Assembly (NCBI GenBank): GCA_951813605.1
Contig: OX638379.1
Location: 3,590,062 to 3,654,061 of the forward strand
Direction of reading: 5' to 3'
Source: an uncultured Bryobacterales bacterium
GTDB taxonomy: Bacteria > Acidobacteriota > Terriglobia > Bryobacterales > UBA6623
Length of the DNA: 64,000 bases
Positions within the stretch are counted from its first letter, which is position 1, and every line of letters begins with the position of its first letter. The position numbers were made by a program, and so were the translations under genes. Shown piece by piece: positions 1 through 64,000 of the stretch. The notes under the pieces are model-generated. The model saw nothing but the letters and a program-made list of their open reading frames with translations, was not told where the DNA came from and made no database searches.

Positions 1-239
1 TGGAACTTGAAGACGATACGCCAGTTTCCGGAAACCCGCACGGACCATTGCCCCCTGCGGTCACCTGCTAGCTGGTGCAGGTGGTAGCCGGGCAGAGCCA
101 TGTCTGCGGCCGACTTTGCTTGGTCCAGGTTATGCAACCTGTCCTCGAGTTTCTCAGCAAGAGCGCGCGCTATTCGTCCCTTTTTCCCGCGCACAAAGAA
201 TCGCTTGAGGCCGTTGTGCTTGAATCTCTTGATTGCCAC
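1..239 (-). CDS. higB: HigB-type RelE/ParE-family toxin (3' end outside window)
   Basis: The 79 visible residues match the HigB/RelE toxin pattern from its first residues: an N-terminal IKRFKHNGLKRFF block, a central GYHLHQLAGDRRGQWSVRV block and the SGNWRIVFKF core near the visible end. HigB toxins are ribosome-associated mRNA interferases, normally encoded just ahead of their HTH antitoxin HigA. The C-terminus and the expected higA lie beyond base 1. The start is taken as the GTG at 237-239 because it gives the family's usual N-terminus. No Shine-Dalgarno precedes it; instead a promoter -10 box lies only 7 nt upstream, which implies a leaderless or nearly leaderless mRNA. Function is from family knowledge. 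Confidence 0.8.
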   Translation of the reverse strand, partial: MAIKRFKHNGLKRFFVRGKKGRIARALAEKLEDRLHNLDQAKSAADMALPGYHLHQLAGDRRGQWSVRVSGNWRIVFKF

Positions 240-246
240 TAAAGCT

Positions 247-275
247 AGTGTACCTCGTATCGGTACACATGTCAA
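247..275 (-). promoter_or_regulatory. sigma70-type promoter with embedded dyad operator for higB
   Basis: On the minus strand TTGACA (275-270) and TACACT (252-247) are separated by exactly 17 nt. A perfect inverted repeat, GTGTACC (248-254) and GGTACAC (262-268) with a 7-nt centre, covers the -10 region and spacer. This is where an autoregulating HigA-type antitoxin would bind. The predicted transcription start falls on or next to the GTG start codon. Confidence 0.65.
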
Positions 276-369
276 GATCTATCGTGATGTTATTCAGCAA
301 GTTACTACGAATTATTAGAATCTATGTGCCTAGATCAGTATCAACCACGCCCTACACTCCGCTCTAGCG

Positions 370-456
370 CTACGAGAACTGCATCGCAACCGAGGGGCAG
401 GTCCGCAGCACGCCCTCCAGCGCCGCGGCCACCGTCCCGCCCGACACATTCAGGCG
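370..456 (-). pseudogene. C-terminal scrap of a secreted HNH nuclease paralogue
   Basis: Reading minus from about 456 to the TAG at 370-372 gives a tail with ALEGVLRTCPSVAMQFS. It matches the C-terminus of the intact secreted HNH nuclease at 21337-21870 (ALERVLRACPSVALQFS). A stop lies a few codons upstream and no catalytic domain is present, so this is a fragment. The rest of 276-560 holds nothing I recognise. Confidence 0.45.
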
Positions 457-560
457 CGTCCGGGTATGTGTGAGATGGAACTAGGCGGCGACTGGCAGGG
501 AGAGCCGGAGGCCGCGTGCAATCCTGCTGGTCGACGAGGACCGTTGACGGTCGCGTCCGG

Positions 561-878
561 TCAGCTACCCCTGACTAAGTAGTACACAGTCCCTTCATGC
601 ATCAGACGTTTCGGATCAGGCAGGCCGCTCGCTCCGATTGTCCCATCCGGTCTAACGTATCGGTGAACTCTCGCAAGCTCGGACCCATTAGGCAGAAAGT
701 ACGAGACGATTTGACTGCGTGTACAATTAGGCTCGTCGGAGCGAGGAGGTGACGGATGCCGGTCTTGAATGACACGAACGTCAATCTCTCCGTTCGGAGC
801 CTTCTCTACAATCCGCGCTTGGTTGAACCACTTACGCATCTGGCTTGGTGTGGTTCTGTGGACAGGAGGTTGACTCAT
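561..878 (-). CDS. conserved hypothetical protein, 105 aa
   Basis: A 105-residue soluble protein with a polar N-terminus (MSQPPVHRTTPSQMRKWF) and a C-terminal block HRYVRPDGTIGASGLPDPKR followed by a GTVYYLV end. I recall this RPDGTIGASG..DPK block from small uncharacterised bacterial proteins, but know no function. There is no signal peptide or membrane segment. The chosen ATG at 876-878 overlaps, on the opposite strand, the ATG of the divergent gene starting at 877. No good Shine-Dalgarno is visible, so the internal Met at 839 is a possible alternative start. The divergent pairing with the next gene may mean shared regulation. Confidence 0.6.
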   Translation of the reverse strand: MSQPPVHRTTPSQMRKWFNQARIVEKAPNGEIDVRVIQDRHPSPPRSDEPNCTRSQIVSYFLPNGSELARVHRYVRPDGTIGASGLPDPKRLMHEGTVYYLVRGS

Positions 879-1305
879 GGTGACAGCCGAAGAGATCAGA
901 GAACGCCTTGTCGCGTTGCTGGACGGACCCCTCTCCATCGAGGACTTCGAAGACTGGATCGTGGCGGGAGGCTGGAACATGCATACCTCGTCCGATAACG
1001 CTGCCCAGCGTCTCGTGGGAGCCGTCGAGGTTCGCCTTGCCGAGTACTCTCAGGATCACCTCTCGGAAAGCGAGCTCCGGGAGGAATTGGAGAGCGTCCT
1101 GAACGATGTCGGGAGTGGGGTGCACCACGAGAGAATCACCTTTGATGAGAATGCGGTCGTTCGACATTCGGGCCCGGAGTACCATGCGACGCGAACCGAG
1201 AGTCCCCCCCAGCATCATTACGGAAACCACCGATTCAGGATTACTAGTCCTCAGGTTGGTTCCGTTGGGGAGGCTGCGCCGGAGGAGGTGTCATCGCTGC
1301 CTTGA
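877..1305 (+). CDS. hypothetical acidic protein, 142 aa
   Basis: The start is well supported by AGGAGG 8 nt before the ATG. The first 85 residues are acidic and helix-rich (TAEEIRERLVALLDGPLSIEDFEDWIV, later HLSESELREELESVL), a pattern I associate with small uncharacterised proteins that lack a catalytic motif. The last 55 residues are low in hydrophobics and less protein-like. The 3' end (1244-1305) overlaps the convergent DUF6941 remnant, so the natural C-terminus may have been shorter. Its start codon overlaps that of the divergent gene at 561-878. No function assigned. Confidence 0.6.
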   Translation: MVTAEEIRERLVALLDGPLSIEDFEDWIVAGGWNMHTSSDNAAQRLVGAVEVRLAEYSQDHLSESELREELESVLNDVGSGVHHERITFDENAVVRHSGPEYHATRTESPPQHHYGNHRFRITSPQVGSVGEAAPEEVSSLP

Positions 1306-1666
1306 CCACGGTGAACGTCAACGGCTTCGGCGGTTTGTCGCCCAGGCGGATATTGCATCAGTAGATCCCCCAATCCGGGAGCGGTACGTTGCTGAGGTTG
1401 ATGACCACCTCCACCACTCCGTTCGCGCCGACCACGCTCTCGAATGCGGAATCTGAGAGAATCCCTCCCGTTGGCCTCACAATCTCGATTCTGGCCTGAA
1501 ATCTCTCGTCGGGATTGCCTGTGAGTTTGGCCGCTACGGCTGCGTGGAGGTGGGCACTTGGGACCGAACGGGTGGAAATCTGCGTGAAGACTCCGATTAA
1601 GCACAGTTTCTTGTGTTCGTCCCGGAAGACGGAATCGCAAAGAATTGCCCATTCGCATTCAACCAT
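1244..1666 (-). pseudogene. DUF6941-family protein interrupted by an in-frame TGA
   Basis: Codons 1-102 give a recognisable DUF6941-type protein (VECEWAILCDSVFRDEHKKLCLIGVF at the start, a RPTGG motif, LPDWGIY at the break). A TGA at 1358-1360 follows, after which the same frame stays open for 37 codons and reads as the expected continuation (LGDKPPKPLTFTVVKAA) to TAG at 1244-1246. The family usually extends past the GIY segment, so the stop is probably a nonsense mutation, for example CGA to TGA. The family has no known biochemical role. The 102-aa product might still be made, but it would lack the final strands. Confidence 0.7.
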
Positions 1667-1681
1667 GTCGGCAACCTAGCT

Positions 1682-1699
1682 CCATACTAGCGAGTATGG
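1682..1699 (-). promoter_or_regulatory. inverted repeat upstream of the DUF6941 gene
   Basis: CCATACT and AGTATGG form perfect 7-bp arms around AGCG, 16 nt upstream of the start codon at 1666. It could be an operator or a 5'-UTR hairpin; nothing distinguishes these. Confidence 0.35.
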
Positions 1700-1882
1700 C
1701 CCGTAGAGCATCCGCGTTCCCCTTCTCATTCCAGCAGTAACCGCACAATCTTGATTGGCGAAGGTTTCGGATTGCGTTCTGCACCAGTTTCTGTACTCGC
1801 GACAGATCTCTAACTTTGCGTCCTCTTTTCGCATGGCACCCCTCATCCGAACGTCCTCGCCGTCCGCATCACCTGCCCGCCC

Positions 1883-2563
1883 TCACTCCGACTGGTTGAT
1901 CCGCTCGAACAGCTCGGCGCTGAGCTTCTGCGCCTCCGCGATCTGCTCGGCGGTCATGCGCGGGCGGAGGTTGTCCTTGTTCTCAATGGCCGTCTTGGTC
2001 CCTTGCGCGGCGGCAAGGTTGTACCAGGCGTAAGCGCGGACGTAGTGCTCTAGAACGCCCTCGCCCTTGGCGTACATAACACCGAGGTTGGTTTGGGCCA
2101 TGGCGTAACCCTGCTCGGCGGCCTCGCGGTACCACTTCACGGCCTCCGCATCGTTCTCCGGGACTCCCTCTCCGTTGTCGTACTTGCGAGCGAGGATGAC
2201 CTGGGCAAAAGCCTCGCCCTGCTCGGCGGCCTTGCGGTACCACTTCACAGCTTCGGCATCATCCTCGGGCACGCCCTGGCCTCGGTCGTACATGAAACCG
2301 AGGTTGTATTGGGCCACCGCGTAACCCTGCTCGGCGGCCATTCGAAACCACTTGACAGCCTCCGCATCATTCTCGGGCACGCCCTCGCCGTTGGCATACA
2401 TAAGACCGAGGCTGAATTGGGCAATAGCCTCGCCCTCCTCGGCCCGTTGACGAAGGTCCGTGATCCCTTCCGACTCCTGCCCGACCGCCCAGGGCGCGGC
2501 CAGCATCGGCGCCAGCGCGAGAGCGGCAAGGCCGGACAGCGCTGGAGTCTGTGTCCGCCTCAT
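1883..2563 (-). CDS. exported Sel1-repeat (SEL1-like TPR) protein, 226 aa
   Basis: The start at 2563 is chosen because GGAGG lies about 7 nt upstream and a signal peptide follows (RRTQTPALSGLAALALAPML, cleavage near AVGQE). The mature part is four full SEL1-like repeats of 36 residues (AAEQGxAxAQxxLGxMYxxGxGVPExDAEAVKWYR) and a partial fifth, followed by a conserved tail ending TAEQIAEAQKLSAELFERINQSE. Sel1 repeats build a helical solenoid used for protein-protein contacts; in bacteria such exported proteins act in envelope or host-contact processes, but the partner here is unknown. It lies directly downstream of, and is clearly duplicated from, its neighbour at 2615-3421. Confidence 0.85.
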   Translation of the reverse strand: MRRTQTPALSGLAALALAPMLAAPWAVGQESEGITDLRQRAEEGEAIAQFSLGLMYANGEGVPENDAEAVKWFRMAAEQGYAVAQYNLGFMYDRGQGVPEDDAEAVKWYRKAAEQGEAFAQVILARKYDNGEGVPENDAEAVKWYREAAEQGYAMAQTNLGVMYAKGEGVLEHYVRAYAWYNLAAAQGTKTAIENKDNLRPRMTAEQIAEAQKLSAELFERINQSE

Positions 2564-2614
2564 CGTTGTTCCCTCCGTCACAGCGTCCGCCCCGTCCACA
2601 TCACCTGCCCGACC

Positions 2615-3421
2615 TCACTGCGCCTGCTTGATCCGCTCGAACAGCTCGGCGCTGAGCTTCTGCGCCTTCGTGACCTGCTCGGCGGTCATGAGCTTGCGGA
2701 GGTTGTCCTTGAACTCGGCGGCCGGCTTGTGCCCCTGAGCGACGGCAAGGTTGTACCAGGCAAAGGCGCGGACGTGATCCTCCGGCACACCCAGACCGCG
2801 CTGGTACATGTAGCCAAGGGCAAGCTGGGCACCATCGTGACCCTGCGCGGCGGCCCTGCGATACCACTTCGCAGCCTCGGCATAGTTCTTCGGCACACCA
2901 TAGTTCGTCGACACACCCTCGACGTCGGAGTAGAATGAACCGAGGTAGTATTGCGCAAGAGCGTGACCCCCCTCGGCGGCCTTGCGGTACCACCTCACTG
3001 CCTCGGCATCGTTCTCTGGCACACCTTCGCCTCGGTCGTACCTTTCACCGAGGTAGTATTGCGCAAAAGCGTGACCCTGATCGGCGGCCTTGCGCAACCA
3101 CTTCACAGCCTCGGCATAGTTCTTCGGCACGCCCTCGCCTCTGTGGTACATGAAGCCAAGGCCGAACTGGCCACCATCGTGACCCTGCTCGGCGGCCCTG
3201 CGATACCACTTCACAGCCTCGGCATAATCCTCGGGCACGCCCTCGCCTTCGTGATACATGAGACCAAGGTTGTATTGGGCCTCCGCGTCACCCTGCTCGG
3301 CACGTTGACGAAGCTCCGTGATCGATTCCGACTCCTGCCCGACCGCCCAGGCCGCGGCCAGCGTCAGCGCCAGCACGGAATGGGTAAGAACCGTCGCCAG
3401 CCTCGGATGTGTCCGCGTCAT
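2615..3421 (-). CDS. exported Sel1-repeat protein, 268 aa, tandem paralogue
   Basis: A signal peptide (MTRTHPRLATVLTHSVLALTLAAAWAVGQE) precedes six SEL1-like repeats. One repeat carries an insertion (VEGVSTNYGVPKNYAEA) that looks like a partial repeat slipped into a full one. GAGAGG sits 7 nt before the ATG. The tail (LMTAEQVTKAQKLSAELFERIKQAQ) is nearly the same as in the downstream gene, so the two arose by tandem duplication with later gain or loss of repeats. The genes are co-oriented 51 nt apart and probably co-transcribed. Role is as for other Sel1 solenoids: a scaffold or adaptor in the periplasm or outside the cell; no enzymatic domain is seen. Confidence 0.85.
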   Translation of the reverse strand: MTRTHPRLATVLTHSVLALTLAAAWAVGQESESITELRQRAEQGDAEAQYNLGLMYHEGEGVPEDYAEAVKWYRRAAEQGHDGGQFGLGFMYHRGEGVPKNYAEAVKWLRKAADQGHAFAQYYLGERYDRGEGVPENDAEAVRWYRKAAEGGHALAQYYLGSFYSDVEGVSTNYGVPKNYAEAAKWYRRAAAQGHDGAQLALGYMYQRGLGVPEDHVRAFAWYNLAVAQGHKPAAEFKDNLRKLMTAEQVTKAQKLSAELFERIKQAQ

Positions 3422-3475
3422 CGTTGACCTCTCACAGCGTCCTCCCCGTCCACATCACTGGTCAGCCTACACGGA

Positions 3476-4036
3476 TCAACGCGCAGCATCGCGCAAACTC
3501 CGATAGGCGTCGGAGTCCTTGTGCGTCTCCTTGTGGTGAGCGAGGTCCCAGGGTGTTTTGCCAATCTTGTTTCGCGTGTTGCCATCCGCGCCTGCATACA
3601 GGAGCACGACGATTGCACGTTGGTTCCCGTACATAGCCGCGAAATGCAGGGGTGTAGAGTCGAACTCGTCCCGCGCGTTCCTATCGGCGCCTGCATCGAG
3701 GAATGCCCTGATAACCGCTGGATTTTCATTGAAAGCTGCTGCTAAATGCAGCGGCGTTCGGCCTCTCGCGTCCCGTGCGTCAAGCTCCGCGCCCACATCT
3801 AGCAGAGCTTGGATGACACTGGTGTCTTCTTTGAACCCGGCCGCAACATGAAGGGGCGTCCCCAATGAGTTCAGTCTGTTCACACCCACGCTAGACGCGA
3901 TGCAGGCGACGTGATCCTCGACAGTCGCCAACCGCAGGCAGTCGTGGGCCGGCATCTGGGCGACCAAGGTTGGGCCGCTGCCCCCAGCACATGTGAGCAC
4001 AAGCGCGACATTCGTTAGAGCCAACGGCAGCTGCAT
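3476..4036 (-). CDS. exported ankyrin-repeat protein, 186 aa
   Basis: Three to four ankyrin repeats are visible (GTPLHVAAGFKED, GRTPLHLAAAFNEN, STPLHFAAMYGN, KTPWDLAHHKET), each with the TPLHxAA core and the LLxxGAD turn. The N-terminus QLPLALTNVALVLTCAGGSG looks like a signal peptide or anchor. The start at 4036 is chosen because it lies 2 nt after the TGA of the repressor gene, so translation is probably coupled to it. Ankyrin repeats bind other proteins. A phage-repressor operon ending in an ankyrin gene is odd and may reflect acquisition with the island. Pairing with the Sel1 genes gives three solenoid proteins in a row. Confidence 0.75.
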   Translation of the reverse strand: MQLPLALTNVALVLTCAGGSGPTLVAQMPAHDCLRLATVEDHVACIASSVGVNRLNSLGTPLHVAAGFKEDTSVIQALLDVGAELDARDARGRTPLHLAAAFNENPAVIRAFLDAGADRNARDEFDSTPLHFAAMYGNQRAIVVLLYAGADGNTRNKIGKTPWDLAHHKETHKDSDAYRSLRDAAR

Positions 4037-4038
4037 CC

Positions 4039-4686
4039 TCACAACGTCCGCCCCGTCCACATCACCTGCCCCACGACCTCCGCCTCGCGCGGCCACGGGA
4101 CCGTCGGGTACGCCTCGTTGTCGCTCACGAGCAGCCAGCTGCCGTCCGCCTTGGCGAGCCGCTTGATAAGCAAGCCGTCGTCCGACCGCACCGCGAAGAT
4201 GCGGTTGGCTTGGCGGCGGGTGCGCTGCTGATCGATGAGGATCATGGCGCGCTCGTGGAGCGTCGGTTCCATTGAGTTGCCTACAACGTCAATCACGCTG
4301 CACTTCTCGGGGTTGAGCCCGAGCTTCCGTAGCCAGTCGCGGCGGAAGCCGATCAGCTTGACAACATCCTCGCTGTCCACGAACGTGCCGCCTCCAGCCG
4401 CACCGGCGACCGAACGGTGCGGAAGGGCGCATAGCTCCGCCGCAGCTTCGTCCGGGTGGATCAGCTCGGCAGCCGGGACCGGGCGGTCAGTGAGGCCTGC
4501 AAGGTAGTCGATAGAAACGTTGAGGGCCTCGGCGGCCTTAACCACGCCGTCGAAGAGAAGTCCCACTCGGCCTGCTTCGACATGGGAAATCATGGACTGG
4601 CTGTAGCGTTCACCAAGTTGGGCAGCTAGCTCAAATTGGGACAACTCGGCTCGCTTTCTAGATGCAGCTAGACGCTTACCTAACAC
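4039..4686 (-). CDS. XRE/peptidase S24 (LexA/CI-like) phage repressor, 215 aa
   Basis: Residues 1-65 are an XRE-type helix-turn-helix (SQFELAAQLGERYSQSMISHVEAG). Residues about 95-210 are a peptidase S24 domain with the catalytic serine in GNSMEPTL, the lysine in DDGLLIKRL and an Ala-Gly type self-cleavage site in GAAGGG. Such repressors hold a prophage or mobile island silent and are inactivated by RecA-stimulated self-cleavage after DNA damage. The start is a GTG at 4684-4686. It is transcribed away from the Cro-like gene at 4721, with a dyad-rich control region between them. The active-site residues look intact, so the protein may still function even though the island downstream is decaying. 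Confidence 0.88.
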   Translation of the reverse strand: MLGKRLAASRKRAELSQFELAAQLGERYSQSMISHVEAGRVGLLFDGVVKAAEALNVSIDYLAGLTDRPVPAAELIHPDEAAAELCALPHRSVAGAAGGGTFVDSEDVVKLIGFRRDWLRKLGLNPEKCSVIDVVGNSMEPTLHERAMILIDQQRTRRQANRIFAVRSDDGLLIKRLAKADGSWLLVSDNEAYPTVPWPREAEVVGQVMWTGRTL

Positions 4687-4689
4687 TGC

Positions 4690-4730
4690 CTGAATTTAGC
4701 ATCAAAGTTTTTCTTGATACATGAATTCAG
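4690..4730. promoter_or_regulatory. composite dyad operator between repressor and Cro-like gene
   Basis: Two nested inverted repeats share a centre near 4710: CTGAATT (4690-4696) with AATTCAG (4724-4730), and ATCAA (4701-4705) with TTGAT (4714-4718). The 41-bp block fills the gap between the divergent starts at 4686 and 4721 and even covers the first codons of the latter. This is the layout expected for a CI/Cro-type switch. I cannot assign -35/-10 boxes with confidence. Confidence 0.6.
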
Positions 4731-4957
4731 CTCATGGACAAATCAAGGGCCGAATCGCCGAGCTTGGCGTCACCCAACACGACCTGGCTAACGCTCTCAG
4801 GATGCACGCGACGCTGCTGAATCACATCCTCAAGGGCCGCCGCACTCCTCCCGCCGACTTCTACGAGCGGGTCACCGCCGCCCTCGACCGCCTGGAGGCC
4901 GCCGAGCGGGCCGCCGACGAGGCACGCCAGCGCGTGCTCGCGGGGGAGGCGGCGTGA
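4721..4957 (+). CDS. Cro/XRE-like helix-turn-helix protein, 78 aa
   Basis: A small HTH protein: residues 8-45 (IKGRIAELGVTQHDLANALRMHATLLNHILKGRR) form a typical XRE/Cro helix-turn-helix, followed by an alanine- and arginine-rich helical tail. Its position, divergent from a self-cleaving repressor across a dyad operator, argues for a Cro-like early regulator. The ATG at 4721 has no Shine-Dalgarno and sits inside the operator repeat; no other start is in frame close by. The last 4 nt overlap the next gene (GTGA), so the early genes form one operon. Confidence 0.75.
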   Translation: MNSAHGQIKGRIAELGVTQHDLANALRMHATLLNHILKGRRTPPADFYERVTAALDRLEAAERAADEARQRVLAGEAA

Positions 4958-5169
4958 AGGACCTCCATTCTCACATCGAAGAGATCGCCAACACGCTGGC
5001 CCCGGAACACGGACCGGAGTCTCCGAGCGAGGCCGTAAGTCGGCTACTCAAATACTACGAGCGCCTGGGCCGGGACGAGCAATTCCCGTTCGTCGCGGTA
5101 CTGCTCTACGAACTGGTAGCACTGCGGGCCAGCAACCGTGCGCAGCGGTTGTCCGGGGGTGCGGCGTGA
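4954..5169 (+). CDS. small phage-type hypothetical protein, 71 aa
   Basis: A 71-residue soluble acidic protein (KDLHSHIEEIANTL at the start, FPFVAVLLYELVALRASNRA near the end) with no recognised domain. It begins at a GTG overlapping the stop of the Cro-like gene and ends overlapping the next GTG, a GTGA junction at both ends. That tight packing is typical of phage early operons. No function is assigned. Confidence 0.6.
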   Translation: MKDLHSHIEEIANTLAPEHGPESPSEAVSRLLKYYERLGRDEQFPFVAVLLYELVALRASNRAQRLSGGAA

Positions 5170-5333
5170 AGCATCACGCCCTCGCCGCGTGGCTCCGCGA
5201 GCTGGCCGACACCCTGCTCGCCGCCATCTTCGCGCTGCTGGTCATGGCGATCTTTGCCCTCGTCGCCATCGCGATCGCGGGGCGCCCATGCGGGCCGGCG
5301 GGCATCCGCCGACAGAAAGAAAGGAACGAAACG
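5166..5333 (+). CDS. small membrane peptide open in frame into the ERF gene
   Basis: From the GTG at 5166 (overlapping the previous stop) 56 codons encode one clear hydrophobic helix, residues 17-39 (DTLLAAIFALLVMAIFALVAIAI), and a basic tail. No stop separates it from the ERF reading frame starting at 5334, so the ribosome could make a 313-residue membrane-tethered ERF, or a small membrane gene may have lost its stop codon. The second seems more likely, because the ERF start has its own Shine-Dalgarno. Confidence 0.45.
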
Positions 5334-6107
5334 ATGACAGAGACCAACAACAGTCAGTCGGCCATTGCAGCTGCGATGGCCGAGCTCACGCGCATCGAGC
5401 GCGACTCCGAGAACAAGCACGCGGGGTACCGCTACGCGAGTGCCGATGCCGTGTTCGACTCGCTCCGGCCCTTGCTCGCGAAGCACGGGCTGGCGATCCA
5501 TTGCTCCGAGGAGGCATTCGGGGTCGAGGACCGCAACGGCAAGCTGTGGGCCACGGCGAAGTTCGTGCTTCGTCTCGGCGATTCCGACCCAGAGACGCGC
5601 ACCGTGTACGGATGGGTGACCGGACCGCAGACAGCGGGAGCGCTGGCCACCTACGCCGTCAAGTACTGGCTGCGGACCAAGCTGCTGCTCAACACCGGCG
5701 AGCCGGACGCGGACGCGGAGCCGAAGCGGGCACCGCGGGCGGATGCCAGGCCGAAGCCGGGCGAGAAGCCGAAGCCCGCGACCGAGCTGCAGCTTGCTCG
5801 CATCCGGTGGTACGCGAACTCGTCGCGGCTGAAGGAGCGCACGCGGAACCACCTCCTCGCCAGGCTCGAAGTCAATTCGGTCGCGACGGCCGCAGCGGGC
5901 AAGATGATCGCGGATCTAGAAATGAACATCGGCGTCCTCGTGCATTCCAAGCAGCGGGAAGACCTCATGCAGCTGCACGGGACAGCGGAGAAGGCTGGCA
6001 CGCCGCTGAAGGACCCCGACCTGATGGTGGATGCCGCGCAGACACTCGGGATCGAGGCCCGTCAGGAACTCATGGCTCCGTCCCTTCCCAAGGAGAAAGC
6101 GGCATGA
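5334..6107 (+). CDS. ERF-family single-strand DNA annealing protein, 257 aa
   Basis: Residues 10-125 match the ERF (essential recombination function) family: AMAELTRIERDSENKHAGYRYASADAVFDSLRPLLAKHGLAI, then a VYGWVTGPQTAGALATYAVKYWLRTKLL block. ERF proteins anneal complementary single strands in phage recombination and replication. A proline/lysine linker (PKPGEKPKPATEL) joins a helical C-terminal domain (about 155-257). AAAGGAA 8 nt before the ATG at 5334 fixes the start, although the frame is open further upstream. The last 4 nt overlap the nuclease gene (ATGA), the usual pairing of an annealing protein with an exonuclease. Confidence 0.85.
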   Translation: MTETNNSQSAIAAAMAELTRIERDSENKHAGYRYASADAVFDSLRPLLAKHGLAIHCSEEAFGVEDRNGKLWATAKFVLRLGDSDPETRTVYGWVTGPQTAGALATYAVKYWLRTKLLLNTGEPDADAEPKRAPRADARPKPGEKPKPATELQLARIRWYANSSRLKERTRNHLLARLEVNSVATAAAGKMIADLEMNIGVLVHSKQREDLMQLHGTAEKAGTPLKDPDLMVDAAQTLGIEARQELMAPSLPKEKAA

Positions 6108-6658
6108 GGTTCACGAAGGTTCGCAACCTTCCCGAGCCGTAAGTCGGCGCGGTCATCAACGATCCCTACAAGGGCGGCGGCGACATCAGCGTGACGTCGC
6201 TGATCAAGCCCCCGCAGATGCGGGCGCTGGAGATCGCGCACGACGACGAGATCACCGAGGATGTCGCCGACTGCGTATGGGCGCTGCTCGGCCAGTCCGT
6301 GCATGCGGTGCTGGAGCGCGTCGGGGATGCCAATGCGTTCCACGAGGAGCGGCTGTCTATGCCAATCGACGGCTGGACGGTCAGCGGCCAGATTGACCGC
6401 TACGTCGAGGACGGCTCGCTGATCGACTTCAAGGTGACCTCGGCGTGTGCCATGAAGCCCGGCCAGCCGGTCAAGCCGGAATGGGCGTGGCAGCTGAACT
6501 GCTACGCGCAGCTCTGGCGGGCCAGCGGGTTCGAGGTCAGCGGCGCGTCGATCATGGCGATCCTGCGGGACTGGAACCGCCGCGAGGCGCAGCGCAACGA
6601 CGGCTACCCGCAGAGGCCGGTGGTCCTGCGGCGTGTCGAACTCCTGCCGCAACCGTAA
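6104..6658 (+). pseudogene. PD-(D/E)XK (RecB/Cas4-like) nuclease with in-frame TAA at codon 13
   Basis: The ATG at 6104 overlaps the ERF stop (ATGA). Twelve codons (RFTKVRNLPEP) are followed by TAA at 6140-6142, after which the same frame continues as a full nuclease: NDPYKGGGDISVTSLIKPPQMRALE, then the metal-binding core SGQIDRY...SLIDFKV (D...DxK) and the WQLNCYAQLW motif of RecB-like nucleases. A shortened product could start at GTG 6191, but it would lack the first 30 residues. In phage modules this enzyme resects DNA for the annealing protein next door. The nonsense codon suggests the module is decaying. Confidence 0.75.
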
Positions 6659-6722
6659 CTGTCCACCAAAGCCTAGTAACCCCACGGGGATCGGGGCCGG
6701 ATGCGCACTGCAGGGGCGAAAC

Positions 6723-7832
6723 TCATCCGAGGCGCTGCACGCGGCCCGATTCTGCGGCTTGGTAGCAGCCGAACACGGTCTCCAGGGCTCGCAGGCTATC
6801 GTCGACGGTGAGGGGAGGTTCCTCGAGGCCGGCGCTAGCCCGTGCGCAGGCCTTTACGAAGGGCGTGTACCCGGAGGGTCCCGGGAACTCGTCGATCTGA
6901 TGAATGCGGGGATTCTGCTCCTTGCGGCTGTACCAGGAGAGCGGGAGACCGCCGTGCTTTCTGATTTCGAGCCAGCCTTCCGAACCCCAAACCTTGATGT
7001 GGGAATGGTACCCCCGATCGAGATAGTAGCCCGAAGTCATCGTTCCGAAAGCGCCGTTCGCGAACTTCATTGCGATGGCGGCGGAGTCTTCCACATCGAG
7101 AGGCTGGCCGCCGACCACGCCCGTGAATCCCGCGACTTCGACCACTTTTGAGCCCGTCAGGAATGTCGCGAGGTCGAGCCAGTGGATCCCCAGCCAAATC
7201 AGGTGGCCGCCTCCGCCGCGCGCTTTCTTGGCGTACCAGGTCTCGTGGTAGGCGGGGCGGGTTAGGCGGGTTTGGTCGGCGATAAGATGCGCCTCGAGAC
7301 CGTAGATTTCGCCCATCATGCCTTCGCGGATCAGCCGTCGAGCCTCGCGGACTTCCGGATTGAGGCGATTCGCAAGTGCCAGCATCAGATGCAATTCATT
7401 CGCTTTCGCGAGCTCGTGGAGTCGCTCGAAGTCCTCAATGCGAACGCACGCCGGCTTTTCGGCCATGACATGGCAGCCCGCCTCGAGCGCGACCTCGATC
7501 GCCGGCGGCGCAAGCGCAGCCTCCATGCTGACGAGGGCCATAGCGGGCCTTTGTTCCCTCACGAGGGTCGCCGGCTCTTCGTACACGGCGCTGAGCTTCC
7601 CTCCCAGAGCCTCCCGGGCGTCGGCGACGTTTTGCCCGCCCGGGTCCGACAGCGACACGGCAGCCACTTCGTCCGCTGCAGCGAGCGCTGTGAAGTAGGC
7701 GCCCAGGTGGGCGCCGCCAGCGTGCGTGATCACGCCCACCTCGATTCCTCCACGCGCTGCCGCCGCGACTGCAGCGGCAGGCAGGAAGGCGGCCCCGGCC
7801 CCTAATACCTTGGCAAAGATTCTGCGTTGCAT
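6723..7832 (-). CDS. exported Gfo/Idh/MocA-family oxidoreductase, 369 aa
   Basis: An N-terminal Arg-Arg leader (MQRRIFAKVLGAGAAFLPAAAVAAAA) suggests export. A Rossmann segment follows (EVGVITHAGGAHLGAYFTAL), then the MAEKPAC motif around residue 130 that carries the conserved EKP of the family, and a C-terminal alpha/beta domain with GGHLIWLGIHWLD. These enzymes oxidise or epimerise sugars and polyols with NAD(P); exported members are common in sugar-degrading acidobacteria and planctomycetes. The substrate is unknown. The start at 7832 is chosen over upstream frames because of the leader and GGAG about 10 nt upstream. It lies 31 nt downstream of a second, longer family member, so the two probably form an operon. 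Confidence 0.87.
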   Translation of the reverse strand: MQRRIFAKVLGAGAAFLPAAAVAAAARGGIEVGVITHAGGAHLGAYFTALAAADEVAAVSLSDPGGQNVADAREALGGKLSAVYEEPATLVREQRPAMALVSMEAALAPPAIEVALEAGCHVMAEKPACVRIEDFERLHELAKANELHLMLALANRLNPEVREARRLIREGMMGEIYGLEAHLIADQTRLTRPAYHETWYAKKARGGGGHLIWLGIHWLDLATFLTGSKVVEVAGFTGVVGGQPLDVEDSAAIAMKFANGAFGTMTSGYYLDRGYHSHIKVWGSEGWLEIRKHGGLPLSWYSRKEQNPRIHQIDEFPGPSGYTPFVKACARASAGLEEPPLTVDDSLRALETVFGCYQAAESGRVQRLG

Positions 7833-7863
7833 AGACTTCCCGCTCCTTATCGAATGACGCTCG

Positions 7864-9117
7864 CTAGCCGTCTTGGATCTGCTCGGTCTCGGGATCGAAG
7901 GTCTGCCGTCTCCCACTCCAGAGGGCGTCTGTTGCCATGATGCACGCGATCGAGTGGCCGTAGCCGGCCTCGACGGGCGCATAGAGTGTGTCGCGGTCGC
8001 GCCGCCGCACCGCGTCGAGCCAATTCGCCATGTGGTGCAGCGTCCCTGGCTTCTCTGGAATCTCTTCCGCCGTGGCGAGAGCGTTCGGGTGTTCGCTGCC
8101 CTTCCCGGACACGCGCCAGACGTTCTCGACCTCGAGGATTCCCAGCGTGCCCATCACCCGGGTGGCGCTGCCGGCGGCGTTGCCGAGGCAGGTCGAATAG
8201 CTGGCCAGGAACTTCTTGGCGCCGCGCCCGTATTCGAGCGCAACCTCGATGGTGTCGGGGTTCTCGCGATAGTCATGGAAGTGATACAGGCCGCCGTGCG
8301 CTACAACGCTGCTCGGGTAAGGCTCCCCCGTCAGCATGTGAATCACGTCAACGCCGTGTGTCATCCATTGGTCGATGATCGCGCTCGAGAAGTCTCGAAA
8401 CAGTCGGAACGACCGGTAGATCTTGGGGTCGAAAGGGCGATAGGGCTTCCCCATCAGGAAGGCCTCCCAGTCGACGTCGCTTTCTTGCAAGGAATCCAGA
8501 TCTTCTTGCTTCTTGGCCCAGCGGTAAGGGCTGTAGGCGTTCCAGATGACATCCGCCTTGACGATGTCGCCGATGCGACCTTGCTTCATCATGTCCATGG
8601 TGGAGCGGTAGCGCGGGTAGCTTCGCCGTTGCGTGCCGATCTGGACAATCCGGTCCGATTTCTCTACCGCCGCCAGCGCTTCGTTGGTCTCCGAAAGAAC
8701 GTTTCCCATCGGTTTCTCGCAGTAGACGTCCTTGCCGGCTTCCACGGCGGCCTTCAGCATCTTGGCATGCTGGTGATCGGGGGTGGCGATGATCACCGCG
8801 TCGATCTCTGGATCGGCGAGCAGTTCTTCGAAACGACGATAGGACTTCGGTCGCGCACCGTATGATTCGGAGACCAACTTGGCCGCCGCTTCCAGCCGCT
8901 GATTCCAGATGTCGCACACGGCCGTGACTCGGGCTCTGTAGTTACTGCCGAACTCGATGCACTCCTTCATTACCTGCGTACCCCGTCCGCCGGGGCCGAT
9001 CACGCCCACCTGGATCACGTCGTTGGCGCCTGGGGACTGTCCGACGGCAGTCTGCCCCGCTGCGGCTAGTGCCCAGCCGGTGGCTGACGAAGCGCTAAGA
9101 AAGTGACGTCGATTCAT
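7864..9117 (-). CDS. exported Gfo/Idh/MocA-family oxidoreductase, 417 aa
   Basis: The leader MNRRHFLSASSATGWALAAAG is twin-arginine-like. The Rossmann motif is VGVIGPGGRGTQVMKE, the conserved EKP is in DVYCEKPMGNVLSE, and the C-terminal part has the DQWMTHGVDVIHMLTG block that places the substrate-binding histidine. The DVYCEKP and RRSYPRYR signatures are typical of the large acidobacterial and planctomycete group of unknown substrate. An upstream Met at 9132, preceded by GAGG, is an alternative start. The gene is co-oriented with the shorter Gfo/Idh gene downstream, and related in type to the one cut at the right edge of the window (63420-64000). Confidence 0.88.
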   Translation of the reverse strand: MNRRHFLSASSATGWALAAAGQTAVGQSPGANDVIQVGVIGPGGRGTQVMKECIEFGSNYRARVTAVCDIWNQRLEAAAKLVSESYGARPKSYRRFEELLADPEIDAVIIATPDHQHAKMLKAAVEAGKDVYCEKPMGNVLSETNEALAAVEKSDRIVQIGTQRRSYPRYRSTMDMMKQGRIGDIVKADVIWNAYSPYRWAKKQEDLDSLQESDVDWEAFLMGKPYRPFDPKIYRSFRLFRDFSSAIIDQWMTHGVDVIHMLTGEPYPSSVVAHGGLYHFHDYRENPDTIEVALEYGRGAKKFLASYSTCLGNAAGSATRVMGTLGILEVENVWRVSGKGSEHPNALATAEEIPEKPGTLHHMANWLDAVRRRDRDTLYAPVEAGYGHSIACIMATDALWSGRRQTFDPETEQIQDG

Positions 9118-9337
9118 CTGAGAGTCTTCCATCGTTACCTCTACGGCAGGAGTATACCGTCGCGGGCGGAATGCTGCCCGAGACCTCGACCGACAGCACG
9201 TCCGGCGTCCGCGCAGGACGTAAGATTCGCTGCGCTCGGAAACTCGACAGCACACTGGATCCATCGTCCAACGCGTCTCACCTCACAGCCGTCAAACTAT
9301 GTTCCGGCCGCGGGGTTCGACCATGGGCACGAACATT

Positions 9338-10285
9338 CTAAGGCGATTGGCGGCTCGTGATTTCGAGAAAGAACTCGACCGCTCGCCGTCGAAATTTCTC
9401 CCATTCCGCGACATGGGCCGGTGCGGTCGGGCCGTGCGGGCTCCGCGGCCATTCGGCCCTGATTTCGTAGCCCGCCTCCTTCAGGCTCGCGGCGAACTCC
9501 CGAGCGATCGCGTAACGCGTGTCGAGTGTGCCGCACATGACATGGAAAGGGATTCGTTCGGCCCCCGGCTTCGCGGGCAAGCCCGCAACCGGCGCAACGG
9601 CCCGCGGATCGAAGTTCCCACGCCACCTTTGTTGAAGATCGCTCAGGTCGATCGAGGCGAGGAACGCTCCGGGATCCTTGATCTCGCCGCGGCCTTCCAT
9701 CAAGAAACGACCGTCTGGGGTGGTCCAGCTCCCGGAGGCCTGAGGCGCGCAGGCGAAAACGAGCTCGGGATTTCGCAGGGCAAAGCGGTGCGAGAATTGG
9801 CCTCCGCGCGAGTAGCCGGCCAAGAGGATTCTCTCCCGAAGTCTGTGGGCTGACCTCATGTCGGCGATAACGGCCTCCAGGAACTCGTCTTCGCCAAGAC
9901 TGGGAAAGCGCACGGCCGCGGCGTTTGTTTGATGGAAGGTCGGAGTGACCACGACAGCCTCAAGGCCGAGTTTGTCCGCCCAGTGACCGTAGCGGCCGAC
10001 ACGCGGCTCCGCTCCGTTGCCTCCGCCGCCGTGAGCTGCCACCAAGAGCCAGTACGTCTTGCGATGTTCGTAGTCCCGAGGCAGTTGAACGAAATATTCC
10101 CGCTCCGCTCCGTTGAACAAAACGGTCTTCCTTGTCCGCTTGGTTGTCGGGTCGCCCTTGGCAAGCAGTCGCCGGACTTCTTGGCGCGCGTCCTGCGCGC
10201 GCATGATGGACGCCGAAACGAGGCAGGTTCCCGCTACGAGGCCGATTGCGGCCAACGAAGCAAGATGCGCTCGGGAGGATGCCAC
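9338..10285 (-). CDS. secreted alpha/beta-hydrolase, PHB-depolymerase/feruloyl-esterase type, 315 aa
   Basis: A signal peptide (HLASLAAIGLVAGTCLVSASI) precedes an alpha/beta-hydrolase fold. Visible elements are the oxyanion-hole HGGGG (residues 85-89), the nucleophile elbow GYSRGG (Ser159), and candidate Asp in GTLDTRY and His in SPHGPTAP. This is the arrangement of LpqC/PhaZ-like esterases acting on polyesters or on acyl groups of polysaccharides. Among sulfatases and glycosidases, an ester-removing role on glycans is plausible but inferred. It is co-oriented with the aldose-epimerase-like gene 22 nt upstream. Confidence 0.8.
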   Translation of the reverse strand: MASSRAHLASLAAIGLVAGTCLVSASIMRAQDARQEVRRLLAKGDPTTKRTRKTVLFNGAEREYFVQLPRDYEHRKTYWLLVAAHGGGGNGAEPRVGRYGHWADKLGLEAVVVTPTFHQTNAAAVRFPSLGEDEFLEAVIADMRSAHRLRERILLAGYSRGGQFSHRFALRNPELVFACAPQASGSWTTPDGRFLMEGRGEIKDPGAFLASIDLSDLQQRWRGNFDPRAVAPVAGLPAKPGAERIPFHVMCGTLDTRYAIAREFAASLKEAGYEIRAEWPRSPHGPTAPAHVAEWEKFRRRAVEFFLEITSRQSP

Positions 10286-10307
10286 CTTCTACCAGTGTGC
10301 CCGGCGG

Positions 10308-11276
10308 TCAGTCCAGGGTGTAGAACTCGTACCGGATCGACCAGCGATCGGCTTGGCCGGACGCTATCTTCAAGTCGATGAACGGCTCCGGGCACAGCGT
10401 CGTCCGCGGCGACCAGAACTGCAGCTTGGCCAACGGCTTGTCGGTCGAGACGCGCACGCCGGCCTTGACCTTGCGGTTCTCGATCGCGAATGCATGATCA
10501 TCAGGCGTGTCGCCGTATCCGCTTAGCAGCGTAAAGACGCTCTCGTCCGGCGGCAGTTGCTTTTCGAACCGCAACTGCCGCCTGCTGACGCCTACGTAGC
10601 CCTGCATCTCGCGGTCTGCGGTCAGCTCAAAGGGAAACGTCACCGTGAAGTCCGGGCCGGTGGGCTGGTTGTCGACCACAAAGAAGTTGTGGTTATATAC
10701 GTTCGTCGCGATTGCCTTGCGGCCGGTGTTCTCGAGGGTATGGTCGATGACAAGCTCCGGCCGGCCCGGCGTCAGAGTCAGGCGCTTCGTTAGACGGTAC
10801 CCGTAGCCAAGAGTTGGCTCGGCAACTTCCTGCGTGAACTGAATCCAGTTGGCCCCTCGCCGAATCGTCCACTTGCCCGGGTCGACCACGCTGTAGCTGT
10901 GCCTCCAACGGTAGTCGTCTTCCTCGGGCTTTTCGACGACGCCCACTCCGATGCGAAGGAAGCGGTCCCCGCCATCGTCATAGCCGAGCCCTTTGTTGTT
11001 GGTGCGGTACTCCTCTACAGGGCCGGTGATGCGGTCGTGGAGATACGGATCGTCGGAATCCTGCCACTCTCCAAAATACTGGTGCCCGGCGTACTCCAAG
11101 CTATGTATCGCGCCTGACCAGTCAAAGCGCGTCCCGCGGTAGTATCCCTTCTCGGGATCCGGCAGGTACACTCGCGCCTCGATTAGTTCATTCGCGAACG
11201 GCGCGGAGGGATGATCGGCGGCCCAACCGCCATGAGCGAGCGTGAGGACGGCGACTGCGAGTGCGAGGAGACGCAT
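10308..11276 (-). CDS. secreted aldose-1-epimerase (galactose mutarotase)-like protein, 322 aa
   Basis: A signal peptide (MRLLALAVAVLTLAHGGWA) is followed by an all-beta galactose-mutarotase-like fold: GTRFDWSGAIHSLEYAGHQYFGEW near the N-terminus, ELVIDHTLENTGRKAI in the middle, NVYNHNFFVVDNQPTGPDF around residue 195, and a C-terminal FIDLKIASGQADRWSIRYEFYTL strand pair. The family interconverts sugar anomers, but members with signal peptides are poorly characterised, and I do not see the full catalytic His/Glu set of GalM. It sits between a sulfatase and an esterase on the same strand. Confidence 0.75.
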   Translation of the reverse strand: MRLLALAVAVLTLAHGGWAADHPSAPFANELIEARVYLPDPEKGYYRGTRFDWSGAIHSLEYAGHQYFGEWQDSDDPYLHDRITGPVEEYRTNNKGLGYDDGGDRFLRIGVGVVEKPEEDDYRWRHSYSVVDPGKWTIRRGANWIQFTQEVAEPTLGYGYRLTKRLTLTPGRPELVIDHTLENTGRKAIATNVYNHNFFVVDNQPTGPDFTVTFPFELTADREMQGYVGVSRRQLRFEKQLPPDESVFTLLSGYGDTPDDHAFAIENRKVKAGVRVSTDKPLAKLQFWSPRTTLCPEPFIDLKIASGQADRWSIRYEFYTLD

Positions 11277-11318
11277 GAGCCAGATCTTAGCCCATCCTCG
11301 GATAGGCCGTTGTCCAAA

Positions 11319-12737
11319 TCATTCCCGACTCTCGGGCCAGGCGTATTGCGCTCTGCCCGCACCGGGATCTACGGGGCCGGGCGGCAGCGTCTTCTGCCAA
11401 GCCAGCAGTTGGTTGGACAGGCGCCGAACGACCCTCGGCTCGCGAGAAGCAAGATTGTCCGTCTCGCTCGGATCGTCGGGGATGTCGTAGAGCTCGAGCC
11501 GGCTGCGATCGGGATTCATCAGCAGTTTCCATCGACCGCTCCGAATCGCGAGCATCGGGCTCTTGTCCAGGACGTGTCCGTAGACCGGGAAACGGTTCTC
11601 CCACATCAACGGCCTGGACCGAGAGACGGGTTCACCTCGAAATGAGCTCGAAAGGTCTTCGCCCCGAATGTTCGGCGGCGCTTCGACGCCGGCGAGCTGG
11701 CAAACGGTTGGCAACCAATCGACTCCGCAAAACACGGTCTCCGAATTCACGGCATTCTCTGGCGCATGGCCTTGCCAGCGCACGATGAACGGCTCACGAA
11801 TCCCACCTTCGTACAGACTGCGCTTCAAACCGCGAAACGGTCCGGCTGACGAAGCGTTGCCATAGTGCGAAACAAACGGAATAAGACCGGATTCAGGGCC
11901 GTTGTCGCTCGAGAAGACCACCAAGGTGTTCTCACTGAGTCCCAACTCGTCCAGTCGATCGAGTATCCGGCCGACCTGCTTGTCGATGTAGGACAGGATG
12001 GAGTACCACACTTGCAGCGATCCGTAGTGCTCGCCCCAGCGGGGCGTGAGGTCTTCGTATTCCGCGAGCATCTCGTCGGTTGGATGGAGCGGCGAATGAG
12101 GATCATACAGCCAGGCGTTGATGTAGAAGGGCGCATCCCTGTGCCGCTCCATGAATTCGATGGCCGCATCGGCGATTTGAGCGCTTGAAGTGACGCGCCC
12201 GCCGGGTCCGGAGCGGCAGGCATCATACAGGTCGATGCCGTATTCCTGCGGCGCCGGCGCGCCGGTACGGCCGCCAAGGTGCCACTTCCCGAAGTGCGCA
12301 GTAGCGTAGCCAGCTTCCTGAAGCAGGCCAGTGACGGTGGGGATCTCCGGGTCGAGATAGTTGACGCAGCCCCTTTGCTTGTTCAGTTCCTCGCTAGCCA
12401 GGTAGTCGTGGATGCCGACCTCGCCGGGGAACTTGCCCGTCATGATGGCAGCTCGGCTCGGAGAGCACACACCAGAGGCGACATAGAACTGTGTAAACAG
12501 CGTCCCTTCCCTCGCCATCCGGTCAATGTGGGGAGTCTTGAGGTCGCCGCGAACGATCCAGCCTCCGTGTGCGTTGACGCTGCGGTGGCCGTAGGCCGGC
12601 AGGTCCCCCCAGCCGAGATCGTCACAGAAGACGAAGATGAAGTTCGGCGGGCGCTCGGCCGCCAGGCCGGTCGCCGGGACCGTCGTCAAAAGCTTGAGGG
12701 CGTCCCGCCGAGTCACGGCACTTCTTTCCTCCGCCAT
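11319..12737 (-). CDS. sulfatase (formylglycine-dependent), 472 aa
   Basis: An N-terminal leader (MAEERSAVTRRDALKLLTTVPATGLA, Arg-Arg) suggests Tat export. The metal-binding NFIFVFCDDLGWGD block and the sulfatase signature CSPSRAAIMTG with Cys91 (the residue converted to formylglycine) are intact, followed by GYATAHFGKWHLGG and FSSDNGPES. It hydrolyses sulfate esters, here probably on a polysaccharide. The cysteine form needs a formylglycine-generating enzyme, which is not in this window. The start at 12737 is chosen for the leader; the upstream frame has no such feature. It is co-oriented with the epimerase-like gene downstream. Confidence 0.9.
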   Translation of the reverse strand: MAEERSAVTRRDALKLLTTVPATGLAAERPPNFIFVFCDDLGWGDLPAYGHRSVNAHGGWIVRGDLKTPHIDRMAREGTLFTQFYVASGVCSPSRAAIMTGKFPGEVGIHDYLASEELNKQRGCVNYLDPEIPTVTGLLQEAGYATAHFGKWHLGGRTGAPAPQEYGIDLYDACRSGPGGRVTSSAQIADAAIEFMERHRDAPFYINAWLYDPHSPLHPTDEMLAEYEDLTPRWGEHYGSLQVWYSILSYIDKQVGRILDRLDELGLSENTLVVFSSDNGPESGLIPFVSHYGNASSAGPFRGLKRSLYEGGIREPFIVRWQGHAPENAVNSETVFCGVDWLPTVCQLAGVEAPPNIRGEDLSSSFRGEPVSRSRPLMWENRFPVYGHVLDKSPMLAIRSGRWKLLMNPDRSRLELYDIPDDPSETDNLASREPRVVRRLSNQLLAWQKTLPPGPVDPGAGRAQYAWPESRE

Positions 12738-13147
12738 TGCGACGCCTATCCTACCCTGTCCGTGATCGGGCCCTTGCGAGGGGAGAGAACCGGGCCTGGC
12801 CTCCGGGCTCGTGCCGATCCCCTGCCTCGCTGCGTCGCTGCAGGGCTCCAAGGCTGCGGCCGCCCCGGACAAACGCTTCCAGCGCTTGCTCGGCGAAAAC
12901 TGATTGCCACCTAACAGCCCGTCGACCCAATCCCGACCAATCGATGGGGCTCAGCTCTCAGTCCAGGCCGAACTCCAATGCGGTTGGCGCCGGCACGGCA
13001 TTGCCGGCCATCAACGACTCCTTCGCTGGGGAGGCTCCCAACCTCGGCGCCCTCGAGTCCGGCCGGCAAGAGCCGCGCTGCGGTCCCTGCCGCATTCCAT
13101 GGCAGCCATCGCACCGGTTGAAGGCGATTCGTTGGAGGGCGGGCCCG
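12738..13147. other. intergenic stretch, nothing recognised
   Basis: The 410 bases between the sulfatase start and the EEP hydrolase stop hold no ORF with a recognisable domain, no promoter I can support and no structured RNA that I can see. Confidence 0.4.
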
Positions 13148-13978
13148 CTACTGGCTAGCCAAGACGGCAAACACGGGATAGTGATCCGACGGGTAGCGGC
13201 CGTCAAGGTTGAAGTCCACTGTTTCCACGCTGGTTGCCCGCCAATTGCCACGATAGAGGATCCAGTCGATGCGGCGGCCCTCGCGGTTCCCAGTCCACCT
13301 CGACGACGTGGTTGCGGGTCCTGATCGCTCCTTGGAAGACTCCCATGCGTCAATCAGTTCCGCACTGAGAAGGTCGTGCACATCGCTGTCTGCCGAGGAG
13401 TTGAAGTCGCCCATCACGATCAGCTTGGCGAAGGCCGGCACGCGCCGACGGAGGTCCTCGACGATGACCTTCGCGCATTCGAGGCGGGCCGCTGCGTCCT
13501 GCCGGCGGTGCGGGAAATGAGTGTTGTAAAGATAGAATTCCTGGCCTTCCAGATCACGGAAGCGCGCCCAGGTGACCATTCGCGGTAGCGAGACGTCCCA
13601 CGACATGCTGGCGGCCTTGCGGGGGTTTTCCGAAAGCCAGAAGTTCCCCGACTCGACAACGAAGAGACGGTCCCGCTTGTAGAAGATGCCCATGTGCTCG
13701 TTGTCGTGATTACCTCGCCGACTGATGCCAAACCACTCATATTCGGGAAGCTTGTCGGCGATGTAGTTGCCTTGGGAGTAGAACAGTTCCTGCGTGCCGA
13801 GGACGTCAGGCTGGTATTTGCGGATCGTGTCCACCAGGATGTCCTTGCGGTTTTCCCAAACGTTTTCGCCGTCATCGGGGCTTGGAAAGCGGACGTTGAA
13901 TGTCATCACCCCCAGCGGGCCCGCCTGGGCCAACGACGCCAGGGCGAGCGCCGAGACCAGAATCGCTCGAATCACCAT
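13148..13978 (-). CDS. secreted endonuclease/exonuclease/phosphatase-family hydrolase, 276 aa
   Basis: After a signal peptide (MVIRAILVSALALASLAQA) all EEP-fold motifs are present: VMTFNVR (Asn), VLGTQE (Glu ligand), YLYNTHFPHR (His), MGDFNS (Asp and Asn) and the C-terminal SDHYPV (Asp-His). The metal-dependent active site therefore looks complete. The family includes nucleases, phosphatases and sphingomyelinases; short exported versions with this pattern are usually annotated only as EEP-family proteins, and the substrate is unknown. The gene diverges from the propeller gene at 14071, with about 90 bases between the starts. Confidence 0.87.
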   Translation of the reverse strand: MVIRAILVSALALASLAQAGPLGVMTFNVRFPSPDDGENVWENRKDILVDTIRKYQPDVLGTQELFYSQGNYIADKLPEYEWFGISRRGNHDNEHMGIFYKRDRLFVVESGNFWLSENPRKAASMSWDVSLPRMVTWARFRDLEGQEFYLYNTHFPHRRQDAAARLECAKVIVEDLRRRVPAFAKLIVMGDFNSSADSDVHDLLSAELIDAWESSKERSGPATTSSRWTGNREGRRIDWILYRGNWRATSVETVDFNLDGRYPSDHYPVFAVLASQ

Positions 13979-14070
13979 CTCTTGAGTTTGGCATGCCACA
14001 AGGCAGATCAGGGACCGAGCGAGCTTCGACGCGATCTGTCTTAACGAAACGCTCTGGCCCAGCCTTCGGA

Positions 14071-15342
14071 ATGACCCTCCTCATGAACCCTGATACCCTT
14101 TCTTGCGTGTCTTGGAGCGCTTGCACGATCGCACTCACGCTGTGTTTTCTCTCGGTCGCGAGGGCAGAGCATTGGCCCGGCTTTCGCGGCCCGACACGAC
14201 AGGGCGTGTCTTCCGAAAGTAACCTGCCCCTGCACTGGACGCAGGGGAGTAATGTGCTCTGGAAGACGCCAACGACCGGGAGCGCGTGGTCGTCGCCGAT
14301 CGTGTGGGGAGACCGCATCTTCCTAACGACCGCCGAAAATGGCGGCTCGTCCTGCCATGTGCTTTCTCTCGACGCCCGGACGGGAAGGGTCCTGTGGGAC
14401 GAGCACGTTTTCGACCAGCAGACGCTGATGAAGAGGCGGCAGAATTCCTATGCTTCGCCGACACCGGTTACCGACGGCCAGAGCGTGTTCGCGGTGTTCG
14501 CCGACGGCAGCATCGTCGCCCTCGATTTCGACGGCAACGTGCTGTGGCGGAATCGCGGCTTCGATTTCTTTTCCGAGCATGGCCTCGGAGCTTCACCTAT
14601 CCTCCACAAGGACCTGCTCATCATGGCGTTCGATCCTTCCAGCCGTACGGGCCGCGAGGAAAAGATCGGCTGGAAGGTTCCCTGGGAGGGCGCTGCAATA
14701 TGGGCGCTGGATAAAGAGACAGGCCAGCTCGTCTGGCAAGCAAAGCGCGGGCTTTCGCGGCTGGCCCACGTCACTCCCAACCTCATGCAAGTCGATGGAA
14801 TGGCACAGCTCATCTCGGCAGCGGGCGACGTGATTCAGGGCTTTGACCCGGATACCGGCAAGCGGCTCTGGTCCGTGTACGCCCAGGGCGAAGGCGTGGT
14901 GCCCTCGATCGTTGTCGGGGGCGGGCTGGCATACTCCATCTCGGGATTCGAGGCGACCGCAATCCGCGCGGTCGCTCCGGGCGGCAAGGTCGTTTGGGAG
15001 CAAACGCGCTCCGCATCGCACATTCCATCGATGATCTATGACGCCGGGCTCCTCTACAACATTCACGAGAATGGCGTGGCAACGTGCATGGACGCAGAAA
15101 CGGGCGAAGTCATGTGGCAGGAGCGCGTCGGCGGAACGCATTGGGCATCCCCTGTCCTGGCGGACGGGCGAATCTATTTCCTTTCGGAGGAGGGCGTGAC
15201 CACCGTGATCCACGCAGGTCGTGAATACAAGGAGCTAGCTCGCAACCGCTTGGACGAGCACACGCAAGCATCGATGGCGGTGTCCGACGGGCGCTTCTAC
15301 ATCCGCACCGCGAACTACCTTTGGGCGATCGGCTCCAACTGA
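14071..15342 (+). CDS. exported PQQ-type beta-propeller protein, 423 aa
   Basis: A hydrophobic leader (SCVSWSACTIALTLCFLSVARA) precedes EHWPGFRGPTRQGVS, the entry motif of PQQ-like quinoprotein propellers, and repeated LDARTGRVLWDEH / LDKETGQLVWQAK / MDAETGEVMWQER blades. It lacks the calcium/PQQ catalytic set of true alcohol dehydrogenases as far as I can see, so a structural or carrier role is as likely as an enzymatic one. Two more genes of this type lie at 36452 and 49964. The start at 14071 is uncertain because the frame is open to 13900 and the Shine-Dalgarno is poor; the leader decides it. Confidence 0.83.
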   Translation: MTLLMNPDTLSCVSWSACTIALTLCFLSVARAEHWPGFRGPTRQGVSSESNLPLHWTQGSNVLWKTPTTGSAWSSPIVWGDRIFLTTAENGGSSCHVLSLDARTGRVLWDEHVFDQQTLMKRRQNSYASPTPVTDGQSVFAVFADGSIVALDFDGNVLWRNRGFDFFSEHGLGASPILHKDLLIMAFDPSSRTGREEKIGWKVPWEGAAIWALDKETGQLVWQAKRGLSRLAHVTPNLMQVDGMAQLISAAGDVIQGFDPDTGKRLWSVYAQGEGVVPSIVVGGGLAYSISGFEATAIRAVAPGGKVVWEQTRSASHIPSMIYDAGLLYNIHENGVATCMDAETGEVMWQERVGGTHWASPVLADGRIYFLSEEGVTTVIHAGREYKELARNRLDEHTQASMAVSDGRFYIRTANYLWAIGSN

Positions 15343-15406
15343 AGCTGCAGGTCCGCAAAGGCCTCAATCCAACACTCCCCGCTGCGTTCAATCACGCTGG
15401 CTCCTC

Positions 15407-16564
15407 CTATGCGAACTCGCGGTTGATGACATCCCTCAGCGCCCGCATGTAGCCCACCGTGTAGGCTGTGCCGCTGTCGCCCATCGGCTTCATCCCGGGA
15501 ACATGATCGGGAACGATGACACCGTTGAAGTTTGCTTTTCGCAGCTCCCTAAGCGCTTGGATCATGTCGATGTAACCGTCGTCGACGAAGGTCTCGGTGA
15601 ACCGCGGCATGGGCTGGTCGACGTTGCGAAAGTGCACTTTGAAGATCCTTCCCTGGGGTGCGAATTCGCGGATCATCTCGATCACTGACTTGCCGGTGCT
15701 CTCGCCCCCCTCCGCCCACGTGCCCATGCAAAAGCAGAACCCGAAGTTTGGGCTGTCGGCGATCTCGAGAGCGCGCCTGTAGCCCTCGTAGTTCCGAAAC
15801 ACTCGCGCCACGCCGCCAAGGGATGGCAATGGCGGATCATCGGGGTGAAGACCGATGCGCACCCCGGCGTCTTCGGCAACCGGGACAACGGCATTCGCAA
15901 ACCTCGTAAACGACTTCCAGATCTCATCCTCCGAGTATCCGCGGTCGTGCGAGAGCGGAAAGCTTGTCGCTACGCTCGCATCAAAATGGCGCGCCCGCTG
16001 CCCGCGCGTCGGAACACGCGCCGTCACCCCGTAGCGCAGACGAAGATTCGCCATGTGGCCGTAGGTTGTGTACGGAATCCCCGCCCTGCCTGCGTCACGC
16101 AGGAATCGCTTGTACAATTCCAGCTTCTCCTCGATCCCGGAAAGCCCCAGGACGATGACTGGATCACAATGCAGCCCGACGACGTTGACGTTCAGCAAGC
16201 GCACGCCGCGTTCCTCCATCCGCTCCTTCATGCGAGCCATCCAGTCGTAGTTGACTTCCCCCAAGCGCGCCAGGACGCTGCCGTACTCAATGCCCGACAC
16301 GCGATAGAAATCAAAAACCTCCCGCTCGGGCCTGGCAGGAAAGCGATGACCGATCCCGATTCCAGCGCCAGCTGCAAAAGGGTCTGCTGGCGCCAATTGC
16401 ATGGGCTTTGTATCGGGTCGGTCCATCCAGTTCGCTGCCTCCGGCGCTTGTGTGCCCGGGATCAAGGGATCCCAGCGGTATTGCTGCTGAGCTGCAGCGG
16501 GCGCGAGTCGAATGGCAGCCCCAGCTAGCGCCGCGTTCCCCAAATCTCGTCTCGTCACTTTCAT
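15407..16564 (-). CDS. mannonate-dehydratase (UxuA)-like TIM-barrel protein, exported, 385 aa
   Basis: GGAGG 8 nt upstream fixes the start at 16564. The Arg-Arg leader (MKVTRRDLGNAALAGAAIRLAPAAAQ) suggests Tat export, unlike cytosolic UxuA. The barrel contains the family motif IGLHPDDPPLPSLGGVARVF, then NFGFCFCMGTWAEGG, KVHFRNVDQP and VPDHVPGM, which carry the metal ligands. UxuA dehydrates D-mannonate to 2-keto-3-deoxygluconate in glucuronate catabolism; exported relatives are uncharacterised and could act on another uronate or as isomerases. A second, more divergent member is at 56781. Confidence 0.8.
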   Translation of the reverse strand: MKVTRRDLGNAALAGAAIRLAPAAAQQQYRWDPLIPGTQAPEAANWMDRPDTKPMQLAPADPFAAGAGIGIGHRFPARPEREVFDFYRVSGIEYGSVLARLGEVNYDWMARMKERMEERGVRLLNVNVVGLHCDPVIVLGLSGIEEKLELYKRFLRDAGRAGIPYTTYGHMANLRLRYGVTARVPTRGQRARHFDASVATSFPLSHDRGYSEDEIWKSFTRFANAVVPVAEDAGVRIGLHPDDPPLPSLGGVARVFRNYEGYRRALEIADSPNFGFCFCMGTWAEGGESTGKSVIEMIREFAPQGRIFKVHFRNVDQPMPRFTETFVDDGYIDMIQALRELRKANFNGVIVPDHVPGMKPMGDSGTAYTVGYMRALRDVINREFA

Positions 16565-16689
16565 AGCGTTACCCTCCGGCATCGATCTCTCCATCGCTCG
16601 GGGCGTTCAACCGAATGATTCCGGAGAGACTACCTAGTGTGGACCGCATGATTCAATTCGCACACCGAACACCCGCTCCGGCCCTAGAG

Positions 16690-16870
16690 CTAGTGGCTCG
16701 GCATGGCTGAACTGATCCCGCCTTCCCTCGCTCCGACCACCTCGCCGGCGGTCGAAACTTTCCTGCCCTCAAAGTCCTTGACCTGTCCGGGGCTCTTCAA
16801 CTTCACAACGCGGCCGCTTGCTTCCTCGAGGCTGACGACCGGCTCTACGCTCTGCGTACAACCTCGCCCG
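16690..16870 (-). pseudogene. possible degraded coding remnant
   Basis: One minus frame reads EPVVSLEEASGRVVKLKSPG then DFEGRKVSTAGEVV down to a TAG at 16690-16692. This is protein-like and unlike the surrounding sequence, but a TGA lies upstream near 16858 and no family was recognised. The remaining bases between 16565 and 17118 show no gene. Confidence 0.25.
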
Positions 16871-17118
16871 GGTTCGCGCAGTTCTCACCGATACCCGCCC
16901 CACTCGTCGAGCACCAAGACCCGACCCTGCAAGCAGTAGTGAAACGGCTACCACGGAATGGCATGGTCCTGGCGATGTCCTCGCCGGTTCCGGGGAACTC
17001 GGCCGCATGGCCGTGCTCATTCTATTCCAGGCCCATCCGCCAGCGTTTTCGCTGTTAGGTAGCGACAGGGCAATCGAAGGATTAGACTCGAAGGCGCGAG
17101 CATTGGTCGCTAGCTTCT

Positions 17119-18690
17119 TTGCTGCCCCTGGATCGACGAGCTTTTGTTGGTTTGCTGGCGGGAACTCCCGCGCTGCGAGCGCAAGGCCCGGACGTGGAGG
17201 TGCACATCGATCTCGGCCAAGAAACAGCCACTATCAGCCCACTGCTTTACGGACACTTCGCCGAACACATCGGACGAGTGATCTACGAAGGTGCTTGGGT
17301 TGGCCTCGATTCCCCGATTCCGAACCTAGACGGCTTGCGACTCGATACGCTGGAGGCCCTGAAGCGTGTGCGGCCCGCTGTGATCCGCTGGCCTGGCGGC
17401 TGCTTCGCTGACACCTACCACTGGGAGGACGGCGTCGGGCCTGTCGAGGAGCGCCCAACCCGGAGGAATCACTGGTGGCTGCGCGAAGAGCCCAACACCT
17501 TCGGAACGGCCGAATTCATTCGCTGGTGCAATTTGCTTGGCGCCGAACCCTATCCCAGCGTAAACGTAGGCTCCGGCACGGTTACCGAGGCCATTAACTG
17601 GCTGCACTATTGCAATGGAACCGAAGCAACCGGCTACGCGGGACTGCGAAGGAGCCATGGCCGGGCCGAGCCCTACGGCGTTAAGTGGTGGGGCATTGGC
17701 AACGAGAACTGGGGCTGTGGCGGCCTTTTTTCTCCGCAGGAGTTCGCACAGCGGTTTCGCCAATTTGCAGTTTATTTCAAGCGACTCGGTCTCACTCCGG
17801 GCTTGCAGCTTGTAGCAGCAGGGCATAATGCGCCGGGTTGGAACCTGAAGTTCCTGGAAGCCGTCGGGCCTGGGCTGCCATATCTCGACCACGTCTCATT
17901 CCATCGCTACTTCCGTCGAGGACACAGCACTGGCTTCACCGACGACGAGTACCTGGAATTGATGCTGGATGTCACTGATTTCGAGGAGCTGATCCAGGAG
18001 TCCTTGCAAGCGATCGACCAAGTGCAACCAATGCGCGCGAAGATACGCGTTTTCGGACCCCTCAAGCCCAAGCCGATCGGCCTGGTCATCGACGAATGGG
18101 GAGCTTGGCACAGCGACCCGGTTATCGAGGATGGCTTCTCGCAGCGGGGCGTCATGCGCGAGGCGATTTTCGCGGCAAGCTGCCTGAATCTGTTTCAGCG
18201 TTACGCCGGGCGCATTGCGATGACGAACATCGCGCAAGTCGCGAACTGCTTGCACTCGCTGGTCCTCACGAAGGAATCGAAGATGGCCGTCACTCCGACG
18301 TTCCATGTCTACGAGATGTACCGGGCTCACCAGGGCGCGAGAGCGCTGCGGGCTGAAATCGAAAAAGCTTCAGCGATCGGCCTCGGCGATCGCACCCAAC
18401 CGAGCGTAAGCGTTTCCGCCTCCCGGTCCGGGAGCCAGGTTCTTATAACGCTGGTCAACCAACACCCGACGGAGAGCGTCGATGCCGCCATCGGTCTCAC
18501 TGGGGGTGACGTCGAAGAAGCGACAGGACGATCTCTTGCGGGGTCAAGCGTACGAGCGGAGAACACAGTGGAAGAACCCTCGACGGTTGTGCCAGAGGAC
18601 ACCGCGGTCGGACTTGAGGAACACGGGCTCCGGGTTCGACTTCTACCCGGAAGCGTGCAAGCGGTCACGCTGCGGCTGGGCACAGCGTGA
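17119..18690 (+). CDS. GH51 alpha-L-arabinofuranosidase, exported, 523 aa
   Basis: The catalytic acid/base Glu196 is in GIGNENWG and the nucleophile Glu326 in VIDEWGAWH, both hallmarks of GH51. The barrel opens with SPLLYGHFAEHIGR and the RWPGGCFADTYHWEDGVGP block. The enzyme removes terminal alpha-L-arabinofuranosyl residues from arabinans or arabinoxylans. The leader MLPLDRRAFVGLLAGTPALRA indicates export. Upstream of the barrel the only in-frame start candidate after the stop at 17083 is a TTG at 17119, with no clear Shine-Dalgarno, so expression may be low or the start may be unusual. The length fits the family. Confidence 0.9.
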   Translation: MLPLDRRAFVGLLAGTPALRAQGPDVEVHIDLGQETATISPLLYGHFAEHIGRVIYEGAWVGLDSPIPNLDGLRLDTLEALKRVRPAVIRWPGGCFADTYHWEDGVGPVEERPTRRNHWWLREEPNTFGTAEFIRWCNLLGAEPYPSVNVGSGTVTEAINWLHYCNGTEATGYAGLRRSHGRAEPYGVKWWGIGNENWGCGGLFSPQEFAQRFRQFAVYFKRLGLTPGLQLVAAGHNAPGWNLKFLEAVGPGLPYLDHVSFHRYFRRGHSTGFTDDEYLELMLDVTDFEELIQESLQAIDQVQPMRAKIRVFGPLKPKPIGLVIDEWGAWHSDPVIEDGFSQRGVMREAIFAASCLNLFQRYAGRIAMTNIAQVANCLHSLVLTKESKMAVTPTFHVYEMYRAHQGARALRAEIEKASAIGLGDRTQPSVSVSASRSGSQVLITLVNQHPTESVDAAIGLTGGDVEEATGRSLAGSSVRAENTVEEPSTVVPEDTAVGLEEHGLRVRLLPGSVQAVTLRLGTA

Positions 18691-19099
18691 CTTCCTGCCT
18701 GACTCGTGCGCTTGCAGAGACAGGAACAGACGCCACGAAAAGATGAGTGCTTGATGCCAATCGGATCGTGGCTTCCCGAAGTTTACGTCACGAGAGTATT
18801 TCAGTCCATTTCGTTACCTCCTTGAACGGCCCTAGCTGCTGCCGGCCAGCGCGGCATTTGCTGGAGGGGATTCGCACCCGCCAAAGGAAGGCGCCTTTCC
18901 TCGGCAGACGCGATTTGAACCTTGAAAGGCTCTGGCGGGTTAGCCTGAATCTCGCCATGCTCTCACCACCTAAGCTATGGCAAGACCGACCGTGCAACCC
19001 GGTGCCGGAACTCTTCACTCTGCCAAAGCGGTGCGACGAAATCCTTCTTGCTTAAATACCTTCCGTAACCTGCGCCGCAGCTCTTTCGTCTAACGCCAC
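18691..19099. other. intergenic stretch, no gene recognised
   Basis: About 410 bases with no convincing ORF. A GGATTCGcACC-like string near 18875 and a D-arm-like string near 18970 recall a reversed tRNA gene, but no cloverleaf can be folded. Confidence 0.35.
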
Positions 19100-19996
19100 A
19101 TGGCTGCAACACGGATCGGGCGTCAAGCCGGAGTAGCTCTCTTGTCGGCAACTGCACTTGCGGCAAGTGGCGAGCTGAGGGCCCAGGAGGTTCCCAAGCA
19201 GCCTTACATCGTCTCCGTGGCAGAAGTCGCCGTGATACGCCATCGAGGGAACGACTTCTGGAGCAGGCCCGATCTCGTGGTTCAGGTCCAGCGACAGGAC
19301 CGGGCCATCTTGAATCAAACATACCGGCTCAAGAACGAGCTTTACACACTGCGAAAGGAATCAGCTGCCGTCGGTGCCCGATTGCGGCAATTGGATGCGA
19401 AAAAGAAAGAGTCGGAAGTCACTCCCGGCAAACCGTTGACTGATGTGCAGCTCGAGCGACTGGCAGGACTGGTCGCGGCGGAGGCGGAAACATGCGCCAA
19501 ACTGTCTTCGGGCAAATGTAGGGCATGCTCGCCATATGATGAAACCGAACCGTGTCCGCAGTGCGCCAAGTGCGCAGAACTGCGATATTTAAAAAAGCGG
19601 AAGGTTGACAGCGAGGTGGTGCCTGGCGAGCCCCTTACCGAAAAGGAATCTTTGGAAGTCGATAGGCTGACGCAAAGGCAAACCAAACTGAAAAATACGA
19701 TTTCCGACACCCAGAAGGAACTCAGGCGACTGTATGCTGCCATTACGGGTCGCACGCCGTCCGTTGAAACGAATATGAAGGTGGTGAACTTCGGCAACCG
19801 GAAGCTGCTTACAGTTTTCCCCGGCGACATTCTCGAAATCTCCGTATGGGACGATGACATTGGCGATGACGACCTGTACGGGAAGACGGTGGTCGCCCTA
19901 GACCGTCAGATGCTCGACGCAGGTGAACTGAGAGTTTCGATGCCGAACGTTCAACATGTTCAGCTTTTATTTGCTCCCCGTCACAAAGAGCCCTAG
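19100..19996 (+). CDS. exported C2-like protein with coiled-coil and six-cysteine insertion, 298 aa
   Basis: Signal peptide residues 1-28. Residues 36-75 (IVSVAEVAVI..PDLVVQVQ) and 228-293 (LEISVWDDDIGDDDLYGKTVVAL) resemble the two halves of a C2-type beta-sandwich, with acidic clusters (DDDIGDDD) that could bind calcium. Between them lies an insertion predicted to be two long helices, with a six-cysteine cluster at the tip: Cys132, 140, 143, 152, 155 and 158 (two CxxC pairs plus two more). The helices carry a duplicated motif: SEVTPGKPLT (105-114) and SEVVPGEPLT (171-180). An antiparallel coiled-coil hairpin capped by a zinc or disulfide knuckle is the simplest reading. No known family recognised; domain calls are inference. 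Confidence 0.7.
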   Translation: MAATRIGRQAGVALLSATALAASGELRAQEVPKQPYIVSVAEVAVIRHRGNDFWSRPDLVVQVQRQDRAILNQTYRLKNELYTLRKESAAVGARLRQLDAKKKESEVTPGKPLTDVQLERLAGLVAAEAETCAKLSSGKCRACSPYDETEPCPQCAKCAELRYLKKRKVDSEVVPGEPLTEKESLEVDRLTQRQTKLKNTISDTQKELRRLYAAITGRTPSVETNMKVVNFGNRKLLTVFPGDILEISVWDDDIGDDDLYGKTVVALDRQMLDAGELRVSMPNVQHVQLLFAPRHKEP

Positions 19997-20259
19997 CTCT
20001 AGCGTGGGCATTCAGAAAGGCAGTGCGGGGAGATCTGCGTGGGTTAACGGCATGATTCTGATCTTGTACGTTCGGGTTGGCCAAACGCCGTAGTCCAAAA
20101 CTGTTTCTTGCAATCTCTTCCTACTGCAGAATAGACAGCCGGCTATGGGATCCCGATTGCCCGCATCCAGCGATGTCGCCACCTCGGAAGTGCGCCGTGA
20201 ACAGATCCGCCAGCAACTGGCGATGATTGGGGACGTCTGCTCCGGCGCGCTCTCCCAGC

Positions 20260-20548
20260 GCCGCATGGGCGGACGGCGCTTCTTGTACGAGGCATGCGCC
20301 AGAGAGTAGCGGATCAGGTGCGCAATGCATGTCTGCACTGTGGCCAGCGCATAGACCGTTTCGATCGCCTCCGGAAATCTTTTCAAACCGTCCAACACCG
20401 TGGTCAAGACGTCCTGTGACCCCCACGTTTTCAACTCGTTCATCACGACCAGCCAGAACTCCGTGCCATCCGTCTGCTCGGTCCGCAGGCCTAGCACCTC
20501 CTTGCAGCCTTGGCAACTCATGCCGATCGCCAGGCAGACCGCTCTTAT
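20260..20548 (-). pseudogene. IS256-family transposase fragment
   Basis: The minus frame contains the recognisable IS256 core: KEVLGLRTEQTDGTEFWLVV, then VLDGLKRFPEAIETVYALAT and TVQTCIAHLIRYSLAHASYK. The frame is disturbed after YKKRRPP, and neither the N-terminal third nor the catalytic C-terminal part is present. No inverted repeats are visible. It is an old remnant. Confidence 0.75.
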
Positions 20549-20734
20549 GCGCGCTCCAGACAGGAGCAGTAAGGAGGTAGCTGCACCGTCGAATTCGCAC
20601 CCGGATCCTCCTATGGATTGCAAAGTTGCGAAAAAGCGATGGGAAACCGCAGCGACCTAGGAATCAGACTGGAGCGCCACAGGGAATTCCAGTTGGACCG
20701 ACGGTTCGTGGACTCTAGCGGTTGGCGGCTTGAC

Positions 20735-21044
20735 TGAAGCAACCTCTTGGGCGCAAACTTCGCCTACGCAGATCTCTCAGGAGCGAATTTCAGCCGCGCA
20801 AATCCGTGCGGTACGCAATTTCTTGAGCAGACGTCCGTAACGCGAATCTCACGTTTGCATTCCTAACGGGTGCATGGTTCGCACCTGATCGAAACGGTTT
20901 GGATTGAACGCGGAACCATAACGGCGGTGTGGGAATCCTCTCGGCGCGAATGGCTCCGATCCGATTGACGCAACCGGCAAGGCCAACTTGGAGATCGCCT
21001 TGACCTACGACGAGTTCACCGTGCCGGAGCCGCCGTCCAAGTAG
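20735..21044 (+). pseudogene. decayed pentapeptide-repeat protein gene
   Basis: Pieces of A(D/N)LxX repeats appear in different frames: GANFAYADLSGANFSRAN from about 20750, NANLTFAFLTGAWFA near 20840, and a C-terminal tail ending TYDEFTVPEPPSK with TAG at 21042-21044. At least two frameshifts separate the pieces, so no full protein can be made. Bases 21045-21336 then show nothing recognisable. Confidence 0.6.
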
Positions 21045-21336
21045 AACCGCCTACCGTTTGCGGGGGCGATGATAGCGTCACCAGCATGGACGTTGCAGAC
21101 ATCTTCGACCGGCCGCTGATCCATGTCTTCTCCAGCGCAGGCGCCAACATTAGCGGCGGGTGGGTCTTATAGCTACTGGAGTGCAAGGGCGCGTGGTGGC
21201 CGAGCTGCGCGGTTGGTGGGAGTTCATCATGCTGGCGCTACTGTTGTTCGCCGTCGATACGCCGCCCGATCTCGCTCGGCTCCCGCTCCGCCGCCTCGCG
21301 CTCCGGCTCTGGCATGACAGGAGCACCAGCCCGTTC

Positions 21337-21870
21337 TTAGCGCGTAGTGAGGCGCCTCGAGAACTGCAGGGCGACAGAGGGACAGGCCCGCAAGACACGT
21401 TCTAATGCCGCAGCTTCCATCACATCTACGGTCAGGCCGTACTTGACCTTAACTTTCACGACGGTATCAGCGAACCAGCAGCGATTACTCGTCGGCAGCC
21501 ATTCCGCCGCGTCCTTGTCCGATTTGACGCGCCGATTGAGAGCGGGTTCGGCTAGTGTCAGGTTGAGCAGGTCATTGGCGAATTGCTTTTTGATCTCCGG
21601 CGTTGCGGCGCACAAGCCGCTGTCGTGCGCCTCGGAGAGGGCCACCATGTGCTCGATGTCCGTCGTGGTCTGCGAGTGGTACCACACACCCGTATACGGG
21701 CTGTAGACGCCGCCGAGCGAAGCGACCACGGCGTTCTCGACGGACGGCGAATAGCGATAGTCACTTGCGCTGTAGTCTGAGCAGCGGTTTTCCTCCGCGA
21801 CAACCAGCCCTCTCCAAGCTTGGCCTGGCAGAACGGCTGCCAAGTACAAAGCGATGACTAGAGCTCTCAT
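21337..21870 (-). CDS. secreted HNH nuclease, DUF1524/GmrSD-C-like, 177 aa
   Basis: A signal peptide (MRALVIALYLAAVLPGQAWRG) is followed by CSDYSASDYRYSPSVENAVV, YSPYTGVWY, and the HNH core DIEHMVALSEAHDSGLC with its partner block FANDLLNLTLAEPALNRRVKSDKDAAEWLP. This pattern is that of exported HNH nucleases related to the C-terminal domain of GmrSD (DUF1524); the His of DIEH and the Asn residues of the second block are probably catalytic. They may degrade extracellular DNA for nutrients or competition. AAGGGG lies a few bases before the ATG. A scrap of a paralogue lies at 370-456. The gene stands isolated among transposon debris. Confidence 0.82.
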   Translation of the reverse strand: MRALVIALYLAAVLPGQAWRGLVVAEENRCSDYSASDYRYSPSVENAVVASLGGVYSPYTGVWYHSQTTTDIEHMVALSEAHDSGLCAATPEIKKQFANDLLNLTLAEPALNRRVKSDKDAAEWLPTSNRCWFADTVVKVKVKYGLTVDVMEAAALERVLRACPSVALQFSRRLTTR

Positions 21871-22920
21871 GGATCCCCTTCTTAGGATAAACTTTGCTAC
21901 GCCGAACATAGCTACTCGTACCGGGTTGCCGCCGAATTCCCGTCCGCGAGCTGAGGCATGTCGGTCCGGTCGGGTCGGGACGGTAGAGGACCATGGCGAC
22001 GGCCGGCCAGGACTCGCCTCGGCTCGCGATGATCGTGACATACCTGCCCGTCTTCGACTCGACCGCATCGAGAATCTTTCAAGAGTTCGACTTGGAAAGC
22101 TGGAAGACGGTTTCCTCGTCGCCCCTTATGACCGCAAACCACTTGTATCGGTCGGATGGTTGTTTCGTATGCACCCGCCCGCTCCCCTGCGAACGCCCCT
22201 GCGGTCCGGGAACCCGCCGCGAGCCTGTCCTGTGCAGCGCAGGACCCCATCGCCGCGGCTCTAAGACCAGCACGTCCGCCAAGACGCGCGACGCCTGCCG
22301 CACCCACTGGAACGCTTGGGAGGCGCGGGCCGCTGAAATCGGCGCGGAGGCGCGGGCCGCCATTGTGGGGTGCGGTGGCGCGCGGCGCGAGGGCGGCTCC
22401 CGAGCGCGGAGATCAGGACAGGGAGCCGGCACACGGCCGTGTACAGGCTACCGCCCGGTCAAGCCGATGACAATCCCGGGGCACCTCACTCCGGAAGCGC
22501 ACCGCCATCGGCCTGCAACAATGTGCTGGACGGCGATCCGTGACTGTGGGGAAGGGACGCATGATCAAACAATTGGCTTGTCGAAACAGTTGCCCTGGGC
22601 GCCCATGGATTGCCGGACGCCGGCCGGCTCGCAGCGGCGGGTGAACGCCAGCGCCGTGTACTGGCTGCCGCGATTGGATACTGGGCCTGGTAGGCCCTGA
22701 CGAATTCGAACACTCTTACGGAATCGAATGGGGATTATCGACGACAGTGCCGAAAAACGCGGATTTTCCTAGCCTGAGCGCTTGCCATTATCGGCACTTT
22801 CCTGCCTGCCGTGCCAGCGACGCTGGCGATCATGCCACCAGCGTCTCGGTCGCATGGCCGCCTTTTCCTGCGAAGCCCGGAGACCCTCCGCCCGCATCTG
22901 CGGTGATAGTTCGAAATCGC
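21871..22920. other. gene-poor stretch with transposon debris
   Basis: About 1 kb with no intact gene. The only recognisable item is the IS3-type transposase fragment at 22565-22675. ORFs of 75-235 codons here have biased, repeat-like composition (Arg/Ala/Pro) and resemble no family, so I treat them as spurious. Confidence 0.5.
22565..22675 (-). pseudogene. IS3-family transposase fragment
   Basis: A minus frame of 36 codons reads NRGSQYTALAFTRRCEPAG then SMGAQGNCFD before a TGA at 22565-22567. This is the DRGSQYtS..F...C...G...SMs..G.c.DNa region around the second catalytic Asp of IS3-type integrase-fold transposases, with the key D of DRGSQY changed to N. Nothing of the flanking catalytic regions remains in frame. 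Confidence 0.65.
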
Positions 22921-24393
22921 TCAGTGGCGCAGGATTGTTGGTTGCAAGTCCGGGATATCCTTGTCGGCCGGAAAGTAAGGCCTCTTGAGCCTGCGGAACT
23001 CCAAGTGGTCGAGAACGGCCGGCGTCGGTCCCGGCGTGTCGAGCATGAACGCTCTCTTCGCGGATTGCAGATAGGTCATTCTGTAGTTCATGGGATTCTT
23101 TACGACGATGAACTTGGCCGCGCCAGTGTCCATCCTCAGCGAGCGAAACTGTTCATCTGCCCATTCGTAGGTAGGGTGCGAGGCAATGAGCACCTGCACC
23201 TTGCCGACCTCAAGCATCGCCGACGGTCCCATGACGCCCCTTTGCGCACCCCAGATGCCACCGGAATAACGGAATAGCCCGTCCGACAACCTCTTGACCA
23301 CACCTTCGACAGCGATGGGCTGGCCCCATTGCGGGTCCAGCTTGTGCCCAAGGTCCACGCGGATCTGTTTCCGTGGTCCCGCCTCGTGACAACGCATTGC
23401 AGCCTCGGGGTCTACCACAGGAACGAGCGAAAGCTCGTCGACCTCGGCCTGCAGCAACGCTCTGAGGCTAGCCACGCTGTCTCCCATTGCTCCGCCCCCG
23501 CACGTATCCGCCGTCTCCACGAGGAGAACCGGCCCGCCGTCGATGCGGAGTCCCTCCGAGACCGCCTCGGAAGGCCGGTACACTTCCGGAACAAGATCGA
23601 ATCGTCTTTCCCAGTACTTGCTGGCCACTTCCCGAGCCAGTGCGACCGCCCTGTCTGCGTCGCCATCGGTGATGACGAGACCGCCGCTGCCCATGTCGGT
23701 ACAGTCCAAATATGGATTGACCAAGAAAACGCTTGTCGACAGCACTCCATTCCGGCCCTCCCAGCTCTTCGCCAGACGCATGAGGTCGGCGAATGGGGTG
23801 TCGCCCTCGGTGCTTGCGTTGACGGCACCAGTGAGGACCGGCACCTTAGCCATCGCCATGGCTGGCCTGACCTTGCCGTCGAGCACGTCGAGCAGCAATC
23901 GCGCGCTCCGAGCACCGGTTTCGACGCTGTCTTTGTGCGGGTACGTTTCCCACGCCAGCAGGGCATCCGCGCAGCGGATCATCTTGTCCGTGACGTGCGC
24001 GTGAAGATCGAGCGTGGCTATCAGGGGCGCGCCTGGACCGAGCAGTTCGCGAACCGCGTCCAAAAGGTCCCCCTCGGGGTCTTCCAAATCAACCGCGCTG
24101 GCAGCACCGTGCAATCCGAGCAGCACCGCGCTGCAGGCCTCGAATCCCCGGAGCGCCTCCAGCAGCTCACCCTTCAGTTGGCGATAGCAGCGCGACGAGA
24201 GCAGACCTCCAGGGCAGGCGCTCGCCGAGATGAGAGGCAGGACCTCGACCCCGCGTTCGCGGAGAACCCGCAGCATTCCCCCCACGACTCCCGAAGCCTC
24301 GCTAAGGATCTCGGCTCCACGTCGGAGCTCCGTCCTTTCAAAGTCCTCGAGTTCCGCAGTCGGTTCGACCCGGCCATTGCATTCCGTGAGCAT
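22921..24393 (-). CDS. M81-family (MlrC/DUF1485) metallopeptidase-like protein, 490 aa
   Basis: The N-terminal MlrC domain is seen in SASACPGGLLSSRCY, LLGLHGAASAVDLEDPEGDLL and IATLDLHAHVTDKMIRCADALLAWETYPHKD (metal-binding His and Asp); the C-terminal MlrC_C domain includes VLLVETADTCGGGAMGDS and KNPMNYRMTY. MlrC linearises and degrades microcystin in sphingomonads; most relatives are uncharacterised amidohydrolase-like enzymes. The first ATG (24391-24393) lies inside what should be the first beta strand: the frame upstream encodes RSYRIAVGS with no ATG, GTG or TTG before a stop at 24427-24429. An ATA at 24424-24426, 9 nt after GGAAGGAAG, may be the true start. Confidence 0.82.
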   Translation of the reverse strand: MLTECNGRVEPTAELEDFERTELRRGAEILSEASGVVGGMLRVLRERGVEVLPLISASACPGGLLSSRCYRQLKGELLEALRGFEACSAVLLGLHGAASAVDLEDPEGDLLDAVRELLGPGAPLIATLDLHAHVTDKMIRCADALLAWETYPHKDSVETGARSARLLLDVLDGKVRPAMAMAKVPVLTGAVNASTEGDTPFADLMRLAKSWEGRNGVLSTSVFLVNPYLDCTDMGSGGLVITDGDADRAVALAREVASKYWERRFDLVPEVYRPSEAVSEGLRIDGGPVLLVETADTCGGGAMGDSVASLRALLQAEVDELSLVPVVDPEAAMRCHEAGPRKQIRVDLGHKLDPQWGQPIAVEGVVKRLSDGLFRYSGGIWGAQRGVMGPSAMLEVGKVQVLIASHPTYEWADEQFRSLRMDTGAAKFIVVKNPMNYRMTYLQSAKRAFMLDTPGPTPAVLDHLEFRRLKRPYFPADKDIPDLQPTILRH

Positions 24394-24426
24394 CGAGCCA
24401 ACAGCGATCCTGTAGCTTCTATTTAT

Positions 24427-24745
24427 CTATAAGTTCTTCCTTCCCTGGCCCCGACAGTCCTACTCTACTGTCGATGCCTAGGGGCCTGTTAAGCAGTGCC
24501 TTCGCGACTTAGTCGCCAAACTTGCTCTCGCCCTTGACTTGAGTGCCTGCAAAGCCTCGGATCAATGCTCCGGCATCAAGCATTGCCTAGCGACAGGACC
24601 GCGCGACCGATCCCCAAGTCTGCCCGCCTAGGTTGCCGACGGTCCGGTGAGCCAGTGTTTTTCCGGTCGCCCGACCGCCCCATCCATCGCAGCAGGCACC
24701 GGGTTTGCGGGCCAAGCTCGCTGGTAGAATCGGGGTCCCGCTGCA
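24427..24745. other. intergenic region with a hairpin
   Basis: About 320 bases between divergent genes. CGACAGT (24452-24458) and ACTGTCG (24467-24473) form a 7-bp hairpin close to the Shine-Dalgarno of the M81 gene. TAGAAT at 24725-24730 could be the -10 box for the sulfatase at 24746, but no good -35 is present. Confidence 0.35.
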
Positions 24746-26206
24746 ATGACGAAACCGACCGATGAAAGAACAATTCTTGCAGGATTGATAGTCCTGTGCG
24801 CCCTCGGCTGCTCCTCGCCCGAGACGGGCGAGGATCCGCCCCCGCCGAACTTCGTCCTTGTCATGGCTGACGACATGGGCTGGGGGCAAACAAGCTACTA
24901 CAACCACCCCGTGCTCAAGACCCCGAACCTAGACGCGATGGCATCGGCTGGGTTGCGCTTCGACCGGTTTTACGCCGGCGCTCCGAACTGTTCGCCCACG
25001 CGTGCCACCGTGCTCACCGGCCGCACCAACGACCGCACGGGCGTCGAGAATCACGGCTTTGCCCTCCGTCGCCAAGAGCGAAGCATCGCTCGAGCATTGG
25101 ACGAGGCAGGGTACGCCACGGGCCATTTCGGCAAGTGGCACCTCAACGGCCTGCGCGGCCCGGGCGTGCCGATCCTGGCCGGCGACGAGCATGGTCCCGG
25201 CGTGTTCGGGTTCGACGAGTGGCTCTCCGTCACGAACTTCTTCGAACGCGACCCCCTCATGAGCCGTAACGGCCTGTTCGTCCAGAAAAGCGGGGACTCG
25301 TCCGAAGTCATCGTCGAGGAGGCCCTGCAGTTCATTCGCCGGCAGGTTCCGCAGGAGCGTCCTTTCTTCGCCGTGATCTGGTACGGCACACCGCACTCGC
25401 CGTGGATTGCATCCGAGGAGGACCGCGCGGGGTTTGGCGACCTCGACGAGAGATCGCAGCACCACTACGGGGAGCTCGTCGCCATGGACCGCAGCGTCGG
25501 CGCGCTCCGCGCCGGGCTGCGCGAACTGCAAGTCGAGCGCAACACAGTGCTTTGGTTCACCAGCGACAACGGCGGCTTGCCAAGGATCGAACCGGGAACG
25601 GTCGGGGAGTTGCGTGGTTTCAAGGGAAGCCTGTACGAAGGGGGCATCCGAGTGCCTGCGATCATCGAGTGGGCCGACGGTGTCCCGGCACCGCGCACTA
25701 CTTCGTTCCCCGCAGCCACAATGGACATCTTTCCTACCGTTGCGGCCATTGCCGGCATCGGCGACGAGGCCGCGCTGCAGCCGCAGGACGGGATCGACCT
25801 GCGGGCCGTCTTCGCGACGGAGCCGGAGCGACGCGAGAAGCCGATCGGATTCCGGCATACGGGGCGAGTCGCATTGATCGACAACGACTTGAAAATCGTC
25901 AATGACGATCCCCGAAGCGACTCCTACGAGATCTACGACCTTGCCCAAGACCAAGGCGAGACGACCGATATCTCGGCCAGCAATCCAGACGAGGCTGCGC
26001 GCCTGCGTCAATTGCTGGGCGGTTGGAACGAGTCGGTAGGGGCTAGTGCCGCGGGTGAGGACTATCCGCCGGGCGACTTTGATCCGGAAGAGTCACAGCC
26101 GAGTTGGTGGATGACCCAGGATGGCTACGTCCCGTACCTCGATGCATGGAGAAGTCGTCCGGAATACGTGCGTTATATCGAGAGGGAGTTGGGACAGCGG
26201 GACTGA
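24746..26206 (+). CDS. lipoprotein sulfatase, 486 aa
   Basis: A lipobox (LIVLCALGC, Cys22) makes this a membrane-anchored lipoprotein. The sulfatase metal site NFVLVMADDMGWGQ and signature CSPTRATVLTGR (Cys82, to be modified to formylglycine) are intact, followed by GYATGHFGKWHLNG and FTSDNGG. It cleaves sulfate esters. The second core residue is Thr rather than Ser in CxPxR, which family members tolerate. It is followed after 97 nt by an IolE-like gene on the same strand. The sulfatase at 11319 is more distant in sequence and has a Tat-type leader, so the two probably act on different substrates or in different places. Confidence 0.9.
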   Translation: MTKPTDERTILAGLIVLCALGCSSPETGEDPPPPNFVLVMADDMGWGQTSYYNHPVLKTPNLDAMASAGLRFDRFYAGAPNCSPTRATVLTGRTNDRTGVENHGFALRRQERSIARALDEAGYATGHFGKWHLNGLRGPGVPILAGDEHGPGVFGFDEWLSVTNFFERDPLMSRNGLFVQKSGDSSEVIVEEALQFIRRQVPQERPFFAVIWYGTPHSPWIASEEDRAGFGDLDERSQHHYGELVAMDRSVGALRAGLRELQVERNTVLWFTSDNGGLPRIEPGTVGELRGFKGSLYEGGIRVPAIIEWADGVPAPRTTSFPAATMDIFPTVAAIAGIGDEAALQPQDGIDLRAVFATEPERREKPIGFRHTGRVALIDNDLKIVNDDPRSDSYEIYDLAQDQGETTDISASNPDEAARLRQLLGGWNESVGASAAGEDYPPGDFDPEESQPSWWMTQDGYVPYLDAWRSRPEYVRYIERELGQRD

Positions 26207-26213
26207 GAGAGGC

Positions 26214-26229
26214 CCGGCATGGATGCCGG
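26214..26229 (+). terminator. hairpin just after the sulfatase gene
   Basis: CCGGCAT and ATGCCGG are perfect arms around GG, 8 nt after the sulfatase stop. No U-tract follows, so it may be a weak terminator or an mRNA-stabilising hairpin. Confidence 0.35.
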
Positions 26230-26303
26230 AAGGCGTCACCGCTGAATCTGAGCCTTCGGTTTGTCGATTCGCTCTGGAATCACCGTATGCTAGATAGCAA
26301 TCG

Positions 26304-27200
26304 ATGGCCATCGCCGTAGGCAATGCACCGTGCTCGTGGGGAGTTGAGTTCCCGGACTCCCCGTCGAACCCCCCGTGGCTCGACGTGCTCGACGAGACGA
26401 GCCGTGCAGGATACCGCGGAACGGAGCTCGGACCGGTCGGCTACATGCCCGAGGATGTCGCCCGCGTCGAGGACAGCCTGGCCGAGCGCGGCCTGGCGAT
26501 GACCGCGGGGGTCCTGTTCCGCCCCTTCCATGACGCCGACGCTTGGGAGGAGCTGCTGGACTCGCTGCACCGCACTTGCCGCATGCTCCGACCGCTCGGA
26601 GCCGAGCACGTCGTCTTCATAGACAGCCTGTCGCCGGCTCGGTCGCAATGGGCCGGCGATGCGGCGTCCGCCCCGCGGCTGGCCACGGCGGAACTCGCCG
26701 CGCTGCACGGGCGGATTCGCGACGCCGCTACGATCTGTCGCGAGGAGTACGGACTCACGCCCAGCCTGCACGCCCACGCCGGAGGGTGCATCGAGTTCGA
26801 GGACGAGCTTGAGCAGGCGCTTGACGCGGTCGAAGGGGACCTGCTGGGCCTCTGCTTGGATACCGGGCACAGCTTGTACGCAGGATTCGATCCCATTTCG
26901 GTTCTGCGTCGGCATGCGTCTCGCGTGAGCTACGTCCACCTGAAGGATCTGGACACGGCGACCCTCCGTCGGTGCCTGGTGGAGCGCGTAGGGTTCTACG
27001 AGGCCTGCGCCCGCGGCGTTTTCTGCAGGCTTGGCGAGGGTGCCATCGACTTTCGCGCGCTCAAGCGGTCCTTAGAGGACATCGGCTACGAGGGATGGGC
27101 CACGGTCGAGCAGGATCGCGGCCCCTTCAGCGTCCAGTCCTCATTCGACGACGCTCGCGCGAATTTCGAATTCCTCAAGGCGGCGGGCCTGGCAGCCTAG
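26304..27200 (+). CDS. IolE-like sugar isomerase/epimerase (TIM barrel), 298 aa
   Basis: A xylose-isomerase-like TIM barrel: NAPCSWGVEFPD near the N-terminus, GYRGTELGPVGYMPED, SLHAHAGGCIEFEDELEQ (metal-binding His and Glu), GLCLDTGHSLYAG (Asp and His), VSYVHLKDLD and WATVEQDRG at the end. The NAPCSWG start and the GPVGYMP block fit IolE (2-keto-myo-inositol dehydratase, inosose to 3D-trihydroxycyclohexanedione). The next enzyme of that pathway, IolD, and a sodium symporter lie immediately downstream on the opposite strand, which supports inositol use. Other isomerase substrates remain possible. The Shine-Dalgarno is weak; the start is chosen by homology. Confidence 0.8.
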   Translation: MAIAVGNAPCSWGVEFPDSPSNPPWLDVLDETSRAGYRGTELGPVGYMPEDVARVEDSLAERGLAMTAGVLFRPFHDADAWEELLDSLHRTCRMLRPLGAEHVVFIDSLSPARSQWAGDAASAPRLATAELAALHGRIRDAATICREEYGLTPSLHAHAGGCIEFEDELEQALDAVEGDLLGLCLDTGHSLYAGFDPISVLRRHASRVSYVHLKDLDTATLRRCLVERVGFYEACARGVFCRLGEGAIDFRALKRSLEDIGYEGWATVEQDRGPFSVQSSFDDARANFEFLKAAGLAA

Positions 27201-27215
27201 CTCGGCCTAAGTGCG

Positions 27216-28838
27216 CTACTGAGCGAGCAGCACGTAGCAGCCGATCGTGCAGACGCACACGAACGCCCCCATCGCCTTGGCATGCCTCCAGGGCGTCATA
27301 TCGACTTGCGCGGCGTCGGGCTCGTCGTAGATCCCGCTGGCTGGCTTGATGCGCGCGTACAGCAGCATGAAGCCCACGACCACGACAAAGACGATTGCGA
27401 GGAAGTGCAGGAAGTGGACCTCGTCCTGCGTGCCGAGCAAGCCCTGCAGGATGGCCTGCACCGGGTCGTCAAACGTGAAAACCAGCAGGAAGAAGAGCAC
27501 GGGCCCACCCACCAGGCTGGCCTTCGCCGCGAACGCGGATACCCGACGGTACAGCATGCCGAGCAGGATCACCGCGAGCATCGGCCCGAAGAAGGTGGCG
27601 TTGATCCTCTGCAAGTAGTTGTAAAGGCTGCCCGACGTATCAATCATCGGCGCGATGGTCATCGCGGCTAGCGCGAGCGCGATGCTGCAGGCCCTGCCTG
27701 CCTTGACGAACTCGCGCTGCGATGCTTGCGGGCGCATGACAGCCCCGTAGATGTCGCGGCAGAACAGCGTCGCAGACGAGTTCAGCACGCTGTTGAACGT
27801 GCTCAGCACCGCGCCGACCATCACGGCGGCGAAGAATCCGCCCAGCCAGTCCGGCAGTACCGCCTTGACAAGCGTCGGATAGGCCAGCAGGTAGTCCTCG
27901 GGGCCCAGCGTGTCCTTGAACAGGTGGTACGCGATCACGCCCGGCAGCACGATGACCAGCGGGCCGAGAAGCTTGAAGCATGCGGCGATCAGCATGCCCT
28001 TCTGGCCTTCCTTGAGGTTCCTGGCCCCCAAGCCCCGCTGGATGATGGTCTGGCCGGCGCACCAGAAGAAGATCTGGTTCACCACCATTCCGGTGAAGAG
28101 CACGCCGAACGGCAGGAACGAGCCCGGCTCGTCGCCGGTGATGTCGAACTTCGGCCGCTGCTCCACATATACGGTAGCCAGCCCGTCCCAAGGATTCCCG
28201 TTCCCGATCTGGATCAGCGCGAGCAGGGGAACGAGCAGTCCGGCGACCAGGAATCCGACACCGTTGATCGTGTCCGAGATTGCGACGGCCTTGAGCCCTC
28301 CGAATATCGCGTACAGCGAGCCGAGGGTCCCGACGCCCCAGACCAGCAGCCATATCACTTGCGACTGGCTCAAGCCAAACGCTTCTTGCAGCCCGAACAG
28401 GCTGTCGATGCCGCTCGCCCCGAACAGCAGCACGACGGGAAGTATGGCGAGGACGTAGGAGAACAAGAATATCGTGGCCGCGATCACGCCAGTCGTGCGG
28501 TCGTAGCGGGCCGAAAGGTACTCGGGAATCGTGGACAGTCCCATGCGCAGGAACCGCGGCATGAAATACAAGGCCGTGCCCACCATCGCGAGGGCAGCGG
28601 TCGTCTCCCAGGCGGTCACCGCGATGGTGTGATTGAAAGCGTCGCCATTCAATCCGATCAAATGCTCGGTGGAAAGGTTAGTCAGCATCAGCGACCCGGC
28701 GATGACCCATGCGGTCAGGCTGCGCCCGCCGAGGAAATACGCGTCCCAAGTCGTCATCCGGTCGCGCCGCGTGTAGGCGTACGAAATCGCCGCGACAAGC
28801 AAGGTGAAGCCGAGAAAGGAAACAGTCGTTACAAACAC
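27216..28838 (-). CDS. sodium:solute symporter (SSS/SLC5 family), 540 aa
   Basis: About 13 to 14 hydrophobic helices with SSS landmarks: the N-terminal YFLGGRSLTAWVIAGSLMLTNLSTEHLIGLNG, the RYDRTTGVIAATIFLF segment, and GAVLSTFNSVLNSSATLFCRDIY around residue 360. These transporters import sugars, inositol or other organic solutes with sodium. The neighbouring iolD and iolE-like genes suggest myo-inositol or a related polyol. The start is a GTG at 28836-28838 without a clear Shine-Dalgarno. The gene lies 63 nt downstream of iolD on the same strand, so one transcript is likely. Confidence 0.88.
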   Translation of the reverse strand: MFVTTVSFLGFTLLVAAISYAYTRRDRMTTWDAYFLGGRSLTAWVIAGSLMLTNLSTEHLIGLNGDAFNHTIAVTAWETTAALAMVGTALYFMPRFLRMGLSTIPEYLSARYDRTTGVIAATIFLFSYVLAILPVVLLFGASGIDSLFGLQEAFGLSQSQVIWLLVWGVGTLGSLYAIFGGLKAVAISDTINGVGFLVAGLLVPLLALIQIGNGNPWDGLATVYVEQRPKFDITGDEPGSFLPFGVLFTGMVVNQIFFWCAGQTIIQRGLGARNLKEGQKGMLIAACFKLLGPLVIVLPGVIAYHLFKDTLGPEDYLLAYPTLVKAVLPDWLGGFFAAVMVGAVLSTFNSVLNSSATLFCRDIYGAVMRPQASQREFVKAGRACSIALALAAMTIAPMIDTSGSLYNYLQRINATFFGPMLAVILLGMLYRRVSAFAAKASLVGGPVLFFLLVFTFDDPVQAILQGLLGTQDEVHFLHFLAIVFVVVVGFMLLYARIKPASGIYDEPDAAQVDMTPWRHAKAMGAFVCVCTIGCYVLLAQ

Positions 28839-28901
28839 AGATGCATACCTGGGGCCATCGATTCGGAGCCGGAACCGGACGGCGAAGTGGGATGGTCGAT
28901 G

Positions 28902-30755
28902 TTAGAGGTGGTCGCGCTCCTTGGCCCGGCCGACGCGCCAGGCGTCGCGAGCCGACTGGACGGCCCTCACCTCGGAAACCTCGGCAATCGGGACGTCCCA
29001 CCAAGACTCGTACGACGGCACGTTCTCGGTTCGGTCCGTCTCGACCACGACCACGCTGGTGCGGGCATGGCCGCTCATCGAGCGCAGCGCGTCCTCGAGC
29101 TCGGCTGGGGTCGTCGCGCGGCACGCCTCGGCACCCAGGCTCCGCGCGTTTTCCACGAAGTCGACTCCTACCAGCCGGCCGGCCAGCTGCCCGTTGTTTC
29201 GGCACCGGTAGTGCGTGCCGAACCCCTCGTTGCCGCAGGCTTCGCTCAGGCCGCCGATGCTGGCGAACCCGTGATTGTCGACCACGACGATGTTGAGCTT
29301 TGCCCCCTCTTGCACGGAGGTGGCGATCTCCTGCGCCATCATCAGGTAGGATCCGTCGCCCACCATCACGTACACCTCGCGGTCCGGCTCGGCCATCTTG
29401 ATGCCCAGGCCGGCGGCGATCTCGTATCCCATGGTCGAATAGCCGTACTCCATGTGATACGAGGTGGGGCTCTTGGTCCTCCACAGCTTATGCATGTCTC
29501 CCGGCATGCTCCCAGCCGCGCAGACAACGACATCGCGATCGCCGGCCACCTCGTTGACCGTTCCGATGACCTCGCCCTGGCTGATCGGCGGCCCGTGGCC
29601 GAGACCGTAGATCCGGTCCACCTCCCGCTCCCAGATGTCACGGTACCTGCGGATCCGTTTCTCGTAGTCGGCCGAGACCCGCCATCCCGAAACTAGGATC
29701 GACAGCTCGTCCAGCGCCGCCTTGGCGTCGGCCACCACGGGAAGCGCGGCGTGCTTGAACGCATCGAATTCCGCGACGTTGATATTGACGAAGCGCACGG
29801 CGGGATTCTGGAAGGCCGTCTTGGAAGCGCTCGTGAAGTCGCTGTAGCGGGTGCCGATCCCGATCACGAGGTCGGCCTCCCGGCCGAGCACGTTCGCGCC
29901 CGGGGTTCCGGTCACGCCCATCGCGCCTAAAGCCTGAGCATGGTCGAAGCGCAGCGCTCCCTTGCCGGCCTGCGTCTCGGCGACAGGCATGCCGGTTGAC
30001 GCCGCGAAGTCTGCCAGTGAACCGCACGCCTCGCTGTACAGCACTCCTCCCCCAGCTACGATCAGCGGCGCCTTGGCGTCGCGGATCCATGCAGCCGCTC
30101 GTTCCAATGCCCGGGCGTCGCCGCGCTGTCGCTGAATTGGCCACACGCGCTCGCGGAACAGCGCTTGCGGATAGTCGAACGCCTCGGCCTGCACGTCCTG
30201 GGGCATGCCGAGCGTCACCGCGCCCGTTTCGGCGGGGGACGTGAGCACGCGCATCGCCTCTGGCAGCGCGGTGACGATCTGCTCCGGCCTCTGGATTCGA
30301 TCCCAGTACTTGGAGACCGGCTTGAAGCAGTCATTGACCGAGATGTCCTGGGTTCGCCCCGACTCGAGCTGCTGCAGAACGGGCGCCACGTTGCGGCGCG
30401 CGAAGATGTCGCCCGGCAGAAGCAGGACCGGCAGGCGGTTGATTGTCGCCGCGGCGGCACCGGTCACCATGTTCGTCGCGCCGGGGCCGATGGAAGTCGT
30501 GCAAGCCAGCGCCCGGAGGCGGTTCGATACCTTGGCGTAGCCAGCGGCCGTATGCACCATCGCCTGCTCGTTGCGGCACAGGTAGTACGGGAATGACTTG
30601 TCTTGGTGCAGCGCCTGGCCCAACCCGGCGACATTGCCGTGGCCGAAGATGCCGAAACAGCCCCCGAAGAAGCGGTGCCGCTTGCCGTCGCGTTCGACGT
30701 GCTGATTCTTAAGAAACTCAATGGCGGCCTGCGCCATCGTCAAGCGTCGAGTCAT
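28902..30755 (-). CDS. iolD: 3D-(3,5/4)-trihydroxycyclohexane-1,2-dione hydrolase (IolD), ThDP-dependent, 617 aa
   Basis: Full length for IolD. The N-terminal domain has the catalytic ThDP-activating Glu region (CRNEQAMVHTAAGYAK), the central domain has the AQAGKGA and ADLVIGIGTRYSDFTSAS blocks, and the C-terminal ThDP/Mg site is VMVGDGSYLMMAQEI...NHGFASIGGL. The enzyme opens the six-membered ring of the inositol intermediate THcHDO to 5-deoxy-glucuronate. GGAGGGG precedes the ATG. Together with the IolE-like isomerase and the symporter it makes a short inositol module; IolB, IolC, IolG and IolJ are not in this window. Confidence 0.92.
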   Translation of the reverse strand: MTRRLTMAQAAIEFLKNQHVERDGKRHRFFGGCFGIFGHGNVAGLGQALHQDKSFPYYLCRNEQAMVHTAAGYAKVSNRLRALACTTSIGPGATNMVTGAAAATINRLPVLLLPGDIFARRNVAPVLQQLESGRTQDISVNDCFKPVSKYWDRIQRPEQIVTALPEAMRVLTSPAETGAVTLGMPQDVQAEAFDYPQALFRERVWPIQRQRGDARALERAAAWIRDAKAPLIVAGGGVLYSEACGSLADFAASTGMPVAETQAGKGALRFDHAQALGAMGVTGTPGANVLGREADLVIGIGTRYSDFTSASKTAFQNPAVRFVNINVAEFDAFKHAALPVVADAKAALDELSILVSGWRVSADYEKRIRRYRDIWEREVDRIYGLGHGPPISQGEVIGTVNEVAGDRDVVVCAAGSMPGDMHKLWRTKSPTSYHMEYGYSTMGYEIAAGLGIKMAEPDREVYVMVGDGSYLMMAQEIATSVQEGAKLNIVVVDNHGFASIGGLSEACGNEGFGTHYRCRNNGQLAGRLVGVDFVENARSLGAEACRATTPAELEDALRSMSGHARTSVVVVETDRTENVPSYESWWDVPIAEVSEVRAVQSARDAWRVGRAKERDHL

Positions 30756-30838
30756 CGATCCCCTCCCGAATGCGTATAGCAGCGGCGGGCGCGATCCCCG
30801 CCGGTGCCCGCACGCAACATCGTTCAGCGCGCCGTCCG

Positions 30839-32686
30839 CTACTTCTGGCCTTCCGGCAGTTTCTTGAGCAAGGCGACCCAGTCCTTGCCCGGCGCGCTAG
30901 GCGGCGAGAGATCCAGGCTTCCGTCATCGCGCATCAGCATCTCGCCGGCGCTCTCGGTCGCGTTGCTGCCGGTCTGCAGGTCGCCGCCGTTGCGGGGGTC
31001 GTACCACTGCAGGCTGTACCTGCCCGGGGCCAGGGTTACGCGCGTTCGCCAGGCCTCGGGCATGTACACGGCATAAATCTCGCCTTCCTTTGCGAAGACG
31101 AAGGCGCTGCCATTGCTCGCGAGGTCGTTCGCGGGCCACATTTCCCAGAACGGCAGGTGCTTTTGGAAGAACTCCAAGGCGTAGCGGGTCTGGTCCCACA
31201 TCGTGTCGCGCGAGCGCCAGTCCTCGCAGTTCAAGTCCGTGTGCGCGTACTGGTAGCCGAAGTACCACTCCACGCCCGAGCCTCCGCCCATCAGGTTTCC
31301 CCACAGCGCGTGCTTGCGCGGCTTGTCGTGCTGCGGGTCGTCGGCGTCTGGCATCACGCCGGCCGAGGCTGGCGTCTGCTCGTCGTGGAAGATCGCCCAC
31401 GGCGCGCCGGCAGCGGCCGAACGCATGCGCAGCATGACTGTCTCGCGGTTCGAGTCCTCCATGCGGCCTTGGATCGACGTGGCCGAGAAAAGGCTCGAGC
31501 CGATCAGGCTGGTGTAGGTGCGCAGGCTTCTGGTGTTGTGGGTGTGGACAGTGATGGCGTGGTTGTTCGGGTCGACCTGCCGAATGTAGCTCGCGATCGC
31601 GAGCCGGTCGCGGTGCGGCGTGTCATTCTCCTCGCCGAGATTCCAAATGATCGCCAGATGGTGTCCGAACCGAGCCGCCAGCTCCCGCAGGTACAGCTTG
31701 CGAACGTCGTTCAGGTCCGGGCCTCCGCCGAGTTTCTCGTCGTTCTCGGTCTCCTGAATCACGAGGTGCATCGCGATGCCCAGGCGTTCCATGTGGGCGA
31801 ACACGATATCCCACTGGGCCAGCTTCGACACGTCGAAGCGGTCGCGGACCTCCGGGCCGGTCCAGACCCATGTGTCCTTGCCGTCCCCTCCGTCGAGGTT
31901 ATAGGTCATGAAGTAGACGCTGTTCATGCCCTTGGACGCAAGGTAGTTGAGGGCGCCGACAATGTTCTTGCCCTTGCCGCCCTGCCATGTCGGATCGCCT
32001 TCCTTCCAGTCCCGCGCGTGCGGCTCGAAGCGATGCAAGAACGATCCGCGGTCGGTTGACACGCCCCCGTGGGAGGCCGTGTCGTACGTGCCGTCGAACT
32101 CGAAGTAGCCGAGGAAGTTCTCGGGCGAGTCGGCACCCCCCTTGAGAAACCGATCCCCGTTGTCGAACTGGAGGTAATGACCGCTGGAGGGCGTCAGGAA
32201 CCCCTTGGAGCCGAAGCCAGGCGTCCCGTCAGGTGCCGCAGCGACCGTCAGCGTCCCGGACTCCCCGTCAAACGCGTCGGCTTGTCCAGTGGCGTCGCTG
32301 ATCGCGATGCCCGCGCCGGAGCGGAATTCGGCGCGCCACACCCACGTGCCGGCCAGCGGAGGCGTGAAGCGAACTCTCCACTTGCTCCCGGAATCGGCCG
32401 ACGACTCGGCCGCGTTTCCATCGGCGGCGAAGAATCCCTGCACCGTGCGCGAAGCGCCGGATTGCTGATGCGAGAAGGAGACGCTCATGCGGTAGTCGAG
32501 AAACGGGTTGGGCGTCGCGTCCTCCGACGTGTCCGGACCGTCAAACGTCATGGTCACGGGTTGCCAGCGCACGGCATCGCCGGGCTCGATGTCGACAGCG
32601 GCATGCAATGCCAGGAGCGGGACCAGGAGGACCGCGACCGCGGCTGCCAAGAGAGTGCATCGGGGCATAGGGGCTCTGTGACGCAT
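30839..32686 (-). CDS. exported DUF5060 protein with glycosidase-like barrel and collagen-binding-type C-terminus, 615 aa
   Basis: Signal peptide residues 1-30 (LLAAAVAVLLVPLLALHAA). Residues 30-150 are a DUF5060 beta-sandwich (VRWQPVTMTFDGPDTSED...FTPPLAGTWVWRAEF). Residues 160-520 look like a TIM barrel (GHYLQFDNGDRFLKGGADSPENFLGY, IIWNLGEENDT, AIFHDEQTPAS), with Glu in NLGEEN and in FHDEQT as candidate catalytic acids. The C-terminus (YAVYMPE...APGRYSLQWYDPRNGG) matches the putative collagen-binding domain often fused to such barrels. Probably a secreted glycan hydrolase of unknown specificity. GAGGAA precedes the start at 32686. Confidence 0.8.
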   Translation of the reverse strand: MRHRAPMPRCTLLAAAVAVLLVPLLALHAAVDIEPGDAVRWQPVTMTFDGPDTSEDATPNPFLDYRMSVSFSHQQSGASRTVQGFFAADGNAAESSADSGSKWRVRFTPPLAGTWVWRAEFRSGAGIAISDATGQADAFDGESGTLTVAAAPDGTPGFGSKGFLTPSSGHYLQFDNGDRFLKGGADSPENFLGYFEFDGTYDTASHGGVSTDRGSFLHRFEPHARDWKEGDPTWQGGKGKNIVGALNYLASKGMNSVYFMTYNLDGGDGKDTWVWTGPEVRDRFDVSKLAQWDIVFAHMERLGIAMHLVIQETENDEKLGGGPDLNDVRKLYLRELAARFGHHLAIIWNLGEENDTPHRDRLAIASYIRQVDPNNHAITVHTHNTRSLRTYTSLIGSSLFSATSIQGRMEDSNRETVMLRMRSAAAGAPWAIFHDEQTPASAGVMPDADDPQHDKPRKHALWGNLMGGGSGVEWYFGYQYAHTDLNCEDWRSRDTMWDQTRYALEFFQKHLPFWEMWPANDLASNGSAFVFAKEGEIYAVYMPEAWRTRVTLAPGRYSLQWYDPRNGGDLQTGSNATESAGEMLMRDDGSLDLSPPSAPGKDWVALLKKLPEGQK

Positions 32687-33513
32687 GGATTCCTCGCGGC
32701 CAGCCCAGGCCGGACACCGTCCGCAACGGCGAACGGCAATCGGCCGCGGTGGCTGCCATTAAATAGTATCAATCAACAGCGCAATCGCCGAACACCTGAC
32801 GTGCGAGCGAGGTCGCCGCTGCTGAGGCCAGCGAAGCCCGCGATTCGACCATGGCGAGCCGAATGCTCTGCCGACAGCCTGCGGGGGCGGCAGCCATGGT
32901 CAAGGCCGAAATGAATACGTCTTCCATCCGAAAAACTAGGTTGAAGAATGTGACCGACCCGTACGATTCCCTGGCCGAAGAGAGATCGCCGAACCGTCTC
33001 TTCCTTCCCATGCCACCTTCTGGTCAATATGCTCTGCGCCCTCGACACGGGCGTCAACCTGTCAGAGAGGATTGCATTGATCCGTGTCCGCCTCGGCGTT
33101 GAGCCGACCAAACCGTCCAGCATGCTTGCCGTGCACGGCTGATCACGGCACCGACCCGCCTCTCGGCGCACTCGTCCGGAACAGAGACCAGCGTGACCGC
33201 GGAGCTCTCCCGGAACTGTCGCCTTGCCTGTTCGGTTGCGTTGCCGACTCCCGGCATCTTCACCCCGGACTCGGTGCGCCGGCAGCTCCAAGTCCATGGA
33301 GGGCGCGAGCCGTTGGGAGAGGTTTGCAACGCCTGGTTCGAGGGACGTTCTGACGATCTTGCGATTAGGGGCCCGCCGTGTCGGACAATACACGAACCGC
33401 CAAGCAGGACGCTGTGGGTGCCCCGGTGCGCCTGCCTCGCCGAGCGCTCGTCCACCTGCCACGCGGGATTCCGAGCCTTGCGCTACCCTTGCGGTGCTAT
33501 TCTCGCGGTCGCA
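32687..33513. other. 827-base region without a supported gene
   Basis: This divergent intergenic region is long for its neighbours. ORFs of up to 267 codons exist on the minus strand but have Arg-rich, non-globular composition. The minus frame near 33170-33350 contains blocks such as MPGVGNATEQARRQF and VTLVSVPDECAERR that are reminiscent of translated interspersed repeats. Promoters for the genes at 32686 and 33514 must lie here but were not identified. Confidence 0.4.
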
Positions 33514-36351
33514 ATGCGGTTGGCCCTTACACTCCTCGCGGCAGCGGCTCACCTGATCGGCCAGAGCTCCACGCAAACCTCGTTGAAGGATCCTCCGTCC
33601 GGCAGCGACAGCGTCGTCCTGGTCAGTCTGGGCTTGACCGACACGGAGCCAACCCAGTGGGATGGAACGCTGCGCGTGGAGGGCGGAAGCCTGCTGGCGC
33701 TAATCGGTCGCGAGTTTCGTACCGGCGACGTAGTTCATCCGCCGAATCGCTGGGAAGCGTGGAGTCGTCCCGGATTTGTCATCGCGAAGCGCTTGATGTA
33801 CGAGCAGTACTTCAGCACTCCAGATGAGCTGCGCATTCTCGAGCCGAGCCTCTACGCCTTCCTCGATTCGAGTGCCGCGACGCACTTAACGGTCGAGACC
33901 AGCCAGGGAGCGTTTGATTTCCGACTCTCCGACTTGGCTTTCGGGGAGACGAAGACGTATCTGAAAGGTCGCGCGAGCGTGCATCGAACCGTGTCCCCGA
34001 GGTTGCTCGGACGAAATGATCGAAGGTCTGACCGCGTTCGTCGGACGGACAGCGACTATCCGTCCGTAGCGGTTGGCCGAGACGGCTCAACGTGGGTCAG
34101 TTGGCAAGCCTATACCGGTGAAGCCGACGACGTTTATGTCCAAGACAGTGCAGGTCGCCTCGTTGCGATTCGACGTGCAGCGGATGTTTACCGCACTGAA
34201 ATAGCGATTGATGGCGACGGGCTTGTCTGGGCCGTTTGGGCCGAACGGCTCGACGACAATTGGGACCTCTACGCCCGCGCATTCGACGGCGAGGGCTGGT
34301 CGCCGGTCCAGCGATTGACCGACGCCGCCCAGCCCGATCTCCAACACCGCATTGCCGCTGCCCCGGACGGTACGCTGCATCTGGTATGGCAGGGCTATCG
34401 CAGCGGAACCGCGACGATCTTCCATCGATCGTATTCGCCTGCCAAAGGCTGGTCGGATGCGGTGCGGGTTGCCGGCAAAGGGGGCAACTGCTGGGAACCT
34501 GCGGTGGCGGTGACTTCGAAAGGCGTCTTCGTGGCATGGGACCAGTACGGTCCGAATGGCTACGACATCAGGTTTCGTTCCCGGGTCGGCGCCGATTGGA
34601 GCGAGATAGTCCCTGTTGCAGCGACCCCGCGTTTCGAGGCGCATGTCGCGATGACGGCCGATCCGGCGGGTCGCGTGTGGCTGGCGTGGGACCAGGCGGG
34701 CGTCAACTGGGGCAAGGACTTCGGCTACCCTCGCGACATCACGCTGCCGGGAGAAGGCCTGTATCAGCAGCGTGAGATCAGAATGGCTGTATGGCAGGAC
34801 GGCCAGCTGCTCGAACCGCAGACCCGGCTCTCGGAGTCGCTTCCGGACGATCCTCACAACTTCTACGAGCTGCCGGAACTCGCGGCCGACAGCTCGGGTC
34901 GCGTGTGGGCCTTCTTCCGGCACCGCACGAATTACGAGGTCAACGATCCGGCCAGGGTTCCGTCGCATTACGCGCTTTGGGAGATTTACGCGTCCCACTA
35001 CGAGGGCGACCGCTGGTCGCCGGTGGCCCTCCTTCCTTACAGCTCGGGCAGCAACGATCTCCGAATGAGAGCCGCGCCCGACGCCGACGGAGGGGTGGTC
35101 GCGGTCTGGCCGACAGATCGTCGAAACTTCCGAGATTTCGACACCCTGCAGCCGGACACTTTCATGGCCCGCCTCCCGGCGGGCGAATCGAAGGCACCTG
35201 TGCCACTGCTTCGACCGTACTCGCCAGACAACGTCGAACTGACCGTTGTGCATCCGGACGAGCCGGGAGATCTCGCTCGCGTCCGCGAATACGAGTACGA
35301 CGTCAACGGCGAACGCTACCGAATTCTCCGCGGCGACATGCACCGGCACACGGAGTTCTCGTGGGACGGGCAAAACGATGGCTCGCTGCAGGACGCCTAC
35401 CGCTACGCCATCGACGCTGCGGCGTTCGACTATGTGGCCATCACCGAGCACATCTGGGGAGCGCGCCACGAGTATGACTGGTGGAGAACCCAGAAGGCCG
35501 CGGATCTGTACCGCGTGGGCAAGAGCTTCGTCCCGCTATTTGGCTACGAGCGTTCGGTGGGCTATCCCAACGGCCACCGCAACCTGATCTTCTCGTACCG
35601 CGGCGTGAGGGAGTTCGACATTCAGGGCCACGAGATCCGCCCCTACGGAGACCATCTCCACGGTGCCGAGCGACTCTATGCCTACCTGCGGCGCTACAAC
35701 GGAATCGCGATGTCGCACACCAGCGCGACCAGCATGGGAACCGATTGGCGCGACTGGGACCCCGAGGTCGAACCGCTAGTCGAGATCTACCAGAGCGACA
35801 GGAACAGCTACGAGACCGCCGGCGGCTGGCGGAGCGCTGACCCGGACGACGTCCGTACCCAGCACGGCGGCTACCAGCCGGACGGGATGGTTTCGAGGGC
35901 TTGGGAGACGGGCATCCGCGTCGGAGTGCAGGCCAGCTCGGACCACATGGCGACGCACACCTCGTACGCAATGATCTTGGCGAAGGAAAACACTCGGGCG
36001 GGCCTGCTCGAGGGCATCCGCGCCCGACGGGCGTACGGGGCGACCGACAACATTGTTCTGGACTTTCGTCTTGTCGGCCCCGGTCGCGAGCATCTGATGG
36101 GGGAAGAGGTTCGCCTCGAAGGTGCGCCCCGCTTCCGCATCCACGTCGAAGGGACGGCGGCGATCGGCGAACTGGAGCTGCTGCGAAACAATGAAGTCGT
36201 GCTGGCTCGCCGGCCGGAATCCGCGGTAGCCGACTTGGAATTCCGAGACAGCGACCGCCCTGCCGGCCGGACGTCCTTCTATTACGTGCGAATCCGTCAG
36301 ACCGATCAGGACAGACAGCTGGCTTGGAGCTCCCCCATCTGGGTGGAGTAG
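33514..36351 (+). CDS. secreted propeller + DUF3604 (PHP-like) protein, 945 aa
   Basis: A short signal peptide (MRLALTLLAAAAHLIGQ) starts at the ATG at 33514; the frame is open farther upstream but without protein-like sequence. Residues about 170-550 contain repeated sialidase/BNR-like blades (DYPSVAVGRDGSTWVSW, IAIDGDGLVWAVW, RIAAAPDGTLHLVW, AMTADPAGRVWLAW). From about residue 605 a DUF3604 domain begins (GDMHRHTEFSWDG, YVAITEHIWGA, VGVQASSDHMATHTSY), whose His/Asp pattern resembles PHP metallohydrolases. The natural substrate is unknown; a phosphoester or sulfate-rich glycan context is suggested only by neighbours. Confidence 0.82.
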   Translation: MRLALTLLAAAAHLIGQSSTQTSLKDPPSGSDSVVLVSLGLTDTEPTQWDGTLRVEGGSLLALIGREFRTGDVVHPPNRWEAWSRPGFVIAKRLMYEQYFSTPDELRILEPSLYAFLDSSAATHLTVETSQGAFDFRLSDLAFGETKTYLKGRASVHRTVSPRLLGRNDRRSDRVRRTDSDYPSVAVGRDGSTWVSWQAYTGEADDVYVQDSAGRLVAIRRAADVYRTEIAIDGDGLVWAVWAERLDDNWDLYARAFDGEGWSPVQRLTDAAQPDLQHRIAAAPDGTLHLVWQGYRSGTATIFHRSYSPAKGWSDAVRVAGKGGNCWEPAVAVTSKGVFVAWDQYGPNGYDIRFRSRVGADWSEIVPVAATPRFEAHVAMTADPAGRVWLAWDQAGVNWGKDFGYPRDITLPGEGLYQQREIRMAVWQDGQLLEPQTRLSESLPDDPHNFYELPELAADSSGRVWAFFRHRTNYEVNDPARVPSHYALWEIYASHYEGDRWSPVALLPYSSGSNDLRMRAAPDADGGVVAVWPTDRRNFRDFDTLQPDTFMARLPAGESKAPVPLLRPYSPDNVELTVVHPDEPGDLARVREYEYDVNGERYRILRGDMHRHTEFSWDGQNDGSLQDAYRYAIDAAAFDYVAITEHIWGARHEYDWWRTQKAADLYRVGKSFVPLFGYERSVGYPNGHRNLIFSYRGVREFDIQGHEIRPYGDHLHGAERLYAYLRRYNGIAMSHTSATSMGTDWRDWDPEVEPLVEIYQSDRNSYETAGGWRSADPDDVRTQHGGYQPDGMVSRAWETGIRVGVQASSDHMATHTSYAMILAKENTRAGLLEGIRARRAYGATDNIVLDFRLVGPGREHLMGEEVRLEGAPRFRIHVEGTAAIGELELLRNNEVVLARRPESAVADLEFRDSDRPAGRTSFYYVRIRQTDQDRQLAWSSPIWVE

Positions 36352-36451
36352 CTCGACCCGAGGGGATCTTGCCATAATGGCGGTCGAGTTCTCGCCATCC
36401 CCCGTCGTTCCGGCACCCGCCCAATTCCGTTCCGCGAGGCTCTCGGTCCCC

Positions 36452-37660
36452 ATGCGTGCAATCTGTCTTCCGCTTTCCTTCGTTCTCCTGTCCACCGCCG
36501 CGGCCGAGTGGAATCAGTGGCGCGGCCCCAACCGGGACGGAAAGTCGCTCGAATCCGGGCTGCTACAGGAATGGCCTGCCGACGGTCCCGAGAAAATCTG
36601 GGAAGTCGACTCGCTAGGTGCCGGCTATTCGTCTCTGGCCGCTGGCGACGGCATGCTCATCACTCAGGGCGCCAAGGATGGAAAGCAGTTCTTGATCGCC
36701 CTCGACGCCGAAACAGGCGAGACCCTCTGGAAGAGATTTCACGGCAAGATGTACTCCAACCGCCGAGGTGACGGGCCGCGCGGCACGCCGACTGTGGAAG
36801 GAGACCGGGTCTACGCGCTCGGTGGCGACGGAAACCTCATCTGTGCGGACTCGGCGAGCGGCGCCAGGATCTGGGAGAAGAACCTGCTGGGCGCTTATAG
36901 AGCCCGGAACATTCGCTGGGGCATCAGCGAGTCGCCGTTGGTCGACGGAAATCGGGTCATCGTTAACGCCGGAGGACGCGGCGCCTCGATCGTCGCGCTC
37001 GACAAGACGACTGGAGGCGAGTTGTGGAAGACCCAAAGTGACGTTGCCGGCTATTCCTCCGCCATCGCCGTCGATCTCGACGGCGTGCGCCAGTACATCG
37101 TCCTGACCGGGGAAGGGGCGATCGGCGTCCTGGCAAAGAACGGAGAGTTGCTGTGGCGCTACAGCCCGGTCAGCAACTCGACGGCCAACATCGCCACACC
37201 GGTCGTGCACGAGAACTTCGTCTTTCTCTCCACCGACTACGGCACCGGCTGCGCACTCCTCCGGCTCGAGAACACCGGCGGGTCCGTCCAAGCATCCGAG
37301 GTCTACTTCAATCGGGACATGAAGAACCACTACAGCAGCTCGGTGCTCCTCGATGGCTACTTGTACGGCTTCTCGAGCCGCATCTTGACGGCGATGCACT
37401 TCGCCACGGGGGAAGTGGCGTGGCGCGACCGCTCGGTAGGCAAGGGTCAGATCATTCACGCCGACGGCAGACTCTACATCCTTGGGGACGACGGCATAGT
37501 CGGTCTCGTGGACCCCCATCCCAGCGAATACCGGGAAGTCTCGCGGTTTGAGATCGGCAGCGGCGACTACCCGACTTGGACGCTCCCGGTGATCGCTGAC
37601 GGCAGGCTATACCTCCGTGACCAAGACCGGCTTCATGCCTTTGATGTCAGCAGCCGGTAG
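36452..37660 (+). CDS. exported PQQ-type beta-propeller protein, 402 aa
   Basis: The signal peptide MRAICLPLSFVLLSTAAA precedes EWNQWRGPNRDGKSLESGLL, the same entry motif as the propeller at 14071. Blades carry LDAETGETLWKRF, DSASGARIWEKN, LDKTTGGELWKT and FATGEVAWRD. An YSSLAAGDG motif after the first blade is typical of the family. Function is unknown; in acidobacteria these accompany secreted hydrolases and may form a pseudo-enzyme or electron-transfer scaffold. The start at 36452 is chosen for the signal peptide over an open frame from 36377. It lies 100 nt downstream of the DUF3604 gene and may be co-transcribed. Confidence 0.83.
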   Translation: MRAICLPLSFVLLSTAAAEWNQWRGPNRDGKSLESGLLQEWPADGPEKIWEVDSLGAGYSSLAAGDGMLITQGAKDGKQFLIALDAETGETLWKRFHGKMYSNRRGDGPRGTPTVEGDRVYALGGDGNLICADSASGARIWEKNLLGAYRARNIRWGISESPLVDGNRVIVNAGGRGASIVALDKTTGGELWKTQSDVAGYSSAIAVDLDGVRQYIVLTGEGAIGVLAKNGELLWRYSPVSNSTANIATPVVHENFVFLSTDYGTGCALLRLENTGGSVQASEVYFNRDMKNHYSSSVLLDGYLYGFSSRILTAMHFATGEVAWRDRSVGKGQIIHADGRLYILGDDGIVGLVDPHPSEYREVSRFEIGSGDYPTWTLPVIADGRLYLRDQDRLHAFDVSSR

Positions 37661-38019
37661 CGGTTCGAGGGGCGAGCCCGCGAGCTTGGCCGTGGCTCCC
37701 GGACTGGCTCCGGACAGCTGATTCCGCTTCTCAGTCCGCTGGAGAGGTCCTGGTCGGCGGTCGCGCGTCGCCGAGACTGCTTCGGGCGTTCGCTGCAATC
37801 TGCCGTGTTTTCAAGAGTTTGCATTCCGGTCCAGCAAGAAAACACGTAAAAACCGCGCGCCCGCCCTTGACAGCCGCAACCGATGCGCCTACGATTCGAG
37901 TGTTAGTGGGTTGATCGGCGGCCGAGAGGGCGGCGTCGAGTTTGAGGTACGGACTCCATCGAGGCTCAGACTGGGGCGCCTTCCGGGGGGCGGTCGGAAG
38001 CTTGCTAAAGGAGGAACCG
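37661..38019. other. intergenic region carrying the TonB-receptor promoter
   Basis: No gene is seen here. The region contains the promoter at 37867-37895, an approximately 118-nt predicted 5'-UTR, and a strong AAAGGAGG Shine-Dalgarno just ahead of the ATG at 38020. Confidence 0.5.
37867..37895 (+). promoter_or_regulatory. sigma70-type promoter of the TonB-dependent receptor gene
   Basis: TTGACA (37867-37872) and TACGAT (37890-37895) are spaced by exactly 17 nt, with transcription expected near 37902. The -35 box is perfect and the -10 box matches 4 of 6 consensus positions. Confidence 0.65.
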
Positions 38020-41000
38020 ATGCCAAGATCACCTCGCGCGCTTTATTGCATTTTGGCGTGCGTTCTAATCCCGAGCGGGATATTCGCACAGACCTCTACG
38101 GGGTCTATTTCCGGCCTTGTTACGGACACGTCGGGGGCCGTCATTCCCGGCGTCGCCCTAGAAGTCACCGACATCGACCGCAACGTTTCGTTCGAAACGT
38201 CGACCAACGAGTCCGGGTTTTATGTCGTGACGCCGCTACAGCCCGGGCAGTATCGCATCACGGCGGAGAGCGAGGGTTTCCGGCGCTACATTCTGGAGCC
38301 CTTCCAGATCGTCACGCAGCAGAAGGCCGGCTTGGACATCGAATTGGAACTCGGAGAGGTCACCGAATCGATCACGGTGGCTGGAACCGCCCAGTTGATC
38401 GAGGCCACCAACTCGACGCTGAGCGGAGTCGTCCAGAACAAGGAGATCACGGACCTGCCGTTGAACGGGCGCAACATCTACTCGCTTGCGGTGCTCACCC
38501 CTGGTGTCTTCACGCGGGACCCGGCGCGCGGTAAGTTCCGCGAAGGCTTCCATTCGATCGGCATCTTCCAAGTGAACGGGGGCCGCGATTCGAGCAACAT
38601 GATCATGATGGACGGCGTTCCGGTCACCATGAACTCCAACACCAACAACATGAACGCCAACAGCGCGCTTCCGACGATCGAAGGTATCGAGGAATTTCGG
38701 ATCCAGACGAATTCCTATTCGGCCGAGTACGGCCGCAGCGGCGGCGGCGTGCTGACAATGACCACCAAGTCGGGGACCAACGAGCTGCACGGCACGGCGT
38801 TCGACTTCCTCCGCAACGACAAGATGGACTCGAACAACTGGTTCGCGAACAGCAGGGGGACCGAGCTGGGCACTTTCCAGCGCAATGAATTCGGATTCAG
38901 CGTCGGAGGACCGATTGTCAAGAACCGGACATTCTACTTTGAAGCCTACGAAGGCCGCCGCCAGCGCACTCAATTGATCAGGAACATGACCCTGCCCACG
39001 GCACTTCAGAAGGCGGGCGACTTCTCCCAGACGATGAACGCCAACGGCCAGGTCCGGACCATCTACGATCCATTCTCGACGCACCCTGACCCCGCGCAGG
39101 CGGGACAGTTTCTCCGGGACGCGTTCCCAGACAACAAGATCCCGATGTCGAAGATGGACCCTGTGGCGCTCGCGACGGCGACCTACTACGGGGCGGAGCC
39201 GAATTCAGCAGGGCAGCCGTTCACTGGCGTCAACAACTTCCAGTTCGCTGGCGGACGCCCCAACGACTCGAACCGCAACGTGTTCAAGGTCGACCACCTG
39301 ATTAGCCAGAACCAGCGGATCTTCGTCCGCCACACGCTATTGGATGTTGTGAGTTCTCAGCCGGCGGCGTGGGACGGGCCAGGCTGTCCAGACGGATTCT
39401 GCTTCACGAACAATGAGGCGCTGAACAACGGGGCGTTCGAGTACAGCAACACCCTGACACCGACTTCCCTGCTCAGCCTGCGGTACGGCTTTGCCCGCTC
39501 GATCCTCGACCGCGGCTCATGGTATCAAGGCTTCTCACCTTCCGAACTCGGTCTGCCGAAGAACCTCGAAAACGGAGCGGACCTGCTGGTGTTCCCGGAG
39601 TTCAGCATCGCAGAGATGACGGCGCCAGGCCTGCGACACCACTGGAACTTCCGATCCGCCAATATGTCCCACACGCTCAACGCCACCTATTCCAAGGTCA
39701 TCGGAAGCCACAACATCAAGGCCGGCGGTGAGTGGCGCGTCAACTTGATTAACCACATGCAGGCGTCGTGGCAGATGTTCTACCAGTTCACGCGCGGGAT
39801 GACTCAGGGACCCGACCCGAGAAAGGTCTCGGCGAACGCCGGATACGGCTACGCATCGTTCTTGCTGGGAACTGGCAACAGCGGCCGAATCAACAATCGA
39901 ATCCGGCCGGCCTTCTCCAGCAAGTCCTTCGGCGGTTACGTCCAGGACGACTGGAAGGTTTCCCGCAAGCTGACCCTGAACGTCGGGGTCCGCTGGGACG
40001 CCGAGACGGGCTTGACCGAGCGGTACGACCGGTTCTCGGTCTTCGACCCCGATGTCCGCAGTCCGCTTAGCGACGCTTCGGGACTCGACCTCCGCGGAGG
40101 CTGGCGCTTTCCAGGGATAGATCTAGAAAGCGGCCGGAATCTGCGCAACCCCGAGTGGAACAATTTCGCGCCCCGTTTGGGCTTGGCATACCAAGCGTTT
40201 CCCGGCACCGTGATCCGCATCGGCTACGGCATGTTTTTCGCCATGGCCCCATGGGGTGCCAACTACTACCCCACCTCGCCGTACGCTACGACCACGCCCT
40301 GGCTGACGTCACTCGATGGCGTGAACCCTCACAATCTGCTGAGCAACCCAATGCCGGACGGAGTGATCCTACCGCCGGGGTCCAGCGCTGGATTGACTGC
40401 GGGCAACGGCTTGCACGGGGGCGGACCTGTGCCATCGGTCATGCGCACGCCGTACAACCAGCAGTGGAACTTCACGATCGCTCAGCAATTCGGCCCCAGC
40501 GCGGCGCTGGAGGTGGCCTATGCGGGCAATAAGGGAACTCATACTCCTTTCCGCCATGGGTGGCAAATGGACCAGTTGCATCCAAGTCACATCAGTCCTG
40601 AGGCCGGAATCCTGGAGCTGGTGGACAATCCTCTGCACGGCGTGGTCGATTCCGGCGTGCTTTCGCGGCCCCAAGTGCAACGCGGCCAGTTGATGACACC
40701 GTATCCGCAGTACCCGGGTGTCGTCCACTCCGCACCGGGCTGGGGCAACACGAACTACCACTCCCTGCAAGCCAAGTTCACCAAGCGGTTCGAGGGCGGA
40801 GGCAATTTTGTGGTCGCCTACACGTTCTCGAAGTTGATTTCCGATGGCAGCGACAATGCTTGGACCTCGGCCCTTTGGCGCAACTACTACTGCAGGAGTT
40901 GCGAGCGGTCGCTGTCTCCGTACGACCAGCGCGCGCGCCTTATCGCGAGCTACACCTACGAGCTCCCCTTCGGGAGCGGGAAGAGATTCGGCAGCGGCTG

Positions 41001-41484
41001 GCGCGGCCCGATGAACGCGGTGCTCGGCAACTGGCAGATCAACGGAATCGCCACGTTGAACAGCGGGCTGCCGCTCCGGTTTAGCGTGCCGGGCAACACC
41101 AGCCACTCGTTCGGCGGGCGTCAGGCCCCGGACTCGACGGGCGTCGACGGCAGGATGAATCACACCAACTTCGACCCAAGCACTACCAAGTGGTTCGACA
41201 CGGAGCAATTCACGATTCCCCAGGCGTACACTTTCGGCAATCTCGGCCGCGTGCACCCGACCATCCGGTCCGATTTCGTCGAGTCATTCGACTTCTCGAT
41301 CTTCAAGAACTTCCAGATCGGTGACAGGGTGACGACGCAGTTCCGCGCCGAGTGGTTCAATGGCCTGAACCACCCGATCTTCAACAACCCCGGCACCAGG
41401 GTCGGCTCCGGCGGATTCGGCAGAGTGGCCAGCCAGGCCAACCTGCCGCGCCAGACGCAGCTGGCACTGAAGGTCATTTTCTGA
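38020..41484 (+). CDS. TonB-dependent receptor with carboxypeptidase-regulatory-like domain, 1154 aa
   Basis: Signal peptide residues 1-23 (ending IFAQ). Residues 26-110 form a carboxypeptidase-regulatory-like beta sandwich (GSISGLVTDTSGAVIPGV...SGFYVVTPLQPGQYRI). A plug-like segment follows (ITDLPLNGRNIYSLAVLTPGVF, GGRDSSNMIMMDGVPV, YSAEYGRSGGGVLTMTTKSGTNELHG), then a large barrel ending in ALKVIF with a terminal aromatic Phe, as outer-membrane proteins do. This is the acidobacterial Oar-like type that probably imports oligosaccharides or peptides or presents adhesin-like surfaces. Start fixed by AAAGGAGG. It has its own promoter and a 3' hairpin, so it is likely monocistronic. Confidence 0.92.
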   Translation: MPRSPRALYCILACVLIPSGIFAQTSTGSISGLVTDTSGAVIPGVALEVTDIDRNVSFETSTNESGFYVVTPLQPGQYRITAESEGFRRYILEPFQIVTQQKAGLDIELELGEVTESITVAGTAQLIEATNSTLSGVVQNKEITDLPLNGRNIYSLAVLTPGVFTRDPARGKFREGFHSIGIFQVNGGRDSSNMIMMDGVPVTMNSNTNNMNANSALPTIEGIEEFRIQTNSYSAEYGRSGGGVLTMTTKSGTNELHGTAFDFLRNDKMDSNNWFANSRGTELGTFQRNEFGFSVGGPIVKNRTFYFEAYEGRRQRTQLIRNMTLPTALQKAGDFSQTMNANGQVRTIYDPFSTHPDPAQAGQFLRDAFPDNKIPMSKMDPVALATATYYGAEPNSAGQPFTGVNNFQFAGGRPNDSNRNVFKVDHLISQNQRIFVRHTLLDVVSSQPAAWDGPGCPDGFCFTNNEALNNGAFEYSNTLTPTSLLSLRYGFARSILDRGSWYQGFSPSELGLPKNLENGADLLVFPEFSIAEMTAPGLRHHWNFRSANMSHTLNATYSKVIGSHNIKAGGEWRVNLINHMQASWQMFYQFTRGMTQGPDPRKVSANAGYGYASFLLGTGNSGRINNRIRPAFSSKSFGGYVQDDWKVSRKLTLNVGVRWDAETGLTERYDRFSVFDPDVRSPLSDASGLDLRGGWRFPGIDLESGRNLRNPEWNNFAPRLGLAYQAFPGTVIRIGYGMFFAMAPWGANYYPTSPYATTTPWLTSLDGVNPHNLLSNPMPDGVILPPGSSAGLTAGNGLHGGGPVPSVMRTPYNQQWNFTIAQQFGPSAALEVAYAGNKGTHTPFRHGWQMDQLHPSHISPEAGILELVDNPLHGVVDSGVLSRPQVQRGQLMTPYPQYPGVVHSAPGWGNTNYHSLQAKFTKRFEGGGNFVVAYTFSKLISDGSDNAWTSALWRNYYCRSCERSLSPYDQRARLIASYTYELPFGSGKRFGSGWRGPMNAVLGNWQINGIATLNSGLPLRFSVPGNTSHSFGGRQAPDSTGVDGRMNHTNFDPSTTKWFDTEQFTIPQAYTFGNLGRVHPTIRSDFVESFDFSIFKNFQIGDRVTTQFRAEWFNGLNHPIFNNPGTRVGSGGFGRVASQANLPRQTQLALKVIF

Positions 41485-41495
41485 AGCGGGCATCA

Positions 41496-41534
41496 GCTGG
41501 AGCCTGCGCCCGCGACGCGGGGGCAGGCTCCAGC
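41496..41534 (+). terminator. strong hairpin after the TonB-receptor gene
   Basis: GCTGGAGCCTGC (41496-41507) and GCAGGCTCCAGC (41523-41534) are perfect 12-bp arms, with a second inner stem CCCGC/GCGGG (41509-41513, 41517-41521). It begins 12 nt after the stop. There is no U-run, so this may be a Rho-assisted terminator or a 3'-end stabiliser. Confidence 0.6.
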
Positions 41535-41782
41535 AAACGACGGTAACGGTCGCTTGATGGATCTCTCGTAGCGATGCTTCCGTCTTCGCGATTGTTCCAA
41601 GGTTGCCGAATCCTAGCTTGAGAGGCTGTCGGGCCGCAGCGTAATCGGGGCCAAGACCCGCGGGGAGGCCATCCGCTCCTCAGTACGGCCCCAAAATACA
41701 AGACGCGCAATGCGTTCCCGGTTGGCATTCCAGAACGCGCCGCGAGGGCGCATTGCGCCCGATCGCTGACTGCCAATCGCCA

Positions 41783-43630
41783 TCAGGCCGCTTCGGAGGT
41801 CTCGGCCAGCGATTGCAATTTGTACAGCTGCGAATAGATGCCGCCCTGCGCCAGCAGGTCTTCATGCGTCCCTCTCTCGGCGACACGCCCGCGGTGCAGC
41901 ACCACGATGCGGCCAGCCCGCCGTATCGTCGACAGGCGATGCGCAATCACGATCGAGGTCCGGCCGACGAGAAGCTTGGAGACCGTGTCGCGGATCGCGC
42001 GCTCGGTGTCTAGATCGACGCTCGAGGTGGCCTCGTCCAGCACGAGAAAGGGCCGCTCCCGCACCAACGCCCTTGCGAACCCCACCAACTGCTTCTGGCC
42101 GACGGAGAGCCCGCCGCCTCGCTCCAAGACGGGCTCCTCGTACGCGGCCGAGAGCGATTCGATGTGACTGGCCAAGTGGGCGTTGGCAGCCGCCCTCCGT
42201 ATCGCGCGGTCCGACACGCTCGGATCGGCGAGCCCGATGTTTTCCGCTACGGTGCCGGAAAACAAGGTGGGATCCTGCAGCACCACACTGAATTGCTTCC
42301 GCACTTCCTCGGGCGTCCATTCGCGGATATCCCTGCCGCCGACCAGGATTTCCCCCCGCTGGATTTCGTAGAACCGCAGCAGCAGGCTGACCAGTGTGCT
42401 CTTGCCCGCTCCCGTGTGTCCGACGACCGCCAGCATCTCGCCCGGCCGCACTTCGAAACTGACGTCCTGAAGAACCCAGTGTCCGTCGTCGTAGGCAAAC
42501 CAGACGTTGCGGAATTCAACGCTGGGCTCTTCGAGCTGCCTTGGTGACCCGCTGCTAGCGGCCGGGTCGGGCGCGGTGTCGAGCAAGCCGAAAATCCGCT
42601 CCGCCCCTGCCATCGCCGACTGCAGGACGTTGTATTTCTCCGCCAAGTCCTGGATCGGGCGGAAGACCATCCTGCCGTACAGCAGGAACGCCAGTAGCAC
42701 GCCGAGCGACAGGGCGCCGTCGACCACCCACCTGCCGCCGAACGCGATCAGCAGAGCCAGCCCTAGATAGTTGAGCCAGTCAATCGCAGGAAAGAACAGG
42801 GCGTGCGCGCGCACCGCGCGGTAGTTGGCCTCGCGGTGCTCCTCGTTGATGGACTCGAAATCGCGCAAGGCGTGCCGCTCATGATTGAACAATTGCAGTT
42901 CCGTAATGCCCGTAAAGCACTCCTGCAGGAATGAGGCCAGCTTCGCCACGGCCTTTCGCACGTCGCGGAAGCTGTTGCGCGCGTACCGGCGGAACACGAA
43001 GCTGACGATAAAGACCAGCGGCGCGACGCAGACGTAGACCAGGGTCAGGCGGGGGCTCAAGTACAGCATTGCCCCGAAGGCACAGACCAAAGTGAGTACA
43101 TCGCCCGCGATGGCGACGAGACCGGACGTGAACAGCTCGTTCAGCACACCGACATCGGTCGTCGCGCGCGTGACGAGCCTGCCGCTCGGCGTCCGATCGA
43201 AGTACCGCACGGGCAAGCGCTGCAGATGCGCGAAAACCTCGCGGCGGATATCGCGCATCACGTGCTGCCCGGTGTAATGCATCGTGTGAATCTGGATCGC
43301 CCGCGTAATCGCCGAGAGCGCTGCCACGGCGAAGTAAATTGCACAGACCGCCAGGATGCCCTCGAAAGGGTCCGCGGGTAGGAACCGGTCCAGGAATGAG
43401 CCTCCCGCCGGATCGGGCTTCAGGTATCGGTCGAAGGCGACCTGCGTCAGCAGGGGCCCAGCGACGCCTAGGGCGGAGTTGATCATCAACAGCGCCAGAG
43501 ACGCGCCCGCGAAGTCGGCGTACGGCCGCAAGTAGAGCCAGAGGCGCTTGAAGAGGGCTGCGTCGTACCGAGCGGTGTCAGGAACCGATTCCCTCGCCGC
43601 GTCTCGCCCGATCGACCGTCCGCTGCTCAT
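41783..43630 (-). CDS. ABC exporter half (MsbA/LmrD-type), canonical ATP site, 615 aa
   Basis: Six hydrophobic segments in the first 330 residues are followed by a nucleotide-binding domain: Walker A GHTGAGKST at about 403, signature LSVGQ, and Walker B with LVLDEATSSVD at about 528, containing the catalytic Glu. It is the downstream partner of the gene at 43627-45372, with which it overlaps by 4 nt (ATGA). Such pairs form heterodimeric exporters of the TM287/288 or LmrCD type that move lipids or drugs outward. The substrate is unknown. Confidence 0.9.
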   Translation of the reverse strand: MSSGRSIGRDAARESVPDTARYDAALFKRLWLYLRPYADFAGASLALLMINSALGVAGPLLTQVAFDRYLKPDPAGGSFLDRFLPADPFEGILAVCAIYFAVAALSAITRAIQIHTMHYTGQHVMRDIRREVFAHLQRLPVRYFDRTPSGRLVTRATTDVGVLNELFTSGLVAIAGDVLTLVCAFGAMLYLSPRLTLVYVCVAPLVFIVSFVFRRYARNSFRDVRKAVAKLASFLQECFTGITELQLFNHERHALRDFESINEEHREANYRAVRAHALFFPAIDWLNYLGLALLIAFGGRWVVDGALSLGVLLAFLLYGRMVFRPIQDLAEKYNVLQSAMAGAERIFGLLDTAPDPAASSGSPRQLEEPSVEFRNVWFAYDDGHWVLQDVSFEVRPGEMLAVVGHTGAGKSTLVSLLLRFYEIQRGEILVGGRDIREWTPEEVRKQFSVVLQDPTLFSGTVAENIGLADPSVSDRAIRRAAANAHLASHIESLSAAYEEPVLERGGGLSVGQKQLVGFARALVRERPFLVLDEATSSVDLDTERAIRDTVSKLLVGRTSIVIAHRLSTIRRAGRIVVLHRGRVAERGTHEDLLAQGGIYSQLYKLQSLAETSEAA

Positions 43631-45372
43631 GGCCTCGACAGCTCCTCTTCGATCAGTTGCCGTTCATGCATCCGGGCGTACAAGCCTCCCCGGGCGAGCA
43701 GTTCGCGGTGCGACCCCTCATCCACGATGCGGCCCGCTTCCAAGACCACGATGCGGTTCACCAGACGTGCCGTCGAGACGCGGTGAGTGACGATTAGCAA
43801 CGTTCCGGCAAGCATTCTCCAGCGAATGCGCTGCAGAAGCTCGTGCTCGGTTTCCGCGTCGACGCTAGACGTGGCGTCATCGAGCACGAGGATACGGGGG
43901 TGACCAATCATGGCGCGGGCCAAAGCCACTCGCTGCTTCTGGCCTCCCGAGAGAGTGATTCCGCGCTCGCCGACCAGCGTCTGCAATCCATCGGGAAAGC
44001 TGTCCCCTTCGGTGTTCAGCATGGCCGCGGCGGCAGCGGCTTGCACTTCCTCTTCCGTCGCGTCCGGCTTGCCGAGGCAGATGTTCCTGGAGATGGTGCG
44101 GCTGAAGAGGAACGTTTCTTGCGGGACATGGCCAACAGAGCGTCGCAGCACTCCCAGGGAAAGCTCGCGGAGGTCGACGCCGTCCACGAGCACCGCGCCC
44201 TCGGTCGGCTCGAGAAGGCGCGGTACAAGGTTCGCGAGCGTCGACTTGCCGCTTCCGACCGGCCCGATGAGAGCGAGAGACTCCCCTTCCTGGACCCGCA
44301 GGTTGACCTCACTCAGGGCGGTAGAGGATGCCTTCGGATATACGACCGACACGTTCCGCCATTCGATTGATCCTCGGACCCGCTGGATACGGTGCTTTGT
44401 GCGGACGCTGTCGGCAATCTCAGGGCGATTCCCCATCAGCTCGTTGATGCGACCCAGCGAAACAATGCCGCGCTGCGTGATGTTCACGACCACGCCCATG
44501 CCGATCATGGGCCACGTGAGCATCCCCAGGAAATACCAAAACATCGTGAAGGTCCCGACCGTGATGCTGCCCTGCAGGACTCGCCAGCCGCCGAAGCCGA
44601 GCACAGCGATGCCGGCGAAGCGCACAAGGAGTTCGAGTAGCGGATAGAAGGTCCGCCATATGCGGACCAATCCGAGGCTCGCGTCCAAGTGCTCCGAGTT
44701 CGCCCCGGCAAAGCGCTCCTGCTCCTGAATACCCTGGTTGTAGGCGCGCAACATTCGCAGCCCCGCCAAGTGCTCCTGAACGCGCGTGCTGATCCCCGAG
44801 AAGCACCGCTGCACCATTTGGAATTGCTCGTGGGTGCGGCGGCCGAAGTATCCGACGCTTAGCGAAATCAGCGGCATTGGCGCGAAAATCAGGAGCGTCA
44901 GCACCCAGTCCGTCCAAGCCATGACCGAGAGCACGGCCACGAAGACGACTCCGAGCTCCGCCGTGTACATCAGGCCCGGACCGAGCAGCGACCGCACCTG
45001 CGAGAGATCGTTCGTCGCGCGGGCCATCAGGTCCCCGGTGCGGTACCGCTCGTAGAAGCGTCTGTCGAGCCGGACCAGGTGGGAGCTCAAATCGTTCCGC
45101 AGATCGTACTCAATGTCACGCGAGATCGTAATCAGGATCCAGCGCATGACGTACTGGGCAATCCCCTTGCATGCCGCCACGCCCAGCAGCAGCACCGCAA
45201 TCCGGTAGGCGGCTTCTCTATCTCCGGCGGCAAGCAAGTCGATGGCCTGGCCGATCAAGTAGGGAAGCGCGGTGGCGAGCAGCCCGCGGAACAAGAGAGC
45301 AATAAAGCCGCCAGCGTAGCGCCAGCGGTAGCGCAGCAAGTAGGGGCGAAGCGTGAAGAGCGTCGACAGCAA
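43627..45372 (-). CDS. ABC exporter half with degenerate ATP site, 581 aa
   Basis: A six-helix transmembrane domain (FIALLFRGLLATALPYLIGQ, VVFVAVLSVMAWTDWVLTLL) and a nucleotide-binding domain with Walker A GPVGSGKST at about 367, signature LSGGQKQR, and Walker B ILVLDDATSSVD at about 493. The residue after the Walker B Asp is Asp, not the catalytic Glu found in the partner. This asymmetry is known from heterodimeric exporters such as TM287/288, where one site hydrolyses poorly. The gene's 4-nt overlap with the partner implies translational coupling and stoichiometric assembly. It is separated by 7 nt from the DUF420 gene upstream. Confidence 0.9.
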   Translation of the reverse strand: MLSTLFTLRPYLLRYRWRYAGGFIALLFRGLLATALPYLIGQAIDLLAAGDREAAYRIAVLLLGVAACKGIAQYVMRWILITISRDIEYDLRNDLSSHLVRLDRRFYERYRTGDLMARATNDLSQVRSLLGPGLMYTAELGVVFVAVLSVMAWTDWVLTLLIFAPMPLISLSVGYFGRRTHEQFQMVQRCFSGISTRVQEHLAGLRMLRAYNQGIQEQERFAGANSEHLDASLGLVRIWRTFYPLLELLVRFAGIAVLGFGGWRVLQGSITVGTFTMFWYFLGMLTWPMIGMGVVVNITQRGIVSLGRINELMGNRPEIADSVRTKHRIQRVRGSIEWRNVSVVYPKASSTALSEVNLRVQEGESLALIGPVGSGKSTLANLVPRLLEPTEGAVLVDGVDLRELSLGVLRRSVGHVPQETFLFSRTISRNICLGKPDATEEEVQAAAAAAMLNTEGDSFPDGLQTLVGERGITLSGGQKQRVALARAMIGHPRILVLDDATSSVDAETEHELLQRIRWRMLAGTLLIVTHRVSTARLVNRIVVLEAGRIVDEGSHRELLARGGLYARMHERQLIEEELSRP

Positions 45373-45379
45373 GATCGGA

Positions 45380-45793
45380 CTAACCGTGGTAGAGCATCCA
45401 GTAAATGACGATTCCCGTCACCGAAACGTACATCCAGAGCGGCCAAGTCCAGCGCGCGATCCTGCGATGGCGGTCGAAAGCTCCTCGCCACGCCCTGAAC
45501 AGCGTGAGCGAGGCCAAAGGCACGATGACAATCGCCAGCACGATATGACTCACGAGGATGGAGAAATAGACTGGCCGGATCCAACCCTGCCCGGTGTACG
45601 CGACGGAACCGACCTGCCAGTGGTAGACCAAGTAGCTCCCTAGAAACGCCGTCGAAGCGACGCAAGCGCAGAGCATGCAGGCCTTGTGCCGCTGGGTTTC
45701 GCCGCGCCGGATATGGAAGTACCCTAGCGAAAGGAATACCGTGGCGAGCGAGTTCAAGCTCGCGTTGACCGCGGGAAGGTCGGCGACGTCCAT
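45380..45793 (-). CDS. DUF420 membrane protein, 137 aa
   Basis: A small protein with four hydrophobic helices; DLPAVNASLNSLATVFLSLGYFHIRRG at the start and HKACMLCACVASTAFLGSYLVYH give the DUF420 pattern, with conserved His in HIRRG, HKACM, YHWQ and SHIVLA. Family members such as YozB/CtaM-type proteins are linked to haem-copper oxidase maturation; whether that holds here is inference. The start at 45793 is chosen because the protein begins with the family motif there and GGAG lies about 10 nt upstream. It sits between an ABC-2 permease and an ABC exporter pair on the same strand, an arrangement suggestive of one operon. Confidence 0.78.
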   Translation of the reverse strand: MDVADLPAVNASLNSLATVFLSLGYFHIRRGETQRHKACMLCACVASTAFLGSYLVYHWQVGSVAYTGQGWIRPVYFSILVSHIVLAIVIVPLASLTLFRAWRGAFDRHRRIARWTWPLWMYVSVTGIVIYWMLYHG

Positions 45794-45830
45794 TCTTCTG
45801 TACTCCCGGTACCGAACGGTACCGTCGCCG

Positions 45831-46670
45831 TCAAGCAAGGCCAGCCGCCTCCGCGCGCGACGCTCGGTACCAGGCGCCTGCGATCATCAGGAGCCCGAAT
45901 CCGCCTAGCACCAGCCAGCAGGTAGCTGCCGACGGGGCCGACTCGGGGAGCGGCCCGCCGAGGAGCCGACGCAATTCAACGACGCCATACGAGAGCGGGT
46001 TGGCGGCGGTCAGCCACCGCACCCAGGTCGACGATCCGTCGATGGGAAACACACCGCCGGACATCAGCCACATCGGCATCAAGAGCAGGTTCATGATCGA
46101 GTGGAAGCCCTGCACTGAGTTCAGCCACCACGCGCAGAAGAAGCCCAGCGCGGTGAGGCCGCAGGCAATGAGGAACAGTATCCCGAATACCGCGGGCAAC
46201 GTGGCCGGGTCGATGCTCAGACCCGCCAGAGGTGCCAGGGGCAGCAGGAGGGCCCCTTGGATCGCGCCGAGCGTGGTGGCCCCGCACACCTTGCCCAAGA
46301 CTAGGGACAGCCGCGATACGGGAGCCACGAGCACCCCTAGCAGGAAGCCCTCGCGACGATCCTCGATCAGGGAGATATTGGCGAAGATTGACGTGAAGAG
46401 CACGGCGAGCGCCAGGGTTCCCGGAAAGAAGAATTGCGCATAGCCGCCCTCCGCGACGAGCAGCGAAGACCCGAATCCAGAGCCCAGTACAAACCAGAAG
46501 AGCAGGGGCGTGGACAGGCTGCCGACGATTCGGCTCCGCTGGCGGTAGAAGCCGCGTATTTCGCGGAGCCAGAGCGTGCCGGCGCACAGCCAGAAGCTGG
46601 GAGAGGGTACGGACTCGTCGCCTGCCGCAGGCATCGCGACAACTGCCCCTGGAGGCGAGCTGGACATCAA
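45831..46670 (-). CDS. ABC-2-type transporter permease, 279 aa
   Basis: Six hydrophobic segments with the ABC-2 pattern: REIRGFYRQRSRIVGSLSTPLLFWFVLGSGFG, FFFPGTLALAVLFTSIFANISLIEDRREGFLLGVLVAPVSR, and the MLMPMWLMSGGVFPI-like NLLLMPMWLMSGGVFPID segment. It is the membrane part of a DrrB/NodJ-type exporter. No ATPase gene is adjacent; the only DrrA-like ATPase is at 57981, 11 kb away on the other strand. It is followed 38 nt later by the DUF420 gene, so co-transcription with it and the exporter pair is likely. Confidence 0.85.
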   Translation of the reverse strand: MMSSSPPGAVVAMPAAGDESVPSPSFWLCAGTLWLREIRGFYRQRSRIVGSLSTPLLFWFVLGSGFGSSLLVAEGGYAQFFFPGTLALAVLFTSIFANISLIEDRREGFLLGVLVAPVSRLSLVLGKVCGATTLGAIQGALLLPLAPLAGLSIDPATLPAVFGILFLIACGLTALGFFCAWWLNSVQGFHSIMNLLLMPMWLMSGGVFPIDGSSTWVRWLTAANPLSYGVVELRRLLGGPLPESAPSAATCWLVLGGFGLLMIAGAWYRASRAEAAGLA

Positions 46671-47282
46671 GCTAAGCTGGCTCGGCTGCGCTGGAACCGA
46701 GCTGGAATCACCATTCTAGGCGATTGGCAGACTGGCTGTTGGCAAGGCTTCCGGACGAGCCGCCGGAGGGCAGGAATTTGCGGCGCCGCTTCACTAGGCA
46801 AGGCCCCGCACCCGCCGGCCTGAAGGAGACATTGTCTACCCATAGCGCGCCGCAGCAGATCTTCCCCTAGGGCGGGGCGACGGACCGCCGAGGGCCTGGG
46901 TCGCGTGCGGTCCGACATCGTGGCGATCCTAGAGCAATCGAACCAAGTTGTCCGATTGCCTGGGAGAGCAGGGTGAGGCAATGCAACTGTCAGGTCCCTG
47001 ACAGGCGTGGGGCAGGTGTTTCCACGGTCGGCCGGGCTAGTCGAAGTCGAACTCGGCTGGGCGAGGCCCGGGCCGAGCGTCGCGCGCCGCCGCTCGATGA
47101 ATTGGTGGCCGCCAATCTACGCTCGCGGCCATCAAGCTCAATTCGCTTAAGGCAAAAAGCCTCGTGCGTCCGCCCCCTGGTGACCGGTCGAGATGCTAGA
47201 TCGCTAATAGCAGCAGGAAGGCTTGCTCGGCAGGCGAAGCGCCTTGTCGCTTGGCTACGCCTGTGAAGACTTCGAACAGGAC
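46671..47282. other. intergenic stretch with one palindrome, no gene
   Basis: The 612 bases between an ABC permease start and a phosphoesterase stop show no supported ORF. A perfect inverted repeat, CTGTCAGG/CCTGACAG with a 2-nt centre, lies at 46987-47004 and could be a regulatory site or part of a decayed element. Confidence 0.4.
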
Positions 47283-47876
47283 TTAGAGTTCCAGCAGATA
47301 GCCGCGCTTGCCCACATTCGCCGCCACCGTCGATCCAAGGCGGACCTCCCGGCCCGCTCCCTCATGGATATGCCCGCAGAAGCAGTACGACGGCTGGTGT
47401 TCTTCGATGTAGTCCAGCACGGCCCTGCTGCCGAAATGCAATCCAGGTGCGGCCTCGTCGAGTTCGGTGTTCAAGGGCGGCGCGTGGCTGACAAGCACCT
47501 GCGGGCTCAGATTTGCGAACTTCGCTAGCCGCTCCCCAAGTTCCCGCTCGGTGTATTCGCCGGGCGTGTCGAACGGGGTGGGATTGGAGTACCCCATCCC
47601 CACGATGTGCGTTCCATCGATGTCAAAGACCGTGTCGTGGAAATCCCGGAACCCGTGGCGCTCGCAGAACTCGCGCACCTGATCCGCGGTTTCGTTGTTG
47701 CCGGGCATCACCCAAAGGCTTTCGCCCAGAGGCGCCAGCACTGGCGCGCACGGGTCCAGGGGGGCCGGCCACGTCACCAGATCTCCCGCGGCTATGTAGA
47801 TGTCCGCCTCCACGGCGACAGCTCGACGCAAGCTGGCGATGTCGCCGTGGATGTCGGAGAATATCTGGACTCGCAC
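47283..47876 (-). CDS. metallophosphoesterase, 197 aa
   Basis: All calcineurin-like phosphoesterase motifs are visible: FSDIHGD (Asp, His), AAGDLV (Asp), PGNNE (Asn; the usual GNHE is GNNE here), SHAPP (His) and CGHIHE (His). The compact size suggests a YfcE-like or 2',3'-cyclic-nucleotide-type phosphoesterase rather than a large nuclease. The start is a GTG at 47874-47876 preceded by GGAGGT at short spacing. It is the third gene of an apparent operon after the rhodanese and a 72-aa protein, 11 nt downstream of the latter. The GNNE variant is unusual: the His of GNHE is the general acid in many enzymes. Confidence 0.83.
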   Translation of the reverse strand: MRVQIFSDIHGDIASLRRAVAVEADIYIAAGDLVTWPAPLDPCAPVLAPLGESLWVMPGNNETADQVREFCERHGFRDFHDTVFDIDGTHIVGMGYSNPTPFDTPGEYTERELGERLAKFANLSPQVLVSHAPPLNTELDEAAPGLHFGSRAVLDYIEEHQPSYCFCGHIHEGAGREVRLGSTVAANVGKRGYLLEL

Positions 47877-47887
47877 GGTACCTCCGA

Positions 47888-48106
47888 TCAACGAAACCGG
47901 CGGGTCGCCGCCAGCCGCTTGCGAGCCTTCTCGGTGGCATCTGCTACCGCCTCCCAATGCGTCTCGCCGGTGGCGGTGGCGATCGTCGCACCGGGTGACA
48001 CGTTGTCGGCCTTGGCATGCCAAGTCGTTCCGATTCGGTACGACGTGATGCGAACCGGCCAGCCGGAAAGTTCAAACTGACGGACTGTGAAGTGCTCGGC
48101 TTTCAT
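47888..48106 (-). CDS. small uncharacterised protein between rhodanese and phosphoesterase, 72 aa
   Basis: Seventy-two residues: KAEHFTVRQFELSGWPVRITSYRIGTTWHAKADN, an ATIATATGETHWEAVADAT block and a basic C-terminus (EKARKRLAATRRFR). The start codon overlaps the rhodanese stop (ATGA), and the stop lies 11 nt before the phosphoesterase start, so it is firmly inside an operon. The composition is like small DUF or ferredoxin-adaptor proteins, but no known family is identified. The spacing suggests a role connected to the two enzymes. Confidence 0.65.
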   Translation of the reverse strand: MKAEHFTVRQFELSGWPVRITSYRIGTTWHAKADNVSPGATIATATGETHWEAVADATEKARKRLAATRRFR

Positions 48107-48948
48107 GCGCCTCGGGAGACAGGCGCCCCGACCAAATTGCCCCACTCGGTCCAAGAGCCGTCGTAGTTGGTCACGTTGTCGAGTCCGAGCAGGTACTTGA
48201 GGACAAACCACGAATGGCTCGACCGCTCGCCGATGCGGCAGTAGGCGATGATCGGCTTCGTCCCGCTGATGCCGGCATCCCGATAGATAGCCCTGAGTGC
48301 GTCCGCGCTCTTGAAGGTCCCGTCGGCGGCGCAGGCCTTGACCCAAGGAATGTTGCTGGCTCCCGGTATATGCCCGCCGCGCTGGCAGGTCTCCGGCAAT
48401 CCGGGCGGCGACAGGATCTCGCCGGTGAATTCCTCGGGGCTGCGCACGTCCACCAATTCCACCGACCCGGATTCCACCGCGGCGCTGACTTGCGGCAGGA
48501 AGGAGCGTATCGAGTTGTCGGGCCCGGAGGCTTTGTAGCTCGCCGGGGCCGGGCTCGGCGTGTCGGTCGAAAGCTCTCTCCCTTCGGCCAGCCACTTGAC
48601 ACGTCCCCCGTCCATCAAGCGCGCGTCGGCGTGACCGTAAACCTTCATCTGCCAGAATGCCCACGCCGCGAACCAATTGTTGTTGTCGCCGTACAAGACG
48701 ACAGTCGTGTCGTTGCTGATGCCGCTGTCCGCCATCAGCTTCTCGAAAGCGTCCTTTGGAACGATGTCTCGTCGCACCGTGTCGCACAGCTGGCTATCCC
48801 AAGCCCAGCCGACCGCGCCCGGCACGTGGCCCTCCGCGTAGGATGCAGTGTTCACATCGACCTCGACGACCCGAACGCCAGCATCCGCGCCATGCTGGGA
48901 GACCCATTCCGTGCTGACAAGGACCTCGTTGTGCGCATAATTCGCCAT
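48103..48948 (-). CDS. thiosulfate sulfurtransferase (rhodanese, SseA-like), 281 aa
   Basis: Two rhodanese domains: an N-terminal inactive one (VSTEWVSQHG..VRVVEVDVNTASYAEGHVPGAVGW) and a C-terminal catalytic one (VELVDVRSPEEFTGE, GGHIPGASNIPW, AYCRIGERSSHSWFVL) with active-site Cys237. It transfers sulfane sulfur from thiosulfate or mercaptopyruvate to cyanide or thiols. The start at 48948 agrees with the family's N-terminus. It heads the operon with the 72-aa protein and the phosphoesterase. CRIGERSS is the mycobacterial CysA-like loop rather than the CGSGVTA loop of mercaptopyruvate enzymes. Confidence 0.9.
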   Translation of the reverse strand: MANYAHNEVLVSTEWVSQHGADAGVRVVEVDVNTASYAEGHVPGAVGWAWDSQLCDTVRRDIVPKDAFEKLMADSGISNDTTVVLYGDNNNWFAAWAFWQMKVYGHADARLMDGGRVKWLAEGRELSTDTPSPAPASYKASGPDNSIRSFLPQVSAAVESGSVELVDVRSPEEFTGEILSPPGLPETCQRGGHIPGASNIPWVKACAADGTFKSADALRAIYRDAGISGTKPIIAYCRIGERSSHSWFVLKYLLGLDNVTNYDGSWTEWGNLVGAPVSRGA

Positions 48949-49221
48949 TGCGTGCCTCCGTCCCCGATAGGGGTTCTTTGTCGATTATAAGGGGCTGCCA
49001 CAAGCGCAAACCGCAAGCCAAGTGTCGCCTTCCTAATTCGCTGAAACAGTCAAAGAGCGCGGCCTGGGACGCCAACTCATTCAAAGTAGGCTTCAATTCG
49101 CTCTCCAACTGTCGGGGGCCTTTGGTGCCAGCCGTGCAATCTTCCAGCGGACGTCCCGGCAGAAACTCGGGGCATGCCGAACACGCTCGCCCTAGCGACG
49201 AAGATCTCTCTGTGAGCGGCT

Positions 49222-49857
49222 CTATCGCAGGCTGAACGGCGGGTAGCGGTCGGTGACTAGCAGGAATGCGTAGGCTTGGACCCTTAGCGCCCAGCGACAG
49301 GCCCCAACCACGAAATCAAATAGAGCGGGCGGATAGCGTCCCGTCAGCAAGATGGCAAACCAAGCCGTCACAATCGCTAGGATGACGGCTATTCCCACGA
49401 GCGCGAGGGCGATAACGTGCGGCAACGCCAGGAGCCACTTGACCAGCGGAAGCCAGCGATTGAGATCGTGTTTAGCGTCTGGGTAGTCGATCTCCAGATG
49501 CACCGTCTGTTCGTCGACTGTCGATGGATACCGATCAGTGAGAAGGGCGACGTAGGCAAGCACGCGTCCCTGGAATCGGGTGAACTCTCGTAAGAAGTCG
49601 AACCACCACCGCGGGTATCGCCGCCGGAAGAGTATCATCAGCGCCGTCGCTACGACGATGGATGCAAGGCCCCCGGTAGTCTCTGCGGTTGCTTCGCCGC
49701 TTGCATCTTCGATCATGGTGAAGCTTGACGAAAGCAGGCCCGCGATCACGACGATCGGAATCGCCCAGATGATGCGCAAGAAAGTCGTCAGGCGGTCGAG
49801 CCGGTCAGGATAGTCCACCTGAAGGCGGGCGGCGTATTGGGAAGACTGCGGGTCCAT
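49222..49857 (-). CDS. DUF4389 membrane protein, 211 aa
   Basis: Two DUF4389 units in tandem: DYPDRLDRLTTFLRIIWAIPIVVIAGL...RYPRWWFDFLREFTRFQGRVLAYVALLTDRYPS and DYPDAKHDLNRWLPLVKWLLALPHVIALALVGI...RYPPALFDFVVGACRWALRVQAYAFLLVTDRYP. Each has two hydrophobic helices and a conserved WxFD core. The family is widespread and membrane-bound, with no known biochemical function. GGAG lies just upstream of the ATG. The gene stands alone between the rhodanese operon and the propeller gene, co-oriented with both. Confidence 0.85.
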   Translation of the reverse strand: MDPQSSQYAARLQVDYPDRLDRLTTFLRIIWAIPIVVIAGLLSSSFTMIEDASGEATAETTGGLASIVVATALMILFRRRYPRWWFDFLREFTRFQGRVLAYVALLTDRYPSTVDEQTVHLEIDYPDAKHDLNRWLPLVKWLLALPHVIALALVGIAVILAIVTAWFAILLTGRYPPALFDFVVGACRWALRVQAYAFLLVTDRYPPFSLR

Positions 49858-49963
49858 TGCTCCGGCATTCTACCCCACGGCTTGAATCGTCGTTTGTGAT
49901 CCAATCCGCCTCGTTCGCGAGGCAATCGCGATCCATCTTCGAACACCATGACGCACCCGGTGG

Positions 49964-51205
49964 CTACGACGCGGCGAGTCGGACCAAGTCGCGCCCGTAG
50001 CGCAGGAGGATCCCGCCGTCGATCACCGCGGTCCCGTACAGCCGGCCCCGGACAGACAGGCTGTTCTTAGCCAGTGTCGCGAACTCGTCGCCCCCGCTCA
50101 CCACCGTCGTTGTCCCGTCGACGCCGAAGAAGTAGATTCTGTCTCCCAGTCCGATCGCGGACGCCCAGCATTGGCCCTCCAGCCGCGAGTACCAGACCTG
50201 GTCCCCGGAATCCCCGCGAAGGCAGAACGCCACGCCCGCCTTGCTCACCATGTAGACGCGGTCCCGATGCACGAGCGGCGAGCTGAAGTACGATGATGCC
50301 TGCTCCGCGCGCCAAGCCAGCGCGGGGACTTCTTCGACGGTCGCCCCGAATCGAATGGCCGCGGTCCGGCCCTTGCTGCTGGACCCGATGACCGCTCCTC
50401 CGGCGACTGGGACCGGCGAGGCGATGAACGCGCCGTCGAAGCCTTCGATTGTCCAGAGTGACGTGCCATCGGCAGTGTCGTACGCTTCGACCGTCTTGCC
50501 CGAGCTGACCAGGGCGATCTCTCGCCCCAAGTGCATGATCACGGACGGGGTGCTCCACGAGACCCCTTCCGGACGAGCCGCCCTCCATACGGTCCGCCCG
50601 GTCGCTGGGTCCAAGCAAATCAAATAGGAAGGGCGGTCGTGCGCGACAAGCGCCAGCACTCCCTCGTGGCACAGCCGGAGCGAACTCCCGATGCCGTGGC
50701 GACCGCCGAACTCGCCGAATTCGTCGGTTAGCCTGCGCTCCCAGAGCACCTCGCCGTCGTGATCGACCGCGAGCAGGTTGCCGGTTTCGTAAAACGCGAA
50801 GACGGCGTCCGCACTGGCCGCGGGCGTCGGCGCCGCCTTGCTGACCATGTTGGAGTCTCGGATCCGCTGGCTGGAATCCCGCCGGCAGGTCCAGACCGGT
50901 TCGCCTGACGCGAGGTCCAACGCGGTCAGAAGCAGCGCTTCCTTGTTCGGCCCTTCGACCCCGGTAACGAATGCTTTCTCGCCGGCCACAACGGGGCTGG
51001 ACTGCCCGTAGCCTGGAATCGGCGCGCTCCACGCCACGCTGCTCGCATCGGACCACTCAAGGGGCAGGGCCTGCCCCGGCCCAAGAGAGCCGTGCCCGTT
51101 GTTCAAGAACTGTGCCCAGGGCTTGGCATGGGCTAGGGTCGACCCTGCCAAAGTGCAGAGAAACGCGCGACGGCCCCACGGGCGTGATCTACTCGATTCG
51201 CACAT
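49964..51205 (-). CDS. Tat-exported PQQ-type beta-propeller protein, 413 aa
   Basis: A twin-arginine leader (SSRSRPWGRRAFLCTLAGSTLAHA) is followed by propeller blades: LDLASGEPVWTCR, AVDHDGEVLWERR, LDPATGRTVWRAA, DTADGTSLWTIEG and a final DRIYFFGVDGTTTVVSGGDEF. It is the third such protein in the window, but differs from the other two by its Tat signal and by the missing WxxFRGP entry motif. The substrate is unknown. The AVAWSAPIPGYGQSSPVV blade entry is shared with the family. The 5' flank leads to a 60-nt gap before the 88-aa gene upstream on the same strand. Confidence 0.82.
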   Translation of the reverse strand: MCESSRSRPWGRRAFLCTLAGSTLAHAKPWAQFLNNGHGSLGPGQALPLEWSDASSVAWSAPIPGYGQSSPVVAGEKAFVTGVEGPNKEALLLTALDLASGEPVWTCRRDSSQRIRDSNMVSKAAPTPAASADAVFAFYETGNLLAVDHDGEVLWERRLTDEFGEFGGRHGIGSSLRLCHEGVLALVAHDRPSYLICLDPATGRTVWRAARPEGVSWSTPSVIMHLGREIALVSSGKTVEAYDTADGTSLWTIEGFDGAFIASPVPVAGGAVIGSSSKGRTAAIRFGATVEEVPALAWRAEQASSYFSSPLVHRDRVYMVSKAGVAFCLRGDSGDQVWYSRLEGQCWASAIGLGDRIYFFGVDGTTTVVSGGDEFATLAKNSLSVRGRLYGTAVIDGGILLRYGRDLVRLAAS

Positions 51206-51259
51206 AAGATTCTGTCCTGTTCTTACCTGAGTTCGGCGAGAGTCGAGGGCAGCGAGACG

Positions 51260-51526
51260 CTAGCAACTCCGGGCATCCGGATAGTCGGATTCCTCCCTGT
51301 CCGCGCCGGCGCCTTCAATCGCTTCGTTTCGCGCCCGGAATGACGACCGGCGGTGCATCTCGTAGTTGGCGGCGCTGTGGGCCAGCATGGCGACGAGCCG
51401 CAGGTACTGCGCTTCCGTGAGTGTGAACGCGGTCACTCCGAGCTGTACGTGGACGCAACCACGAGTGCAGCAGACGACCGAACCGAGCCCTTCGTACCGG
51501 GCGAGCAACCCCGAATTGCCTTTCAC
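51260..51526 (-). CDS. small cysteine-motif protein, 88 aa
   Basis: An 88-residue protein with a central YEGLGSVVCCTRGCVHVQLG segment (CC-x3-C) and an ALTEAQYxRLVAML-like helix, then a charged tail. The spacing of the Cys residues resembles small zinc- or haem-binding proteins, and the VCC..GCVHVQ block recalls a conserved group of uncharacterised bacterial proteins with a LTE.qf..L helix. No signal peptide. Function unknown. Downstream lies the Tat propeller; upstream is an AT-rich control region with a perfect palindrome at 51657-51674. Confidence 0.6.
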   Translation of the reverse strand: MKGNSGLLARYEGLGSVVCCTRGCVHVQLGVTAFTLTEAQYLRLVAMLAHSAANYEMHRRSSFRARNEAIEGAGADREESDYPDARSC

Positions 51527-51656
51527 AGTCTTCCGCCTGATCCGGGCAACCAGTCAGGGCGGGATCGGCGAGCGGGCGGGCACTCGGAACTGATTGCGGG
51601 CATACTTGCAACATAGATGCATATCATAACAGGTTTCGGTATTATGAAATCGAAAT

Positions 51657-51674
51657 TTGCAGAATATTCTGCAA
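51657..51674 (-). promoter_or_regulatory. perfect palindrome in an AT-rich upstream region
   Basis: TTGCAGAATATTCTGCAA is an uninterrupted 18-bp palindrome, 131 nt upstream of the 88-aa gene and in a local AT-rich island (51600-51700) unlike the rest of the window. Two ATATCAT repeats flank it. It looks like an operator for a dimeric repressor; which one is unknown. Confidence 0.5.
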
Positions 51675-51802
51675 CTGAATATCATATAGTGCGGTCTGCT
51701 TGCCGCTGAAACAGATTGATCGGACGAGTCATTCGGACCGGCCTGATGCAGCGTCCGTCCGCTAGACGTACGTTCGAGCAAGATTCGTGGGCGGCCGACC
51801 AC

Positions 51803-52444
51803 TCAGCCATATGACGCCAAGCAGGCTGCAATCTCGGCCCGCGAAACCGCACCCTGCCTAATGAGCCGCCATTGCGTATGCGTGATGTCGACGGTCGTCG
51901 TCACGCGCCCGTCGAGGGAGCCGCCATCCAGAATCAGCCGAATCCTCCCGTCCATCGTGCCTAGCACTTCAAAGCCGGTGCGGCAGGTGGGCCGTCCCGA
52001 CACATTCGCGCTCGTGGCAATGAGGGGAGTTCCCGCGGCGGCAACCAACTCCGTCACAAGAGGAGCCGCGGAGCGCCGTAAAGCGAGCCGTCCGGTGTTC
52101 CCGGTCACGCGCAGCGGCACCTTTGAGGAGGCCGGAACGATTACGGTCAGGAGACCGGGCCAAAACTGGCGGGTGAGCAGGTAAAAGCTCGACGAAAGCC
52201 AAGAAGTATATTCCTCCGCCATCGGGACTCCGTCGACCAGCAGGGGAAGGGATCGATGCAGCTGGCGCCGCTTTGCTTCGAAGACCTTGGCAACAGCATT
52301 GAGGTTGAACGGGTCCGCCACCAAGACATACAAGGCGTCGCTGGGAATCGCAATCACCTCGCCATCGCGCACCGCATCGATCGCCGCCGAGACCGCGCGC
52401 TCGTCCGGCTCGTCGATCGATGTCTCAATCAGGCGCGTGGTCAA
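51803..52444 (-). CDS. L-threonylcarbamoyladenylate synthase (TsaC/Sua5/YrdC family), 213 aa
   Basis: YrdC-fold signatures: EVIAIPSDALYVLVADPFNLNAVAKVFEAKRRQLHRSLPLLVDG (the usual KxR-type AKxR is changed to AKRRQ), FWPGLLTVIVPAS, RVTGNTGRLALRRSAAPLV and PLIATSANVSG. The enzyme makes threonylcarbamoyl-AMP from Thr, bicarbonate and ATP for the universal t6A37 tRNA modification. The start is a TTG at 52442-52444, the only candidate giving a normal N-terminus; there is no strong Shine-Dalgarno. It diverges from uvrC with a 320-base gap. Confidence 0.85.
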   Translation of the reverse strand: MTTRLIETSIDEPDERAVSAAIDAVRDGEVIAIPSDALYVLVADPFNLNAVAKVFEAKRRQLHRSLPLLVDGVPMAEEYTSWLSSSFYLLTRQFWPGLLTVIVPASSKVPLRVTGNTGRLALRRSAAPLVTELVAAAGTPLIATSANVSGRPTCRTGFEVLGTMDGRIRLILDGGSLDGRVTTTVDITHTQWRLIRQGAVSRAEIAACLASYG

Positions 52445-52764
52445 TCTTGAAGGCCACCGAGTTCTAGCAGGCTTCGAAATCAGCCTTGCGCAGGGTTTGA
52501 TTCTACAGCAGGATCGGGTGAGGGATTCGGCGGAGGCGCAAGGTCGAGGCTGGCCACCCAGGATGCCGCATGCACGGCTTCGGGTCGAGGCCACGGCCGG
52601 GCCGGCGCGGGCAAGGATGCCGGCGGTTTCTGAGCGATTCGAGCCGCAGCCGGCCAGTGTCGATCTCGCGGCGTGGAACCTCCCGCCAATCCCGAGCCCC
52701 CGCCGCGATTCCCCGCTCGTTGCAGCCGGTTCCTATACTGAAGCCGTTCGCCCTTCGGCCTGCA
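52445..52764. other. divergent control region of tsaC-like gene and uvrC
   Basis: No gene is present here. TATACT at 52734-52739, 25 nt before the uvrC ATG, is a plausible -10 box, but the -35 is not recognisable. Confidence 0.4.
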
Positions 52765-54621
52765 ATGCGTCTCCCGTCCCATTGGGAACAACTTAAGGAG
52801 GCAGCGTGGGAACTGCCTTCGCTGCCTGGCGTCTACCAGTTCCTAGGAGCGGGTGGCAAGGTTTTATACATCGGCAAGGCGAAGAGCCTGCGCGACAGGG
52901 TGCGCAACTACTTCTCGAGCGAAGCCATGGCCGACTCCAAGCGGGGCGGCCTGCTGCTCGAGGCCCGGTCGATTAGCGGTATCGTTGTCAGCAACGAGAA
53001 AGAAGCGCTCGCTTTAGAGAACAACCTCATTAAGGAGCACCAGCCGAAATACAACGTCCTGCTCCGGGACGACAAGACGTATCCCTACATCAAGCTGACT
53101 CGCGAGAAATACCCGCGCGTCTACGTGACACGCCGACTGAAGAAGGACGGCTCGACGTATTTCGGGCCGTACTTCCCGGGCAACCTGGCACACCGCCTAG
53201 TGCATTTCATCCACCGGCACTTCAAGGTGCCTTCGTGCAGCATCGACCTGCGCAGGAACCACCCGCGGCCCTGCCTCGAGTACCACATTGATCGCTGCTG
53301 GGGGCCGTGCGTGCAAGGACTGGTTTCCGACGAGACGTACCAGCGGGCCGCCGAGGACGTCAAGGCCTTCCTGGGGGGACGCAGGAACGAGCTGGTCCGC
53401 GACCTTCGGGCGCGCATGCTGGCAGCTTCCGAAGCATTGGAATTCGAAAAGGCCGCAGGGCTGCGCAACCTTGTCTCGACTGTCGAGGAGATTACCGAGC
53501 GCCAGCGGATGGCGGCGGCAGAGGGCCGGGACATGGACATTTTCGGCATTCACGCCGAGCCGCCGCTAGTGGCGGCCAACATCTTCCATGTCCGCAACGG
53601 GAGAGTCGTCGACCGGCGCGAGCTCTACTGGGAAGAGATCGAGTCCTTCGACATCGCCGATTTCCTCGAGAGCCTGCTGCCGCAGGTCTACTTGGGCCAG
53701 CGGCACGCCCCGTCCTTGGTGCGGGTGCCCGCCAGATTCGACGGCATTGCAGCCCTCGCGGAGCTGCTCTCGGAGAAGCGCGGCAGCAAAGTCGACATCG
53801 CCGTGCCGCTCCGAGGCTCGAAGAAGGCCTTGCTGGACCTGGTCGTCACCAACGCCCGCCATTGTTTCGAGCAGAGGTTCCGCGTGCGCAAGCCGAGCGC
53901 GGCCCAAATCTCCGAGGCCTGGGCCGAAGCTCTCAACCTGCCTCCCCCCGAGGAAGGCATCCGGTCCGTCAACCGGATCGAGTGCTTCGACATTTCCCAT
54001 ACCCAAGGCACGGAGGTCGTCGCTTCGATGGTGGTCTGGGAAGACGGTCGCATGAAGAAGAGCGACTACCGGAAGTTCATCGTCAGCCGGCAGGCCAATG
54101 ACGACTTCGCGGCCATGCGAGAAGTGGTCAGACGGCGGTACGCCCGCCGGCGGAAGGCAGGCAGGGCCTTCCCTTCGTTCGTGCTAGTCGACGGCGGCCT
54201 CGGGCAGCTGCACGCGGCCGCGGACGCCTTGGAGGAGCTCGGGGCCGCGGCCCAGCCGCTGGCAGCGATCGCGAAACGGGAAGAGACGCTCTACGTCTAC
54301 GGCCAAGAGGACGAGCCGATCCAGCTGGACCGGTTCAACCCCATCCTGCATACCATCCAGCGGATCCGGGACGAGGCGCATCGGTTTGCGATCGCTTTCC
54401 ACCGGCAGCGTCGCTCGAAGCGCGCATTGCAATCAGAGCTGCTGGAAATCCGCGGAGTGGGCGAGGCCACCGCCCGCAAGCTGCTGCGCTCGTTCGGCAG
54501 CGTGGCGGGAGTTCGGGCCAGCGCGCTGGAAGACCTGGCGGCGGCGGTCGGGGCGCGCCGGGCGCGAGCCATCCGCGCGCATTTCGACCGCAAGGGCGGC
54601 AATCAGGCCCAGCAGCTGTAG
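52765..54621 (+). CDS. uvrC: excinuclease ABC subunit C, 618 aa
   Basis: An N-terminal GIY-YIG nuclease domain (LPGVYQFLGAGGKVLYIGKAKSLRDRVRNYF), a UvrB-interacting UVR motif near 200-235 (RDLRARMLAASEALEFEKAAGLRNLV), the RNase-H-like C-terminal nuclease (IECFDISHTQGTEVVASMVVWEDGRMKKSDYRKF) and a helix-hairpin-helix pair (ELLEIRGVGEATARKLLRSFGSVAGV). It makes the dual incisions in nucleotide-excision repair after UvrAB bind the lesion. Full length. The ATG at 52765 is chosen by homology; upstream frame is not UvrC-like. The last 19 nt overlap the convergent ABC-ATPase gene. Confidence 0.95.
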   Translation: MRLPSHWEQLKEAAWELPSLPGVYQFLGAGGKVLYIGKAKSLRDRVRNYFSSEAMADSKRGGLLLEARSISGIVVSNEKEALALENNLIKEHQPKYNVLLRDDKTYPYIKLTREKYPRVYVTRRLKKDGSTYFGPYFPGNLAHRLVHFIHRHFKVPSCSIDLRRNHPRPCLEYHIDRCWGPCVQGLVSDETYQRAAEDVKAFLGGRRNELVRDLRARMLAASEALEFEKAAGLRNLVSTVEEITERQRMAAAEGRDMDIFGIHAEPPLVAANIFHVRNGRVVDRRELYWEEIESFDIADFLESLLPQVYLGQRHAPSLVRVPARFDGIAALAELLSEKRGSKVDIAVPLRGSKKALLDLVVTNARHCFEQRFRVRKPSAAQISEAWAEALNLPPPEEGIRSVNRIECFDISHTQGTEVVASMVVWEDGRMKKSDYRKFIVSRQANDDFAAMREVVRRRYARRRKAGRAFPSFVLVDGGLGQLHAAADALEELGAAAQPLAAIAKREETLYVYGQEDEPIQLDRFNPILHTIQRIRDEAHRFAIAFHRQRRSKRALQSELLEIRGVGEATARKLLRSFGSVAGVRASALEDLAAAVGARRARAIRAHFDRKGGNQAQQL

Positions 54622-55400
54622 TAGCCGCCCTTGGCCTCGACCTCGATGGGCATGCCGTAGACCTGCGACAGCATCTCCGCAGCGAGGAGCCTGTCCTTGG
54701 GGCCGTCGGCGTGAATCTTCCCTTTGTTCAGTAGGATCACCCGCGTCACCTCGGGCACGATGTCAGGCAGGTGATGTGTCACGTAGATCAGGCTGGTACC
54801 CAATGCGGCGATCCCGCGCAGCGTCTCGCGCAGCTCGAGCGCGGCGCGGATGTCGAGACCGTTCGAGGGCTCGTCCAGCAGGAGCGCCCGCGGCTCGTTG
54901 ACGAGGGCCCGGCCGATCACCACGCGCTTGGCCTCGCCCGTGGACATGGCGTTCACGGGCTTGTCGCGAAGGTGCTCGGCATTCATCAGCCGCAGCACCG
55001 CGCTTCCCCGCCGTTCCATCGCGTCGGTAACGGGATGCTGGGGCCACAGCTCGAAGCTGGAGTAGTATCCAGACAGCACCACGCTGCGACCCGTGGCGCT
55101 TCTCGAGCAAGCCTGTACCATCTCGTTCGAGACGATGGCGATCAGCTTGCGCATGTCGTGGACGTGCCAGTCCGAGCGGCCGAACAGCTTCATCACCGGG
55201 CGGTACCGCCTCACGGGATGGTCGTACCGCATCATCGTCCGGATTAGCGTGGACTTGCCGGATCCGTTCGGGCCGATGATGGCCACGTGCTGCCCGCAAG
55301 GAATCGCAAGCGAGACACCGTCCAGAGCAAGGGTGTCGCCCCGGTAGACGGTGATGTTGCGGAAGTCCAGGAGGGGAGGGGCCTGCGCGGAGTGCGTCAT
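54603..55400 (-). CDS. stand-alone ABC transporter ATP-binding protein, 265 aa
   Basis: A single nucleotide-binding domain: Walker A IGPNGSGKST, a Q-loop-like SNEMVQ, signature MSTGEAKR (for LSGGQ), Walker B LLLDEPSNGLD, and the switch His in VTHHLPDIV. No permease is adjacent. The sequence after Walker A (TLIRTMMRYDHPVRRYRPV) is of the ModF/iron-complex type of cytosolic ATPase. It might power a permease elsewhere or work as a translation or repair factor; its convergent overlap with uvrC is positional only. The start at 55400 has a weak Shine-Dalgarno. Confidence 0.82.
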   Translation of the reverse strand: MTHSAQAPPLLDFRNITVYRGDTLALDGVSLAIPCGQHVAIIGPNGSGKSTLIRTMMRYDHPVRRYRPVMKLFGRSDWHVHDMRKLIAIVSNEMVQACSRSATGRSVVLSGYYSSFELWPQHPVTDAMERRGSAVLRLMNAEHLRDKPVNAMSTGEAKRVVIGRALVNEPRALLLDEPSNGLDIRAALELRETLRGIAALGTSLIYVTHHLPDIVPEVTRVILLNKGKIHADGPKDRLLAAEMLSQVYGMPIEVEAKGGYYSCWA

Positions 55401-55446
55401 TGTGAAATCAAGCCGGTTGGGTGCTGCAACAGGGATTGCGGAGCTG

Positions 55447-56013
55447 CTATGAATTCCGCAGGAAGTTACCGAGCAGCCGCTTGCCCGAGGCGGTCAGAAT
55501 CGATTCCGGATGGAATTGCACGCCTTCAACCGGCCAGTGCCGATGGCGGATGCCCATGACGATGCCGTCCTTGGTCCAAGCCGAGACCTCGAGGTCGTCC
55601 GGCAAAGTATCGCGCTCGACGATCAGCGAGTGGTAGCGGGTCGCGACGAAGCCCTGCCCGAGGCCCTCGAAGACGGTGCGACCGTCGTGATGCACCAAGC
55701 TGACCTTGCCATGCATGAGGTAAGGGGCGCGAATGACGTTCCCGCCGAAAGCTTCGCCGATGGACTGGTGGCCGAGGCAGACGCCTAGGATCGGCACCTT
55801 TCCGGCCATGTCCCGGATGAGATCGACGCAGATGCCGGCTTCGCTCGGCGTGCAGGGTCCGGGCGAGATCACGATGCGCTCGGGTTTCATGGCCCGGACG
55901 TCCTCCAAAGTGATTTCGTCGTTGCGCTTGACCGTCATCGACGCTCCCAGCTCGCCTAGGAACTGCACTAGGTTGAATGTGAACGAGTCGTAGTTGTCGA
56001 CAACGAGGATCAT
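55447..56013 (-). CDS. anthranilate/aminodeoxychorismate synthase glutamine amidotransferase component, 188 aa
   Basis: A class I glutamine amidotransferase: [21 protein letters not shown] at the N-terminus, [11 protein letters not shown], the catalytic Cys in [26 protein letters not shown] and the His-Glu pair in [13 protein letters not shown]. It supplies ammonia for anthranilate (TrpG) or 4-amino-4-deoxychorismate (PabA) synthesis; with no trpE or pabB nearby, which one cannot be decided, and one protein may serve both. AGGAG lies just before the ATG. It is co-oriented with the ABC ATPase 46 nt downstream. Confidence 0.9.
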
Positions 56014-56780
56014 CCCCTCCTATTCTCACCTGTTCGGCGCTGGTAGGAACGGTGCCAAGCGACTAGCGACATCGTGGCCGCACCGAAGCATGCTCTCAAT
56101 AGCTCGGGAGTGCGGGCTGAGTGCCGCGACCGCGAGGCGCATCGTTAATGCGTTCGGCCCCCGGCCGCATCGCATTGAGACGTTCAGGTTGTCTCGAGAC
56201 CGGCGGTGCGTCGAACGAGTTTGTAATGCACGCGGTCGCCAAAGCTTCACGCCGGAGCGCTCCGTCGGGTTATGGGCCGACGACAAGCCTCCAATTCCAG
56301 CCATGAAGCCTACCCAGCCGGTGCGGCCCATGGCAACCCGGCACGACGGAGGGCCAGGAACGCTTCACGCCACACCAAGGGCGCTGGCTCGACAGTGCGT
56401 TCGCGACGGCCTAGCCTTGGCCACCTTTTCGCCGCAATCTGTCGAGGCGAATAGGCCAAGGCAGGGTGCGAGTCTGTGCCTCGCGCGATGCCGGACTCAG
56501 TGGACTGCCCGCACTCCGGCGGGATGTCCGGTTCATTAGCCGGCCGAGCGCGGCGTTGGCCGTAGAATTGCCGCTGCGAAGCCCGTACACTAGAGTCCGT
56601 CGTCGACTTGCCTTGGAGCGGGCGCAGCGCGGCTGACATCCCGGAGGAACCCGGCAAACTCGAAATGCTGTGCATAGGCCGCACGTATCCCAGCGTCTAC
56701 GTCGCGATCCTGCAGCGTCGGATAACGCGCGCGTCCAATTCGATAGCTGCAACGACTCAATCGAAAGGAAGCGAAAACCC
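56014..56780. other. 767-base gene-free stretch
   Basis: No supported gene on either strand. ORFs here are short or Arg/Ala-rich and unlike any family. Promoters for the flanking divergent genes are expected but not seen. Confidence 0.4.
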
Positions 56781-57875
56781 ATGAACCGAAGAGCTTTCAT
56801 TGCCTCGGCAGCCGCAGGGGCGACAACCGCCTCCTGCGCCAAGGGGCCGGAGCCAAGCGAGACCTCGTACGCTCCGATGCGCATGCATGTCGGTGCGCAG
56901 AGGAGCCCGACAAACGTCGAGATGCTGCAATTCCTGAAGCGGCACGGAGTGAACCACTGCTGCGGCTACCCCCCCGACCCCGGGGAGCGCGGCTACTGGC
57001 TGCGCGAGGATCTCGAAAAGACTCGAGAGCTATGCGAAGCCGAAGGCGTGGCGCTCGACATGGTGGCCCTGCCGTTCCTGGCGTCCTCGCACATTGACCG
57101 GGAGAAGCGCGGGGCCATCATGCTAGGCCAATCCCCGGAGCGGGACCGCGATATCGATCACATTCACAAGATGATCCAAGGTTGCGCCGAAGCCGGCATC
57201 CCTGCATTCAAGTACAACATGAGCATCCTGGGAGTTCTGCGCACGGAGCGCACCCCGGGACGGGGCGGGTCGCTCTACTCCACGTGGCGTCTCGAGGAGG
57301 CGGTGCCGGATCCGCCGCTCACGAGGGCGGGGCACGTGGAGGAGGACACGGCTTGGGAGCGCATCACGTATTTCCTAGACCGCGTCATCCCAGTCGCGAA
57401 CGAGTACAAGATACGCGCGGCCTGCCACCCGCATGACCCGGGCGTGCCGCCGGAAGGCTACCAAGGCGTCGCGCGGGTGCTCGGCACTCCCGAAGGCCTT
57501 TACAAGTTCATGGGCATCCAGGAGAGCCCCTATCACGGCTTCAACCTCTGTCTCGGGACCACGTCCGAGATGCTGCAAGACCCAGCCACCGAGATCCACG
57601 AAGTGATCCGCCGAATCGGCCGCCCGGGGAAGCTGTTCAATATCCACTTCCGCAACATCCGCGGCAAGCGCGACAACTTCCAGGAAGTTTATCCCGACGA
57701 GGGCGACTTGAACATGGTCGAAGCAGCCCGCACGCTGTGGGAAGTCGACTATCCCTACATGCTGATGCCGGACCACATGCCCAGGCACGCCGACGACCCC
57801 AGGGGCCGGCAAGGATTCGCTTACGGGTTCGGATACATCAAGGGCCTTCTGCAAGCGTTGCGGTCAACAGCCTGA
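56781..57875 (+). CDS. exported mannonate-dehydratase-like TIM-barrel protein, 364 aa
   Basis: The start at 56781 is supported by AAAGGAAG about 10 nt upstream and by the leader MNRRAFIASAAAGATTASCA, which has both an Arg-Arg and a possible lipobox Cys. The barrel holds the UxuA-type CHPHDPGVPPEGYQGVARVLG, then HGFNLCLGTTSEML, FNIHFRNIRGKRDNFQEVYPDEGD and LMPDHMPRH with the metal-binding Cys/His/Asp residues. It differs from the exported relative at 15407 (HPHDPG for HPDDPP), so the two belong to different branches and may handle different uronic acids. Real substrate unproven. Confidence 0.82.
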   Translation: MNRRAFIASAAAGATTASCAKGPEPSETSYAPMRMHVGAQRSPTNVEMLQFLKRHGVNHCCGYPPDPGERGYWLREDLEKTRELCEAEGVALDMVALPFLASSHIDREKRGAIMLGQSPERDRDIDHIHKMIQGCAEAGIPAFKYNMSILGVLRTERTPGRGGSLYSTWRLEEAVPDPPLTRAGHVEEDTAWERITYFLDRVIPVANEYKIRAACHPHDPGVPPEGYQGVARVLGTPEGLYKFMGIQESPYHGFNLCLGTTSEMLQDPATEIHEVIRRIGRPGKLFNIHFRNIRGKRDNFQEVYPDEGDLNMVEAARTLWEVDYPYMLMPDHMPRHADDPRGRQGFAYGFGYIKGLLQALRSTA

Positions 57876-57980
57876 ACTGTGACTTCCGCGTCAGCGGCGC
57901 AGAGCCCCGCCCTCCCGGTTGCGTGGGTGAGCGGTGTCGATCGAAGGCTGTGCTACCGTCGAATTTCCACAGTTTGATCG

Positions 57981-58949
57981 ATGCCTTCAGTTCCCGCAGT
58001 GGAAGTCTCCGAGTGCGCCTTCAGCTACGGCAAGGCTCGCGCCTTAGGCGGTGTCAGCTTCCGCGTTTCACCGGGCTCCATTTTCGGACTCCTGGGTCCG
58101 AACGGAAGCGGCAAGACCACTCTTTTCCGGATTCTCTCGACCCTGCTGGTGCCGGAGACTGGCAGCGCGAGGGTGTTCGGCGTCGATGTCGCCGAGAACC
58201 CGATCGAGGCGCGCCGACAGATGGGAATCGTGTTCCAGTCCCAGAGCTTGGACCGTCGACTCTCCGTCGAGGAAAACCTGGTCCATCAAGGCCACATGTA
58301 CGGGATGCGGGGAACTAGCCTCGCCTCTCGCGTCAGGGATGTGCTGGGCAAGGTCGGCCTGGCCGAGAGGCAGAACGATCGCGTCGAGACGCTGTCCGGG
58401 GGGCTTCGCCGACGGGCGGATCTGGCCAAGGGTCTGCTGCATGCCCCGAAGCTGCTTCTGCTGGACGAGCCGAGCACGGGTGTCGATCCAGGAGCTCGAC
58501 TCTCTTTCTGGCAGCACCTAGAGGACTTGCGCCGTTCCGACGGGGTGACTGTCCTGCTGACAACGCATTTGCTGGACGAAGCGGACCGTTGCGACCGCCT
58601 TGCAATTCTGGATCGCGGCCGACTGATTAGCGAGGGGTCGCCGCGGGACCTCAAAGCCGAAATCGGAGCGGAAGTCGTTACGCTGGCGACGAGCGCGCCG
58701 TCCGAGGTCGCGACAGTCCTGACGGCCGAGTTCGGCGTGAGCGACGCCCGGGTCAACGGTCGCGAGGTCCGGTTCGAGCATGCGGAAGGCGCGAAATGGA
58801 CCGCGCGCCTGATGGAGCGCTTCGGCGAGCGGATCGAGTCGGTGAAGGTGTCTCGGCCGAGCCTAGAGGACGTGTTCCTGCATCACGCCGGCCACGGATT
58901 CGACACTGAGGGCAAATCATGGGCCGAAACCCCGCATTTCACGTCCTAG
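57981..58949 (+). CDS. ABC exporter ATP-binding protein (DrrA/NodI type), 322 aa
   Basis: Walker A LLGPNGSGKTT, Q-loop GIVFQSQSLDRRLSVEEN, signature LSGGLRRRADLAKGLLHAPKLLLLDEPSTGVDP (Walker B and D-loop), and switch His in TTHLLDEADRCDR. The C-terminal 90 residues are of the DrrA-type tail (EVVTLATSAPSEVATVL, SLEDVFLHHAG). It pairs with an ABC-2 permease; the permease at 45831 is the only candidate in the window. Its 3' end overlaps bshB1 by 31 nt, so translation of the two is coupled even though the products have no obvious link. Confidence 0.88.
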   Translation: MPSVPAVEVSECAFSYGKARALGGVSFRVSPGSIFGLLGPNGSGKTTLFRILSTLLVPETGSARVFGVDVAENPIEARRQMGIVFQSQSLDRRLSVEENLVHQGHMYGMRGTSLASRVRDVLGKVGLAERQNDRVETLSGGLRRRADLAKGLLHAPKLLLLDEPSTGVDPGARLSFWQHLEDLRRSDGVTVLLTTHLLDEADRCDRLAILDRGRLISEGSPRDLKAEIGAEVVTLATSAPSEVATVLTAEFGVSDARVNGREVRFEHAEGAKWTARLMERFGERIESVKVSRPSLEDVFLHHAGHGFDTEGKSWAETPHFTS

Positions 58950-59641
58950 CGATCGCCGCGCATCCGGACGATGTCGAGCAGACGTGCGGCGGCACCTTGC
59001 TTAAGATGGCCGAGCGCGGATACCGCACGGCAATTCTCGACTTGACGGCCGGGGAGATGGGCAGCCGCGGCACGCCGGAAGGGCGGTTGGCGGAGGCCGG
59101 GGAGGCTGCGCGGGTTCTCGGCGTCCGGGCCCGCCGCAACGCCGGGCTGCCGGACTCGCGCTTGGAGAACAATTTCGAGTCCAAGCTCAGAGTCGCCGCC
59201 GAAATCCGATCGCTCAGACCCAGGGTCGTGATCCTGCCGTACTGGGAGGCGCGCCATCCCGACCACGCCCGATGCTCTCGGATCGGCTACGAGGCTTGCT
59301 TCCTGGCCGGGCTTCGAAAGCTTGAGCTGGACGGCGAGCCGCACCGGCCCCTGAAGATCCTGTACTCGTCGATCTATGCCGACGTCCGGCCCAGTTTCGT
59401 AGTGGACATCTCGTCCCAGTTCGAGCGTCGCCTGCAATCCCTGCTCTGCCATCGATCCCAATACGCCGACCAAGAAGTCGCCGCCGGCTTGTTCCCCTCG
59501 GAGGCGGAGGTCGCCGAGCGCATCCGGTCGGCGGCGCGCACCTATGGCGCGCTGATCGACGTCGAATACGGCGAGCCGTTCGTGATCAAGGAATCCCTGC
59601 AAGTCGAGGACATCATGCGGCTCGGCGTCCGCAGCATCTAG
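58919..59641 (+). CDS. bshB1: bacillithiol biosynthesis deacetylase BshB1, 240 aa
   Basis: A PIG-L/LmbE-type zinc deacetylase: AIAAHPDDVEQTCGGTLLKMAERGYRTAILDLTAGEMGSRGTPEGRLAEA with the AHPDD zinc site, and HPDHARCSRIGYEA with the second His. The EMGSRGT..GR stretch and the LPDSRLENN motif are those of BshB1, which removes the acetyl group from GlcNAc-malate in bacillithiol synthesis. It overlaps the ABC ATPase gene by 31 nt, with GAGGG upstream of its ATG. Its stop (59639-59641) overlaps the convergent stop of the VWA pseudogene by 2 nt. Confidence 0.9.
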   Translation: MGRNPAFHVLAIAAHPDDVEQTCGGTLLKMAERGYRTAILDLTAGEMGSRGTPEGRLAEAGEAARVLGVRARRNAGLPDSRLENNFESKLRVAAEIRSLRPRVVILPYWEARHPDHARCSRIGYEACFLAGLRKLELDGEPHRPLKILYSSIYADVRPSFVVDISSQFERRLQSLLCHRSQYADQEVAAGLFPSEAEVAERIRSAARTYGALIDVEYGEPFVIKESLQVEDIMRLGVRSI

Positions 59642-60175
59642 GGGCTCGGCGAACCGATTGCGTCCGGACAGCAGCCGTCGCGAGTGTGCATCTTCTTCAC
59701 CTCCATCCGCGGGCTCGCCAGCTTGATCTTCCGCTCGAGGGGCTCTCCGAGCCCTCGCTCGGGCGCGTAGCCGATGCTGTACGTCCCTCGCATCTCTCCC
59801 TCGATCTGCTGAAACACGTGCGACAGGCGCAGCTGTTCGGAATCGCGGACGCAGCGGCCCCGCATCTGCTCCGACATCCACTCGAGCGCCTCCGCGCCGG
59901 ACTCGTGATCGTTGCGATACGGATACGTTACGAGTCGCCAGTCGAGATACTGGATCGGGCAGACCGCCACATCGGCTCGCACGGCCGCCTTGATGGCGCG
60001 TGAGACACGGACCTTGCTGCCGAAGTCGTAGCCGCCGGAGATGATGACGGCCGCTTTGCACCTTGCGCCCGTCCCGCGCGTGCAAATCGTCCAAGCCGCG
60101 CTGCAGGAATCCGCGCGAATTGCCGAAGTCCTGCCCAAGCTCCACTTCGCGATCAAAGGCCAGCAGGCACGCTAG
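59638..60175 (-). pseudogene. 3' part of a VWA-domain gene cut by the IS1380-family element
   Basis: From the IS edge the frame reads ACLLAFDREVELGQDF, matching DLAFLMSFDRNVELLQDY of the intact paralogue at 62381, then the frame shifts (near 60060) and the rest reads AAVIISGGYDFGSKV, FQQIEGEMRGTYSIGYAPERG and ends ...DAIGSPSP at TAG 59638-59640. About 35 residues present in the paralogue between these blocks are also missing. The gene therefore has at least one frameshift and one deletion beside the insertion. Confidence 0.85.
60172..60175. repeat. target-site duplication CTAG, left copy
   Basis: CTAG at 60172-60175 is repeated at 61896-61899, flanking the element exactly. Removing the element and one copy restores codons for RPKTDLACLLAFD. 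Confidence 0.8.
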
Positions 60176-60192
60176 CCCGGATTTCTCACGAG
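60176..60192 (+). repeat. IS left terminal inverted repeat
   Basis: Seventeen bases matching 13 of 17 of the right end (61879-61895, reverse complement), beginning CCCG at both outer edges. Confidence 0.75.
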
Positions 60193-60217
60193 GGGTAGGG
60201 TATAAGGCCGTGTCTTG

Positions 60218-60226
60218 TGGTATAAT
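60218..60226 (+). promoter_or_regulatory. extended -10 promoter of the transposase
   Basis: TGGTATAAT carries a perfect -10 box (60221-60226) preceded by the TGn extended motif; no -35 is evident. It lies 45 nt before the transposase ATG. Confidence 0.55.
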
Positions 60227-60270
60227 TGGTTTATTATGAACAACTTACCACGTAGCAGAACGACGGCCTT

Positions 60271-61674
60271 ATGACGACAGAGTGTAGCACAGCAAGCTTG
60301 GAGTTCGCAGGCTTGCGAAGGCAGCGTGTAGTCGGGCGGTTTGACGGCGGGGAACTGGGGTCGGATGGCGGCGGGCTGCTGCTGCGCGAGCTGGCGCTGC
60401 GGACGGGGCTGTTCCGGCGGTTGAGTGCGTGTTTCCGGGATCACCGCGACCCGCGACGGACGCAGCATGCGCTGGAAGTGCTGCTGGCAGCGCGCGTGCT
60501 GGGGCTGGCGCTGGGCTATGAGGACCTGAACGATCACGACACGTTGCGCCAGAGCAGGCTGTGGTCGCTGCTGTGCGGGGCGGCGGGCCGCGGGCGGCGC
60601 GGGGCGAGCTGGGAGGGCTGGCCGCCGGGCAAGAGCACGCTGAACCGCCTGGAGCTGACGGGGGCGGCGCTGGGTCCCGGGGAACGCTGCAAGAAGATCG
60701 TGGCCGACACCGCGCGGCTGGACGCCCTGCTGGTGGACCTGTTCCTGGACTGGCACGGCGCGCAGCCGGGGCGCATCGTGCTGGACGTGGACGCGACGGA
60801 TGACCCGCTGCATGGCCGGCAGGAAGGCCGCTTCTTCCATGGGTACTGCCGCAGCTACTGTTACTTGCCGCTGTACATCTTCTGCGGCCAGCAGCTGCTG
60901 GGGGCGCGCCTGCGGACGGCGGACCGCGACGCGGCGGAGGGCACGGTGCAGGAGCTGGAACGCATCGTGGGGCGCATCCGGGAGCGCTGGCCGGGGGTGG
61001 AGATCTGGCTGCGCGGGGACAGCGGGTTCTGCCGCGAGGAATTGCTGGCTTGGTGCGAGGCGCAGGGAGTGGAGTATGTGCTGGGAATCGCGCAGAATGC
61101 GCGCTTGAAGCGGAGCCTGGCCCCGGCGATGGAGCGCGCCCGGCAGGCATGCGAGCGGACGGGGCAGGCGGCGCGGGTGTTCCAGGACTTCCGCTACCGG
61201 ACGCTGGACAGCTGGAGCCGCGAGCGGCGCCTGATCGGCAAGGCAGAGCATTTGCCGCGGGGGGCCAGCCCGCGTTTCGTGGTGACGTCGCTGGGGGCCG
61301 GGCGGATGGCGGCGCGCACGCTGTACGAGCAGGTGTACTGCGCGCGGGGCGACATGGAGAACCGCATCAAGGAACAGCAGCTGGCGCTGTTCGCGGATCG
61401 CACCTCGGCGCACACCATGCGGGCCAACCAGCTGCGCCTGTATTTCGCCTCGTTCGCTTACGCGCTGCTGGAGTTGCTGCGACGCCGGGGCCTGCGGGGC
61501 ACGCGGCTGGCGCGGGCGCAATGCGGCACGATCCGCCTGAAGCTGCTCAAGATCGGCGTGCGGATCCGGGTCAGCGTGCGGGCTGTGCGGCTGTCGTTCG
61601 ACGAGGGCTTCCCGGAAGCGGGCCTCTTCGGGCAGGTGCTGGCCCGTCTCCAGAGCCTGCCCCTGCGCTGCTAG
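60271..61674 (+). CDS. IS1380-family transposase, 467 aa
   Basis: A DDE transposase of the IS1380 group: GGELGSDGGGLLLRELALRTGLFRRLSACFRDHRDPRRTQHALEV at the N-terminus, catalytic candidates Asp172/174 (LDVDATDDP), Asp250 (RGDSGFCREELL) and Glu363 (RGDMENRIKE), and the YFASFAYALLELLRR block. The length fits the family. The frame is undamaged and unusually GC-rich and Arg-rich compared with neighbours. Start chosen by homology. Confidence 0.93.
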   Translation: MTTECSTASLEFAGLRRQRVVGRFDGGELGSDGGGLLLRELALRTGLFRRLSACFRDHRDPRRTQHALEVLLAARVLGLALGYEDLNDHDTLRQSRLWSLLCGAAGRGRRGASWEGWPPGKSTLNRLELTGAALGPGERCKKIVADTARLDALLVDLFLDWHGAQPGRIVLDVDATDDPLHGRQEGRFFHGYCRSYCYLPLYIFCGQQLLGARLRTADRDAAEGTVQELERIVGRIRERWPGVEIWLRGDSGFCREELLAWCEAQGVEYVLGIAQNARLKRSLAPAMERARQACERTGQAARVFQDFRYRTLDSWSRERRLIGKAEHLPRGASPRFVVTSLGAGRMAARTLYEQVYCARGDMENRIKEQQLALFADRTSAHTMRANQLRLYFASFAYALLELLRRRGLRGTRLARAQCGTIRLKLLKIGVRIRVSVRAVRLSFDEGFPEAGLFGQVLARLQSLPLRC

Positions 61675-61878
61675 CCGCGGCACTCCAGCCATCGTCTCGA
61701 GCCCCGTCGGAGGTCAGCGGGACCACTGCGTCGGCAGGCCGGGAGGCAAGACAAAACGGACCCCGGCAACCGCGGATCTGGCGACCCTTGCCCGGCCTCT
61801 GCCCGGATCCAGCACCCCACGCAACATTGCCAGGCTATCCAACCACCCCAAATGGACAAAACGCCTCCAAATCCAAAA

Positions 61879-61895
61879 CTCTTGAGAAGGTCGGG
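61879..61895 (-). repeat. IS right terminal inverted repeat
   Basis: Reverse complement reads CCCGACCTTCTCAAGAG, pairing with the left end at 60176-60192. Confidence 0.75.
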
Positions 61896-61899
61896 CTAG
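61896..61899. repeat. target-site duplication CTAG, right copy
   Basis: Second copy of CTAG, next to the IS right end; see the left copy at 60172. Confidence 0.8.
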
Positions 61900-62241
61900 G
61901 TCCGTCTTCGGCCGCAGCACGGCGCCGAAGAACTGCTGCCCCGCCCTGCGCTCTTCCGGAATCAGCACCATCCGGCTGCCGCTGGTGTCCACCAAGAATC
62001 CGATCGCCAGAGGCACCTCCATGTCGTACGAGAGGTCTTGTGCGAAGCAGTCCACCCAGGGAATGAAGTCCTCCCTTCCGAGCCCGGCGCGGCGGCGGCC
62101 TTTGCGATCCCTCGCCGTCGCGAAAGCGTGCAGGACTTGCACGTCGACCGAGAACCCGCCGCCGTCCGTTTCGTTGGCGCGCTAGGCGACGAGCCGGGTC
62201 AGCACCGGAAGAGCCCCGAGCAGGCACGCGGGGAGCTTCGT
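61896..62241 (-). pseudogene. 5' part of the interrupted VWA-domain gene
   Basis: The frame runs LPACLLGALPVLTRLVA (signal-peptide-like), a TAG at 62182-62184, then RANETDGGGFSVDVQVLHAFATARDRKGRR, GFLVDTSGSRMVLIPEERRAGQQFFG and RPKTDLA, where the IS begins. The codon where ATG is expected (62239-62241) is ACG. The intact paralogue (62381-63358) has the same order: DVKVVNVVATVKDRNGRL, GLLVDTSGSQQALIPEERSAG, RPKTDLA. Start loss and the nonsense codon are extra lesions to the IS insertion. Confidence 0.82.
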
Positions 62242-62380
62242 GAAAGTTCTTCGGGCGAGAGGCTAGGCGTCCGGTTCCGGGAATCTGCCTGCTATACGCT
62301 AGTTCGTCCCGTGATCGGCGAGCCGTTCCTAGTCACGACCTGCCGTGCGTCTGCCCGTTTTTCCGGCGTCGTCTGAACCT

Positions 62381-63358
62381 CTAGATCGCGTCAGCGTAGT
62401 ATCCGTCGCGGGCTTGAATCTTGACATTCTTTCGCGGGCTCTTCAACGTGATCTTGCGGAAGCCGGACCGGTCCAGCCCCCCCTTGGGGCTGTAGCCGAT
62501 GCTGTACTGGCTGCGCATCTCGTCTTGGATCTGCTGGAAGATCCCGGAGAGCCGCCTGCTCCGCGACACGCGGAAGGAGCTGCCGCCTGTCTGCTCCGAC
62601 ATCTTCTTGAGGGCACCCGCCCCGGCACCCACGTTGAAGTAGCCACGGGAAGCGAAGTACCGGTCCAGGTACTGGACCGAGTAGATGACGATGTCGGCCC
62701 GCTGCGCAGCCTCGATTGCGCTCTTGAGGCTGACCTTGCTGCCGAAATCGTAACCATCGGATATGACCACCACCGCCTTGCGCCCGACCTGGTTGCGGAA
62801 CATCTCGTCCGCCGCGAGGAAGACGGCGTCGTACAGGGCCGTGCTGGTCTGCTTCTTGCCTCCAGTCGGGTTCGGATGAAAGCCGCCCGTCGGCACTTCC
62901 ACCTCCAACCCGTTCAGGCCGCGCTCCAAGAGCCCCAGCGACGCAGTGTAGTCCTGCAGCAGCTCGACGTTGCGGTCGAAGCTCATCAGGAACGCCAGGT
63001 CCGTCTTCGGGCGAAGCACCGACCGGAAAAAGAGCAGGCCTGCGCTCCGCTCCTCCGGAATCAGCGCCTGCTGGCTGCCGCTGGTGTCGACAAGCAGCCC
63101 GATGGTGAGCGGAAGATCCGTCTGGTGCGCGAAGTAGCGGATATCCTGCCTGGCGCCGTCCTCGGAGAGGATGAAGTCGTCCTTGTCCAAGTCACTGACC
63201 AACCGGCCGTTGCGATCCTTGACGGTCGCGACCACATTGACCACTTTCACGTCCAAGGTAAATGTCGCCTCCCCGCCGGGGGCGCCGACGTCGGACTCTT
63301 GGCCGGCCAAATGGGTCAGCGCCACAAGCGCTATGAGAGAGAATCCTGGCAGCCTCAT
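62381..63358 (-). CDS. secreted VWA-domain protein, acidobacterial type, 325 aa
   Basis: A signal peptide (MRLPGFSLIALVALTHLAGQE) precedes an immunoglobulin-like start (TFTLDVKVVNVVATVKDRNGRLVSDLDKDDFILSEDG), then a von Willebrand A domain with the MIDAS motif DTSGS in GLLVDTSGSQQAL, a Thr in KKQTSTALYDAVFLAADE and Asp in ISDGYDFGSKVS. The C-terminal FQQIQDEMRSQYSIGYSPKGG block is typical of this acidobacterial family. MIDAS-containing proteins bind ligands through a divalent cation, so a surface-adhesion or envelope role is likely. The interrupted gene downstream is its paralogue. Confidence 0.87.
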   Translation of the reverse strand: MRLPGFSLIALVALTHLAGQESDVGAPGGEATFTLDVKVVNVVATVKDRNGRLVSDLDKDDFILSEDGARQDIRYFAHQTDLPLTIGLLVDTSGSQQALIPEERSAGLLFFRSVLRPKTDLAFLMSFDRNVELLQDYTASLGLLERGLNGLEVEVPTGGFHPNPTGGKKQTSTALYDAVFLAADEMFRNQVGRKAVVVISDGYDFGSKVSLKSAIEAAQRADIVIYSVQYLDRYFASRGYFNVGAGAGALKKMSEQTGGSSFRVSRSRRLSGIFQQIQDEMRSQYSIGYSPKGGLDRSGFRKITLKSPRKNVKIQARDGYYADAI

Positions 63359-63419
63359 CCTATATTCGAGAGACGGACGCGCGGTGGCTGCGGTTTCCCA
63401 CCAAATTCGGTCGGCGCGC

Positions 63420-64000
63420 TCATAGGCTTATGGAATCCCACGGCTTGCGAGCCTTGCGACCTAGCATTCGCGAGGCCACCGCGTCGTTGACAAAGTCTTC
63501 CTTTTCAGCATCCCAGACGAGCTTGCGCCCCGCCCTGTAGGCGATGTTGCCGAGATGCGCCACAAGCGAGGACCGGTGGCCGGTCAGTGCGTCCGAGCGA
63601 GGCGCCTCCCCGTCGCGAACGCAGCGGACGAAGTGCTGCGCGTGCAGGGCCGAGGGTTCCGAGCCGCTCCGTCGCGCACGCTTGAGCGCGCTCCGCTCGA
63701 AAGCCTCGCCGCTGCCGAGAGACCCCCCGTACGGCCCGGTCTCGGGAATTACCTCGTAGCCGAGGCGGTCCACGATGAGGGTTCCGTTGCTGCCGTAGAA
63801 CGCCATGCCGTTCGGCCGGTTCTCGGGCCCGCGGGCACCGTGCAACGGCATGCCGGGCGTAAGCCTTCCGATGCTGCCGAACGAATTGACGTTGCAGGTC
63901 TCGTAGCTGAGTACGAAGCCAGGGTACTCGTACGTCACCTGCAGGACATCGGGCTGGTCGCCCATGCCGCTGACGGCGAATCGCCCGCCGGCAGCGGTGA
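63420..64000 (-). CDS. Gfo/Idh/MocA-family oxidoreductase, C-terminal part (truncated by window)
   Basis: The visible 193 residues are the C-terminal domain: SGMGDQPDVLQVTYEYPGFVLSYETCNVN, GTLIVDRLGYEVIPE, ALHAQHFVRCVRDGEAPRSD and GNIAYRAGRKLVWDAEKEDF. This tail is characteristic of the exported acidobacterial/planctomycete Gfo/Idh group also represented at 7864-9117. The NAD-binding domain and the leader are beyond base 64000. The stop lies 61 nt from the VWA gene start, both on the minus strand, so the VWA gene is not its downstream operon partner without a gap. Confidence 0.85.
   Translation of the reverse strand, partial: TAAGGRFAVSGMGDQPDVLQVTYEYPGFVLSYETCNVNSFGSIGRLTPGMPLHGARGPENRPNGMAFYGSNGTLIVDRLGYEVIPETGPYGGSLGSGEAFERSALKRARRSGSEPSALHAQHFVRCVRDGEAPRSDALTGHRSSLVAHLGNIAYRAGRKLVWDAEKEDFVNDAVASRMLGRKARKPWDSISL

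Follow-up and report, generated by a model that had tools for sequence, protein, structure and literature searches.

The window analysed here, a stretch of 64,000 nucleotides from the genome of an uncultured Bryobacterales bacterium, contains a gene (19100..19996, + strand) for a probably exported protein of 298 aa, in which a C2 domain is very likely split by a long, jointed helical hairpin. C2 domains are calcium-binding, membrane-docking modules best known from eukaryotes, where they have mainly been studied as cytosolic calcium sensors. The open reading frame starts with ATG, carries an in-frame TAA two codons upstream of it, and displays codon-position GC values of 0.63/0.42/0.62, a pattern characteristic of coding frames. 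Since homologues also exist, the frame represents a real gene, and inspection of the sequence ahead of the ATG revealed no evident Shine–Dalgarno-like stretch. Residues 1–28 (19100..19183, +) likely constitute a Sec signal peptide, as the hydropathy maximum lies at approximately residues 9–23, preceded by Arg residues, and pLDDT stays below 50 for residues 1–31; cleavage after A28 is a guess. The hydropathy peak agrees with a preliminary description of the sequence, in which the protein was regarded as exported. Two further features recorded there are accurate, namely six Cys residues (132, 140, 143, 152, 155, and 158), with none elsewhere in the protein, and a duplicated motif, SEVTPGKPLT at residues 105–114 and SEVVPGEPLT at residues 171–180, flanking the Cys cluster. 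The two motifs match at 8/10 positions, a value that none of 200 protein shuffles reached (the highest being 7), while random placement would bring all six Cys into a stretch of 27 residues (of 298) with P ~1.5e-5.

The AlphaFold2 model, built on a four-row alignment (mean pLDDT 78.3, pTM 0.59), predicts strands at residues 36–45, 58–65, 228–239, 244–251, 258–266, 276–281, and 284–293, and helices at residues 68–105, 115–133, 153–171, and 181–215. These helices form an antiparallel hairpin (68–215) of about 148 residues that interrupts a beta-sandwich (36–65 and 228–293) between strands 58–65 and 228–239, i.e., in the connection after the second strand and inside the C2 domain. Both the antiparallel helical hairpin that had been anticipated and the sandwich, whose presence in a predicted structure had been set beforehand as a check, are therefore found in the model. 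Along the + strand, the N-terminal C2 part with strands 36–45 and 58–65 and calcium loop 1, bearing D52 and D58 (19205..19294), is followed by the outgoing basal helix 68–105 (19301..19414), joint 1 with the first motif, where the helix breaks and a new cap T114-x-x-Q117 starts (19412..19441), the outgoing distal helix 115–133 (19442..19498), and the tip, comprising C132, C140-x2-C143-x8-C152-x2-C155, and C158 (19493..19573). The chain then returns through the distal helix 153–171 (19556..19612), joint 2 with the second motif and the helix cap T180-x-x-E183 (19610..19639), and the basal helix 181–215 (19640..19744) to the C-terminal C2 part (216–293; 19745..19978), which holds calcium loop 3, DDDIGDDDLYG (251–261). 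The helices are delimited by the model and the joints by model, motif, and conservation, the tip is read from the sequence, and the two C2 parts rest on the model, conservation, and the matches described below. Because the two motifs break the outgoing and returning helices at near-equal distance from the base, the hairpin is jointed at one level; counting 1.5 Å for each of the 38 + 19 helical residues of an arm gives an estimated length of ~85 Å.

Besides the window protein, the searched genomes of its phylum contain eight relatives, divided between two further genera (g101 and g339), so that, within this sample, the family is rare and patchy, occurring in three genera and two classes. The absence of evident relatives in the window, already pointed out in the preliminary description, extends to the rest of the genome, and none occurred in ten congeners and 50 further related genomes, nor in a profile search of 256 other genomes of the order; the gene is strain-specific with respect to the ten congeners searched. 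One clear homologue, G220, emerged from a phylum sample; its identity is 37% over residues 75–294 in the scan and 33% by BLASTP (242 columns). G459 and G461 came from the family of G220, and five distant relatives, all from genus g339 (E 6e-7 to 6e-5), were added when the class of the window genome was scanned with a profile. No further relatives appeared in a final phylum sample searched with the nine-row profile, in GTDB genome contigs and IMG/VR scanned with a single sequence, in IMG/VR scanned with alignments A1–A3, or among plasmids and phages. Weak matches in G454, G502, G472, G585, and G738 were treated as coiled-coil chance matches, and in the three of these five loci whose frames were read (L043, L044, and L047) no frame had both C2 parts. 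Full-length genes are present in G461 and in all five g339 relatives, the latter with a Q/E/S/P-rich linker of about 100 residues between signal peptide and C2. The G220 gene has lost its N-terminal C2 part, and the G459 gene (L034 1104-1946, −) retains an intact N-terminal part and lacks, in frame, the region from just after joint 1 to loop 3. As side observations, an unrelated upstream N-terminal frame, protease-like by eye, enters the G220 gene out of frame (L031 4576-5963, −), a fusion that reflects either recombination or an assembly fault, while in G459 the deletion has taken out the greater part of the hairpin together with the central portion of the C2 domain, with the join at a Leu-Arg present on both sides.

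Structural comparison of the model with Foldseek candidates by VIA-align yielded a list consisting mostly of C2 domains. The aligned ranges extend from roughly residue 30 to residue 298 and so lie on both sides of the insertion. Hence, both sandwich parts jointly align to solved C2 domains, in keeping with the insertion between halves of a C2-like fold that had been proposed. The C2 chains aligned, including those of extended synaptotagmin, cPLA2, SMURF1, and Munc13, reached Z values of 10–11.7, mostly over 104–120 residues at 2.5–3.7 Å, the best match of the predicted model (Z 11.7) covering 119/131 residues. At the sequence level, Pfam C2 (PF00168, cut-off 22 bits) matches the intact protein at 14.5 bits over residues 242–272, and a comparison with the two sandwich parts joined, as the preliminary description had suggested, raised the score to 18.5 bits (E 0.0023), still below the cut-off. 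Independently, the N-terminal parts of the g339 relatives match Pfam C2 positions 2–30 at 16 bits, also below the cut-off. Among PDB sequences, the family profile has its top match, ELFDEDPDKDDFLG, in the loop-3 region of extended synaptotagmin-2 C2, in a chain solved with calcium. With each sequence score below its cut-off, the case for a C2 domain lies in their agreement with the fold match. No family covering the protein was found in Pfam (above cut-off), NCBIfam, PADLOC, or PHROGs. A GSH-S_N match of the g339 members, below the cut-off, was judged to be due to chance. The model of a relative devoid of tip Cys has the same order of strands and helices, with a poor sandwich (mean pLDDT 67.6) and a match list filled by the hairpin alone; this sandwich was too weak to provide a C2 match. 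The window protein has the predicted sandwich and the acidic positions of loops 1 and 3 in common with the C2 superfamily, from which it differs in being bacterial, probably exported, split by the hairpin, and under the Pfam cut-off in sequence score.

Conservation was counted over nine sequences, the window protein and its eight relatives, G220 and G459 being included only for the regions they retain; since the five from g339 hardly differ from one another, it rests on about four independent lineages. In all eight sequences retaining loop 1 (G220 excluded), position 52 is Asp and position 58 Asp or Glu, a spacing shared with the two loop-1 aspartates in synaptotagmin-type C2 domains. Likewise, position 251 is Asp or Glu and positions 253 and 258 are Asp in 8/8 sequences retaining loop 3 (G459 excluded). 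These five acidic residues occupy the places where C2 domains bind calcium, and their conservation in relatives retaining the loops favours the calcium-binding C2-like fold suggested earlier, the binding itself being inferred. The repeat on both arms also proved to be conserved in every relative retaining the region, with the pattern P-[LIV]-[ST]-x-x-[EDQ] at both joints: S105, P112, L113, S/T114, and E/Q117 are present in 9/9 sequences at joint 1, and P178, S/T180, and E/D183 in all eight that retain joint 2. From their sequence, these residues read as a helix stop, a proline turn, and a capping box.

The six-Cys cluster, on the other hand, is not the family feature that had been supposed: the full set is confined to the window protein, G220 retains the outer pair C132/C158, and the tips of G461 and the g339 relatives contain none. 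The latter possess two other Cys, located in loops 1 and 3, that could bridge one another. As the pair kept in G220, C132 and C158, which link the two distal helices at their ends, form the likeliest disulphide. The spacing C140-x2-C143-x8-C152-x2-C155 matches C4 zinc fingers. Disulphides would be as likely as zinc at this place in an exported protein. RecR has the same C-x2-C-x8-C-x2-C finger and a local match to the tip (CRAC...EPCPQCA, phmmer E 0.003), whereas the window protein has no other part of RecR and is probably exported; moreover, the RecR profile gave no match to the tip alone.

The nearest precedent found for this architecture is the C2HH of VPS34 (residues 170-210), where a C2 domain carries an inserted helical hairpin that binds RAB5/RAB1 and VPS15 (PMC13218723, PMC7946940, PMC6358306). 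The likeness is drawn at the level of a hairpin inside a C2 domain. However, the C2HH has about 40 residues and is part of a eukaryotic lipid kinase, whereas the hairpin of the window protein is far longer, jointed, and in a protein that stands alone and is probably exported; the PI3K helical and kinase domains that follow C2 are absent, as the frame ends after C2 and has no kinase match. Because VPS34 already has a hairpin inside its C2 domain, the architecture is not wholly new, contrary to the first impression. A C2 hairpin that is bacterial, probably exported, long, jointed, and variable at its tip was not found in profile libraries or in the limited open-access literature consulted. With the C2 fold known and one precedent for a hairpin insertion, the bacterial exported version thus appears undescribed, and its nine sequences make up a family without a name in the profile libraries searched.

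The function that we tentatively favour, without granting it even odds, is that of a calcium-dependent surface tether that keeps a stalk for protein binding clear of the membrane. The exported single-domain C2 protein would hold calcium on loops 1 and 3 through the acids at 52, 58, 251, 253, and 258, and the calcium-loaded sandwich would attach to a surface of anionic lipid or of lipopolysaccharide. Judged from C2 topology, the second strand (type II numbering) is presumably followed by a connection at the pole facing away from the calcium loops, and the hairpin would exit there. Given such an exit, the stalk would stand off the surface and offer its tip to a partner protein; in the window genome, a disulphide between C132 and C158 would lock the tip around a knuckle of four Cys, held by zinc or by two disulphides. 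A protein-binding stalk is plausible because the C2HH of VPS34 is a hairpin arm that binds proteins, a precedent that shows nothing about the window protein itself. A probably exported bacterial C2 domain with intact calcium positions and a long stalk whose tip varies between relatives offers a testable case, both of the way in which the fold accommodates an insertion of this size and of attachment to a bacterial surface under the control of calcium.

One point against the tether is that an exported protein would not come across the lipids usual in the cytosol. The absence of the usual anionic target lipids outside the cytosol favours an unlikely but serious alternative, in which the C2 fold is structural or binds glycans or proteins, calcium stabilizes the exported fold instead of docking it to lipid, and the hairpin acts as a rigid spacer or a dimerizing coiled coil. 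Many C2 domains do not bind lipid, and the linker of the g339 relatives resembles those of surface spacers. All calcium positions remain acidic in distant relatives, which speaks for calcium docking, although a structural calcium site would explain this as well. Returning to the tether, a more ambitious version of it is somewhat less probable than the structural reading: an undescribed family in which an extracytosolic, calcium-switched C2 domain anchors a jointed coiled-coil tentacle whose exchangeable tips (a zinc or disulphide knuckle, a single disulphide, or a plain loop) would recognize different partners.

The gene might also have been acquired horizontally and be in the process of loss, functionless in the window genome, which we consider improbable. 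It is absent from the ten congeners and the rest of the order searched, two g101 relatives (G220 and G459) are damaged, and a remnant of a Mutator/IS256-type transposase, matching only positions 181–271 of Pfam Transposase_mut (E 2e-22), lies directly 3' of it (20012-20623, −); yet, the frame is intact, its codon pattern is that of coding sequence, and all positions determining the fold are kept. Finally, an adaptor of an envelope transport machine whose hairpin touches a TolC-like channel is very improbable. MacA and EmrA, the top Foldseek matches by E-value, have, like HlyD, a long antiparallel helical hairpin interrupting a beta domain, but align with TM-scores of 0.13–0.17 and rmsd >20 Å, their beta domain being of the lipoyl type whereas that of the window protein matches C2, with no HlyD-family profile match and no such transporter among the annotated neighbouring genes.

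The genomic surroundings do not bear out the earlier idea of a system component: no system was found around the gene, nothing in the window resembles a joint operon around it, and the contexts read contain no conserved neighbour or partner hinting at function. In two g101 genomes, the gene comes shortly after, or overlaps, a frame whose product reads as an exported repeat protein, and in both g339 genomes read (L066 and L067) it is placed between genes for a sialidase-like lipoprotein and a Cache-like exported protein (names by eye); no context is common to all three groups. In the window, the 5' neighbour encodes an alpha-L-arabinofuranosidase (17119-18690), and a tRNA suspected near 18.9 kb was looked for and not found. 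Beyond the transposase remnant lies a gene for a GmrSD_C nuclease-domain (HNH-type) protein with a possible signal peptide (21337-22068, −). Since the arabinofuranosidase and an MlrC-like neighbour have no close counterparts in the ten congeners, synteny with these cannot be used. A short pentapeptide-repeat-like stretch at ~20745-20830 (+), LLGANFAYADLSGANFSRAN, is apparently a gene fragment, and the MlrC-like M81 protein (22921-24393, −) is duplicated in this genome, the other copy (79% identity) lying ~290 kb away.
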